A stretch of DNA of 64,000 nucleotides, taken from contig CM031556.1 of assembly GCA_018466975.1 (NCBI GenBank), positions 2,232,001 to 2,296,000 on the forward strand, given 5' to 3'. Made by a program: the position numbers and the translations under genes. This DNA comes from Sparassis latifolia. Its lineage: Eukaryota > Basidiomycota > Agaricomycetes > Polyporales > Sparassidaceae. Below are positions 1 through 64,000 of the stretch, in pieces (within the stretch, counting starts at the first letter, position 1; each line of letters starts with the position of its first letter). Under the pieces are notes generated by a model. The model saw nothing but the letters and a program-made list of their open reading frames with translations, was not told where the DNA came from and made no database searches.

Positions 1-3000
1 AGATCCATCTGCGCCGCCGGATCTCGTATACAGGATCATAACTTGATTGCGTTCATGACGAGCGGCGGGCATGATTTCTCGGAATTTGGAGTTTCCTGGG
101 CGCGTATTACTCGTCGTCATCGACTTCAATACCAGCTGAGCTTCGACTGAGCCGTCGGAAAGCATCTTCGCCCGCAAAGTGTTGTCGCTGAGGGCAAACC
201 TCGCGATTCCACGGGTTTTCATGTTGGTCTCAGTAGTCGCGTGGTCATCATACAGGTGCAGCTTCACAGAGTCCATTGAGACGACGAGATCTGCACTGGT
301 CCAAGTGTGTGCACCATCAGGCGATGGTACAGGGCGCAATTCAGGCTGAAGATCCACTGGCGGGAAGGAATCGGGTACGTGGCTCTCCTGAGACCTCATT
401 GATATGGAAGAATCGCTGGCCTGAGCAAAACCTTCGGGAGCACCTGCTAGCACCCTCGGAATCGACTGTGATAACGCAATGAGCGTTTGATACTGAACTT
501 GAGTCAAATGTAACTTGATATCTGATATACGGATCACGATCTGTGTAGGCTATCAGCATAGCGAGATAATTCAAGCCAAAACAATTTTACCTGTGTGTCT
601 GGGGTATTGACGTCCTTTGAACGATCGAGCTCGCTCTTGATAAGAATGTCCGCGTTCACGTCGATATCATCAATCATCTTGAGTACAGATGGTTGCTTGT
701 CGTGGTAGAACTGCGAGGTAAATTGCATCCCACTGAGACTTGCAGTTATACGATTGGCCATATCTTCATAGATGTTGCGGGCGCTGAACTCCCCCAACCG
801 CATTGTGAGCACATCAAGGGAAGTTAGAGGATCGGAAGGAAATACTACGATCGGTGTTTTGATCGATATGTCGAACTGCATCCGCTCGATCTCGGATGCC
901 CTTTGAACAGCAGCCTCAGTTGCTGCGTCATATAAGCCCTTCATCTTCGCCAGTTTTGCAAGGAACAGATACACATCGTGCAGAGATTGCTCAATATAGA
1001 GAAGCTTAAGTGAACCGGTATTGAGATAAAAAGACGACCCGATGCCCGTATACGTGTCTTTGTCCTGGGGATCGAATGTTTGATACTGGAAATCTGCGAA
1101 GTTGTCGCCTTCTATGGAGAGAACCTGCTTGAAGGCTGGCGAAGTGACTGGGTCCTGAGAATCATCGAGAACATCCAAGCTACCTAGACGGCCGTTAATC
1201 CACATTGTGTTGGCACGCAAGAATATAGAAACAGCGGCCGTCGACAAGGACACGGTTGCAATCCTCACATCATTGTTGATGAGTATGACTGTGAAGAGCT
1301 CACGCTATCAACCGATCATGGCTAGAGATCACGAGAATATTACCTTGAATGCTGGCCAGTTTGAGCACAACTCTTGTCTTCTCAGATGTACTCCGGCTCG
1401 TACGCGCCTCCGTTTTGCCAATTTCATTGGGTATCTCCAGTCCATCTATCGGAGGTGGCGTGAGGACGACATCGGCCCTCTGAGGGACGAACGTCGTCAT
1501 GATGAATTCGTACAGAGATAACACTGGTTCCGGTGCAGCCCGGAAGACGAAGGTCGTGATCCTGATGTCAACGTTCTGGTCTATACCTTCATACAGTGAT
1601 AGGAACTCCGGAGAAATTTGCTGAACGCGGGTATACTTCACAATCAGTAAATCCCCTGCCTTTGGCTCCGCCGAAGATATGAATTGAATTGGTTCCCTGC
1701 CAGGCTGGACGACGTTCAACGACAAGGAACTGAGAAGGACATCAAAATACGTTGTCTCGATTTGACCATTGACATACCTGAGGTTGACGTCTACCGTCAT
1801 AACGAATTTCGCCATTTCAAAAGCAAGCGCGAATCGTTCAAATGTCACATCTCCCAGAGGTCGCTCACTCCCGTCACTGTTGGACTTGTATAGTGAAGCT
1901 CGCAAAGTATCCACGTGGAAGGTGAATTCAACTATGTGTTGATGTAGAGCTGAACTCTGTGATACATAGAAATGAGCGACAGGTGGGCAAGAGTAACCGC
2001 GGGTTACTCACATCGGTATCTCCTTCCTCTGCTTCAAAGAACCGGTCGTCCTGTGCATCAAGAGGGGCAAGCGTCTGCTCATCTTGATCGTCATCTTGAT
2101 CATCAATGTTGTACTCGGACTGAGCGGCACCGAACAGTCCCGCAGGTAATATGAATGCTCCTGTGCCCTGAATTGCTGTGCCAGGACGGGTGATAGTCGC
2201 ATCGGCATTGTCTTCATCGAACTTCGGGATGCACACGTCAACCAGCCTCATGAGAGACTTGTACTTTGTATCAGACATGTTTACTTGCAGAGTGGGCAGA
2301 TGGCCCGAGATCTTAAAGCGCGCGAGGTTGTAAGCACTCGGCACCATGGAGTTCTGCACCTGAAGCTCGACGTTGATGCGTTCCAACAGGTGCAAATTAT
2401 CATGGCTATTCGAGTTCAGCGCTTGTCTGCACGAAGCCAAGTCATTTCCGACCACAAACTGAACGAGCGTTAGCTTCGTTATGTCAACCCGATTGCGTAC
2501 GTACTTGCGCATCCTTAAGCTTTACAGTCAGTCTGTCGTACATCATGGACTCCAGATGTTTGTAATCTTCATCAGTATATTGTTGCTTGCGTTTCGCGCG
2601 AATTTCTTGAATCGCTTTCTTGTTCGCGAGCTCGCTCTCGATCGAAATATGACCGGCATCAATCACAAGGTGCTTGCAGTTGTTTGTCGTAATACTGTGC
2701 ACAGATTGAGAGATATATCAGGCCCACAGCAATCAACACTCACTCTTCGGGGATGATGATTATAGGTGCATTCAGATCCATCTGAACATCAATCGTCTTG
2801 TGGGATTGTAGCGCATATTCCAGACCAGCTCTGGTCTCTTTTCGAAAACCTTCAAGACTTTGGCTAGCTGCATTCTATAGGGCGGATCAAGTCGAGGCCA
2901 AGGGAAATACCTGATGTCTCACCAGAAGTGCTTCGACTGACTCCAGTTGGCTCGAAGGGGGCTTGAAGAACTTGTACACCGCCTCAATATACCCTTTGTG

Positions 3001-5384
3001 GTAGATGATCTCCATATAACGCAGTCGCACTGTCAATGCATTGTCTGCGCGTCCATCCATAGGATTGTTCTCAAACTTCACGTAGAAGAAAGGATCGACC
3101 ACATCTGATATTGTATCGTTTCCGACCGGCTGCGTCTTAACGATGTCGCCGCCGTTCCTGCTTTCCTGAACGTGGACAACCTCGGGATATAACGTTCTGG
3201 AAGTCGTCCCGTCATGAACCTCAAATCCGCCAAGTGTAATGGAGGTCTCGAAGTTATCCGGCCTTTGGATAAAAGTAGCCTGAAACACATCGGAAACAAC
3301 CGACAGGATCTCCTTGTTCCTGCCATGCGGATCCGTCTTCAGCGCAAGAGAACCTCGGTTCAACTGTGCCACGACACGGGCCTTCAACGCGTCTTGAGGT
3401 GTTTCAAAAGATTCTGCCAAGGCCTCCTTTTCGTTATAGTCGAGGGCTTCATATAGCTCTTTGCGCTGCTGATCCGTCATATCTCCCAAAAACACTGATT
3501 CGTCTGCAGTTGAGCTGGTCGTCTCGGAAGATCCCCATATCCAGCTAGTCCAGGTACTACGTGTCTCAGGCTGTTGCTTCTTCCTCTCTTCCTCCAATCG
3601 CTTGCGCGTGGCCATATCTTTCCGGAGTTGTGATCGCGCGATGGAACGGTAGAAACGAATATCCTCGTACGACAACTTTGTCTCTAGCGCCTCGAGCATC
3701 GAACGTTCCTGAGGGACGATGGCGTATAAGACACAATAGAAGATAGGAGTCGCCGGGATGGACTCGCCGTGTCTACCAGAGGATTCAACTGTTTCTTCTT
3801 GAAGAGATCGACGTATCTGTGCCTCTCGTCACGTCGTTCGGCAAAGTATGCCCAGGTCCATTTCCGCCTACGTTCACGAACCTCGTCCAAGATCGCAGTT
3901 GCTGCAAAACGGAGTAAGGCTTGAGGTCGGTTCCGCTCCAACTCCTCCGCAGAAGGTCGATATTTTTGGTACTCAAGTGAACGAGTCAGACACGAGGAAT
4001 GATGCGAGATCATGATGAAACGTACCTGATGCTGCCGCATATAAAAATGGTACATGTCAAGAAGGGAAATTGCATCTCGATATTGGTTATCATCCAACAG
4101 AACGCCGATTTCATCAAACAGAAGTTGGACATCAAACCGAGGCGTTTCATTGTCCAACTTGTGGTTCATAATGATCTACGAAAATTCAATGGGTCGTATA
4201 TCTGAGACGGCACATACGAGACGCACCCTTCCTTCTCCAGTAACGGGCTTGAGGATGAACTGATGAATAGGGAGATTGTTGTCCTTGGATATCTACGACG
4301 CAGGTAGTCAGAATAGATCGCCCGGAACAATAGAAGCATTCATACTAATGCAGCAAACTGTTCTACAAATTCGGCATGTGAAAGTTCTGCCATACTGCTT
4401 GTATCGGTGTCAAAGTATATTGACAAGGATTCGAGCTTCCCCAACTACAGACAGGATACGTTCAATTCGAGCACACACGTCAAGAGAATGGATTGACCTT
4501 GTGGATCGCGCCGGCCTTGCTGTCGATGAAGGCAGGTTCCCATTTCTCATTCACAGACTGGGCAGTGAAACCAGCCAACGTAATACCGGCCGCGAACGGA
4601 TGCTGCAGACACAACTCTCAGCACAGTGTGCAGACATGTGATGTATCACGAACACCAGGTACACTGAGCTGGTCCTCGTAGCGGACGTGAATGTTTCGGA
4701 CTGTCACTTGAAGATTGTTGATAATCTTCGTGGTCAATGAAGCTACTAGTCCCTCAGACTGTTGAGAGTCTTTATAAATGATGAGCTGACGCACTGTTAT
4801 GCTACTGACGAATATGAAACATACCTTGAGACACATCAGATGTACCTCGCACATGAAGCAACTCCGCATTTTGCAAACGCTCCTCCTTGGTTGCCTGCTT
4901 CCTTTGCTCATCCTCTTCAGGATCGTATTTTGACTGAGATGACGAAACCACGAGCAGATACACATCCTCAACCAATACCTCCACAGGCTGGTTCCCAAGG
5001 TTCATCCAGTGAAGGGAAAGTGTGAACTTCCCAAGATGACCTACGTAGAGGTTAGATGCCATCTACGCGAATACGAATCATCGTACCCTCGATAACATCG
5101 ACTGGGAGACTGAATTTGTCAAGAGCGCCCTTCTTGAGCCGTAGATTGGTCAATGTCAATCGGCCTCACTCGAGACTTAGTGAATAAGCTCCGTCCATTA
5201 TTCCAGAGATTACACACCTTGACCAATCCCGTAGTTCACCTGATTCATGTCCAGGTTCTCGACATAAGGGGCAAGGACGCGGTTGAATAACTGGACAGAT
5301 GACATGAGCTCGGCAGCAACACGACCGGGATAATTCACGGACGATATTCAAGACCTCCTTGCCAGGATCCGACCACCACACCAT
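1..5384 (-). CDS. VPS13: VPS13, bridge-like lipid transfer protein (N-terminal part, cut by window start)
   Basis: Known role: VPS13 is a rod-shaped protein that moves lipids between organelles at membrane contact sites. Seen: the first exon reads MVWWSDPGKEVLNI, a 52-nt intron (5291-5342) follows, and the frame resumes with LFNRVLAPYVENLDMNQVNY, the chorein-type start. The next exons carry LTLTNLRLKKGALDKF and HLGKFTLSLHWMNLGNQPVE, both typical of the VPS13 N-terminus. Further minus-strand exons (roughly 4620-4760, 3700-4170, 2890-3700, 2480-2700, 1930-2510, 1300-1910, 530-1270) carry extended VPS13 text such as TVRNIHVRYED and RFDVQLLFDEIGVLLDDNQ. Introns are short and frequent. About 1,400-1,500 of some 3,000 residues lie here; the C-terminus is outside the window. 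No internal break was seen. The start at 5384 is chosen because MVWW is in frame and follows the basidiomycete pattern. Confidence 0.93.
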
Positions 5385-5699
5385 CTTGAAATCACTTTAC
5401 GCTTGTCTTGCCGTGTGCACCACCAGTAAGTTTCAAGAAAACGTACACGGCGAATGCGTTGGTGAACGAAGGCGCAGCCTGAGTGGCGTCGAAGGTGAGT
5501 CTGAGTACGTCATGTTACTGGATGCGGCAGGTTACTAAGTTTGTGCCTCCATCTCGCTATCGAGCGGGGGCGAAGGGCATTATGCACGCAAAACGGCTCA
5601 TGCGGTTCTCGGAATTGGTGGTTGACACATTTCAAAGGAGCGGCAGGACAGCGTTGATTATGCCGGTCTACTGACGTGAAAAATGGTGAATTCTATCGA

Positions 5700-6151
5700 T
5701 ATCACGGCCACCTTGAGTTCGAGATGGACTCCAGTTTTACCCCCGCAAATATGCTGCATCGTAGCTTCGCGGCTACGTGGTCGCGACCGGTAGGAATAAC
5801 CGTGGCGGCTTCGAGACCGGTACACTCTTACAGTGCCACATTGAATTTTGCGGACGAGACACTCGATGATGCATCGATACAGCTGATCAGGTGTACGAAG
5901 GCGACACCGCTCGCGCTCGTAAACGGTACCGCAACCTTGCCTCGACCAACTCACCTCCAAGTTCACATACAACCATTTGTATTTACGTGCAGCATCTGCG
6001 ACCCAGGCCAAACCGAGAACGAAAGGACGCACCGATCAAACCCGTGTAACAACCCGTGCCATGGGGCTTTGCCCGGTATGCTCCGACCACGAAGCCTGCA
6101 ACGAGGACCCTATATGCATACTTAAAGTCCCGTGTATGTCTTCAACCACAT
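5700..6151 (-). pseudogene. Possible broken small two-helix membrane protein gene
   Basis: Not a recognised family. An ATG at 6151 gives MWLKTYTG. After a one-base shift in a G run the text continues DFKYAYRVLVAGFVVGAYRA (near 6100), then KPHGTGCYTGLIGAS. After a second one-base shift in a T run it continues FVLGLAWVADAARKYKWLY, followed by a good donor (gtgagt). Together this reads like a small protein with two hydrophobic helices. The two shifts cancel, so they could be sequencing errors in homopolymers, two mutations in a dying gene, or a chance reading. The downstream exon (about 5700-5910) is uncertain. The gene would lie head to head with the next one. Confidence 0.25.
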
Positions 6152-6196
6152 CGCCCTCCCCCTCCTCCTGACTCCGGTGAACGTGGCTTACAAACA

Positions 6197-6925
6197 ATGC
6201 TGTCTGTCGCTCCTCAGCCTGTGCATCTCCCTCTTCATGTGGACAACCATCAGCCCAAAGATGTGGAGCTGAACGAGGTGAGCTTGCTATCGTGCCAGTG
6301 GAGTGCCAGTCTGCTCATGCTATCGCTAGCTTGGAGACCTCGCGGATGCTCTGGAGCCATTTGCGAAGTGAGATACTCCGTTGTGCTTCTTGAGATACTC
6401 CTGATTATCAGCTCAGGATGATCAAACAATCCACCCGTTCAGTCCGATTACACTGCACAGTACCGACATTAGCAGCCTCCAACACCTGTATGGTTATACA
6501 TTGTTCCTTCGTATTTCCCTTGCTCAGTCAATATTCCAGGTTTTGACCTCCACGATCTCCACGACCTTCGAGCTCGTTCCCTCCTCTTTGTTCACAACCT
6601 GGTGGAGACATTGCGTGCCTCTGGGGTACCTAATACTTACTATCTTGCGTTGACGCCTTACTTACGATCTGCGATAGATCCCTGCTTCCTACCGGCTTCA
6701 GCTGACAAGCTGTCCGCTTTGTCTCGTCTGTGCACTACCTCCTGATCTGGACTCCACAAAAATTAAGGCAGCGGCTCTATCAGCAGTGCGAGATGCCCAT
6801 CTACAGCTCAAGTGAGTATTACATTTGCATGGTGTTGATTGATATTGATTGACGTTACCCCCTTTCCCAGGGACAAAGCATTTTTGGCGGACCTTGAGGA
6901 TGGACTCGCTCTCGTCATCACATAG
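6197..6925 (+). CDS. Small multi-exon protein of unknown function
   Basis: Not recognised. A single frame can be threaded through five exons with standard splice sites: MLSVAPQPVHLPLHVDN..., donor gtgagc near 6279; LGDLADALEPFAK, donor gtgaga near 6367; a short exon to about 6489 ending at gtatgg; FDLHDLHDLRARSLLFVHNL, donor gtacct near 6626; then an exon starting IPASYRLQL and running through LPPDLDSTKIKAAALSAVRD, donor gtgagt near 6810; and a last exon DKAFLADLEDGLALVIT ending in TAG. Without the gtacct intron the last two segments are in different frames, which supports that intron. The product would be about 150 residues, with no signal peptide or membrane segment. Start choice is uncertain because the frame is open further upstream. 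Confidence 0.4.
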
Positions 6926-7550
6926 CATCAATTCCTGTTGCATCTCATGGGTTTAGGACGTTCTCTATATCGTGTACATCTTCAGCTGTGTATCTATACT
7001 ATGTACCTATGCCCCTCAATTTCACTATTGGATACTTATTTGGATCTATGTTTTGGTCGGGAGATGACGATGGAATCCTCGCGATGCTGGACACTCCCAC
7101 AGCATGGCAAGATGAAAGTATTGGGCCATCCACCCATTACTGCCAATGTTGTGCGCGTCGCGTAAGCTTCATCGCCTGCTACGTCGAGGAGAGTCAGCGG
7201 GCGTAGAGGAGGCCGAAGCCCATCGGACGCGGTGTGGAGCCTTGTGGATAATGCCATTTCAGATATCTCAAAAATCGATCAACAATGTCCGGTAGACAAT
7301 TCCAAAAAATTTGCCAGAATGTCCGGATTACTTATATGTGCACAGCCGGATCTATCCCAAAAGTGGCTTCAAAGTAGCCCAAAATCAGGTTTTCGCTCCG
7401 ATCTGGGGCCTTTTCGGGGACGGCTCGGAGGTTCTGGGATAGCGTCGGGAGTGCAAAATTGAGAAGCACGTGCTTATTTTACGTTTGCGGCCGTATAGCT
7501 TTTCTTCTCTTGCCCGCCCTTGCTGTTCGTCTCCTGTTCATTCCTCCGTC
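6926..7550. other. Intergenic region, promoter of the elongase gene
   Basis: No convincing coding sequence on either strand. The last 80 bases before the elongase start are pyrimidine-rich (runs of ctt/ctc), typical of fungal 5' untranslated regions. Confidence 0.5.
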
Positions 7551-8821
7551 ATGGCTCCTCTCGCTGACTCTCTCGCTAGCATCGCTCCCTTTTCGTTTCC
7601 ACCCCATTTGAGAAGTTATTTGCACGCGAAGACGCCCCTCTCGACGCCTCAAGAGGTGTTTCCGACATTGGCTGGCTACCTCGTCACCATATTCAGTATA
7701 CGACATGTTATGAAAGATCGTCCACCATTTAAGCTTCAGTTCCTGTTCCAAGTGCACAACGCGCTCCTCAGTATTGGCAGTGCGGTCCTACTTGCTTTGC
7801 TTCTAGAACAAATCCTACCAATGGCGTGGAAACACGGGGTGTTCTGGGCTTTGTGCGACGAGGATATGTGGACAGATGTAAGCTTCCTTCTACATGCTGG
7901 ACCTCTGGAAGCAGTGGTAGACTCATCCATTATGCAGAGACTTGAATTCTACTACTTAATGAATTACTATTTTAAGTACATCGAGCTCTTCGACACGGTC
8001 TTCCTAGCTCTCAAGAAGAAGCCTCTAGGTGAGCGTGGACTGCTGTATATTCTCGCGCTTGATCATCACACTACTTGACAGCTTTCTTGCACGTGTATCA
8101 CCACTCTGCCACTGCTTTACTCTGTTACACTCAGCTCAACGGGAAAACTAGTGTAGTACGTTTCACTGCATTAAGCCTCATTCGAAAGTGTATTCACGCG
8201 GAGTTGTAGCAATGGGTCCCTATTTCGATCAATCTGGGTATCCACGTTCTAATGTGTGAGTGTTGTCTGTTTACCTGATGCTTTGTTATACCTAACGAGG
8301 CCCACAGATTACTATTACTTCGCGACTGCCGGTGGTGCCAGGATCTGGGTGCGTACGCACAGATGGCTCACTAAAGCTGTCGCTGACGATGCTGGATACA
8401 GTGGAAGAAGCACTTGACGACCATGCAAATCGTCCAATTCGTAGTCGATCTTTTCGTCGTCTACTTCGCAAGTGAGTACCAGTTCATAGCCTTCGCGAAA
8501 ATTTGAGTTAATACGGATTTTTGCAGCCTACTCGTATTTCTCTGCCACCTACCTGAAGGGTTGGCCTACGATGGGTTCTTGCGCAGGAACAGAGTCGGCT
8601 GCTCTTTTCGGTTGCGGGCTGTTGTCGAGCTACCTGGGTCTATTCATTCAGTTTTACGTCAACACGTACAACAAGCCGGCAAAGGGCAAGAGTGCAAAAG
8701 CGAACGGCAAGCCTTTGGCCAACGGCAACGGCGTCGCGAATGGTCATGCGTAAGTATTAGATCTACCGTTATGCAACGGAGACTCAACGTTCTCATGTTG
8801 TGCAGGCACAAAACGGAGTGA
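7551..8821 (+). CDS. ELO-family very-long-chain fatty acid elongase
   Basis: Known role: condensing enzyme of the ER fatty-acid elongation cycle, joining malonyl-CoA to an acyl-CoA; fungal members make very-long-chain acids for sphingolipids or sterol esters. Seen: start [18 protein letters not shown]; hydrophobic helices from about residue 40; the conserved [18 protein letters not shown] block at the end of exon 1; then the catalytic histidine box [13 protein letters not shown] (HxxHH) opening exon 2. Later exons give [46 protein letters not shown] and a last helix [18 protein letters not shown], with a Lys/Asn/Gly-rich tail. Five or six short introns are present. The tail ends either at 8753 or, if a final gtaagt intron is used, at 8821 with a lysine-containing end (HKTE) that could act in ER retrieval. 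Homologues of yeast Elo2/Elo3 are the nearest guess. Confidence 0.9.
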
Positions 8822-10978
8822 ACGACGAGCCGACGTTCAACAATTCCATTCTCATCTCTGATACCCATTGGGCGCCACTGTTCACTCATGTCACATTCAT
8901 TCAAGTACAGTACATTCGCTTTATTCCTAAGTTGGGAGTGGTTGAACCTTTTGCATACAAGTCTTTATTCCTGTCGTGTCTGATACCATCCTTGATATGA
9001 TTATAGGAAGTTACCAGGTGCATGCAAGCCAAATACATAGATCTCTTGAGTCTTGAAACTTGATCCCTCAATTGCTATGAAAAGTGTTCTTCAACATCTT
9101 GCGCTCCAACGCTATGGCACTTCTCCATCGGGTGAGATCGAGTGTTGTCTAATTTGATCTTACATGTAAACTGTGTTCGACCTTGCACAGCTTGCATATA
9201 GCATCACACAGCTCGGTGTAAGTATGCTACCGACACCATCCGTGGTGTGAGGTCACATGTCGTGAACGCGAGGTGACCGTGTCGTGTCGTTGTCATCTTC
9301 TGCACTTCTCTCTCCACACCGTCAGTCTCTCCGACACCTCCATCTACGCCTGTGGGCACTGCGTCTAGCATTGTCACACAAATGTACTGAGCCGATTTTC
9401 GAGATTCGTCACCGCGGAGGATGTAGAAAGGCAGCCGAGCAAGGCGTGAGGCCGAAGGCCGGGGAGCCTCGTGAACGCGACAACGGATGGCGCCGCCTGG
9501 GCGCGGTGCCAGGTGAGTGCGCACGCGCTCCATCCGCAGATGGCCTGCAGCAGAGGTTGAAGAGGAGGTGACGCGGGCGTTGAAAGAGGACGTACTGGGA
9601 ATACACGACGCATCCCAGCTAATGCGCGCGAAGTAACGGACGGACATACTGGGTGGCTTTGCGCGTTCGGGGCTGCATCGTGCTCTCAGCGCGAGAACGA
9701 AATGCGCGGTGAGAATGCGTGTGGGCCGGGCATCCCACGCCCGCAGAACGACGCACCCCACGGCCGTCCCCTATCGCCCAATCCGCCGCAGACGCAGACG
9801 CAGACGCAGACGCAGGCCTTGACGCACGAAGAGCATGTGAGTCTAGTGATGAACCTCTTATACAACGCTCGTCGCAGATTATAAAGGATGGTATGCAATG
9901 CACCTCTGGTGTAGCAAGTAGCTCAGTTATCATTCACGAAAATACAATATTCACCAGCATCCCTACAGTATGTACCGTGACATACGTCATGCCGGCAATG
10001 TTTCGATGCGGACATTCTTCCCTCACCCCTAGAATGATTCAGGTATGATTTTATGAGGTTACCGTTCGTGTTATGGCTGCAATGAATGGGGAACACTACG
10101 CAAGACATCCGCTGGGAAGCGCATGGGATGAAGACGGCTCCTAGCGAGTACCGAGCAGCGGGAGAGGGTGGATGCTGAGGGCACAGCACGGAGGAGGAGA
10201 TGCGGAGCTGGGTGCGGGTGAGGGCGATGGCACTGCATTGGGTGATGCACAGGAGCGGCGATGATGCAACGGTAGACCTGTACAAAGCTAGCTAGAAAGT
10301 AATCGAAATCGCTCCACGGGCATAGGTATTAAAATATCGGCGCGACAGGCTCGATGATATAGGTAGCTCCGAGTCGATCTCGCTCGATATGGCTCAAGGC
10401 CCGTTTGGACTAAGCTTCAGCAAGATCAGATCTTGTCGATCGCAGTGAGCACCGCCGCTGTTCAATGTTGAAGCTTTGAAGTCCGAAGGCTGTCGATGGC
10501 CTCTCTGCTCCGACTCTTCAAGTTTCAGGTTCGGTCCGCTTTGTTGTTATGCGCTTGAATAATGCAAGTCTAAACTCATTTTCACAATGTACGCATCCTT
10601 CCTTTTCTTTGTACAGACCTTCTCGCGGATCTGACCACAGTCTCTCTTGGCAGCTTCCCTCAAGCTCAGCAATACATACTGCGACCAGCGTAACAACTAC
10701 ACTCTCATCCTGCTCCATTCGTTCACGAGACTGTGATATATGTCTACCAGGTCAGAGAGTTCGCGTTATGCACCATTAAAACGACGCCATTCACTTCGTC
10801 CTGCAGAGAGTTCTATGTCTCCGTGGAGCTATATCTATCTTCTAAGACAGCCTCAACCCTACGAAAGGTGTGTGATATAATGCTCTTTCAGTCCAGAGGC
10901 GTCATCGTAATTCCCCATAGCCCACGGTCAAGAAAAGTAATGACAAACGCGAAGTGACGAAGGCCGTGTCTGGGTCTA
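8822..10978. other. Long gene-poor interval with a (GCAGAC)n microsatellite
   Basis: About 2.1 kb without a gene I can support. A hexanucleotide repeat of GCAGAC, four to five copies, sits at 9788-9815. Open frames around 9200-9760 are GC-rich shadows with no family resemblance and no splice pattern that joins them. The segment from about 10549 to 10978 could hold upstream exons or the leader of the RasGAP gene that follows: a Ser/Pro-rich frame runs from 10549 to a possible donor near 10751. Confidence 0.45.
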
Positions 10979-13954
10979 ATGTTGTCAAAGGTCAGACTGC
11001 AACAGAGTGTAAGTGTTCCATACATTCCTGACCATACCCAAACACTTTTCAGAGAAGTCGAGCTGGCTCGGTCTCGGTCGGCAGTCCTCTGTAGCCGGCC
11101 AATGGCGTCCCGTGACTTGTAAATTAGTGGACGAAGAGGATGCATGCACCCTTAACATATACATAGACGTGCGTAAGTTGTTCTTTCGGCTGACTCTGCC
11201 ACTTATCGCCTCAATAGGAGACCATCTTATACAAATCTGTCTATGTCTATCTTTTAAACCATACTGACATCCGACCGATCCACCGCTCGTTGTTCGATAG
11301 AGCTGATTGTATAGGTATATTCTGTGTTACGTACGTCACAGTACTTTGTTTCTTCGTACAACACACCGTAACTTCAATCAGCGGACAGGTATCTAGTACA
11401 GCTTCCTCTGCAGAACCGGTCTATCTGCAATTCCCGGACACGGACGCAATGAAGGTCTGGGTTACCCTCCTCCGCTCTTTCGCTATGCCTGAAGTATACG
11501 GTCGATGGTTGTCTCCGGAGGATGGAGGTCTGTATCGCATGTGGCGACAGATTGAATTGACCTGCTTGCAGGGGCGTAATCTCGGAACCTCAAGACTGCT
11601 TCCCGGGGACCCTGCTAACGCAGAGTCTGATTCCAAACTTGAGGCTGATGCCATTGATATCGACGTTTACTGTGAAATATTTGTCAATGGTTGTCTAGCC
11701 GGCCGCACCACTGTCAAGAAGGGCGTTGGCTCTCCCGATTGGCAGGAGCGGTTCATTATCGCAGACCTTCCTCTGTTCGAGAATCTGGAAATTGTCGTTT
11801 GGAGAGAGAAGAAAATGATGAAACCCACCATTGTCGGTAGTGTCGTAATTGTCCTTGGCAACTTCAGACGTGGTGAACACGTCGAAGGCTGGTTTCCAGT
11901 CTTATCTGGGGGACCCACCACGCGTATACAGGCCGGAGAAATCAGGCTAAGGTTGCGAATCGATGAGTTAGTTTCGTTTTGTCACTCATCACTCTGGTCC
12001 GTTCTGACATTGCCGTAGAGAAATTATCCTTCCGTATGCATCTTATTCTGCGATGCTTGAAGTATGTGCCTTGTTGTTATGGAGCTGTAATTTTTTCATG
12101 AGATCCCTAGACTTTCAACGCTCGAAACTCCTTGGACTGGCTGAGTGATTTTGAATCAAAGCTCAATTTGAAGAACGTCTCGAATCACATCATCTCAATT
12201 TCCATTGCCCAAAATGTTCTCATTGAGAATATAATGGAACTTGCAGATCGAGAAGTCGATGGCACCTTGTCTTGTACGTCTTCGAATATAGATCTCCCTT
12301 AACGTCACCAAATTTACACCTCACATATAGCGCACAATACACTTTTGTATGCATAATTCCACCCTGTTGTGCGGCACAAACTGACATCCAGTAGTCGAGG
12401 AAATACGGTGTTGACCAAGACGATGGAGTCGTTCATGTCCTGGTACGGTGCATCATTTCTTGAGGCCAGTATAGGACCTGCAGTCCGACGGATCTGTGGG
12501 GAGAAGATTACCATTGAAGTTGATCCCGCACGAGGCGGTAAGGGTATGAGGGGTGTGGAGAAGAGCGTCGATGTTCTTGTATATTGGTGTCAAGAATTTT
12601 GGGCCGGAATATACGACGCACGCAGGCAGTGTCCACAGTAAGTTCATGCGCATATCTGTATCGCTCTAACTGCAACATTGTTCTCAGCGAGCTGCGGCGA
12701 CTATTTGAGCACATCCGTCGATTAGTCGAAAAACGATACCGCGTTGCTGACGACAAGAACCGGGATCTCCCGTGGCAGAGTGTTTCGGCATTCTGCTTCT
12801 TGCGATTTATGGTCCCTGCCATACTGCATCCACATCTGTTCGGACTTTGGCCAGGTAGTCTGTCTTATTTGGGTCTGGAATGCCACCTTCTAATCTTCAC
12901 ACGTTAGGTCTTCCTGAAGCTAAAGTGCAACGCAGTCTAACATTAGTCGCTAAGGTGATCCAGAACCTAGCCAATCTGAATGCAGTGAGCCAAAATCGTG
13001 CGTCTGAAGGGTTGCATATATTTGATGGCCTCGTTTCCAGACTGTCCAAAAGGAAGCCTTTATGCGTGGCGTGAAAGATTTCCTAACCGGTAGCCTGCAG
13101 GCCATGGTAGATTACATCGTGGTAGTCTCCACTCCAGAGCCCGGGGACAACCGCTCGACATCATACGCACTCGATGGACACGAGAGGTTGCGTATAATGA
13201 ACGCACTCCGCCAACGTGGTGCGGCTGTACCCGTACTCTACCGAGAGGCGATCCCTCTTCTGCCTCACCTCTTGGACATACCTAAACATCTAGCGGCTGT
13301 CACGTCTCAGGTGGTCCGATATACCAAAGTCCACAGTGTTGGTGCTGCAATGGCATCCAATACAGAGGACGGATGTTTCGACGAGTTCCGTTCGAAATGT
13401 GTTGCAGTGGAAGAACAAGCCCTTCATCGCGTCAGCCAAATGGCTACCGAAGCTAGGCACCAAAGTTCGGGCCAACATGACGACCGAATCCTAACTCAAC
13501 GAAGCGTCATCGTGTCTACGTCGTCTGGACATGACCAAGAAAGCAAAGCTTCCTTGCCATCGAACAAATCTCAAAGATGGAAGCCGACTCGCCCGTCAAC
13601 AGCATCATCCATGGCCAATAACGTGGATATCTCTGATTCTCTTGGTGTATCCGGACGTCAAAGCCCAAGCGCTGGACCAGAAGGCTCAACAATCTGACCA
13701 CAGCCTTCATTTCCTCAAACAGACCAGGCTTCCAGTGCTTCCAGGCCACTACACCTCTGGATGACAACACCACAGCACGCGTGTCACGCAGACCAAGAGA
13801 TCCATCGGCTCGACACGCTCGATCTAGTTCTATTGATTCTGCTCTCGTTGGCAAGACTTTATCGGTTGTATCCGGTGGTGATACACCTCCGGACATGTCG
13901 GATGATACGGGGAAGAGGCACAAAGGCATACTTGGGGATATCCTAGCCCGATGA
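10979..13954 (+). CDS. Ras GTPase-activating protein with PH, C2 and RasGAP domains
   Basis: Known role: RasGAPs switch off Ras by supplying an arginine finger to its active site; PH and C2 domains bring them to membranes. Seen: a PH-like region (SSWLGLGRQSSVAGQWRPVT to DTDAMKVWVTLLRSFAMPEV); a C2 region (QIELTCLQGRNLG to IVGSVVIVLGNFRRGEHVEGW); then the GAP domain. The arginine finger is LFRGNTVLTKTME, formed when the intron ending ccagtag near 12398 is removed. The GAP core continues with LPWQSVSAFCFLRFMVPAIL and LPEAKVQRSLTLVAKVIQNLANLN, matching the conserved FLRFxxPAI and K..Q.iAN blocks. A low-complexity Ser-rich tail follows. A 41-nt intron (13623-13663) restores the frame of the last exon, which ends GILGDILAR. 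I chose the start at 10979 because it splices cleanly into the PH exon; earlier exons from about 10549 are possible. Convergent with the AP-2 alpha gene, 110 bp apart. Confidence 0.87.
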
Positions 13955-14064
13955 TAGCGAAAGTGTGTGGCTCTGTAGTCCAGGTTTTACGGTTTGCGTT
14001 AGTATCGATACACGTACATGGTATATCCGTAGATCGTAGTAATGAAACAAGGTGGCCTAACACT

Positions 14065-17000
14065 TCACGTATGAGTTTCTCCATTGAGCATCTTCTGAAG
14101 TAGCCTCTGTACTTCTGCCGCAACGACCTCAGAAGTACTCCGCACTGTGATTCGACAAAGCTAGACGTTACACTGAAGTTATATGATGAATGACAAAGGG
14201 GATCCGCACAGCGCACCTTTGCTTCACGATTAGGTTCCAATCTCAGCAAACAGCCGACCTTGCCATCGACCGACATGTGGAGGATTCCAGCGCCCACAAG
14301 GTTACTTGGGTTTGGATCGACGCCATCCAGCACATTAAAGGAAAACCCCAATACAACCTGTCGCTGCCTTGCTAGGTCAACATGACCGGAGTCGTCCAGC
14401 GTGATGGGGAATATACTTTGCGACTCGCGCGGTGGACCTCCTATCAGTTTCCACCGCTCGAAGAAATCAACCTGTCCGAGCTTGACATGTTCAACGAACT
14501 TTGTCATAATAATCGGCAGTCGCACGGCAATCGCTTGGTGTGCTCCTGCGAGAAATGAGACCGTCAAAACAGGCGGACTGGTGAAGGGTTTCTTGCACTC
14601 TACATGCAGCAGCTGCTGGGTCTGTGTGCGAGGAGCTATCGTGCTTGGGGCAATTTTCGCGAAAGTTACCGAGAGCGCGTCAGTTTGCTCCATGTGAAGA
14701 GTGGCGGTGAACGATGTCAAAGGGGCAGAGATCTTATTGCCTATGTAAACAGCGAGCTGACCAAGGTGGCCATGATACCTCGACTTGATACCGATCTGTA
14801 TCTGGACGTCCTCGTAGAGCACACCTTCTGCGGTGTACAGGAGCTTGTCAAACCATCGCTCTATGTTTGGACCTGCAGTTAGACGGGGGATTCCTTTCTC
14901 GGCCAGAGCAGCAGCTACATCCGGCACGTTCGCGGAGGATGCGGACAAATCGAGACCGATAAGGGAGTCCGTGATATCTTCGGGAGACTCAACCACCATG
15001 GCTCTGTTCCCGTTCGTCTCCATCGTCGGTTTTCGGGACATCCTCCTTGAAAGCTGCCGTTCGAGGGTGGAATCCTTTCCACCGTGGGCTCCTGTATCGC
15101 CATGCTTGCGATTTAACCGACCTAGGAGCGCACTCTCCCGTGGAGGGAAGGGAGGAATCTCCTCGCACACGTTTTGAAGGAGCTCATCGTCATCTGAACG
15201 CGATGCAAGCGCATAAAATTCGCAGGCGCGCTGTTGAAGATCGACATCCAGAACATGTCGATAGCGCTCAAAAACATTGAGTAGCTGAGGCTTTATCTCG
15301 GGGAAGACGTTGACCCATTTGATGTATGTCGACAAGAGAAGAGCCCGCGTGGGTGCTGCGCAAAACTGAGACTTTGAATGGAGAACTTGGAATTGCTCAG
15401 CAGGACTATATCCGGGCTCGTTGGCGATAAGATGACCATACTCTCCGAGAATGTAACCTGGTGGAGTAATGAGAATCCTCAGCTGCCGACAGGGCCCGTT
15501 CAGGAACACCTACCGCCCACTTTCACCAAACTCTCATGCGACGAAGGGGACTTCAAATATTCAAATACCACCTTTGCTGCATATGCCTGCAGATCGTCGG
15601 TATTGGTAACGATTTGCACAACCCGGTACCAGACCTCTTCTCCAACGTGGTCGCCAGCAGCGCTGAGAAGCTCCAGTATGGTGTCGACGTACCACTTGTA
15701 AGTACTCGCGTATTTCTCCGTGAGAATGGCGATCTTGAGCACCATTTCTTCACGCAGACCATAGTCAGCGACTTTCAGGTATCGCAGAAGTTCCCCGACG
15801 ATGAGTTCCGAATTATCCGTGTCGCACATACTGTAGAGTAAGTCGAGGGCCCGGCGGCGCACAGAGATATCTTTGTCACGAAGAGACAGGATTATAGTGC
15901 CCTGATGCTTCTTGATCGCGTCGAGATTGTCCGTGTGCGCTGCCAGAAGAGCCATCGTATCTAGTCCAAGGTAGCGCACGTTGGTTTCCTTCGAACTAAT
16001 GAACCGCGCAAGAAGTACGGCGGCTGTGCTGACTAGCGGGGAGTTAGTGTCCAGATGGATGGCAAGGCTGATCGCTTCAAATAACACGGCATGCTGCGCG
16101 TTGTTGTGCTGCACGTTTCGAGAAGGTTCAGCACAGTTGTTCATAACTGTCTGAAGAACTTCATGCATGATTGATCGTAGCGTGGGATCCTCTTAATCAA
16201 TGCAATTCGTCAATGGACAATACCAAGGACAGGAGTAGTGATATTTTGACCTGTAGGGGGGTAATACTGCAGTAATCTGAGCAGCTTGACTTGCAGCCAT
16301 GGCGAGGGGACTTTGTAGTACGCGTACGTAGCTGAGTATTCGTGTTCTACAACCAACTGAGAGCGCGTGAGACAGAAGCCTAAATATGGTTGCATTATTA
16401 ACTTACGCGGTTCAGCCTGTCAACTGCTTTCTGATAGCACACTGCAAAAGCGTCGAGATGATCTTGTGCTAAGGCCATGACTAAACTGGTCACACATATG
16501 ACCACACCCTGGTTGCTACATGTGAACGACGCCAGCCACACGTGTTTGACAACGGCGCTCACCAAGTCAACATCATCCATCAGAGCTACAATGCGCAGAG
16601 CCCATTCAGCGGCAGGAATGACATCTGGATGTTTCCGGTACAATCTCAGCAAAGTCAACGCGGCTTTTTTTCTGACAAAATTCGGCGAAGTTCTGTCATC
16701 TGAATTGAGCCAATCAATCAGATCACTGTCGGGAGAACACATACGGTGATATCAGAAGGCGATGAACATCCTCCGCCAGAGCCTCCGCCATCTCGGTTCC
16801 GCCAACGTTCGCAATGGCATGAAGAGCGAGACAATTACTGATTTCATTGTTCTCGTTGAGATCTTTACGTATTGAGTTGACTACCAGTCGCAGGAAGTCG
16901 GAATTCTCGTGCATGAGGAGGGTCACTGCCAAATAACCCTAGCTCCAATAATGATGAGTAGCACAAACACTGCGGGCAAAGAACCTGCTCACTATTTGCT

Positions 17001-17417
17001 TTTCGCTGTACTTTGAACTGGAGATGAGGTTGACAGCCTCCATGTGACCTACATCGACTTTGTATCCGAGAATATATGTGAATATGACTTTGGCAACATA
17101 TCTGTAGGACACCAGTCAGTAGATGCAGTAGTAAGAGATGAGGAGACATACTAACTTCTTCTTCTGATACCCGTCCAGGTTACCGTCTACGAGGGTGTGC
17201 AATGAGTATAACACAGGACGTAGGTGATGGCTCCAGAATACCTTTAAACCTCTTCCTGATATTAGCCATCTCCTTGTTGATCCTCTTCTCCTCCAGTTCG
17301 CGGACTCTTGCACCCCGAATGTCCGCGATGAACTGTTCACAGCCGATGAGAACTCGGACGAACAAGTTCCTTGAACGTAGTACTTGCCTGGGTAAGACCC
17401 CGCATATTGGACGCCAT
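14065..17417 (-). CDS. APL3: AP-2 complex subunit alpha (alpha-adaptin)
   Basis: Known role: large subunit of the clathrin adaptor AP-2 at the plasma membrane, binding phosphoinositides, cargo and accessory proteins in endocytosis. Seen: [10 protein letters not shown] in exon 1, an intron, then [20 protein letters not shown] and [13 protein letters not shown], the alpha-type N-terminus rather than gamma. The adaptin HEAT-repeat trunk follows ([56 protein letters not shown]). After a Ser/Arg-rich hinge the appendage begins near [20 protein letters not shown] and continues to the last exon, [18 protein letters not shown]. About ten introns. A TATAAAAG box at 17601-17610 lies upstream; an ATG at 17583 (MSDGEYER) could be a leader exon, but the alpha-adaptin start at 17417 matches the family best. 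No breaks seen. Confidence 0.93.
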
Positions 17418-17600
17418 TGTCGCGTGTCCCGAGGCAATAATCGTACACGCAGTACAGATCTGGAGCAAGGGCGCGTAGCTGTCCGCACGAGGTTGTGCAG
17501 CAACTGGCAGAACAAAGGCCACCTAGATTAAGTCGCTTCTCCGTCGAGGTGTCTGTCATTCGCTCATACTCACCGTCACTCATAATAGTCACGTGCCGTC

Positions 17601-17610
17601 CCTTTTATAG
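17601..17610 (-). promoter_or_regulatory. TATA box upstream of the AP-2 alpha gene
   Basis: On the minus strand the sequence reads CTATAAAAGG, a full TATA-box match, about 190 bases before the chosen start codon. This implies a leader of roughly 150 bases, possibly with an intron. Confidence 0.5.
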
Positions 17611-18382
17611 GATCAGGAACTTCAAAAATCACTTCGTACTTTGTGCGTGAGACCAATCCTGCTGCAGGTAGTTTTTCAAAGTTCCTACTGGTTTTCTAAT
17701 CAAGACGATCTGCGGAATGCCTCACCCACAACTCTACTGTACCTTCCCGTCGTTTTTACAGTTTGCAGGTTGTTGACCGTATTCATCCTTGTGTCGTTGC
17801 CGCTCTTTGATCCAGGCCTGGGGAGTGCCTGGCCGTCCATCCATCCATACTGCTGAAGAAGCCTCTTGTCCCACGAGTACATTATGATGCTGAATCTCGG
17901 GCATTTGTCTGAATTTTCTCGGACTGAAGGACACTACAGCACGTTCACTCCGGACTGCAGGTGATCTTGTCACCATTGCAAAATTATTGCTATGCACGAC
18001 GACTTCTTTGATCAGCATGCAATTCGCCCCTTGTCGAAGAAGAGTCGTCGATATATTCGGCTATTCGGCCGGGTGAACGTTTGCGGAAGTTGGCCACAAA
18101 GACTCACGGCGAGCATATCTCCCTCGCTCTCATGTGACAACGGAAGGGACTTTCACACAATTTTGACTATACAGTCCTCCATTTGAAGGCTTGAGAATGG
18201 CGTGCTTTGTTTTCCGACCCCGGGAGAATTGCGCATGCCGCGTGTGCGTAGCGGGTCTTATGGTTGAGGCCAAACGTTGGCCTTTCTTCATTTGAATAGA
18301 ATGCAACAGTATAAAGTCTCGAGGAGACAGCAATCCCTCCTCAGCCGCCAGTCGTTCACCTCTTGCGATTTGAGCTCTCAAA
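17611..18382. other. Intergenic region with TATA box for the GH12 gene
   Basis: No gene is supported here. A TATAAAG motif at 18310-18316, 67 bases before the GH12 start, is a likely core promoter element for that gene. The rest is unremarkable. Confidence 0.45.
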
Positions 18383-19550
18383 ATGTTCCTTTCCCTCGCC
18401 TTCGTTTCTGGACTCATCGCCCTCGTAAAGGGTCAAACGACCATCACTGCTCAGTACGCCTGTGTGACCTCTGGTAACTACGAGTTGTGCAACAACCAGT
18501 GGGGTATCGGTGGGCGTCTCACTGTGCGCTCTTTCAAGCGTGGGCTCTGACATGTTGCCCCGCAGACGACGGTACGGGTTCCCAGAACGCAACGCTCATC
18601 AGTACCTCTGGAAACGACATCTCCTGGTCCACCACATGGACTTGGGCGGACAACGAGAATGACGTCAAGACCTGTGCGTATATTTTACTGGTCTATGAGC
18701 TTTTGTTTGACCCATCCTGCCGTCTAAGACACCAATGTCGAATCTACTACCGCTAAAGGCATGCTAGTAAGCATGTCGCTCAAGAATTTCGATCCGTATT
18801 GATCTGTCTTTTTCAATCTTAGCTCAGCGCCATTACCTCCGCTCCCACCTCCTGGGACTGGGAGTACGTCACGGAATCCTCAGGAATTCGCGCGGATGTG
18901 TCGTAAGTTATCGACAGCCGAGAAAAAAGGCATTCTGATACTTCTGTCTAGCTATGACATCTGGTTCGGTACTACTGCTGATGGTGCTCAGGCTTCTTCG
19001 GACTCCTCTTATGAGATGTGAGAAAGAGCGAAGTTTGACGCGAATTTCTCTAAACATTTATTTTTACAGCATGATCTGGCTTTCCGGCTTGGGCGGGTAA
19101 GTAGTCTCACAGGTTATCTCGGGACGTGCTTGAACATAGTATCTAGAATTCAACCCGTCGGTTCTGAGAACCAGACTGATGTTTCTCTCGCGGGCTACAG
19201 CTGGGACATCTGGAGCGGCCCCAACTCCAACTGGGAGACGATTTCCTTCGTCAGCCAGGATGGAAACATCAACGACTTCAGCGAGGATCTGAACACATTT
19301 TTCAGTAAGCACCTCGAGCATGGAATGTTCGTCACCCAAACATTTGCTGATTATTCGGTGATATCCAGCGTACCTCATTGACAACTACGGTGTCTCGTCC
19401 TCTCTTGTGCGTATCGTCTGTCACTTCCCCCGCAAGTAGTTCTGACAGATGAACGAACAGTACCTCCAAGGTATCGAGACGGGCACTGAGCCCTTCACTG
19501 GCTCTGCTGAGCTCCTGACCAACAGCTACAGTGTCACCGTCAACACGTAA
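18383..19550 (+). CDS. Secreted glycoside hydrolase family 12 endoglucanase/xyloglucanase
   Basis: Known role: GH12 enzymes cleave beta-1,4-glucan or xyloglucan with retention, using two glutamates. Seen: a signal peptide, MFLSLAFVSGLIALVKG, before the mature start QTTITAQYACVTSGNYELCN, which is the usual GH12 opening. Then SGNDISWSTTWTWADNE, SAPTSWDWEY, SYDIWFGTTADG, the nucleophile strand YEIMIWLSGLGG, SWDIWSGPNSNWETISFVSQ, and the acid/base glutamate in GTEPFTGSAELLT. The end is SYSVTVNT followed by TAA. Six or seven short introns are present, many with clear donors (gtgggc, gtgcgt, gtaagt). The length of about 240 residues is normal for a single-domain GH12 without a carbohydrate-binding module. 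It suggests a plant-biomass degrading lifestyle. Confidence 0.92.
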
Positions 19551-20113
19551 GGGGACCTTGTTGGCTTCCAACAGGAGGACAGATCGGTCGGATAAGTCGT
19601 TTCGCTCAGCTACTTGCTTCGTGTATAGTTCGGATATATCGAGTCGGCATGTTGTGATGTATGTATGTACAGTGGTGAGGTGTATGCAGTGGACTTTCGG
19701 TGTGAGTTTGATCGAATTTCCTTCTCCGCACGAACTCCAGGTTCAAGAGATGCTCGCTGAGACGTATACTGGTCATTCGTCAGTGCAGAATGCAGCTGCA
19801 GGACAAGATCATAAATTGTGAGTTATAGAACAATCCCAGATCCTCATACTTATTTCACATTATATTATAACGCCTGTTCGTGAGGATATCCGGAGGCATG
19901 CATGCCTAGGCATTTTGCGAATCGCCACATTATGCTTCTATAGCCTGTGAATGAGTCAGTTGGCAGTGAGTAACTCTGCTCGGCATTCTGAATTGGGACA
20001 CGAGGAGTGCTCCGTAGTGAGCGATGGGGAATATGATTATAAGCGCATACGACAGTCTACATGAAATAAAATACAACTGAAGTACCGAGGCCTTCACGGC
20101 CGACAGGCAAGGC
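19551..20113. other. Intergenic region
   Basis: No gene is supported between the GH12 stop and the helicase stop. The region is moderately AT-rich and should contain the 3' ends of both convergent transcripts. Confidence 0.5.
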
Positions 20114-23100
20114 TCAGTATCGCCGAGACAATTGACTGGGAGTGCTCGGTCGCGTATTATACGAAGATGTCATGTTATACGGCGTCGAGTACCCGGACCT
20201 GGAGCCACTGAAAGGAGGTAGTCGACCTGACACGGAAGAGGGGGAGTCCATGGGAGTCGCAGGTCGTGAGTTGTGTCGTGATTGAGTGGCTATGCGGTAA
20301 TCGTTGTAGCGGTCTAGGACGCGCACTATGTCGCGCGTCATCAGATCAAGTTCCTTGATCTCGACGTCCGACAACGGTAAAACCTTGTCATTGTCATCCT
20401 CGTCACCCGATTCATCCTCGTGATTGTCACTGCGTTCGGGGAGAGCGCGCCTGCCCTGCTGAGTCTTTCCAGCAACGATCCCCTCGAACACGCGCAGCAT
20501 GCATGACTCCATGAGTGTCTTGAGGCGTTCGACGTCGTCCAAAGCGTCCTGTCGGCCGATAACAGGAAGCCAACCGTCACATTCTAACCCCCGTGCAACC
20601 ACTTCAATATCATACGCCCCAAATAGGATGTATGTAAGTGGATCCAATCGGGTAGTTGTCACAAGGAACTTCTGAGGATTTGAGGAACCAGTGGACATGT
20701 TCTGGCGCTTCTCTGCGTAGGCAATAATTTGCTTTTCGGTGACCGCAGTATTTCCATCTTGCTCGAGTGTCTCTCTTTTGCGATGATTGACACTCGAAGG
20801 ATGTATGAAGACCGACTGAGAATAATCTTGAGTTATACACGGTGACAGTTCAACCAAGCAGTGAAGCTCACCTTGTCTACAGCAGTCCGGTACACCCTTT
20901 CCGAGGTTCGGATGGCATACTTGGGCTGCGATGCAATTGCAATTAAAGCAGCGAGTAAAGGCATAGAATCTGCATTTCGGTCAAGCTCGTCTGGAACCAC
21001 ATAAGACTGGCCTTTGAAGGACCCGTGCGGACGTGACATCACACTTCCTCCAGCTGAGACGGTGATAACGCCTGCCTGGTGCACGGATTGAAGGAGCTGC
21101 TCTTTAATCTTCTGTATCATGAGCAGAGTCGGCTTCGCCAAGAAGTTATCCATGCAGAATCTGTTCGCAGATATGTAATGACCCCGTTTCTGGAGGTCCC
21201 ACCATGCATTAAAAGCACGTAAGACAGTTAAGGCATCCGAGCGGAATTCTTCGGGGCTCCAAGAGTTCTTCTTCGCAGCTGCCTCAGCCTTGAGATGGAA
21301 AGGGGATACGAAAGGGTCCCGATTGGTCAAGATGGCCGCTAAAGTCAAAGCTTGGTCTAGACAACGGAAGAAGCACCCGTACAATACAAGCCGGCCCATC
21401 TGCACGTCTACTGGAAGTTGAAGCAGCACACGGCCCAAAGATGTGAGATTGTTGTGTGAGTCCAAAGCACCAACCATCTGCAATGACTTGACCGCCGCTT
21501 CAACTCGCTCTGGGGCAGGTGGTTCAATAGTTTCTGCTAGGACCTCCTCGACCGTCATACCCGGGAAATTGAGAGCTTTGATATGCATGACGACGTTACT
21601 CAGATCGACCCGCTTCATCTCCACTGTCTGATGCGGATGCAGTTCATCGGCAAACTTGCGGGTAAGTATTCCATAGTACTCTCCTGGTCGATGACGTCCA
21701 GCACGGCCAGCTCGCTGATTAAGATTGGAGGAGCCAACCCACGCAGACACCAAGGACGAGATATGCCGCTCGGGATCATAACGCTGTTCCTTGATCTTCG
21801 CACTATCCACCACATAAACGACATCTGGGATTGTCACAGATGTTTCCGCAATATTGGTCGCAAGAATAATGCGCCGAACACCATCCGGAGGTGGATCGAA
21901 GATGACTTGTTGCTCGGCGATCGGGATGCTCGAGTGCAACAAGTGAATGTTGAACTTCGACCTTTCGTTGAAGTTGATGCCGTAGAGCGATCGACTGTCC
22001 AGCAGGCATTTCTGGACGTTCGAGATATCGTCCCATCCAGGTAGGAACACCAACACATGTCCGTCGGTCGAGTTGTGGATTACATGGGCGACCGTCAAAG
22101 CAAGTAGCGGTGTGGGCAATTCAAGATCATCATCCTGAGCACCGTCTGCAGACAGACTTGTTGCGTCAGGAAGACTATGTCTCAGGTTTCTCTGGCCGGG
22201 AACCTGAGGCGCGGCTGGACCCATCTGATGAGCAAGGTATTTCTGCACCGACTCTTCCTGGAATACCCAAGAATTCGACGGGTTACTGGCCAACTGAGGG
22301 ACGAAGTCGTCCAAGAAATTCTTCTGTACAGGGAACGCGCGACCGGGGACTTCGGTGACACTTGCAGGTGCACCAGTCTTGTCTGGGAAATACTCCTGGA
22401 AGAGTGTGGGATTGATGGTAGCGCTCATCAACACGACCTTCAATGGTTTGTTCCTCGCTTTGCGGTCAGCCAGAAGGCGCTTCAGCACGACTAGAAGCAG
22501 ATCCGTATCAATGTCACGCTCGTGGACTTCGTCCACGACGACATGCGTGACATCGTCTAGATCCCGACCGACTGTCGAGTCGCCGAGCATGAAGGATTGC
22601 ATCCGCTTCAGGAAGATTCCAGTCGTACAGAAGGTGATCGACCCATATTCGTCCGGTAGATTGGCTTCAAATCGGACCTGGTAGCCAACCGTAGAGCCTC
22701 TGCCGGCGTTCTCCCCTCGCTCCTTCGCTACACGCTCTGCTACACTGATAGCGGCTATCCGTCGAGGCTGTGTGCACACGATGTTGCACTTTGCGCCTTC
22801 ACCTTTCGCAATCCACTCGTCGAGAATAAGCTGCGGAATCTGAGTCGTCTTCCCCGATCCCGTGGCTGCCATACAGATAGTCACGTCATGTGTCCGGACG
22901 TGCTCCAGCAGGTCCTCGGCTTTAGTGTACACAGGCAAAGCAGCACGGGTGATTCGCATATGTTCCAACTTGGGATCATTCAAGTACTTCCTTTTCTGTT
23001 CCCGCAGCCGTTCTGACTTGTCCTCCAAATACGTCGTAGGGACCGGTCGACGATATAACAGCGGTAGTGGGGCAGCGGCCTGAAAAGAGGCCGCATCAGG

Positions 23101-24417
23101 CGCATCGTCGCCCATTTTGTGCGAACCGATTTTTGGTCGGTTTTTGTAGAGCGAACTCGCCTTTATGTCTTGGCATAGATCGTGTATCTGGTCCTCGAGG
23201 GCATCGTCAATCTGAAATAGCACCCTCGGTGCCATGCCAATGTCCTTGCCGGTCTTGGCATCCTCCACAAACTGCTTCCACACGGCAGGATCGCACTCCT
23301 CGAGATACTGCGTCACATCCACGTAGCAAGTAGTCATTGCAGTTTTTTTGGTGGTGCCTTTCCCGAAGCCAATACGGCGTCCACCAACAGTCATGTCTGC
23401 CTGCCAGGTCGTGGTACCACTGCGCGAACCCCGCGCATTGATTGGTACATAGGTTATGTCCGGCCTTCCAAAACCAAATCTGCGACAGTAATAGTCCATG
23501 AATTGGCGCGCGCGTTCGTATTCAACCACAGCACCGTCTGATAGTGTGATTTTGGATGGAGACAACGTCTCCTCGGCCTTTGGCTTTTTGTACGATTTTT
23601 CGAACTGCACGAACAGTATTACGTATGTCATTCGAAATGTCTGCGAACGCGACGTACCACTCCCTTTGCATCTAATTGGTACAAAGCAGATAGTGCTGCC
23701 AGTCTCTCAGCCTCTTTCTTGTTTGCATCATCACCGTAGGCGGTGATGTCAAGACCTTCGTCCTCTATGCGTACTGCCGCCCTGTCAAACGTTCGTAACA
23801 TGGCGTTATACAACGGTAAAATGAGATGAGAAAAAAACAAAAGCGCACCTCCAGATGCTCTGGCCAAGTGAACTCGTTCCTTCCTCAAAGGTAATATTAA
23901 GCGATTTGTGCAAATGATCCTTCAAGAAGTTGTTCAAGGGCGACTTTGGCTGATCATCGCCCCATTTCAATGGTCTAGTTTTGAACGCTTGGGTGATATA
24001 GGCCATGTTGTGAACGGGTCCAGGAATGACTGTCCGTGATGCATTACCAGACCTTGCGAGGCGGCCCTTGGGCTTGTTTGATTTTCGATTTGAGGGGGAG
24101 GGACCCGGTGGGTGCAGTCTAGACAACAATGACGATGGATCACCAGGATGGCGCGCATGGGGGTGATTGGAATGAGACATGGCGGAGGAAGAGGACGTTG
24201 GCTCCGACACAGAATGTACCCCTTCTACTTTGGGTACCTTGACAGGTCGTGACCCACCGTTATCGGCTGAAAATGATTTGGAGGGGTAAGGGTGTTGAGA
24301 AGATGATGTCGATGCTAATGCGTGCGCAGACTGGGCGTACGGTCGCTTGAGACTGGGACGAGAAGACGTGCCAGCTGCAGAACCTAGAGACAAGCTTTTT
24401 GTCGGGTCCAATTGCAT
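20114..24417 (-). CDS. DExH-box RNA helicase with N-terminal double-stranded RNA-binding domains
   Basis: Known role: DEAH/RHA helicases unwind RNA or RNA-protein complexes using ATP. Seen: a Ser/Pro-rich N-terminus; one dsRBD-like region (KSPLNNFLKDHLHKSLNITF to NKKEAERLAALSALYQL); a second (ARQFMDYYCRRFGFGRPDI to GKGTTKKTAMTTCYVDVTQY). The helicase core lies in one exon of about 930 codons: motif I GSGKTTQIPQ, Ia TQPRRIAA, II DEVHERD, III SATIN, V ATNIAETSVTIPD and VI QRAGRAGR, followed by HA2 and OB-fold regions. A C-terminal exon after one intron ends in a Ser/Pro/Thr-rich low-complexity stretch. The two dsRBDs suggest the DHX9/MLE side of the family, but motif II is DEVH rather than DEIH and there is no RGG tail. 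The start MQLDPTKSLSL at 24417 is preferred; in-frame upstream ATGs exist. Confidence 0.9.
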
Positions 24418-24847
24418 GAGGAGTCGCCGCCTTTGCCGTAAAACGAAAGCAAAGCGCATAGGGAATGAATGACACTCGAACTGACAAAAGTTCAGCATAG
24501 ACCGTCACCGATTCCGGCTCACGTTCGAGACTGACCAAGCTCCCCACCGCTTCTAAATGATTCGCACGTCCACTCTGAACCTGATGGGCCAAAAAGATGG
24601 TGTCGGCGTTCCCCCAGAACCAGTCAAATCGCTATACGAGCAAGAACAACTACAAAAAGCGAGTCTTACGCGAGTAACAGTGACGGCGACCACCAGGTGA
24701 GAAGCGCCGATGCTTCGGCGTCCTAACCCTAACCCCGACTGACAATAATGCCGAAAATACATGGTATAACAGATGTAAAATACAACATACACATCGAAAG
24801 CGTAGAACTTAGAAGTAATAATAATGCATGCGGTGCAAGTACAATCA

Positions 24848-25704
24848 TCAATGGTCGTGAACGTGGCTCGGCCACGATGCTGCTGCTGCATCAATTCCAG
24901 TCAGGTATTTGAGCTTGATGGCAGCGGCCTGCACGGCTGGCCAATCTTTTGCACCAACGAGGGCTTCTATATCTCGAATCGTTTCTCCTAGTTTGACTGA
25001 ACCAGGAGACGGTGAGTATGCAAATTATATACGCCGGATCGCGGACCGTACCAGAATTTCTCTCTTTGATATTCTCGATAACCGCCTGAGATTGCGCATT
25101 AGCAATGTCTTCGTGCACCTCCATCACCTCCATCAGCAGCTCCTTATCATCAAAGCTGTCTGCTTCTCTATGACCAAAGCCTTCTTGCTCCAGGATATAT
25201 TCCACCCTGCGCAATGGGCTTGTGAGATGATGCAAGGCGTTGTTGACGCGTGCTGACATGACTGCAGCCGCTGCTTGCAGTTCCTGTGAAATCCAATAAT
25301 CCATTAATATTTGAAAGGATTCATACGAGTGCGTCGTGCATTAATAGTCTACTCGCCTCACTCTTGCCTGCCCAACGATCGGGGTGGATGATAGATTGGA
25401 GGTTTCTAAACCGATCCTTGAGCTCCGACTGATCCACCACAAAAGGGTTTGGGTCATATGCAGCCCCAAGTATATCGTGGTGTGACATTGTTGGAGGTAT
25501 TTGAGCAATATATGCGCATTTGGGGCAGACAGGTAGTGGTGTAGGAAGTGGGGCGGAACACCGAGGGCAAACAGAGGTAGAGGATAATGTACTGAGATGT
25601 CGTCTAGATGGGTAGCTCTCCGAGGATGCCAAAAAACGAACCTTCCCCAGAGAGCGAGTAGGTAGGCGACATGAGGCCACGAGCAGTCGTGATGGACGAA
25701 ACAT
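24848..25704 (-). CDS. JAC1: Mitochondrial iron-sulfur J-protein co-chaperone HscB/Jac1
   Basis: Known role: delivers the scaffold protein Isu to mitochondrial Hsp70 and stimulates its ATPase so that iron-sulfur clusters can be passed on. Seen: a basic presequence, MFRPSRLLVASCRLPTRSL; then two CxxC pairs (CPRCSAPLPTPLPVCPKC) like the zinc-binding extension of metazoan and basidiomycete HscB; then a J-domain with the HPD motif in QSIIHPDRWAGKSE. After a 43-nt intron the HscB C-terminal three-helix domain follows (ELQAAAAVMSARVNNALHHL, SPLRRVEYILEQEGFG). A last exon ends KLKYLTGIDAAAAS and a short tail. The length of about 240 residues fits. It is divergent from the dysferlin-domain gene, the two starts being 119 bp apart. 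Confidence 0.92.
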
Positions 25705-25822
25705 GAGTGTCAGAGTGCAGGACTGCGTCACCCAAGCTTTGTATTCGATAAGATTAGATCCCGCATCATGTGATGCGTGACTACATCAGCATTTGATGAC
25801 ATTTAACTCGCTTATTCTGAAT
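25705..25822. promoter_or_regulatory. Short shared promoter between JAC1 and the dysferlin-domain gene
   Basis: The two start codons point away from each other over only 118 bases, so both promoters and both leaders must fit here. No clear TATA box on either side. Confidence 0.4.
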
Positions 25823-27245
25823 ATGTCTACCGTGACCATGTCTTCCACTCCATCGTCGGCTGGTCCTTCGGCTCCTCCCCCAGTGTGTTTGGTACGCGAT
25901 GAATATTCCGCTGCAGATGCGGCTCGGCTTCGCCTCGCTCCTCCTAGGATTATACCTAGTATCTCTATGCCAAACCTTCGCAGAGCGCAATCTAATACGA
26001 CAGAACACCGACGGAGAGCGAAGAGTAGAGAGTTCGATTTATCTTCGCTCACTCTGAATGAGATTCCTACAGAGTTCTCAGAATCAGGCTTTCATGCTGT
26101 TGTAATTGACGACGAGGCGGTCTCCTCACTGTCGTTGTCGGATGACAAGGATGTCTACCGGTGGGCTGTTCTATACGAGAATCAGAGAGGGTAAACCCAT
26201 TCACCCCCTGCGTGTTGAGTTGGATGCTAGTGTTACTTTTTTTAGCGCGTTCGTTTTCTCGACCGCGTACTATTCTCCGATGTCTCTGTTGCCTCTCGAC
26301 CCACCGCCCTTCACGATACCGACAACATCGGGATCCATGCGCAAAGACCAACCTACCGTCTCCCTCACAGACTATCCTCTTCCGGACGGGACGTGGCGCT
26401 GGGTCTCCAGGGAATGGATGATTGACATGCGCGGTGACGGTCAAGTGCAATATGACGGCTTTGAGTACGCTTGGTCCTTCCGGAGCAAGAAGTGGCGACC
26501 AACTGTGGGGATCCTCAGCTCTGGGGGATGGGTGCGGAGGAGAAGATGGGTCAGACTGATGGTGCGCCCTGCCAAGAGTCTACGAACTGGAGTCGAGAAT
26601 GCGGGGCATCCCATCAATCAATCAGACCTTCTACAGCTGGCACATATCGAGGCTGGAGCCACTCGTCCACCGTCAGTCGCTACTTCCTTGACCGAAGATG
26701 CTCAGACTGCTGGCGATGTAGTGTGGAGAGGTGATGAGGACGATTGGGTGCGCTGTCATGCCGCGCTGAAGGCCCTTGGTCGTGACGGCAGACGACTTGA
26801 GCTGTGGCAACGGTGGCTCGGTCTTCCTGTCCTTCCTGTCCTTCCTTCTATAGAATTGGACGCCTCTAGCGAAGGTTCCGGGAAGGAGCAGGCGAAGCAA
26901 CTACAATCAAATGAAGATGACTCTCTTATTCAACCGATCGAGGTTTCTGACGATGCCTTCATCGATGAAATTGCCAATGGGGTGGGCGCTAGTCCTGAAG
27001 TTGCACCCCTAGATTATCTGGCCAAAGTCTTACGGGCGCACGTACGTCTTGCACGGCTATCGTTGATGTCAGACTGTTAACGACCAGAACAGGGCGCCGA
27101 CATTTTGAAGTCATTCGTCTATCCAGATTCACGCGCACGGTGGCTTACAATACTTGAAAAAGCTGGTGTTGTGGAGGAGGTCTATTGTGGGCTGAGTGTT
27201 TCTGACAGCAGAATGACTTTGGATTTTTGGAGTTACGCGCCTTGA
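25823..27245 (+). CDS. Dysferlin (peroxin/ferlin) domain protein, Spo73/Pex23-like
   Basis: Known of the family: DysF domains occur in peroxisomal ER proteins (Pex23, Pex28-32), animal TECPR1 and yeast Spo73, which acts in prospore membrane growth. Seen: a Ser/Pro-rich N-terminus; DKDVYRWAVLYENQRG; an intron; YYSPMSLLPLDPPPFTIPT; then the DysF core with its tryptophans, DGTWRWVSREWMIDMRGDG, DGFEYAWSFRSKKWRPTVG and SGGWVRRRRWVRLMVRP. The C-terminal part is acidic. After an intron near 27040 the last exon reads GADILKSFVYPDSRARWLTI and ends WSYAP. No transmembrane segment is visible, which favours a soluble Spo73-like protein over a Pex30-type membrane protein. The start MSTVTMSS at 25823 is preferred over an in-frame ATG at 25793. 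Confidence 0.8.
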
Positions 27246-27454
27246 TTATTTGGACGGTTAATGCGCAGCGGTAAATACACCTGATAGATCACAAAACGTA
27301 TATATTATTTTATTGTATTCTACGTGTGGTTTCTACACTACAATCCAATAAGTATATGTGGCTGGTGCGAACAAGAAAACCTGCCCAATATGGGCGGCTA
27401 TGTGGTTTCAAGTAGACTGCATGTTGATGTTGAACAGACACTCGGCATCAGTCA

Positions 27455-29480
27455 ATGTCCTCACCGACGGACCACAAAGACAGACGGGTACGCTCTCTTC
27501 TAGACACTACCCATTACGACATCCTCTACTCATTGCCTGACGACCATCCTCTCGCGGTCGCGCTTCGCACCTATGTGCTTGCACTGAGCCTCGCGTTGGG
27601 CCCCGCACTACTTCCATTCGTCACCTCACCCAAGGCGCGGATCAATGGATTGGCCCGTCTAAAGAACGTCCTCAAGAGGGAGTTCGCATTCGCAGGGTTT
27701 GCGTTCGCCATGACCGTGGGCGTTGGATGTGGTGCCGCCATCCGACATGTGTGGAATACTGCATGTGAACCAAGCGACGTGAATATTCGTTGTGAAGATA
27801 CCAACTTGGCACTCTGTCTCGCCAAAGTGAGACGATGGCTGTCCTCTGTCAAATATGTTCACAGGACTTTCATCTCTAACTTCATTTCGTCCGCTCTTGC
27901 CATCACGTTGCTTCACTCGAGACGTCCTAACTATCGTCCAACCGTCGAAAGAGCAGAGATCCCATTGCTTCCACACATCTCCGAGTCTTCAGCCCTACAT
28001 AAGAGTCTTTCGTTGGGTCCTAGACCACCACCGACTCTGGATCTAACGCTTCTGATCCTTGTACGGGCGTTGGACTTCATCGTACAGGCAACTCTAGGTA
28101 GAATCGCACGCTTTGATGAATTAGACCCTAAGAGAACACCGGAGCAGAAGGAGAAGCGAAGACGACTACTACATTCAAGGTTAGACGCGTTGGTCTTCTG
28201 GATGTCGAGTGCAAGGTCTGCCCCCAATTCATTACCGATACCGTAGGCTCACATCCGTCCCTCTTTGAAGGATCATGTGGTGTTTCTTCTACCAACCAGA
28301 AAGGTCATACTCTGCTGATTCGTCTATGACGCCCTCACTGAAAGCACACCCTGCAACAGACTCCCGCGTTCCTACAATAAATGGTATTTATGCCGTATTT
28401 CTTGGTTGGTGAACTTCTATTGAGCTGGCGTAATTCAGGATCATGACCTTGGCGAATATCGACCCTCGTATCCTTGCGACACTGCGGGCCCTCCGTTCCG
28501 GTGATTGGTCCTATCGGCTGCATTATTCGACCCAACCCGACCTTGTATCTTCCCTCTCGCGTGACCTTGGATACCCTTCGATATGGGGTGACTACGCACT
28601 TCTACCCGCCTACGGGGGGCCACAAGCCGACGAGGCATGGAAACTTATGGGTGTCACCACACGCAAAGGACTTGGCGGCATACCTTGCGAACTTGTACAT
28701 GGCAGCGTCACGGGTGGAAGCTGCACTGCCAACGCAGTAATTAGAGGCGTTCAGGCCTTCGCCGAGGCACTTGCATTGTATACCCCAGTACGTTGCACGG
28801 TATTCTCACCATCACCGCTATTTGTAACACTTCGGCCTTCGTTGTGTAGGTCCATTTTCTACCAATCATTCTCACGCGCCCACAGACCCTGCTGCACCTT
28901 CCCAAGTTCGCCAGCACTGTCCTCTCTCTTCTTCGCAGCGCTTCATTCCTGTCGGCATTCGTGTCTTCCATTTGGCTCTCCGTGTGCCTCACTCGCACCC
29001 TAGTTCTTGCACGCCTCTTCCCGGCCGTGTCGCATGACTTCTGGGACGGCCCGCTCGGGTGCACATTTGTGGGAAGTTTGGTCTGCGGTGCGAGTATATG
29101 GATTGAGCAAGGCCGTCGGCGTGGAGAGATCGCGCTGTATGTATTGCCGCGAGCGATTCGGGCATGCCTTCCAGAGAAGTGGCTAAAGGGTGGAAGCACC
29201 ACATTTCGGTACGCTGAGTGGTAAGCCTTGTTCTCCTTCACAAATTACTTCGTAGGGCGGTTCTCACGCAATGATCGCAAGGCTCGCATTTGTGCTCTCA
29301 CTGTCCACCCTTCTCAGCGCTGCCATCCATCAGCCGGACTCTCTTAGAGGTCTCTCGCGCTGGATTCTCACATTTGTGATGAAATGGCCTAAGACCGGGC
29401 TTCGGAAACGTGAGCTGCAGGAGAATTCTCGTCCCGACGCACCAGTAGAACCGCCTCCCATGCACCGTGCAACGCCATAG
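27455..29480 (+). CDS. TMEM135-like multi-span membrane protein
   Basis: Known of the family: TMEM135/PMP52-like proteins sit in peroxisomal and mitochondrial membranes and are linked to lipid handling; the biochemical role is not settled. Seen: MSSPTDHKDRRVRS, then hydrophobic segments (TYVLALSLALGPALLPFV; FAGFAFAMTVGVGCG). A short exon with IMWCFFYQPER is joined by a 55-nt intron after CAAG near 28214. A next short exon reads RLPRSYNKW, then IMTLANIDPRILATLRALRS, GSCTANAVIRGVQAFAEALA, FVSSIWLSVCLTRTLVLARL and CTFVGSLVCGASIWIEQGRR, and the end MHRATP at the TAG. The WCFFYQP and LPxSYNKWI blocks and the later helices are the family's typical order. About five introns. Convergent with DPH7, 58 bp apart. 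Confidence 0.8.
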
Positions 29481-29538
29481 CGGTCAACGAGTACCCAACA
29501 GACCTCACATTCACCATTGTTTCGAATAAGTGTGGTTG

Positions 29539-31000
29539 TCATGCTTTCCACAAACGCAGTGTATGGTCATAAAACGAGCAACTACCTACTAATGTACCGT
29601 CACCTCCTTCCGGCGAGAATGACCAGTCCGCACCATACGCTAGAGACTCGTGGGCATCAAAGCGTTTCACGATCTCAGCCTGACTGAGCAATGTCTTTGC
29701 ACCATTCACTGCAACGTTCAAACGTACAACCTTGAACCCATCGTGCATGCACGCCACCAGAATATCGCTGGCTCGCCTCGGTGACGGATGCCACTTGACA
29801 CGCCAGATACCACCTCCCACATCGAATTCAGATACCGGAGCACGTATGTTACGCGTGTCAAAAATTCGCAAGATCTTGTCGTAGCTGACGGAGGCCGTGG
29901 CGTCAGAAAATGTTAAGGAAGGCAGGTTCACGAAGTGCACCTGCCCACAGCCAAATGATGCTCGCTGTGCGGATGGCTCTGTATCGTAGTCACTCCGCCA
30001 TCGAAGCTGACAAGAAATGTCAATCGTAATGCGTCTAATCGATCGGAGCGCATACCACTTGTTAACAAACAGTGGTTGTGAAAAGCCCTGCCTGGTATCC
30101 CAACCTTTGAACTTCAGATCGTCACCGCCTGTGTAAGTGTCATTCAGTGCCCGAGAGAACTCAGACAATTTCTACCTGAATAGACAACATTCGTATCCCA
30201 GTAATCCCAAGCTGCGATCCATGGTTCGAAGTCGTGAGCAGCCCAAGAATCGGTCATTGTCAGGCCAGATTGATCTTGAGGCCTCAGAATTGTGAGCGAA
30301 CCATCAGATAGAGAGACCACTAGAGGTCCAAGTGTACTGTCTCAAATTCTCAGGCACGAATGACGGAGAAACCAAATGGGCCGTACGTTGTTGGTACTCT
30401 CCTGTTTGACCAGTCAAGGGACAAGCATAGAATTTCTGATGGAGCACACGAGATTGATTGTATCCTCTTCAGTTTGGTCTAACAATTTTTATCAGGTCAG
30501 ATGGATACATGAGAGTATGCTGCGCGAACCGCTTGGCTATCCACTTCATGTATGGTGATGTTTCCTTCTGAATCGGCTATGCCCAAGATTGGTGTCGCTG
30601 ATGCGGCACGATGACACCTAATTACCGGTTAGAATTCCCGCACTTCCAAGGAGACATTACGCACCATTTCATATCAAGGATGGCAGGAAGAGAAACCCGC
30701 TGCTTCAAGGAGCTATATAATCGCAATGGTGATGGTGAAGCAAGTCGGAACCAACTGAACGCACAAGCTCTCTTCATTTACTGATTCAACCTGGAATAAG
30801 AGACATTGGCCACTCCGATGTTGTCGTTTTGGCGCACTCGAAGAGGATGTCTCTTCTTCGTGTCCCAAGGGTACCCCGTTGGAATCCGGCTGCTCTAGCT
30901 TGTACGTTCCGCACACAAACAGAGCCAAGAAATCAGGATGAGGACAGAACTCTACTGAGTCCGCAGGAAGAATAGTGTCAAAGCCAGCCTTGATGTTCAT
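29539..31000 (-). CDS. DPH7: Diphthine methyltransferase, WD-repeat protein Dph7
   Basis: Known role: Dph7 removes the methyl group from methylated diphthine on elongation factor 2, a late step of diphthamide synthesis. Seen: start MNIKAGFDTILPADSVEFCP, the usual Dph7 opening; LFVCGTYKLEQ; then after introns SLSDGSLTILRPQDQSG, SWAAHDFEPWIAAWDYWDTN, GGDDLKFKGWDTRQGFSQPL and SYDKILRIFDTRNIRAPVSE, which are WD repeats. The last exon has GGGIWRVKWHPSPRRASDI, ESLAYGADWSFSPEGG and the terminal repeat SFYDHTLRLWKA. The length of about 370 residues is normal. An in-frame ATG at 31072 is an alternative start, but 31000 fits the family. At least five short introns. Confidence 0.9.
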
Positions 31001-31384
31001 CCGAAAACAACTTGAAGTGCAGACGAGGTATTGAGTTCGTGAGTCCCTCCGTTCCGCTCGACATAGGCACAACTAGAATGTAAGTTGCCCTGTTCAATTA
31101 TGTCCCTCCCTAATTTCCCTACTTTGATCGCCTCGGCAGGCGCCTTATTTTAGACCCGCATTTCGGCTAGATCGGAGTTTGCGGTTGCTCGCGCTCTCAC
31201 GACAGGCAATGTCGGACAATCTATCAATGGAGATGAATTCCAGAGATGTAATTGTCTTAATGAGAATCAACTGTCCCTTGCACTGCACGGGTGGACGAAG
31301 GTTTAACTACAATGACTTGTCACTCGGAGGACAGTTTTAGTACTATCCTCCGATCACCTTCCATGTAAGGCAACTAACCTATCA
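31001..31384. other. Intergenic region upstream of DPH7
   Basis: No gene seen. It holds the DPH7 promoter and leads into the repeat-rich middle section. Confidence 0.4.
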
Positions 31385-31840
31385 CTAGTGTATGGCATGG
31401 GTATCGCCAACCCACATGGGTTGTAAGTATGGGTATCCATGGGTATGAGTGTGGGTCAGCAGTGAGTAACCCATGGAAACCTATGGGCCATCTTATGGGT
31501 TTGTTATAAACATAGGGTTCCAGAAGTGTGGTGGTGGTGTAACTGTACGGTACCTTTATTAGGTAATTCAAACCTGGTATCACACACAGCTCAGAAGACC
31601 CATCTCATCACCCCAAAAGCATGGCAGGTGATGGCACAAAGACTTGCATACTGCTATTGTACTATGACTCCCACACTGCAACCCATAGGATACCCATGAT
31701 GGGTCTTGACCCATACAGACCCATAGCTGACCCATACCCAACCCATGAAAAACCCATACCCATGTGATGGGTATGGGTTTTCCGTGGGTATGGGTGTGGG
31801 TATACCTTGTCAGACCCATGGAATACCCATACCAGACACT
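31385..31840. repeat. CCCAT/ATGGG-rich palindromic patch
   Basis: Words of the type ACCCATA, TGGGTA and CCCATGG are repeated many times on both strands. They include a perfect inverted repeat of 15-bp arms around a 3-base loop (31749-31763, 31767-31781) and a smaller one near 31408-31425 (CAACCCA/TGGGTTG). The open frames across it are low-complexity shadows. Its origin (expanded microsatellite, foldback element, or debris of a transposon end) cannot be settled from sequence alone. Confidence 0.7.
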
Positions 31841-32630
31841 ACCTATCACACTGGAGTCTCAAGCTGAAGATATCCTGTTGTCAGAAAAACTCTTTGTCGA
31901 GTGTGCATTCAGAGGCTCAGAAAGAGGCTTTTAAGACACTTCCCTCTCTGCTATCTGCCTGTTGCAGCTGTTGGTAAGCCACCATTGCCTGTCATGTCTG
32001 CTCTGTGGATGTGGGCTTCCCTCATTTTGCTTGAATTTTGGATGGTTTGATAGCTAATCATGCCCCGAAGAACACTGGAACCTTTCCTATGAAGAATGCA
32101 TGCACGATCTTGCATGCAAAGTGTTGAGATATTTTTGGCACATCTTTTACATAATGTCGAAGACCACGACAAGTGCCAAGGTGAGGGTAGGGAAAGCAGG
32201 GAGGGATATAATTGAACAGGGCAAGTAGTATGGTTGCCGAGCAGGCTCAGCTTCATTTCCAAGTCACAAAGCTTGAAGTCAAAACTGATCCACATTCATA
32301 GTCTCAGCTCCAGCTGCATACCTGTGGAAGCGACTGACAACCAATATGTCGAAGATCAGAAAAAACCGTTGCAGCTTTCGTAAAATGTCTGGTGTAGTCT
32401 CACAATATTTACTCAGAAATTGGGCTGGAGTGCATCATTCGGACACAATATGGACAATGATTACATGGACGTCACAATATTGAATCACAATTCGGGAGTT
32501 ATGAGGATATGTGTGTGCATCAATAGATTTATTTTTCTTTTGTGACATTAATACAAGAGGTAGTGAGGATTTTAAAAAATGACACAATGCCCATAAATAT
32601 TGAGATTGGTCATTTTTCAGTGACCAACTC
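31841..32630. other. AT-rich flank of the large retrotransposon
   Basis: No gene seen. Base composition is lower in GC than in the gene-dense arms. The last bases before the LTR are ccaactc. Confidence 0.4.
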
Positions 32631-32846
32631 TGACAGACGTGTAACATGTTTCAATATAAAACTCGCATAACTAACGCAATACTCTAGATATTGAGCTTGG
32701 CAAGCGGAGCAATCCAAGGCCAAGGCCAACAATAAGGCGATGAAAGCCAAGGCCAAAGCTGCCAAGGCTGCGCATGCCAGAGCTCGTATTTATGGCGAAG
32801 CTTATGAGCTAGACTTCGCATGCACTGGAGACCAGGAAGAAGTTGA

Positions 32847-33487
32847 TGTTACGCGGCAGCGAAACACGAGCGTCTAGTCGAGTCGTCACGAGACAAGGTC
32901 TTAGTCTAAGACACAAGTCCGTTCAAGTGACACTTCTGGCGATGTCCTCGCACTGAAGGTCGATCGGAGTTCGTTCTTATGACTCGTAGTAGCTGTCTGC
33001 TACTGACGGTCGATTTCAGTCAAAGGCAAGTGAAAAGCTGGTTTAATGGTAACCAGGTCGAGATGGGGATCCAGCTCGACAAGGTCGTCTACTTATACAA
33101 AAGGTATCCGCAGTACTACGCAGTAATGCAGGATCGTTCATTGGCTAGATAAGGTGAAACGATGTCTAAGCAGGGTAACAACGAGGAAGTAATATGTATG
33201 GGAAAGCTGAGTAAGGTCGTGAGAGATAATCAGTACTAATGGGGATAACGAGTCGTGTATCAGAACGAGGTAAAGATGAGGCATACATGCACGTCTTGCA
33301 TGTGCGATAAGAAGAAGGTCCGGAGTTGGATCTGGTGTAACCCTAGACTAGGGGTTCTGGACATCTGGATAAAGAATCGGAGGTTGCGCTCCGATGAGTC
33401 ACGTGTTGGATCACGTGGTCTGGTAACGTAAAGGGAACAAGGAAAAGAAAAAGAAAAGACGCGCCACAAGTGAGGAGCGTTGTAACA
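32847..33487. mobile_element. 641-bp solo LTR inserted in the left LTR of the gypsy element
   Basis: Begins TGTTACGCGG and ends TTGTAACA, so the ends TGTTAC/GTAACA are a perfect inverted repeat. It is flanked by the 5-bp duplication GTTGA (32842-32846 and 33488-33492). The right LTR of the gypsy element preserves the empty site, gaagttgatgctgaagg, with a single GTTGA. No internal coding region remains, as expected after recombination between two LTRs. It differs from the other two LTR families in the window except for the shared TGTTAC start. Confidence 0.9.
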
Positions 33488-33883
33488 GTTGATGCTGAAG
33501 GATTCAGAGGGAAGGGAATATCGCGGGTTTAGGATTGACGAGGAATTTTCTTTGTACTCGCTGTCACACTTGCTCAACCTCTCCACTCACACACGTCCAA
33601 GTATTATACTCAAATATCGATCACTGCTTGTTTGCACTATTACTCTGTCTGTTTTTAGTCACTGAAGTGCTTGGTCATCTTTGCTGACTAATGTCTGACA
33701 CTTAGAAGGACAATAGCGAGGTAGGTTTCTATTGTCTTTATTATTTTTATTATCCCCCACTCTCTTTTGTTTTATCCAGAGTCATTTCTTATTGTTATGA
33801 CTCAGACTTCTATTATCACATTTTCTATTGTTATTTCTATTGAAGGCGCTTTTCTATTATTTAGATTTTCCCACCTTCTTTAG

Positions 33884-33890
33884 TATATAA
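33884..33890 (+). promoter_or_regulatory. TATA box in the left gypsy LTR
   Basis: TATATAA in a pyrimidine-rich context; the same motif is at 46051-46057 in the right LTR. Likely sets the start of the retrotransposon transcript. Confidence 0.55.
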
Positions 33891-34299
33891 ACCCTGAAAG
33901 TCCACTTGGACTTCCAGAGGAAAATTGTTGCTCTTACGTTACAGAGCATTCTTCTCACCTCAGTAGTCGGTATATACTCAAGTTCATACTTACCTGAATA
34001 CAGTGTTATTCAGGCATAGCATTATAGGCATCAAGGAAGTCACAACTCGGTCATCTGTTAATCGGCCATCTGTCAACTCAGTCACTTATTACTCGGTCAT
34101 TCTCTCTGTCTTATTATAAGACAGTCTTTCCCTCTTACTCACACACACACTCTCACACTTGATTACTACCAGGTAACCAAGCGATTACTACAACGAATAC
34201 ACTGAGGAATATTTCCCGACTTTGTTCAAGTCCGGTGACCTCAGGAGGATTTTGTTTTGGTTTGTGTTTTATCCAAGACACCATTCTCGTCTGTCAAAC

Positions 34300-34317
34300 T
34301 GGAGCCCACCGCGAGGG
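34300..34317 (+). other. Candidate primer-binding site
   Basis: TGGAGCCCACCGCGAGGG begins three bases after the left LTR. It starts with TGG, complementary to a tRNA CCA end, and sits where the minus-strand primer should bind. The tRNA partner was not identified. Confidence 0.5.
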
Positions 34318-34384
34318 GTAGTTTCCTTGCTTATCAGGTAACATACTATCCCCATAATACCCCCTTTACTTTCCCCATTTCCAC

Positions 34385-36898
34385 TTGCCCAATGTGCCAT
34401 CATCACAATCACCTACACCCACCTCAGGATTATCAAGTACCAGTATATCATCCCTGTCTGGTAACTCCTCAAATAATCTCACCTCCTCCATTTCCAATCC
34501 AGGTTCTACCAGTTCCAGTAACCCCTTATCAGTCAGTTTATCAGCCTCAGCCTCAGTATCAGCACCAGTACCCACCACGTCCACAGCGACCTCAGCGATA
34601 CCAGCAGCCACAGCGTCCAATCCATCATCGTCAGCACCCACAGCCACAGCGGTCATACAATCCACCACCACCTCGTCCACTAACCCCACTTCAGTTTCCA
34701 CCACCACCCTATTAACCAGTTCTTCCACCATGTCTAAGACTCGCTCAGTTCATGATATGCCTGTGCGTGGAGGAAAACAAGCTCCCAGGACTTTTAAAGG
34801 TCAGTCATCCCAAGTTAAGGACTTTCTGGAAGACTATGATGCCTTACTGTCCTTTAATCAGGTAACTGATAATGGATTAAAGTGTAAAACAATTCGCCGG
34901 TATTGTAGTTGAGCAGTGCGAGAGGTAATAGAAACTCTCTCTGACTACAAGACTCCTAACTGGGATAATCTCAAGGCAGAAATTTTGAAGATTTATGATT
35001 CAGAAAGGAATGAAAGACGGTTCAAGCGTACTGACCTTAAGGATTTTTGTTGTACAGCACGTCATTCCTCTATTCACTCACTTTCTACAGTACGTTCCTA
35101 CTATCGTGGATTTCAGCATATTGCTGGATGGCTAAAGGAGAAGAATATGATAGATGAAGACACTTATAACAAGGCATTTTGGAAAGGGTTACCTAGGACC
35201 CTTAGGCCAAGAATTGAATCACGTGTACTGCGAATTAACCCTGCCCATGATTTAACAAAGCCCTTTACTGTTGCAAACATGTTAAAATCTTTGGAGGACA
35301 TGTTTCGCCGTGATAGATTTGATGCCGATGAATCTGAGTCAGATTCTGACCATGATCAAGACTAATCTGATTCTGAGGATGGTACAGACTCTGATTCAGA
35401 TTCTGCTGAGTCGGAAAATAGTGACGATGAATTTTCTAGATACAAGAAGAGTTCCAAGAAACAGCCAAAGAAGACTTCAAGGTCTGAAGATAAATCTGGA
35501 AAAATCAAGAGGAAGAAGAAGCGCAAGATGGAGTCAGGCCATAAGGCGCATGTGCGCCTGCATGCATTACAAGATGAGGAAACAGCAGCGGAAGAATTTG
35601 ATGAAGTAGAAACAATTATTAGGAAACTTCAGACACTGTCATTGGATGATCCTAACTACTCTACTCTGTTTTACAGGGCATACAAGTTGGATAAGGATAT
35701 TGTACAAATTGTACAATGTCCTAGGAGGCCGGGAGAATCCACTTCATCACCCATTGTGCATTCAGGAGGACCCCCTGCAACAATGGCAGACAATAGACCA
35801 TTGTCGCGTGGAGAAATGACCTGTTATGGTTGCGGAAAGAAAGGGCACTCCATGAATTATTGTCCAGAAATTATTGACCTTTTGAATAAAGGGACAATAA
35901 AATGTGACATAAATGGCAAGTTAACAATGCCAGATGGGTCTCCTATTCGCAGAGGAAGGGATGAGCCTATTGTCTCAGCCTTCCATAAAACCCAGCTTGC
36001 GCAGTCAAACTTTATCTCATTTACTGCGGAAACCATGGCTTGCATTTCTGACACTGAATCTGACATTCTTGTTATGCCTGCTGAGTGCTCTTCCAAGTCC
36101 ACCAAGGGAGCACGCAAGGAGCGCTTTGAAGGCGTGTTCCCTCCTGCCAAGCCTAGTTGGGCTCGGAGACTTGATGACAAAGCTGACAAAGCCAAAGCAG
36201 ATAAGCCTAAAGTGGACAAACCCCCGGAACCCCGCCCAATTATTATTCAGCCCCCTCAGTTTGATCCCGAAGATGATGATGTTATTATGGAAGATGAAAC
36301 CCCGGAGAAGCTGAAGAAGTCTCGTAAGTCATCATCAGTTCCTACGAAAATCCCAGCTAATAAGGAGGCAGAGCCCGAAAAATCGGAGAAAGCGCGGAAA
36401 TACCTTCCCACCCAATCCACTCTTTCGGGTCAGGTTCAGCCTGCGACAGTACTCAATAAAATATTGAGTACTCCTATTACAATTTTGGTAGGCGAGGTAA
36501 TTGGATCCTCAAGAGAGGTTTCTAATTATTTATCGGAAATTATTAAGTACAAACGGGCACCCGCGGAGCCCGACAATAATATGGTGGCAAGTACTATTAT
36601 TATGCGGAATCGGCGCGCGCTTATTCAATTTTCTATTGATTGCGACGGGCGCCAGATCGAGGCCATTGTCGACACAGGTTCAATGTTAAACATCGTACAC
36701 TCGCACATATGGAAAGACAAGATTCCATGACCTCTCAGCCGCAGCTACCGAATTACCATGAAGGACACAAACAGCGGCGAAGGAGATCTCCTCGGCTTAG
36801 TCCAGCAAGTCCCGCTGCAGTGCGGCGCGGTCACCACTTGGGCGAATCTCTACGTCGCTGACCACGTTCCCTTCGACCTTCTCCTCGGACGGTCGTGG
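34385..36898 (+). pseudogene. Gag and aspartic protease ORF of the gypsy element, with three in-frame stops
   Basis: One frame (ATG at 34385 after a Ser/Thr-rich leader, or at 34730, MSKTRSVHDMPVRGGKQAP) runs to about 36898. It is interrupted by TGA at 34910, TAA at 35363 and TGA at 36728. Gag features: SYYRGFQHIAGWLKEKNMID; a capsid-like helix-rich part; an acidic Ser/Asp stretch; a Lys-rich stretch; and the zinc knuckle CYGCGKKGHSMNYC (C-x2-C-x4-H-x4-C). Near the end is the retropepsin active site IVDTGSMLNIV and, past the third stop, HVPFDLLLGRSWQ. A one-base shift near 36898 moves the frame so that VTIDERPDGTYLVFKN follows. Two of the stops look like CGA to TGA changes. Coding strand equals LTR orientation. 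Confidence 0.88.
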
Positions 36899-39800
36899 CA
36901 GGTGACAACCAGGTCACCATCGACGAGCGACCCGACGGAACTTATCTCGTTTTCAAGAACCCACACTCCTCCAACGGCGAGCACGAGCTTCTCGCGACTC
37001 CGGAGCACCTCGACTTCGAACCTCATTCGCACATTGTAGAATCCAACTCGGCAGACTCTTTTCTCATTTCGGCACTGGAACCTAGTACTCATATTATCGA
37101 TACCCCGATTCCACCCACGGACACTCTCACGCCCGCTGACTGGAACCCCGAGCCCACGCCCTCGAATCTTGACGAACACTATCGCGCAGGAATCCGTTGC
37201 GGCGACGCCTATCCGTGCTCATTCGGATATTGGCAGGGCAGCCACTACGAGGACTGGTACATACCCAACGCGACACTTTCGGGCAGAGTATTTGGACCTC
37301 CCGGAATTTATTCTAGCCGTGGACACCCCTTCGAGCGCGAAGGGCACTCTTTTGTTCGATTTTTCCTGCACGACTACACTAACCGTGATTGGCCGGGCGC
37401 GATGTCAGTCAATGATGTCGACCTCCCGAATCTCAAATATCCTGTCGCGCAAAGAAGACCCCCCCGTCACAGATATAGGTCTAATAGCACCCCCGCCTTG
37501 GAGAATACCCACGGAAGCCACGTTTATCGACGACCCCGTGCCACGCAGGATTGGTCTTGACAGTACCGCGAACCCCTTCCCCTTTGACACGACGTTCAAC
37601 GTGACGAAATTGGAGCCTTCATCGAGCTCGGTTAGGATTTTCGAAGCAATTATTAACTCTCGCGCACCAAATGCAGCGCGCACTGACATATTTCATTCCC
37701 TCCAGGCCCCAAGGACATGCGATCCCCGTCGTCTCCTGAAGACGGTCGTACAAGATGATCGTATCATTACAATGGCCACGGATTCCTCTGTCCCCGTCGC
37801 TCCTCGACGTTGGGACAGTCTCCCATCGAAATTGTGTCATCACACTGACTCAGCACCCTGCGAATGCAACAACGGCACCAGCGCACACGATGCACATCGC
37901 TCCCCCTCTATGCCGATGTTTTTGTGCTCTTCAGAGTACTCTCTTTCTGTTCCTAATGCTTCTCAGTTTTATCTTGGGGAATTTGAACTTAGTGGCACCC
38001 TTCTCAATGATGCCAACGGCACACTCGGGATGTCTCGAACTTCCACAGGTATCCTGGCTCATTCCTCGACTCCTCTCGACAATTCGGCACTTACGATGAA
38101 CCCCGACGGCCTCCAGGATGCAAACGGCGACAACGCCAAGCGCGCAGAGTACGCGCAACGTCCTGGGCCAGTCTATTCGCACAACGTGTTCCCCTCTGAA
38201 CCTGACGCCCTCGGTGTTGCTATGGAGACCCGACAGGAGACACCAGCGGACAGGGCAAGCAAGATGTGCCCAGCCCCAAATTTTTATTAGGAAATATATT
38301 AACTATTCGATGTCGTACAGTAGATACAGGACGCGTGGACACAACCGTGGTCCTGGATAGTTATGGGATTGCGCCGCACGTCGAGCACGCAATTCTCGCA
38401 GACAACGACAACACGGTGGTAGGTGGCCCATGCGATTTTACAGACATCACCACGATGCACACACAGGAGGATCTCCAACGCCGCAGCACAGCACGCGAAT
38501 ACCAGGCCACGGAGAATGTGAATGCACACGGCTTTGAGCGCGCAGAGATCGCGCAGAGTCCATGGCCCGCGTCTTCGTACGACACGCTCCCTTGCGAGTC
38601 GAACGTCCCCACTGATGCCATGGAGACTCACGGTCGAGACAACGGCAGACAGGACAAGCAAGATACAGGCCGTGTTGATGCAGCCGCGATTGTCGAAGGT
38701 TACGGAATCCCGCCGCTCGTAAGTGACGAAAGGGGAGACGATTCACGAGATCTCGAGGAAGAGGGAATCGGAAGACGGGGGTCAACAAATGGGTTCTCCG
38801 GATCGTCGAAGTCGATAGGTGGTCGGTATGCGAAATTGTCGGGAAGTGGACACGTGAACGCTGGGGACCCTGGAGTCGGCGGCTGGGAAGCTGCCAAGGT
38901 AAGCTCCTCTTGGAGCGATCTGGAAGCAAGGCGACTGCTCCGCTGTGTCGCACGAAGACCCCTTGCGGTGGGCTCCAGTTGACGTAATTGTTGTTCCATC
39001 GCAAGCCGGAAAGGAGGAGTACGAGCGGAATCAAGTCCGCGTGGGGTCTGAGATGCAACGAGGGAGAAGAGTCTATTCCAGAGGTATGAGGTGGGTGGCC
39101 CGAAAGCGTAGCTAGGAAAATCTCTGTAGTCGCAATGATCGCTGGACGATGCGTCGGACTAAAATCGCACTGCCCTAAGGAGAACGCTAAAATGCAGAAA
39201 TGCAAGACTGCCCAGAAAACGCACAAAACGCAAGACTGCCCAAAGACGCACTCACTGGATGGGATGGGAATGTGAAACGAGTCCTTTCGCAAGCGTACCT
39301 TCCGGGACGGTGGGTTCTCCTCCCCCCCCCTTTTTCCCTGCCATCATACTTAACTAGTCCTGACCTTTCCTGCCCTCCCAATACTGCCCACATCTGCTTA
39401 ACAATCGCTCCGCTGAATCACTGCCCATCACGCCATATCTCGCAATCCCGTCCCCTCATGCTCCTACTCATTCCGAGGGACCTTCCGTCACTGAACCCGC
39501 CCGAGTGCCTAATAAGGACCCATCCGTCTCGGAGGCATCTCCCATCCTAAACTCAATCTCCCATCCATGGACGCCAGCGTCATCCTTCACAAATACACCC
39601 TCGCAGAAGCTCTTCTTCGCATTGAGATCTTTACCGAGCCCTTCGATCCGATCCTGTGGAAAGCATGGGCAGTCCGGATGCACGTCCTGCTGGTGAGGCC
39701 CCCATGAGCATATGATCCTTCGCTGTCTGACCCTCACATGTCCCTGAGGTCCTTATGGTCCAAGCCCAGTCTGAAGCGGCCAGCGTGGGGATCATCCTAC

Positions 39801-41315
39801 CCCTTCCGCGCGATATCCCTGTCCTGGCCCAGGTGGAAATACACCTGGCAACAGCTCGCACTGTAGAAGGTGGTCGTCGGATGATACCCCAAATTGCGAA
39901 TCACCTTCCTGCAGTCATTCCTCATGGTTTGACTGCCCACATTCTGTATGACGACCCTGCTGTCCGCGAGGACTTTGGTTTAGGCCACCCGCCGGATGGT
40001 CTCCCTGACATTGGTGCACGGTCGTCCTGTCCCTGTTTTCCTGGAGTCGTGTTCCTCAGCTTTTTATCGCCATCAGGAACCTTGCGCCTTCGGGTTAAGA
40101 CATTGCGCAACGCGGCCCGCGAACTGTACGATGTCATGCGTGGAATCACTGGTAGACGCGAGCTGGCGGATGGTACTTTGAGACAGTTGCGGATCACAGT
40201 CGAGGAATTGGAAGTAGCGTTCAGGCTCGTAGCGTTCCCTCCTCCGATAACCAGCTTCCAACTGATGTTGGACTAGGGGTCGGTTGTGTAGCACCCTGTA
40301 GTATCTCCAAAATGTGAGACCGCTTCCCGGATGTGATTCCCACCTCAGCGCGCTTTGCGTCCCTTCAGCGCGGCTCCACAGAATATGAGCACACTTATGG
40401 ACTCCATCGACACACACGTACTTACGGTTGCCCCGGATACGCACGCGCAAGAGAACGATGCACTTCACAGTGCGCGAGGCACACAGCAGGACCAGGAGGA
40501 CGCGATCATCGCCGGTGCTGAGCACGCGATGATTGCGCAGCGTGCACTCCCCGTGCTACATCTGGACACAGCGCTGAATGACGTACTCACAAGTATTCCC
40601 CTTAGTTTCATCGATGACTCAGTCTACAGTATTGAGAATACGCGCGTCGACCGCGCGGACGGCCCCCCTTCATTGATCAACATGCGCCCAACGGGGTTCG
40701 TTTTTCTCTCACATCTGGACCTCGCGGATATCTCGGTGACCCCACCCCTATCACGTTCCCCATCCCCCGAGTACACGCCATCATCACCCATCTACATTCC
40801 CTCATCACCGGTCCTCTCGTCGCCCCCGTCGCCTCCGTCATCCGCGTGCGCATGCACGCACGAGGCCGACTGCCATGCGATGCGAGCATGCAATCACCCA
40901 CTTCTGCTTCCTCGTTCCACTCTCCCTGTCACCCATGACCCCGACACTCGTATCTGCAGGCCAACGCACCCGCCCAGCTCCCATGCGCGCTGCACATCTC
41001 CAGACTCGTACGATGGCGACGACGACTTACCAGGTTTAGTAAGTGTCTCGCGCGGTAATGACAGTAGTGACAGTGAATCGGACATGGACCTCGAGGATGA
41101 CACGGACGACGACGATAACCATTTACAGTCGGAATGCGAGTGCGAGGATTTGATGCGCGAGCGCGTCGAGGAAATTCTCATCGAGGCCATGCGCGACGTC
41201 ACTAAAGAAGTCGTTGAATATGTAAGTCCGACTTTTTCAGCGCATTCCTTTCGCGGCTAATTCTAGCAGATTCGGAACACCATGTTTTAGGGAGCAGGAC
41301 CCCCCATCAAGCACT
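36899..41315 (+). pseudogene. Long linker region between protease and reverse transcriptase
   Basis: About 4.4 kb of acidic, Ser/Pro/Thr-rich coding-like sequence, in several frames because of shifts (frame change near 37430, others later). Recognisable text: LLATPEHLDFEPHSHIVES, PFPFDTTFNVTKLEPSS, then imperfect repeats containing RAE-AQ, SEP or CES, and AMET followed by GR or TR (near 38130-38260 and 38530-38650). The phrase TGRVD...YGI(A/P)P also occurs twice (38325-38370 and 38665-38715). A Pro/Ser-rich then Asp-rich part lies at 40740-41130. The stretch 38720-40290 does not continue the same text and has open frames on both strands, so it may be a further insertion. No domain recognised. 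Confidence 0.55.
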
Positions 41316-44300
41316 ATGCACCATTTTCCTTTATCTTTAGCTACTCGCGGTCCTTCATCGCTAAGTATACCCAGTCCTATGTCTGATCTGTTATCAACCC
41401 CTACTCATTCTCTGCGTATGTCACCTCTAAATTCCTTCAACAGGAATTCTATACCTATGGTCTCTTATGTAATCATGTCATGTACCACTACCTTGGAAAC
41501 CCCCAATATACCTTCTGCTGGTCAGCCCTATTTAAATAGTGTCCCATTGGAATTCGGAGCATACAAACCAGTCGATAGAAAGGTAAAGCCAGTACAAGGA
41601 GTATTTCCAGAGGATGCGCGTGTACTACGGCGCTTCCCTGAGAATCCATTGGACTCACTTACAGAGTTATCAAAAGTTCCACCCGAATTTATTCCTACCA
41701 CAAAACTTACTGTGGAGAGAGTCGAACTAATGGACATTAATAAAGATGGATTTTTGGCCAGAGGAAGAAAAGCTCTTTTTACATATTCTCAAGCTTAACG
41801 AAAAAACACTCGCTTTTGGTGAAGAAGACAGAGGTACATTTCGGGAAGATTATTTTACTCCCTATATTATTCCAGTCACTCCGCATGTACTGTGGGCCTA
41901 TCCTAACATCCCTATCCCCCCAGGAATTAAGGAAAAAGTAGTCGCACTTCTTCGAGATAAGATTGCAGCCGGCGTTTATAAGCCTAGTCAATCATCTTAT
42001 CAATCAAGATGGTTCTGCATAATCAAGAAGAGCGGTAAACTGCGGATCGTCCATGATCTACAACCACTCAATCGGGTAACTATTCGAGATGCAGGTGTCC
42101 CGCCCATTCTGGATGACTTTGTAGAACCCTTTGCAGGACACGCCTGCTACACAGTCTTTGATTTATTCTCTGGATTTGATGCATGCAAGGTTGATCCTAA
42201 AAGTCGTGACCTTACATCATTCCTAACCCCACTCGGTTTATTACGACTCACTTGTATGCCTCAAGGCTTCACTAACTCTCCTTCAGAATTCCAGAATTGT
42301 ATGGTCTTTATTTTACAAGACGAGATCCCCCATGTCACGAACATTTTTATTGATGATTTACCCATCCATGGACCAAAAACTATGTATATACAAGAAAATG
42401 GAGAGCCAGAGACATTACTAGAAAACCCAGGAATTAGGCGATTTATATGGGAACATGCAGTTGACGTACATAGGATTATGCATCGTATAGAACATGCAGG
42501 CGCTACCTTCTCCGCTTTTAAGACCCAATTATGTAAACCCCATGCAGTTATAGTTGGACAGACATGCACCCCAGAAGGACGACTTCCAGAAAATTCAAAA
42601 GTAAATAAAATTCTTACCTGGCCAGTTTTGAAGACTGCAAAGGATGTGCGGAGATTTTTAGGATTATGTGGTACAGTGCGCATTTGGATAAAGAACTACT
42701 CCAAAATTGCATGACCACTAACTGAAATAACACGGAAGGATGCTGAATTTGTATGGGATGGTAGGCGACAAGAAGCATTTGATTGCTTGAAGGATCTTAT
42801 TACATCTGCACCTGCCTTACACCCTATTGATTATTCATCGGACCGACCTGTCTACATATCCATAGACTCTAGTGTCATCACAGTCGGTTTTATCTTGTCG
42901 CAGGATGATGAACAAGGCAGACGGAGACCAGCTCGCTATGGTTCTCTACCTTTTAGTGAGCGCAAGTCCAGATATAGTCAGCCCAAGTTGGAGCTATACG
43001 AATGCTATAGAGCCATGCGACACTGGAGACTTTATTTAGCAGGCATCAAGAACTTGATTCTGGAAGTTGATGCCAAGTACATCAAAGACATGCTGAATAA
43101 TCCGGATCTTCAGCCGAATGCCGCAATTAATCGGTGGATCCAGGGCATTTTGCTATTTACCTTTGAATTGCGACATGTTCCTGCTGATAAGCATCATGAA
43201 CCTGATGCTCTCTCACATCGTGAACCAACAGAAGAAGAATTGGCAGAAGTTCCTGAGTCAGATGATTGGTTGGATGAGGTAGCACTTCTATCACTGTATC
43301 TTAATCACGTGCCCAAGCCGGATCAAACCCTGGTTCACCAGTTACCCTCATCGCTAGCAGTGAATTCCAAGCATGAGGAGACATTGCGAAATATCAGACA
43401 TTTCCTTCAGACTCTACAGACACCAGACTTCTCTAACACTCAAGCCAAGCGAAGATTTATTAGACGTGCAGGACAGTTCTTTATGAAAGGCGAATCTATG
43501 TTCAAGCGAAGACGTGATCACACTCCTTTATTGGTTATATTGGACAAGGATCATAGGATCTCTATACTAACACATGCACATGAAGAACTAGGTCATAGGG
43601 GAGTTTATGGAGTATTCTATCATCTTCGCAACCGTTTCTTCTGGCCCCATTTATTTCAAGATATAAAACACCATATCAGTACATGCCACCAATGCCAATT
43701 ATGGAGTACAAAAAGGGTAGAGGAATCTCCCACTATACGCACACCAGCAACTATATTTTCCAAGATTTACCTTGATGTTATGTTTATGCCACCAGCTCAA
43801 GGATATCGCTATATTGTTGCTGCGAGAGATGATTTGACACATGCAGCAGAAGAACGGGCCTTAAAGAAAGCCAATTCCAAGGAGTTAGCGAGGTTCTTCT
43901 GGGAGGAAATCATATGCCGCTATGGACATATCACAGAGGTTGTAACGGATAATGGTTCAGAAGTGGCAGGAACCTTTGAGAAGCTTTTGCAAAGATATGG
44001 CATTCCACAAATCAGAATTTCTCCCTACAACAAGCATGCAAATGGACTAGTCGAGCAAGGTCATTTTGTAATATGCGAGGGAATACTCAAAGATGTGAAG
44101 AAGGATCTCAAGTCCTGGCCAAACAAAGTACACCATGCATTCTTTGCAGACAGAGTTACCACTAGGCGGTCAACAGGATTTAGCCCCTTTTATTTGCTGC
44201 ATGGCGTAGACCTGGTGTTACCATTCGATCTCACAGAGGTGACCTTTATGATAAGCGGATACACATCTGGACTTTCATCATCTGACCTTCTTGCGCTGCG

Positions 44301-44733
44301 CATCAGACAATTAGAAAAGCGGCCAGAGGATATTGCACGGGCAGCAGCTGCAATCAAGCGGTCTAGATTGCACTCGAAGCATCAGTTCGAAAAGTGGTTC
44401 AAACATAGACTCTGGCGGAAAGTATTGAAGCCAGGAGACTTAGTATTGATGCGTAACACAAGGCGAGATGCCGGTCTGACAGACAAGTATAGTCAAAGGT
44501 ATTTTGGACCATATCAGATTCGACGAAAGCGACGTGGAGAATCATATGTGTTGCAGGAATTAGACAGAACAGTTCTTAGATGCGCAGTTGCAGCATTCCG
44601 ATTACTCCCATATCTGCCACATGTACCATCCAATCTGGATCTGGAAGATCTAGATTCAGATGGATCCAGCGATCCTGATCACCTAGATATATCCTCAAAT
44701 TCAGATTCCTCTGATGACTGGTTGCCAACGTAA
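41316..44733 (+). pseudogene. Pol ORF: reverse transcriptase, RNase H and integrase
   Basis: Seen in order: pre-RT region GVFPEDARVLRRFPENPLDS; a one-base shift near 41755; FREDYFTPYIIPVTPH; RT blocks SRWFCIIKKSGKLRIVHDLQ, YTVFDLFSGFDACKVD and RLTCMPQGFTNSPSEFQNCM; and the catalytic box FIDDLPIHG in place of the common YxDD. Thumb and connection follow, then an in-frame TGA at 42712 inside KIA-PLTEIT. The RNase H region has PVYISIDSSVITVGFILSQ and LYECYRAMRHWRLYL. Integrase has the zinc part HEELGHRGVYGVFYH to CHQCQLW, then the acidic triad in KIYLDVMFMPP, EVVTDNGSEVAG and NGLVEQGHF. The end is acidic (SSDDWLPT) and there is no chromodomain. The family is Ty3/gypsy by order and motifs. Confidence 0.92.
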
Positions 44734-44860
44734 ACATGGTCACGTGCTTGCACATCATTTTTGGTCTTTGCCGCATATTCCCTCAGTTGAAAAGCAACCT
44801 CTACACGTCTCATTCCTCACCTTGCCATTGTGCTTCTAACTGCCTGCTATCTTTGTCATT

Positions 44861-45699
44861 ATGTCGCGCTACTCTCAGCCTGCTCTCCTGTTCCCCCCTT
44901 ATGAACCTCCTACCTATCTCACCACCATCCCTTCTGATCCGCACATCATTGCTGGAGACTTCGATTGCCCACGTCCCCAGATTGAGCTCCAGAATCTCTT
45001 TGTTGCACTCATCCCTGATGAAAAACCCTTTTATCTCGAGTATAGCAAGGCGACTCACTACCTACTTTCTCCAGAGCCTGCTCTCTCCAACGATGCGTAC
45101 TTTGACTTGAACAACTGGGCAGTCGTACACCCGGTCATTGGACCGTTCTTTTTGGGAACAATCGACAAGATTTTGGGTGAAGGAAAGGTTCGGATTGGAG
45201 GGTGGATGATGTCGAAGATGGTCAGAAAGGAGGAGTATAGAATGATGGTCTTTGAGCCCGTCACGGTGACTATTGACGTTACCTACCTCAACATCCCCTT
45301 CCTTGAACGCTTTGCCTGTCGTCGGTCACCACGCGTCGGTCACTACTTGATGGCAAAACTCCAAGTGTGAGTTCCTTTCTTACTCTCTAGTTTCTCCTCG
45401 ATAGCCAGCAACGGGGACGTTGCATTCTAAAGTGTGGGGCAGGTGACAGACGTGTAACATGTTTCAATATAAAACTCGCATAACTAACGCAATACTCTAG
45501 ATATCGAGCTTGGCAAGCGGAGCAATCCAAGGCCAAGGCCAACAATAAGGCGATGAAAGCCAAGGCCAAAGCTGCCAAGGCTGCACGTACCAGAGCTCGT
45601 ATTTATGGCGAAGCTTATGAGCTAGACTTCGCATGCACTGGAGACCAGGAAGAAGTTGATGCTGAAGGATTTAGAGGGAAGGGAATATCGCGGGTTTAG
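44861..45699 (+). CDS. Intact third ORF of the gypsy element, spliced into the 3' LTR
   Basis: Unrecognised product. Exon 1 (44861-45366) reads MSRYSQPALLFPPYEPPTYL... and contains IELQNLFVALIPDEKPFYLE, WAVVHPVIGPFFLGTIDKIL and VRIGGWMMSKMVRKEEYRM. A donor gtgagt at 45367 and an acceptor ctctag at 45500, with the branch-point match ctaac 15 bases before it, define a 134-nt intron covering the purine tract and the LTR boundary. Exon 2 (45501-45699) continues in frame with YRAWQAEQSKAKANNKAMK, an Ala/Lys-rich basic stretch, then YGEAYELDFACTGDQEEVD and a stop. The protein is about 235 residues with a basic tail and no membrane segment. Unlike Gag-Pol it has no stop or shift. The same LTR exon in the left LTR has TGA in place of CGA near its start. 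Confidence 0.6.
45428..45443 (+). other. Polypurine tract
   Basis: Purine-rich aaagtgtggggcagg directly before the right LTR, the expected primer site for plus-strand synthesis. Confidence 0.65.
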
Positions 45700-46195
45700 G
45701 ATTGACGAGGAATTTTCTTTGTACTCGCTGTCACACTTGCTCAACCTCTCCACTCACACACGTCCAAGTATTATACTCAAATATCGATCACTGCTTGTTT
45801 GCACTATTACTCTGTCTGTTTTTAGTCACTGAAGTGCTTGGTCATCTTTGCTGACTAATGTCTGACACTTAGAAGGACAATAGCGAGGTAGGTTTCTATT
45901 GTCTTTATTATTTTTATTATCCCCCACTCTCTTTTGTTTTATCCAGAGTCATTTCTTATTGTTATGACTCAGACTTCTATTATCACATTTTCTATTGTTA
46001 TTTCTATTGAAGGCGCTTTTCTATTATTTAGATTTTCCCACCTTCTTTAGTATATAAACCCTGAAAGTCCACTTGGACTTCCAGAGGAAAATTGTTGCTC
46101 TTACGTTACAGAGCATTCTTCTCACCTCAGTAGTCGGTATATACTCAAGTTCATACTTACCTGAATACAGTGTTATTCAGGCATAGCATTATAGG
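45444..46195 (+). repeat. Right LTR of the gypsy element, first part
   Basis: Starts TGACAGACG and matches the left LTR, including the empty site of the solo LTR at about 45652-45668. It is interrupted at ATAGG (46191-46195) by the second LTR element; the rest is at 51032-51299. A TATATAA box is at 46051-46057. Confidence 0.92.
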
Positions 46196-47014
46196 TGTTA
46201 CAAAGCTCCTCTCTGAGGAACACGCGGACGACTTCCGCCTCTACCTTTACCGATCACGTGACAATGACATCACAGAGCCTAGACTGACCATGTGACAATG
46301 ACGTCACTGACCACATGACCATGATGTCATCATGGTCATCGCCCTTATCTATCCGGCACAGATCTACCTGATCATCTGATGATATGTGCCTTGTGCTCAA
46401 GGCATGTTTACCTCATGTGCGAGATCCAGACCTAGGACGCACTTCCTATCACACACACGACAAAGGCATGTTTGCCTCACCTTTGCCTTACCTTTATGAT
46501 ACAGATACCGAACCTTATGGGCATGACCCTAGACCCTGATACATGCGCTAGATGCACGACGACCTCGCTGCTGCCTTGTCTTTGCAGCACGACCTATTCC
46601 CCATATGGACAGATTGTCTCTCACGCAGAGTCATGACTGACTCAGCATTCTCACGACCGTGGGACAGGTATACGAACCCTGTGCCCTTGTATTGATACCG
46701 ATGGACCAATCGTAGTTCTAGTATTACAGGTAGACAGACGCCTGTACTTGTATATAAGACCAACAGGACAAGCTGGAGTCCCCATCTTGTCCTGGTTACA
46801 CATCAACCAGTTTTACCATCTACATCTGTGCGACAGATCGACCTTGGTCCGCAGACAGCAGCCAAGCGTTCATAAGACTACTCCACTGGGCCGACCTCTG
46901 GTCATCACTATGACTGGAGGTCGGACCCCTCATGATTGACTTGAGCCCTTGCGAAGGCCTAGTCACTGACGACGACGAACCGGATGTATGGTGGCACAAC
47001 TGGCCCCCGTGACA
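46196..47014 (+). repeat. 5' LTR of the non-autonomous element
   Basis: 819 bp, ends TGTTAC/GTGACA. It holds TATATAAG at 46751-46757, a likely promoter. Short open frames in it (71 and 63 codons) recur in the 3' LTR but look non-coding. Confidence 0.92.
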
Positions 47015-47542
47015 TTAGGACAAGATAATTATTTACTGCTCAACCTCCTATGGTTTAGAGCTGATCTGATGACCCTGACTTCGACCAGTTCGCAGACATC
47101 GACTGTGTCCTTTGACCTTGATCTTGTCCCGTAACATTAGGACAAGATCCTTATTCTCTGGCACAACCTCCTATGGTTTAGTGCAGAACTTGACGACCCC
47201 GACCTCGACCGGTTTACAGACAGTGACCATGTCATGATATATTCCTTGACCGACCAAGGCGACGGTTACCTCAGGACAACACTACCCGACCTCGACTTGT
47301 CCATGTTCGCAGACAGCGTAACACTAGGACACCTGTGATAACAGAGATGGAGATACCGTGATTTGACACTCCATTCTCTTGACCTCGACCTTGTCCATTA
47401 ACATTAGGACACCTGTGACGACAGAGATGGAGATACCGCGATTGACACTCCATACTCTCGATATCCAACATTGGAACGACGAAGAAAACCCTTGTCTGGT
47501 CATTCCTAGGTGAGACCAGATTTTCGAAAGACAATTGATTGG

Positions 47543-47628
47543 CACCTTGTCCGAGACGAACTCTCAAGAGTTTACCCTTCATTGGGCGACTCTCAGGGGT
47601 CGAATCCCCTCATGCGAGGAAAGCTACG
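47543..47628 (+). other. tRNA-like sequence with possible A and B boxes
   Basis: ttgtccgagacg resembles an A box. It is followed by an anticodon-arm-like hairpin around ctcaag and, about 50 bases later, by ggggtcgaatcccc, a T-arm with a near-consensus B box. The acceptor stem does not close (3' side catgcgag has no partner), so it is not a functional tRNA as it stands. Confidence 0.35.
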
Positions 47629-49283
47629 ACATGTGTAATAATCAAAGACATGTACGAGCCGCATGTGACTGCGAATTGGAAAGGTTTGGCCACCGTAGAA
47701 TTAGTACTGATTCTATGGACCGTGATGAACTGAGGATGGTGTGCAGCCTTTGACAAAGGACTTAAGTCGCACACTTGATGATCATGGCTGACAACACCGA
47801 GTGCGGCGAGATACCCACGGTGCAGATTGATCCCGGGAACGGCAACCCGTATAAACCGTAGACTCTTAATTGAGTCCGATCTGATGACCATTTGATGATT
47901 GTAATCCCTGAATGGGAGCTCGGACTGAGCAAGTGGACACTCGCTCTCCACTATAAACAAACGATAGATCTTGGCTGAGAACACCCTGCATGGCGAGTTA
48001 CCTGGGGTGCAGAAAGATTGACAACTCGATGCCATTACGAGTTGATGACCATGGAATGTTTGAAGATACCGCGAGTTGACACTTCAAAACCATTCCCTGT
48101 CGAAGAGGCTCTCGACGTTAAAGAAACCGACAATCCGAAGAAGATCCTGATGTAACAAAAGGATCTGAACGATGACCGTCGATCACAGCTCTCGACGATT
48201 AAAAAAAAAACTGAACCTGGATGAACCTTGAATGACATAGTAAAAGGTTCTGACAGAAGACGGATCCTGGCTCTCCGTATAAACCAATGATCTATGCTGA
48301 ACCTAGGCTGAAGGTTTGACGAGGCGACGATTAGCCTGATGATTGAACTTAACAAGAGATTACATCACCGAAGAACGACTTGGAGTTAACAGTACACGAC
48401 ACTCCAATCCCCGATAACGACACCTGATATTAGGAAACCCCTAATGGTCCTTTGTTGACCACCACGATGACGACTCAAGCATGATCAGACAGACATGACT
48501 CATTCGATGATGTCTGGAAGTCCCAGACGGTCCTTTGTTGACCACCACGATGACGACACCCGATGCTAGATGCCTAAATAGGTCTAGCAACCCTCAACGA
48601 TCAGACAGATCTCGATGGGCAAAACTACTATGAACGACAGCCTTCGATATGGCACTTTTGATGACATGTGTGGGGTAGTTCCCCATGGATAGAAAGGATA
48701 CTGGGTCACGGCCGATCCTTGGATTTGATGTAGACTGTTGTCTCATCATCTGGAAGAATAAACTTGACAAACAGATGAAATTCGATATACGACACAGCGA
48801 TGAATAGGGCATCCATGGAATATGGATGGAGGTAGTCGATTTCATTCGACACCAACACACGACAAGACCCGACATGAAATATTCGATGAAGTATCATGCT
48901 AGGCCGGGGTAGTTCAAACCTAGGCCGGGGTACTTTAATGATGAAGACATGAAACTGGACATGAAACGTGAATGGGAGCTATCGCTTACCATTGGATATT
49001 TGATCTGAACCTTTGCTGAGAACACCTAGTAGGGCGAGATACCCGGGGTGCAGAAAGGTTATCGGAAGGACAAACGACCTTGATGAAAGCCGAAAGGCAG
49101 GATTATGGCATTCATGAAATGTGAAGGGAGATAACTGACAAAGTGCGGTATCAACCCAAGATAAGGCCACGATTATCCCGATGATTAGAAACATCGAAGA
49201 CATGAAAACTGAATGAGAGCTATCGCTCACCAGAAGACGATTAACCATGCTGGCATTGATGATGACCAGCCAACCACGATACA

Positions 49284-49445
49284 TGTCCGCAATGACTTAA
49301 AACTAGAAGACGACATTTGTCTGTAACGACTTAAAACTAGACGATACTTGTCCGCAATGACTTGAAACTAGAAGACGATACTTGTCCGCAATGACTTAAA
49401 ACTAGAAGACGATATTTGTCCGCAATGACTCGAAACTAGAAGACC
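49284..49445. repeat. Tandem array, five copies of a 34-bp unit
   Basis: Unit tgtccgcaatgacttaaaac and following tagaagacgata, at 49284, 49319, 49349, 49383 and 49417. The spacing is 30-35 bp. Copies differ at a few positions. Confidence 0.85.
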
Positions 49446-50207
49446 CTTGCTGCCCACCCTCTTTTTCCCTTTACGATTTGTTACCTGTTTTTATCGGTTT
49501 CAGATCCAGGGTATCTGGTTTTTTTGAATGGGAGCTGATAGGGGATAGTAGGCAAGGATGCATATCCGAGCCAAAGGAATGAGCCCGAGTGCCCGGGTGA
49601 TGAGGAACAAGTGGAATCGAGGAGTGACGAGTGGAATCGAGGAACGACAAGAGTAATCGAGGACGAGGAACCCTCCCACAAGGGCAAATTTTTTCCCCCC
49701 CTCCTCCCTTCCACCACACTCTCTTTCCATCTTGCAAATTTTTGAAGACATCGCTACACTATGAGCCCTCCTGATTTTTAGGCCGGGGTAGTAGTAGGGA
49801 AGAATGGGCAACGCGAGTTAACCATTCACTGTGCGAAAGCACAAAGAAACAAGACTAATGAAAGACGACAGGCAACACGAGTTGACCGGTCACTGTGCGA
49901 AAGCACAAAGAAACAAGACTAATGGAAGACGATGAACATAGCTGAATAGCTTATGAGAAGAAGACGAACAGAAGACTTGCAGTTGGAGCGAGCAATCCTA
50001 AAGGGATGCGAGCGACAAGCAAAACGAAGTTTGCGAAGCTGAATTAACACCCAGGTCAATTTTTTCATTTTCCGCCTCTGATTTACCCAGAATCATGTGA
50101 TGACATGACACGATGAACAACGATACATGGAATTTCTCCATTCCATTTCCCGACCGACTTTCTTGACGACTTCAATCCAGGGAATTGAAGACCTGAATGG
50201 GAGCTGA

Positions 50208-51026
50208 TGTTACAAAGCTCCTTTCTGAGGAACACGCGGACGACTTCCGCCTCTACCTTTACCGATCACGTGACAATGACATCACAGAGCCTAGACTGAC
50301 CATGTGACAATGACGTCACTGACCACATGACCATGATGTCATCATGGTCATCGCCCTTATCTATCCGGCACAGATCTACCTGATCATCTGATGATATGTG
50401 CCTTGTGCTCAAGGCATGTTTACCTCATGTGCGAGATCCAGACCTAGGACGCACTTCCTATCACACACACGACAAAGGCATGTTTGCCTCACCTTTGCCT
50501 TACCTTTATGATACAGATACCGAACCTTATGGGCATGACCCTAGACCCTGATACATGCGCTAGATGCACGACGACCTCGCTGCTGCCTTGTCTTTGCAGC
50601 ACGACCTATTCCCCATATGGACAGATTGTCTCTCACGCAGAGTCATGACTGACTCAGCATTCTCACGACCGTGGGACAGGTATACGAACCCTGTGCCCTT
50701 GTATTGATACCGATGGACCAATCGTAGTTCTAGTATTACAGGTAGACAGACGCCTGTACTTGTATATAAGACCAACAGGACAAGCTGGAGTCCCCATCTT
50801 GTCCTGGTTACACATCAACCAGTTTTACCATCTACATCTGTGCGACAGATCGACCTTGGTCCGCAGACAGCAGCCAAGCGTTCATAAGACTACTCCACTG
50901 GGCCGACCTCTGGTCATCACTATGACTGGAGGTCAGACCCCTCATGATTGACTTGAGCCCTTGCGAAGGCCTAGTCACTGACGACGACGAACCGGATGTA
51001 TGGTGGCACAACTGGCCCCCGTGACA
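50208..51026 (+). repeat. 3' LTR of the non-autonomous element
   Basis: 819 bp, same ends and nearly identical to the 5' LTR, with TATATAAG at 50763-50769. It is followed by the ATAGG duplication. Confidence 0.92.
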
Positions 51027-51031
51027 ATAGG

Positions 51032-51299
51032 CATCAAGGAAGTCACAACTCGGTCATCTGTCAATCGGTCATCTATCAACTCAGTCACTTATTACTCGGT
51101 CATTCTCTCTGTCTTATTATAAGACAGTCTTTCCCTCTTACTCACACACACACTCTCACACTTGATTACTACCAGGTAACCAAGCGATTACTACAACGAA
51201 TACACTGAGGAATATTTCCCGACTTTGTTCAAGTCCAGTGACCTCAGGAGGATTTTGTTTTGGTTTGTGTTTTATCCAAGACACCATTCTCGTCTGTCA
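51032..51299 (+). repeat. Right LTR of the gypsy element, second part
   Basis: Resumes with catcaaggaagtcacaactc exactly where the left LTR continues after ATAGG, and ends CGTCTGTCA. Together with 45444-46195 it restores a 1,020-bp LTR. Confidence 0.92.
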
Positions 51300-53654
51300 A
51301 CCCCTAGGATTTTTTCCACGAAGCATGAATATGGCTGATACAGTTATCAACTGCTGAGTTGTACACCAAAACAAAAATTTTAATGTTGTCTGTGGCTACA
51401 GCTCATAACAAAAATTCCAAGTAGACAGAAGTTTTCTAACATGTATCAGCTATTCTCTTCTCCAGTTTCAAGGAGACTGACAAAGAATTGAAGGGACTAT
51501 CCTCAAACCAAGGGTGTATAGCTGAGGGTTACACCCTGGAAAGGAACACAAGCTCCTGCAACATCACAGACAATTCAGATAAAATCCATGGGGGAGATTT
51601 TGTACATTTGAAGCTACTGAACAAGATAAGACTAAAATTTAGAGAAATGAAGAGGTGTAACATCCTCTGAACCCATGACAAAAGTGTATAATTTAGTGAT
51701 CATGTATAACTCAGCTGTCAATAACTGTATCACCCACCCACCCATAGACATTAATGTAAATTTCAGTACAAAGACATGAGCTGAGCCTGTGAAACTACAG
51801 CTTTCTCTCTTTCTTTCCATTCACTGTACTGCCAGCCTTACTGGTTCCTGCCGTATCACCTGGTGTCTGCTTACACTTTGTCCTCACACAAGTATATACT
51901 GAATGTGGCCGTTGCCTTTATTATTGTGATCCAAATATAGACATTTTCACTCAATCTCGGCAACCAAGTATGTGCTTACTAAGTTCAGTGTCAATGTACG
52001 TGCATTGTCCAAGTCTTTAATATTGCTGTGCTTCTCCTTGGTGTGAGCAGAAATGTTGTAAGACCAAAAGATGTGTGTGAGATTGTACCACCTGGCACGG
52101 TACAGCTCAGTTGGCTCAAAGCAAGATCAAAGACAATGATATTGACTTTTTTGGGCACACAGTGGTGTCAATCAGGGAGAGTAACACATTTTTCAAAGAA
52201 TACAGACATTTTTTCAGATGTGCCTGAATCTGCCATGACCACCCCTCCCCCTTAGGCATTGTGTCAGATCTGGCTGGCGTCACTACCTCTTGCAATAATA
52301 GCAGGTATTGTCTTCACGAGCCGTGTGTGTTACAACGCGTACATCATGCAATGTCAGGATGCCAATTGCAATAGTCAGTTTGAGTTAAGCTCAGACTCAA
52401 CAGCACCAAAGACCGGGAGATGCATGAATCGAACCAGCCCTAGAAACTGTACACAATTGTTCACCTCTCGCCATACCAGCTCGGCAAAGGCACGTAATTG
52501 CCGTACCACCGGACAAGAATGAACAAAGCGGAACCTCAGTCCTGACGTCCTTGTGGCCGAGCGATGACAAAAGTAGGCCAGACGGTACGAGAATGCACAT
52601 CATGGACGATCAACAACCGGCGAACATATCCGAGAATACCGCGGTCAATAATAATGCAGATGATCGCTGGGAGAGGAAGAATGAACATAGTAGGCAGGAC
52701 GCTCCTGAGTGCTCGGTGCAGTGTGTGCAATCCGCAAGAAGGTCGTCACGGGCCTGATGGTTGCGGCGGAATCTCGCAGCAGACGAGGAAACAAAGAGGA
52801 AACAAGTCGATGCATGACCGGATAAAGCGACCCTTGAAGTTGGAGGTGTAGAGAGATCGACAGAAGGGGGATTGGTGGTCGAGCATATCAAATCACAGTG
52901 CGATTGATCCTAGAACGGGCGAGAGGTGGTGAGACTGATCCCAAAAGGCGTAGAGATACGGAGAGGGGTCAAGTTTTCGACAAGGAATATGCTGGAGATG
53001 GAAGAAGTGCTCGGGAGCCAAAATATCGTATTTGCATCCGCGAAGGTACAGATATGGGCGCCGGGAAGCTGCGGAGATCAGGCCTGAGATCTTTTTTGCG
53101 CTCAGCCACAGGCCCACAGTCACAATTCTGCAGGTATCTACCTGCGCCCGAGTCTAGCTCTTCATTATGAGTGCGGCTCGGAACTAGCTTGTAGTAATGC
53201 ACTCGGCCCCTCCTTGTCTTCGTTTGGCCTTCATTTTTCAGGCTCTCGCTACGGCAAAGGCCACATAAAAATTACGATCATTCTGCACTCCCACCGTTTC
53301 CAGCACGCCCGCTTTTCTGCGATTTTTTGTCTCTTTCCACGCCATCGATTGTCATAGGGAGTTGATGTGTACCGGACAAAGTATTCTGCGTCCAGTCCAC
53401 ACGTGAGATACCTGCCAACTTCCAGATCCCTGTCTTCTTTCTTGCGGTATAAAGCATGGACGACAATCGCACCGAGGCCTCGTGCTCCGGGGCTCAGACT
53501 TCCAGTGTGTGCCTCGTACATCCTGTTCTTTCCCCACTTCATGGCATCATTCAGCTCAACAGACCGTCTTCCATCACTTCCAACCATTCAGCAGTGGAAC
53601 CCGCAACAAGTCACCACACCGTGAGTTAGTTAACCTTGACCACCGTCCCACGAG
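51300..53654. other. AT-rich flank and promoter region of IES1
   Basis: The first kilobase is AT-rich with no gene (for example runs of caaaacaaaaattttaatg), perhaps old repeat sequence. From about 52300 the composition is closer to the gene arms, but no conserved exon was found. A frame from 53541 (MASFSSTDRLPSL) ends at a gtgagt donor just before the IES1 start. It may be a leader exon, but it does not join IES1 in frame. Confidence 0.4.
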
Positions 53655-55485
53655 ATGGCTGCTCATCTCGAGGACAGTCCTCAGTATCTCGGTCGTAAGA
53701 CCTTACCCATCAAGCGCGGCGACGCAGAGCCCCTCACTCGCGAGGACCTCCAATATGACCTTCTCTACTACATCTTCGCCGACCGCACTGTCGCCTTCGT
53801 TGACTACTTAGCGCCCGGGCAGCCTCTTGTTAATTTTTGTGACCTCTATGTGAACGCCCTTTACAACTCAAGCAAGTGCTCAAAAGTCCTTAAAGACAAG
53901 ATGGTCGAAACGCCGGCCTTTGCTATCGAGTTCGCAAAAATTGCCCTGCTGACCAACGTGGGCAGAATCAACACCACCATGGCATGTACGTGACACATTT
54001 CGAATACTGAACTCTCAGATTCAATCCCAATGCTGGTTATAACCAGTCTTTCCGGAGATGAAGACCGCCTTGCGAAGCTACCATCCCGTGCCTTCTCTAC
54101 AGAAGACGGACGGTAACTTACAGGATGCCCCTCGTATCAAAAATTGTCTGAAGGCCGCGTTGCTCCCGTTTGAGTTCAAGGTCCCCCCTCCTTCTTCTCC
54201 TGCAGAGATACTGGATAAGGCGGTGAGCGCTCACGGCCATTTTTCTTGCACTCTTTTGACGGCTTCTTCGAAGAGAGCTGGTCAAATCCCTCCTACCAGT
54301 GTGGTCAATCTGATCTTTGTCCTGTCGAACTCGAACCATGCACAGGTTAGTGTGCTGCAGGCACCATGGCGTATTACAACTCATGTTTGTTTTTTTACTA
54401 AGACCGTGGCGAACGCTCATTTCGATGCACCTATCGAGTTTCTCGACCTCTTTCTACCCGTCAACTTGTCATCTGCCTCCCGCGCCAATGCCTTCCTGTG
54501 GCTGATGTTCTACTACCTGCAAGGGCCCGGCAAGCCAAACCCGTTTGACGACGATTATTCCCGTGTGAATCCTGGCAAGGCCCCTCGCATGCAAAACCTC
54601 ACCCGAGAGCAAATGGCACAAGAGAATGTCGACCCCGTGGAGGAGGTCGAGTGGGGAAAGCGGATGAGTGCACACAGGAGCAAATTCTTGAAGGAACTGG
54701 TGGACGAGATGGAGATGGAGAAGAGGCGTAAAGATAACCCCTTGCCCCCCCCTCCTCCCCCGACGGCATCAACGTCGACGTTTTCAGGTCAGTTCCATTT
54801 CGGCAGTATGATATCCGTTCTAGAACTCACCGAAGAATCAATTGTCCGCATTAGCTCACGACCTGGCCGCGATTCGACGGCCCCGAGCGCAACGTCACCC
54901 TCCATCTGACGGCAGCCGAGGATCGTCCCTCTCTCGAGATTATCCTGTGCATGCCCATACGTTGCATGCGCCCACTCCTCGGCCTCCTCGTATGCCAACG
55001 TCACGAAGTGAGTTTCTTGTTCGCTTCTGCCACGTGAACAAGCAGCCTCACTCTGGCCATCATTAGACGCTACTCCTGGTGACGGCCAACCTCAAGAGCG
55101 CACGATGCTAGAACGTGGGTTGTCCACTGTGATTTGATAAGATACTTCGGCTTATCCTCTCTGATTCATAGACGCTTGGCATGTCGTGACATCAACCGAC
55201 CCCTTGGAAGATTCCGACGAGGAAGCAGACGACCATGTGCGACTTGACTACAGTACGTGTACTTCCCCTTATCGTCATGACCTTGCCAAAATAACGCACC
55301 AATCTTTTGACTAATGATCGGCGCTGCTCTTTGCAGATCGTAGACTACGCGTCTTGTCGCGCTTGAGAGGGAAGGAACCCACCCCTCCGCCCCCGGGATT
55401 CGATCCGGCTCCAGGCGGCAGCGCCGATGGTGGGCCATCGGACGCGGGCACGGGGCGATTGCAGCAGGTGCAGTCGTGGCGATGA
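53655..55485 (+). CDS. IES1: INO80 chromatin-remodelling complex subunit Ies1
   Basis: Known role: a fungal-specific subunit of the INO80 nucleosome-remodelling complex in the nucleus. Seen: RKTLPIKRGDAEPLTREDLQ, NFCDLYVNALYNSSKCSKVL, FAKIALLTNVGRINTTMA; a 68-nt intron; then FFPEMKTALRSYHPVPSLQK, DGNLQDAPRIKNCLKAALLP, IPPTSVVNLIFVLSNSNHAQ; an intron; DAPIEFLDLFLPVNLSSASR, ANAFLWLMFYYLQGPGKPNP and ENVDPVEEVEWGKRMSAHRS. This order and wording are characteristic of Ies1. The C-terminal part is split by several introns, is Pro/Arg-rich, and ends RLRVLSRLRGKEPTPPPPGF to QVQSW and the TGA. The start at 53655 gives a short N-terminus before the conserved part. Confidence 0.88.
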
Positions 55486-56364
55486 TCTTTATTACTTCCG
55501 TGAGCGTCTGGGCATGTGGTTTCCTTCGTGAGTGTTCTGCGCCACGCACTCCTTGTGTGGGCTGACGGAATTTGCTAGAATATCGCGGTCTTTCCTGGTC
55601 AGTGCGCATCTGTAGATTGTCTTCTCCGAGTTTTCCGCACTATTTATGTCTTGCTAAAAGGTTACGTATTGTTAATCGCCTGAAATATATATGCTCCGGT
55701 ATATAATTCTCTTGTCGGCGCCGCCTACACGTTCTGCAGCCAGAACCATGCTGATCTCCAGAGTGCACTCATCCTGACGACACACGTCCAGGTAGGTAGG
55801 TAGGTATGTATATTTACCGGAGATGCGCCAACGCGGCAATGCGGTCTTACGAAAAGAAGAACCTCACACGCAGGGTGTAGGCGGATGGCACGAATATATA
55901 TGTTTGTCTAGACGATCGACGATCGCTCTATAGCGCACAACGACTAGAGAATACAGGTCTGTGATATGGGGGCGCAGCCCTTCCATTCGGTGGTACTGGG
56001 CGATAGATATATATAGTGTCAAAAGAATGTGGGCAGGGAGTCCGACGCCAGGAAAGATCGGTGCAAGAGGCACAGCCTATTGGACAGACGAACGAAACAA
56101 GAGGCAGCCATGAAGCAGGGAGGATAGACCAACCGCTCTCCTGCTCCGCATGCCACACCGAACAGGAATTACAAGCGCCGTACACACCGCCAGGAAAGCA
56201 AGTTCCCAGCCGGAGGCCAAATGGAGTGTGCAGAGGTGATGAGATATAAAGAGAATCAACCCAATTCGAATTTTGATGTAGTGAGAATCCATGCCAATGT
56301 CCAGAGTGAAGCGCAAGCCAAAATAAACGGAGGAAATGCGACGTGTCTCCAAAAACAGGTGATT
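55486..56364. other. Intergenic region
   Basis: No gene supported. A short GTAG repeat (aggtaggtaggtaggtatgt) lies near 55790-55810. Confidence 0.45.
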
Positions 56365-57636
56365 TCAGAATGCCCCCGGTAAGTCGAGGACAGGGTGGGA
56401 GAATCCCTTTCGCTCTCGCCGAGGGAGCTCCGGCGGAGCGCTGCGTCTCCTGACCTTCCGCTCCTCTTCGTCCTCGCCTGCCGCAGTCTCGCGAGTTGAC
56501 TCGGGCAGCATCGTACGGCGCCGCAGCCGCGTCAACATGTTACGGGCAGTGTTCTGGCGGGAACTCTCCTCCCACGCCTGGAGATTGGACTCGGTGAACT
56601 GGCTGGGGGAGACGGAGGACGTGCGCGGGACCACAGTGGTGACGATCTGAAGCTTTGGTGCCGGTGCAAGGGTGGGGGATGTAGGGGGAAGATATAGGGC
56701 GGGTTCGCGAATTACTATTTTCGGAAGGTCTGGCAACGACCTGACCGGGAATTGCAGACGGCCCACACCAGGGGGAGGAGTCGGCCGAGACTTCGACAGG
56801 GAAATGTTTGCATCATCGCGCAACTGCGCTGCAGGGATGCGCCTAGCTGACTGTAAAAATGCAGGCAACCGCGCGGACTGCAAGCCTGCTGCGGGTGCGG
56901 CGAAATTGCCCTGCGAAGCCAGGCGCGCGGTGATCTGATCAAGCGATGGAAGCTGCTTCTTTGTACGCAGCAATGGCGCTGATCTGAGCGACGGCGTTGA
57001 GACGGGGTGTCCGTGAATACGGAAGTCAACCTGCTCGACCCAAGGCTTACGCTCCATGGTTTCTTCGAGCGCTAACATCTCGAAGACTTCGCCTGGGGAC
57101 GTTAAACCTGGAGAGGGCAGGCTATAGTGGAAGATAGCCGGGGACTCCGGAGGAGTCTTGGGTGTCAGAGTAGCCGTCGGCGAGGGCGGGGCCTGCACCT
57201 TCGAGAGGAACAGAGCACGGCGTTCAGCTAGCGGATAAGTATGTTACTAATGTACCCTGAGTAAGTTACGGAAGGGCGAAACCATACCCTGCTTGCTCTT
57301 GTGCACCTTGATGGCAATCTCTTTGCGGAGATCGACATCCCTCTTGCTTCCGATAGCAATGTTGCGTTCTCTGGAAGCCCTCATCATCGCCTCAAAGCGA
57401 TCCCTCTCCAAACCCTGGCCCTTGACAGGAGAATCTGCAGGGCGAAGGGGGGATAACTGTCGTGGCGAGAATAGAGGCGGTGGGGATAGTAAGGTAGCCC
57501 GGAAGCTGGAGTCATCCTCTTCGTGAGGAAAGCACTGGCCTTTGGGAGAGAACGGAGAAAACGGCTCTGAGCGACATTCCTCGGGGGAGGCAAGCGAGAT
57601 GGATATTTCAGGGACAGGAGAAATGGAGAGAGGCAT
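56365..57636 (-). CDS. Conserved-looking disordered protein of unknown function
   Basis: Not recognised. Two exons: MPLSISPVPEISISLASPEE through RFEAMMRASRERNIAIGSKR and DVDLRKEIAIKVHKSKQ, then a donor gtatgg. The second exon opens with ERRALFLSKVQAPPSPTATL and runs to HPVLDLPGAF. It is rich in Pro, Ser and Arg, with many SP motifs and a charged helix around the exon junction (DLRKEIAIKVHKSKQ...ERRALFLSK), so it is probably a largely disordered, phosphorylated protein. No membrane segment, signal peptide or catalytic motif. The long open second exon (about 277 codons) and codon use like its neighbours argue that it is real. About 400 residues. Nuclear or cytoplasmic location is a guess. Confidence 0.65.
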
Positions 57637-58346
57637 GGCTAAGACAATTACAGGAACTAGGGAGAAGTGAAATGAGGTGATTAGAGGAGACGGTGACCAG
57701 CACCGGAGCGATTGCGGAGAGGGAGTTCGCGCAAAAAAGCCCAAGAGAAGAGTAAAGTACTAAGGAAAGAAGGAGAAAAGGCAGGAGACCGACGGCAGAT
57801 GAGATGGAGAGGCAGATCAAGAGTTATCCCACCGTGGACAGCGGCAGGTCACCACCATCACCGTGACGCGTGTCTCACCGCCACCCGTGCCCTGTGTTGC
57901 AACCACCACCTTTCTCCTAACCTCGTCTCGATTCCAACATACACTCGTCTTTCGTGCGACGTCCACTAGCTCTGCCATGTCGTTCTGTAGAAACATCTCC
58001 GCAACTCCTCCCGCTCCACACTGAAACCCAAACATACAAGGGCACCCGCAACAAGCGACGTAACAACACATCAATCAGCCAATATGTATCAGTATCCTTG
58101 ACTTTGATTTCTTGTACGTGTCATCTTGCCTGAAAATACGTGTATATGGACCTTCTTGTCTGGATCATTCCCCTTGACAATGGCCTGCTATAAATGTATG
58201 GCGCGAAGCCTTGGTACAACGTTATCCGTACCAAGACCAGACGCACCTTGTATTCGCACAAAATCAAGCTTACAACCATTCTACAACTGCGAGCATCATC
58301 ACATGACGCTATCATTTTCTGCCTCTCGTCTTGCTCTCGTCTATGA
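57637..58346. other. Intergenic region
   Basis: No gene supported. The part next to 57637 is purine-rich on the plus strand, i.e. pyrimidine-rich on the coding strand, as expected of the leader of the preceding minus-strand gene. Confidence 0.45.
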
Positions 58347-59606
<1,260 letters not shown>

Positions 59607-59764
59607 TTCTAATGTAGATGGGGAGCAAAGTAAGAAGACGAGTAGAAATCGGACGGAACAACGCCTTGAAAAACCTTTGAGATGACTCCAGATGTGCTAA
59701 CGCTCGTCACCACGTGCACTGCGTATAGATCAATCTTATCAGTTGCTCTTCACCACACTCGATC
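59607..59764. promoter_or_regulatory. Bidirectional promoter between LYS1 and KAE1
   Basis: 158 bp separate two outward-facing start codons. No clear TATA box or Lys14-like element could be assigned by eye. Confidence 0.4.
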
Positions 59765-61229
59765 ATGCCTGGCCGCGTCCGAAAACGCTCTCCCCTCAAG
59801 GTTCCGGGTACGAGATGCGCTAGAAAACTGGCCAATTAGACTGACAGTGCACAGATAGGCCTTACATTGCTCTCGGTCTTGAGGGATCCGCGAATAAACT
59901 CGGTGCAGGAATCATTCGACATGGTCCAGACGGCTCCACCACTGTCCTCTCGAATGTCAGACATACCTACATAACGCCCCCGGGCGAGGGATTTCTACCA
60001 CGAGACACTGCTATACATCATCGGGAATGGGCTCTTGCAGTGATCAACGATGCTCTCAACAAGGCAGAGATATCGTTTCATGATATCGACTGCATCTGCT
60101 ACACGAAAGGTTGAGCGGTCCTCATATTCGATGATCTGTGCTCATGTTTTATGTCAAGGACCGGGTATGGGCGCACCATTAGTATCTGTCGCTCTAGTTG
60201 CCCGGACGCTGTCCCTCTTATACGACAAGCCACTCGTGGGTGTGAACCACTGCGTGGGTCGTAAGTACAGCTTTGACGGAGCTGGAAGGACGCTCAAATA
60301 CTCCATACAGACATCGAGATGGGCCGTCAAATTACGGGGGCGCGCAACCCCATCGTGCTGTATGTATCAGGTGGCAACACGCAGGTCATCGCATACTCTC
60401 AGCAGTGCTACCGGATATTTGGCGAGACGCTCGATATCGCCGTCGGAAACTGCCTCGACCGCTTCGCGAGAGTTATTGATCTGAGCAACGATCCAAGCCC
60501 AGGATACAATATCGAGCAGGAGGCGAAGAAGTGCGCTACCCTCTTCTGTACAAGAGAAGTTCATGCTGATCGAGTCTCAACCAGAGGGAAGCGGCTCCTC
60601 TCCCTTCCGTACACGACCAAGGGCATGGATATCAGCTTGTCTGGGATTTTGACGTCCGTTGAAAGCTACACGCGGGACAAGCGGTACAGGCAGAACGGCC
60701 CCCTCAGCGAGGGAGAAGTCGACATCATCACACCGCAGGATTTGTGCTTCTCGCTGCAGGAGGTAGTGTACGCGATGCTCGTAGAGATCACGGAACGTGC
60801 GATGGCGCATATTGGGAGCAAGGAGGTACTGATCGTAGGGGGCGTTGGTTGTGAGTTTCCTCCAGTTCACCGCCTTGCAAAGTTAGCCATTGAGTTGATC
60901 TTCGTGCAGGTAACGAACATCTACAAGGAATGATGGGAACAATGGCTAAGGAACGCGGAGGACAGGTTTTCGCGACTGATGAACGGTTAGTCGTCCGCGA
61001 AAAAATCTTCTGTTAATTTTGCTGACCTTCATGGAAGGTTTTGTATCGATAATGGCATCATGATTGCTCAGGCGGGCCTGTTGAGTTATCGCATGGGCTT
61101 CCAGACCCCACTGACGAAGAGTACTTGTACACAACGGTGAGCATTTCGTCGGAGTCGTTGAAATATGCCTGACGACGAAAATTTTGCAGATTCAGAACGG
61201 ATGAAGTACATGTCGCGTGGAGAGCATAG
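59765..61229 (+). CDS. KAE1: tRNA N6-adenosine threonylcarbamoyltransferase, KEOPS subunit Kae1
   Basis: Known role: catalytic subunit of KEOPS, which places threonylcarbamoyl on A37 of ANN-decoding tRNAs. Seen: basic [14 protein letters not shown], an intron (gtacga...cacag), then [58 protein letters not shown], and [18 protein letters not shown], where the H of the metal site HIEMG is rebuilt across an intron. Also [94 protein letters not shown], and [17 protein letters not shown], which holds the last metal ligand D. The end is [12 protein letters not shown]. About seven short introns, no breaks. The GVGCNERLQ junction crosses an intron near 60855-60910. Confidence 0.95.
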
Positions 61230-61423
61230 ATTGAAGTGCCTAGTAATGTTACTATGTACTTTGAGCTCCTGTACTTTCCGGTATGTTTTTTTCTTTTGCA
61301 AATCTGATTTGTTGACTTCCGGATGGTCTGGTCGGGTAACAGATAAAATCGGGCAGCGGATCTGGCGCTTCTACGACATAACAATATTAATATAGATACT
61401 GCAGTCGACGTGTATGTGACCGA

Positions 61424-62515
61424 TTAATTTCTCAGCATGGAAGAGACCAGCTCCCAGCCTTCCGCATCTGACGATCTCAGCTCTGCAGCCACTCTCTCGT
61501 AGCGATCCCACCACCACTTGTTGACCTCCTCGAACTCTCCCCCAGTACCGGGTGGCTGGTGCCATGGCTTGTCCTTTAGGATGTAATGCAGACACCGTAC
61601 CTCTTCGTCTCGCCACATCGGCTTGTGGATCAGTCGGAGCGGCTTGAGGGCGTTGTAGCACCATGGCAGCGGTTTCCATTTACCTTTGAAGAAAGCGGAG
61701 AGGAGGTCCTGGTCGGGGAAGGAAAACGTCGGCACGAGCGGTGACGTGGAGAGGAAGTGTTTGAGGCCTTCGGAGAGCTCGTGGGACGGGTGGAGAACGA
61801 CTGTACCAGAGTTCAGCTGTGTGTACGGGCGGGGACTCGACTCTGTGATGGTGGGCGGCGAGGAGAGCGCTTCTGGGTGCACCATGGAGGTGTGGGCGCA
61901 GTTCGCTGGAACCCTGAGATGCCGTGTCAGCAAAAGAATACTCGAAAGACAATTGCCGCCCCTTACCAGTCAGCAGGGTAGTGTGGCAACTTGCGCGGGT
62001 TACAGGCGCATACATGCGCCGCGGCGATCCAGTCACGAGGAAGCTCGAGGTCCATGAGCTCGTCCATATTCCGCATAATTATCATGTCAGAATCGAGCAT
62101 CACAAGGCGCTGCCATTTTTTCCCTTCGGTCAGAGACAGGACCACCTTATGAAAAAATGGCTTTCACGTCGTATTCCTCAAGCTCAAAACATCTGGACGA
62201 AGTCTCGGAAGGTCAGACCTCGTGCAAACTCCAAAAAGTCTGAACCGCATACCTCAGTTTGGTCCACGTATCGGAGAACCGTGCGTCGTGGTCTGAGAGG
62301 TGATGCACGTCTTTTTCAGGGTTCAGGTGATCTATGTCTCTCAGCATAATTCCTCTCTTCCTGATGACCTCTCTGGCTTCTTGGGGGAAACTCGGTGTGA
62401 CCATGACAACTAGCGGGTACTTTGAACCAACAGAAACCAGGCAATGGTGCAATACGAGGGCACCAGCCAAATAAGTTGGGTTGGTGAGCAGGGTAGCGTA
62501 TGCTTTCTGCACCAT
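61424..62515 (-). CDS. Glycosyltransferase family 8 protein (glycogenin/galactinol synthase-like)
   Basis: Known of the family: GT8 enzymes transfer sugars from nucleotide donors with retention and a metal-binding DxD. Seen: MVQKAYATLLTNPTYLAGAL, YPLVVMVTPSFPQEAREVIR, ARFSDTWTKL; after an intron RCFELEEYD; after another RLVMLDSDMIIMRNMDELMD, with the DSD metal motif; WIAAAHVCACNPRKLPHYP; then YTQLNSGTVVLHPSHELSE, FSFPDQDLLSAFFKGKWKPL, LPWCYNALKPLRLIHKPMWR and the end SSDAEGWELVSSMLRN. The QLNSGTVVL and PDQDLL blocks are typical GT8 acceptor-side motifs. No signal peptide. About 310 residues. Not long enough for a classical glycogenin with a glycogen-synthase-binding tail. Convergent with KAE1. 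Confidence 0.88.
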
Positions 62516-63065
62516 CGTACGTGACGCAGAAGGGCCGAACGGCTGTTTTGGGATTCAGGACAGCGGTAGAGAAAAATTACGCGCTTGTTGGTGCAGTAGT
62601 CTTATAACGAAGGCGCCGAAGGACAGATGTCAACGAGCACTGAGTACTGAACGTTGAACAGTTTCGGACAGAACTCGGGCGTTTTAGTCAGGCAGTCACA
62701 ACTGGGATGATTGCTCCGCGTCGTAGCCGCCCGTCCGCGGGCACAACAAGTGCACAGCATGTTGTAAACACTGCGGAAGTGAAAGTTTCTTCCAACTCAC
62801 ATCCTCCCATGGATATTGGCGTAACTATATTTTATCTCATCGCCGGCCCGGAACCGCTCTGCGCAGAATTTCGAGCACTCCGACGCTGTATTCGCGGAAC
62901 CACATTCGCAGTACTTCATTGGTGCGACTGTTAATGCTCGCGCACCGCTTGCCATGCGAAGCTCACAGATGAATGCATGCGCGTTTCATGCACATAGCAT
63001 TTTGCATGGTCATACAGATGAAAATAATGCAACGATCCGAAAGCAGCGTAGGTAGATGAAGCCCC
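62516..63065. other. Intergenic region
   Basis: No gene supported between the GT8 start and the eS28 stop; a frame at 62707-62934 on the plus strand has no family resemblance. Confidence 0.45.
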
Positions 63066-63442
63066 TCAGCGGAGACGCCTGATTGCACGCAGTCCGCATC
63101 AGTTAAATGAAAGGATACCGAGCACTATGTTCACGTACCGCGCCTCACGCTCACTCTCCAGAAGTGCCAGAATATCCTTCTCCCGTACGGGTCCCTTCAC
63201 ATTCCGGATGATTGTTCGGGTGGGATCGTCCATGAACTCTACGCGGACCTGTGTGACACCTCCACGGGAGCCAGTCCGACCAAGGACCTATAACATAAAC
63301 TGTTAGACAATAGAGCACAAAAATCGGTGGCTGAAATAGACCTTGACGACGGTAGCGAGCTTGACTGGCACTTTTGCTGATGTATCCTGATATATTCATT
63401 GAGATTGCGGCGGACGATGTAGACACGAGTGAGACTCACCAT
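63066..63442 (-). CDS. RPS28: 40S ribosomal protein eS28
   Basis: Known role: a small structural protein of the 40S subunit near the mRNA exit. Seen: exon 1 is only the ATG (63440-63442), followed by gtgagt. After the acceptor atatatcag the text is [16 protein letters not shown] second intron (gtctatt...atag) follows, then [40 protein letters not shown] and [10 protein letters not shown] last intron (gtacgt...tcag) joins RRLR and TGA. The 69-residue product matches eS28 along its whole length. The start was chosen because it is the only way to give the family's short N-terminus in frame. An alternative longer reading through the first intron gives a foreign N-terminus and was discarded. Confidence 0.94.
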
Positions 63443-63865
63443 TTTCGAGGGTGGAGGATGCGCCGAGGTCGAACTGGCGAAATGTTTTGGGTTGGTGTAC
63501 TGGACGGAAAAATAAGGTTCAGCACTTGAGTTGCGGTTGTTAGATGTACGGGAAAGTCCGGTGGCTGATACCGCTCGCCGACCACCAACTTCAAGACCCA
63601 CTAGCGATGATGATAAGTTGCGTTGTCGCATGCGACATATCTTAGGTTTTTCTTACTTTCTGAGATCTGCTCCGTATAGTCTTAATTACGGCGGTTGATC
63701 AACATGTGTCGTACATAGTTTCTCCACATTTCTTTCGAACGGGCACGGATATTGTCACGTACCACTGGAACTTACGGAAACAGCGCAGAGCGGTTGAACT
63801 TCTACATATTACATATCAAGGTGAATAAACTACATAGCGCGTGTTATCAAGCGACCGTGACAGTG
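63443..63865. other. Promoter region of RPS28 and 3' end of the next gene
   Basis: Open frames on the minus strand up to 63631 continue from the eS28 exons, but read unlike eS28 and are taken as leader sequence. Nothing else seen. Confidence 0.4.
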
Positions 63866-64000
63866 CTAAGCACTCGTCCGCGCGCCGAAACCCTCTACGT
63901 CTGAATCCGCGATAAGTTTCTTTACCTTTTTCTCGGCGGCCTTTCCTCTCAGTACGTTCTCGATATAGAACTCTCCTGCCTGTAGAACAAACGTATTGGA
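63866..64000 (-). CDS. Last exon of an unidentified gene, running off the window
   Basis: On the minus strand an acceptor ctacag near 63983 is followed by AGEFYIENVLRGKAAEKKVK, then KLIADSDVEGFGARTSA and TAG at 63866. The text is Lys-rich and looks like a real C-terminus, but too little is present to name a family. Confidence 0.5.
   Translation of the reverse strand, partial: SNTFVLQAGEFYIENVLRGKAAEKKVKKLIADSDVEGFGARTSA

Follow-up and report, generated by a model that had tools for sequence, protein, structure and literature searches.

Organization of the Element and of Its LTRs

The window (i.e., the whole stretch of 64,000 nucleotides that was analyzed) harbors on its forward strand a Ty3/gypsy LTR retrotransposon, whose LTR pair flanks the RVT_1, RT_RNaseH, Integrase_H2C2, and rve domains, in this order. 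The LTRs are about 1.02 kb long (TGACAGACG...CGTCTGTCA) and start at positions 32631 and 45444, respectively, and each of them is interrupted. The 5' LTR (32631–34296) embeds, at about 32847–33487, a 641-bp insert that begins with TGTTAC, ends with GTAACA, has GTTGA at both flanks, and looks like the solo LTR of another element. The 3' LTR (first 752 bp at 45444–46195, remainder at about 51032–51299) is split after position 752, on the 3' side of a TATA-like sequence (TATATAAA, at 46051), by a 4.8-kb insert (46196–51026, no strand assigned) with a 5-bp target duplication, ATAGG, at 46191–46195 and 51027–51031. The two LTRs differ at five of the first 752 positions and share 98.5% identity across a further 274 aligned bases; these values suggest that the insertion is fairly young.

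Between the LTRs, an open stretch 5' of the reverse transcriptase (35366–36730) matches DUF4100 (PF13352, E 5e-11). The approximately 4.4 kb separating this region from the reverse transcriptase (36862–41260) contain several long open frames, on both strands. The reverse transcriptase (RVT_1, 41731–42714) terminates at a stop codon of the pol frame (42712–42714), placed between the reverse transcriptase and RNase H. The RNase H and integrase region (42715–44733; RT_RNaseH_2, Integrase_H2C2, and rve) follows, with 672 open codons and then a TAA. A further ORF, hereafter ORF3, is located between the integrase and the 3' LTR. An earlier reading of this DNA, made from its letters only (the sequence-only reading), had described ORF3 as the only uninterrupted coding part of the element; this turned out to be overstated, since the RNase H–integrase region is also open in the window copy.

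Structure of ORF3 and Its Putative Intron

ORF3 starts with an ATG at 44861 and, in its unspliced form, consists of 169 codons followed by a TGA (45368–45370), which overlaps a GTGAGT donor. The sequence-only reading had paired this donor with a branch point and an acceptor inside the 3' LTR, and both are indeed there, CTAAC at 45484–45488 and TCTAG at 45496–45500. The proposed intron (45367–45500, 134 nt) covers a stem-loop (GCAACG-GGGA-CGTTGC, 45408–45423), the PPT candidate, i.e., the purine-rich stretch directly 5' of the 3' LTR (45429–45443), and the LTR itself up to its nucleotide 57. Exon 1 (44861–45366) would consist of 168 codons and two nucleotides, while exon 2 (45501–45699), in the U3 of the 3' LTR, would contribute one nucleotide, 65 codons, and a TAG (45697–45699); the last codon of exon 1, left in phase 2, would be completed by that nucleotide, so that the frame is continuous and gains the 65 codons that had been predicted. 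The spliced product would be 234 residues long. The first half of exon 2 is basic and Ala/Lys-rich, with 11 K/R among its first 35 residues.

The probability of such an extension arising by chance was estimated on first-order Markov sequences built from the tail, with a motif that was defined after the site had been seen: an in-phase extension with a donor, a branch point, and the first YAG occurred in 0.86% of 20,000 trials; the share fell to 0.035% for extensions of 60 codons or more. As for the 5' end of ORF3, a CAG at 44784–44786, placed after a pyrimidine-rich stretch, and the CAG-GTAAC motifs of the U5 and the leader are only candidates.

Conservation of ORF3 in the Copies of Family A

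The copies of family A, i.e., the family of the window element, were all taken from this genome. ORF3 was found at eight places, with a DNA identity of 77–100%; another 14 matches correspond to LTR pieces, including the two halves into which the 5' LTR of the window element, together with its copy of exon 2, is divided by the 641-bp insert. The splice sites are kept in the sister copies, as would be expected from the sequence-only reading: the donor and the acceptor are present in all eight full copies, the former as GTRAGT (GTGAGT in seven copies, GTAAGT in L008, the most diverged one) and the latter as TCTAG in each of the 21 LTR rows; CTAAY was found in 19 rows out of the 20 covering that site.

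Exon 1 is open in five of the eight copies (L001–L004 and L006). Exon 2 is broken by premature stops or by one frameshift in 12 of the 21 rows; codon 2 is TGA in place of CGA, a CpG change, in seven rows, and codon 35 is TAA in L003 and L004. Both exons are open in two full copies out of eight, the window's and L002. Only one distinct indel (L071) was counted in exon 2 vs. six in the next 201 bases, in a comparison of L001 with 18 LTR rows, from which L008 and w5L, the row joined from the two parts of the 5' LTR, had been set aside; this difference was not tested statistically. Exon 2 is also more variable than the downstream LTR, with 75 variable columns out of 195 vs. 131 out of 491. Exon 2 also takes all five of the differences found between the first 752 bp of the two LTRs of the window element, and three of these are crowded into 5 nt, a clustering for which gene conversion or a mutational hot spot may be responsible.

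A Second Family with a Diverged ORF

In family B, the pol is 64–73% identical in the best-preserved copy (L031/L048, C7), with lower values in the decayed copies. This family harbors, after the integrase, a diverged ORF of its own, and its LTR begins with TGACACACAC; the comparison comprised six copies, either full or partial, together with 13 LTRs. Exon 1 is fully open in one of the six copies (L048). The putative donor is GTACGT or GTATGT in five copies and GTACAT in L049, with phase 2 like that of the window's, and the spliced product would be 232 residues long. The LTR frame stops at the same alignment position in 13 LTRs out of 13, with a premature TGA in six and one-base deletions in two of them.

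With respect to fungal acceptors, AAAG is less usual than CAG. The acceptor that fits both the phase and the frame under constraint (see below) is ATAAAG, which ends 30 nt into the LTR; the alternative CAG, 16 nt past it, would open an unconstrained frame. The choice between them is the main uncertainty in family B.

Selection on the Two Proposed Exons

Codon constraint was assessed by a permutation test in which alleles were shuffled among sites that agreed in base and CpG context; the P values are given without correction for the testing of several frames and regions, and near-duplicate copies are included in the allele counts. In an additional shared-allele test, near-duplicates were grouped and only the alleles common to independent insertions were used.

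In family A, exon 1 has 36 synonymous alleles vs. 28.8 expected (P 0.04, seven copies), and 20 vs. 12.9 (P 0.01) if the five closest copies are considered; no synonymous excess was found by the permutation test in the other two frames, and the shared-allele test gave P 0.064. The pairwise dN/dS, a measure suggested in the sequence-only reading, is 0.38 for exon 1; for exon 2 the value of 0.50 is not frame-specific, since the other two frames gave 0.58 and 0.47. The z values of these comparisons were not used because non-independent pairs had been treated as independent. According to the allele counts, exon 1 appears to be under modest, frame-specific purifying selection. Exon 2 of family A revealed 27 synonymous alleles vs. 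23.5 expected (P 0.17; 20 LTR rows, L008 left out) and 17 vs. 15.7 (P 0.37) when only shared alleles were considered, and the LTR downstream of it did not show a synonymous excess in any frame. The integrase (43363–44730) has 64 synonymous alleles vs. 49.0 expected (P 0.003, six copies); a seven-copy dN/dS of the same gene was dropped, the alignment having been spoilt by the rearranged copy L005.

In family B, exon 1 has 46 synonymous alleles vs. 36.1 expected in the four full-length copies (P 0.013) and 57 vs. 42.2 over its last 369 nt in six copies (P 0.001), with P 0.0015 in the shared-allele test. The LTR frame, corresponding to exon 2, has 30 vs. 22.9 (P 0.006, 13 LTRs; codon positions 21/17/31) and P 0.0155 with shared alleles, while no synonymous excess was found in the other two LTR frames.

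Relatives of ORF3

The exon 1 products of families A and B share 16% identity in a multiple alignment and 21% over the 58 best columns. Their end-to-end global alignment has a score of 28 vs. a shuffled mean of -30.5 (z 4.6), and none of 1000 shuffles reached 28; the comparison of their profiles is weak (hhalign P 0.014, the score being attained in 3 of 100 column shuffles). The exon 2 products have no detectable homology, 60% of the shuffles reaching their score. Set against a pol identity of 64–73%, and judging from these alignments, ORF3 is fast-evolving, which is common among accessory genes.

The sole protein relative found in a collection of 5.8 billion sequences is a hypothetical protein of S. 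crispa, SCP_0603010 (169 aa), which is identical to the translation of copy L003 and ends at the unspliced stop. This identity points to S. crispa, or a fungus very near to it, as the host of the element. It was the one match among the 14 candidates retrieved with exon 1 and the one among 844 retrieved with a four-row profile, and none of the 46 candidates retrieved with the family B ORF matched (E up to 1); these searches require shared five-residue words, so that distant relatives can be missed. Probing the PDB by sequence (E up to 10) did not retrieve any match to ORF3, nor did exon 1 match any Pfam family; sub-threshold Pfam matches of exon 2 (DUF930, E 0.01) were set aside as basic, low-complexity sequence. 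An AlphaFold model built from two sequences (mean pLDDT 42) gave a strand-rich hint, and its quality did not warrant a fold search.

Families C and D and the Stem-Loop Preceding the LTR

Two further families, C (L025) and D (L023), have a pol about 50–55% identical. The distance from the integrase stop to the LTR is about 52 nt in the former and about 126 nt in the latter, as read in one copy each, and the same spacing was found in three further copies of C and one of D by DNA matches running from the integrase end to the LTR. These families have no room for ORF3, which thus marks the branch of A and B among the families seen.

Among the four regions compared, conservation is highest in the stretch preceding the LTR (45401–45443), with 2 variable columns out of 43 vs. 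93 out of 506 in exon 1. The exact stem-loop GCAACG-GGGA-CGTTGC is present in three of the eight family A copies, and both varying columns are stem partners. Related hairpins precede the LTR of families C and D. In family B, a hairpin with a compensatory A-T for G-C exchange is present in the near-duplicate copies L050 and L051, and no full pairing was found in L048. The stem-loop GCAAC..GTTGC with ATT after it was observed in the window, L023, L025, L050, L051, L074, L075, L078, L080, and L082; the pattern occurs 0.05 times per mononucleotide-shuffled 64 kb (20 shuffles). Since the hairpin is shared by families C and D, which are devoid of ORF3, a connection with plus-strand priming or with the LTR end is more likely than one with ORF3.

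Alternative Explanations and the Preferred Reading

In principle, ORF3 might be a real gene of 169 codons ending at its own TGA, with the family A splice signals and the LTR frame being fortuitous and the LTR being kept as a promoter. The in-frame TGA at the donor, the annotation of the S. crispa relative as exactly the 169-residue product, and the absence of a codon signal in exon 2 of family A fit this scenario, which we nevertheless consider rather unlikely: the family B ORF continues past its donor, the LTR frame of that family is under constraint, phase and product length agree between the two families, an in-phase extension of 60 codons is rare by chance (0.035%), and exon 2 is poorer in distinct indels than the bases that follow it, even if this last difference was not tested statistically.

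The LTR frame might also be a separate short gene, expressed on a transcript of its own and not joined to exon 1, given that the U3 frame is open and has its own stop in the best copies of both families. No in-frame ATG, however, lies before the first 17 (family A) or 27 (family B) codons of the frame, a lack of early start codons that fits with splicing, and in family A a branch point–acceptor pair directly precedes the frame; such a gene seems very improbable. Slightly less credible still is the possibility that ORF3 represents a fragment of a host gene, captured and carried without function. While the failure to match Pfam or the PDB and the single S. crispa entry found as a protein relative could be read in this way, the fragment would hardly show a selection signal or have a homolog at the same site in family B. 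Moreover, all nine own-genome protein matches to ORF3 fall at the eight element places, so that no host gene source was found.

We therefore return to the third protein with an LTR-encoded exon proposed in the sequence-only reading, the two parts of which fared differently. Its exon 1 stands as a gene, being present in eight copies, showing more synonymous alleles than expected in its own frame alone, and having a diverged family B homolog at the same site; that ORF3 is a real gene is very likely. The coding exon in the LTR agrees with the kept splice sites, the few indels, and the constrained LTR frame of family B, and is at odds with the lack of frame-specific selection in exon 2 of family A, so that the checks proposed in the sequence-only reading give a mixed picture for this family; on these sequence comparisons, ORF3 probably splices into the LTR. 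Overall, we assign a probability of roughly 0.6 to the reading that the window harbors a Ty3/gypsy element with a spliced accessory gene, ORF3, that is placed after the integrase and before the 3' LTR and has its last exon in U3.

Proposed Mechanism

According to this preferred reading, the intron (45367–45500) would be spliced out and exon 1 joined to exon 2. With the TATA-like sequence (46051) on its 3' side, exon 2 falls in U3 and would be transcribed only from the 3' LTR; because the last exon is in the U3 of the 3' LTR, the intron takes in both the PPT candidate and the beginning of the LTR. The role of genome would fall to the unspliced RNA, the only form that retains the PPT and the U3 end. 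The spliced RNA, from which both are removed, would not be copyable into integrable DNA, if the rules of retroviral reverse transcription apply, and would serve as the ORF3 mRNA only, that is, as a dead-end message. The choice between genome and message would then be made by splicing itself.

ORF3, with its basic tail, might act as a nuclear or RNA-binding regulator of the element RNA, affecting either its export or the splicing balance. This role, modeled on MMTV Rem or on CERV of Cer1, is the weakest step of the proposal and is a tentative guess. It is likewise possible, if doubtful, that a fungal Ty3/gypsy clade independently evolved a Rem-like regulator with its last exon in U3, in which one intron both makes the mRNA and withdraws that RNA from the replicating pool. 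If ORF3 is spliced, a retrovirus-style layout (an accessory gene with a U3 exon) would exist in a fungal element, such layouts could thus arise more than once, and LTR annotations may conceal coding exons.

Comparison with Known Systems

Among the matches listed (titles and abstract openings; few subscription journals), no gypsy element of a fungus was described as having a coding exon within its LTR. In plants, the aORF or env-like ORFs of elements such as Bagy2 and Retand are extra sense ORFs placed after pol, some of which are spliced, according to passages of PMC7264820 and PMC11963269; they resemble ORF3 in their position between pol and the 3' LTR, and a term search of these two sources did not retrieve any aORF running into the LTR.

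A second term of comparison is CERV, encoded by the C. elegans LTR retrotransposon Cer1, which passages of PMC10309623 describe as a fast-evolving accessory protein made from a spliced RNA and needed for the export of the unspliced genomic RNA. CERV, likened to ORF3 by description, has five exons, the first three of which are in the gag frame, and 517 residues; no LTR exon is described in those passages.

MMTV and HIV-1 are animal retroviruses, and the first exon of MMTV rem lies within env, whereas no env was seen in the ORF3 element, where the first exon forms an ORF in its own right. ORF3 was not found to resemble the U3-encoded retroviral genes rem, sag, and nef in sequence. The likeness to MMTV rem/sag and to HIV-1 nef would consist of coding sequence in the U3 of the 3' LTR, where the frame is open in both element families, with codon constraint in B and no frame signal in A. 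According to passages of PMC12789967, the U3 of HIV-1 holds part of nef, the second exon of MMTV rem sits in the U3 of the 3' LTR, and Rem exports unspliced RNA. The layout of ORF3 is thus likened to those of Rem and CERV on paper, with no membership in either family implied, and MMTV Rem may be regarded as its closest analog.
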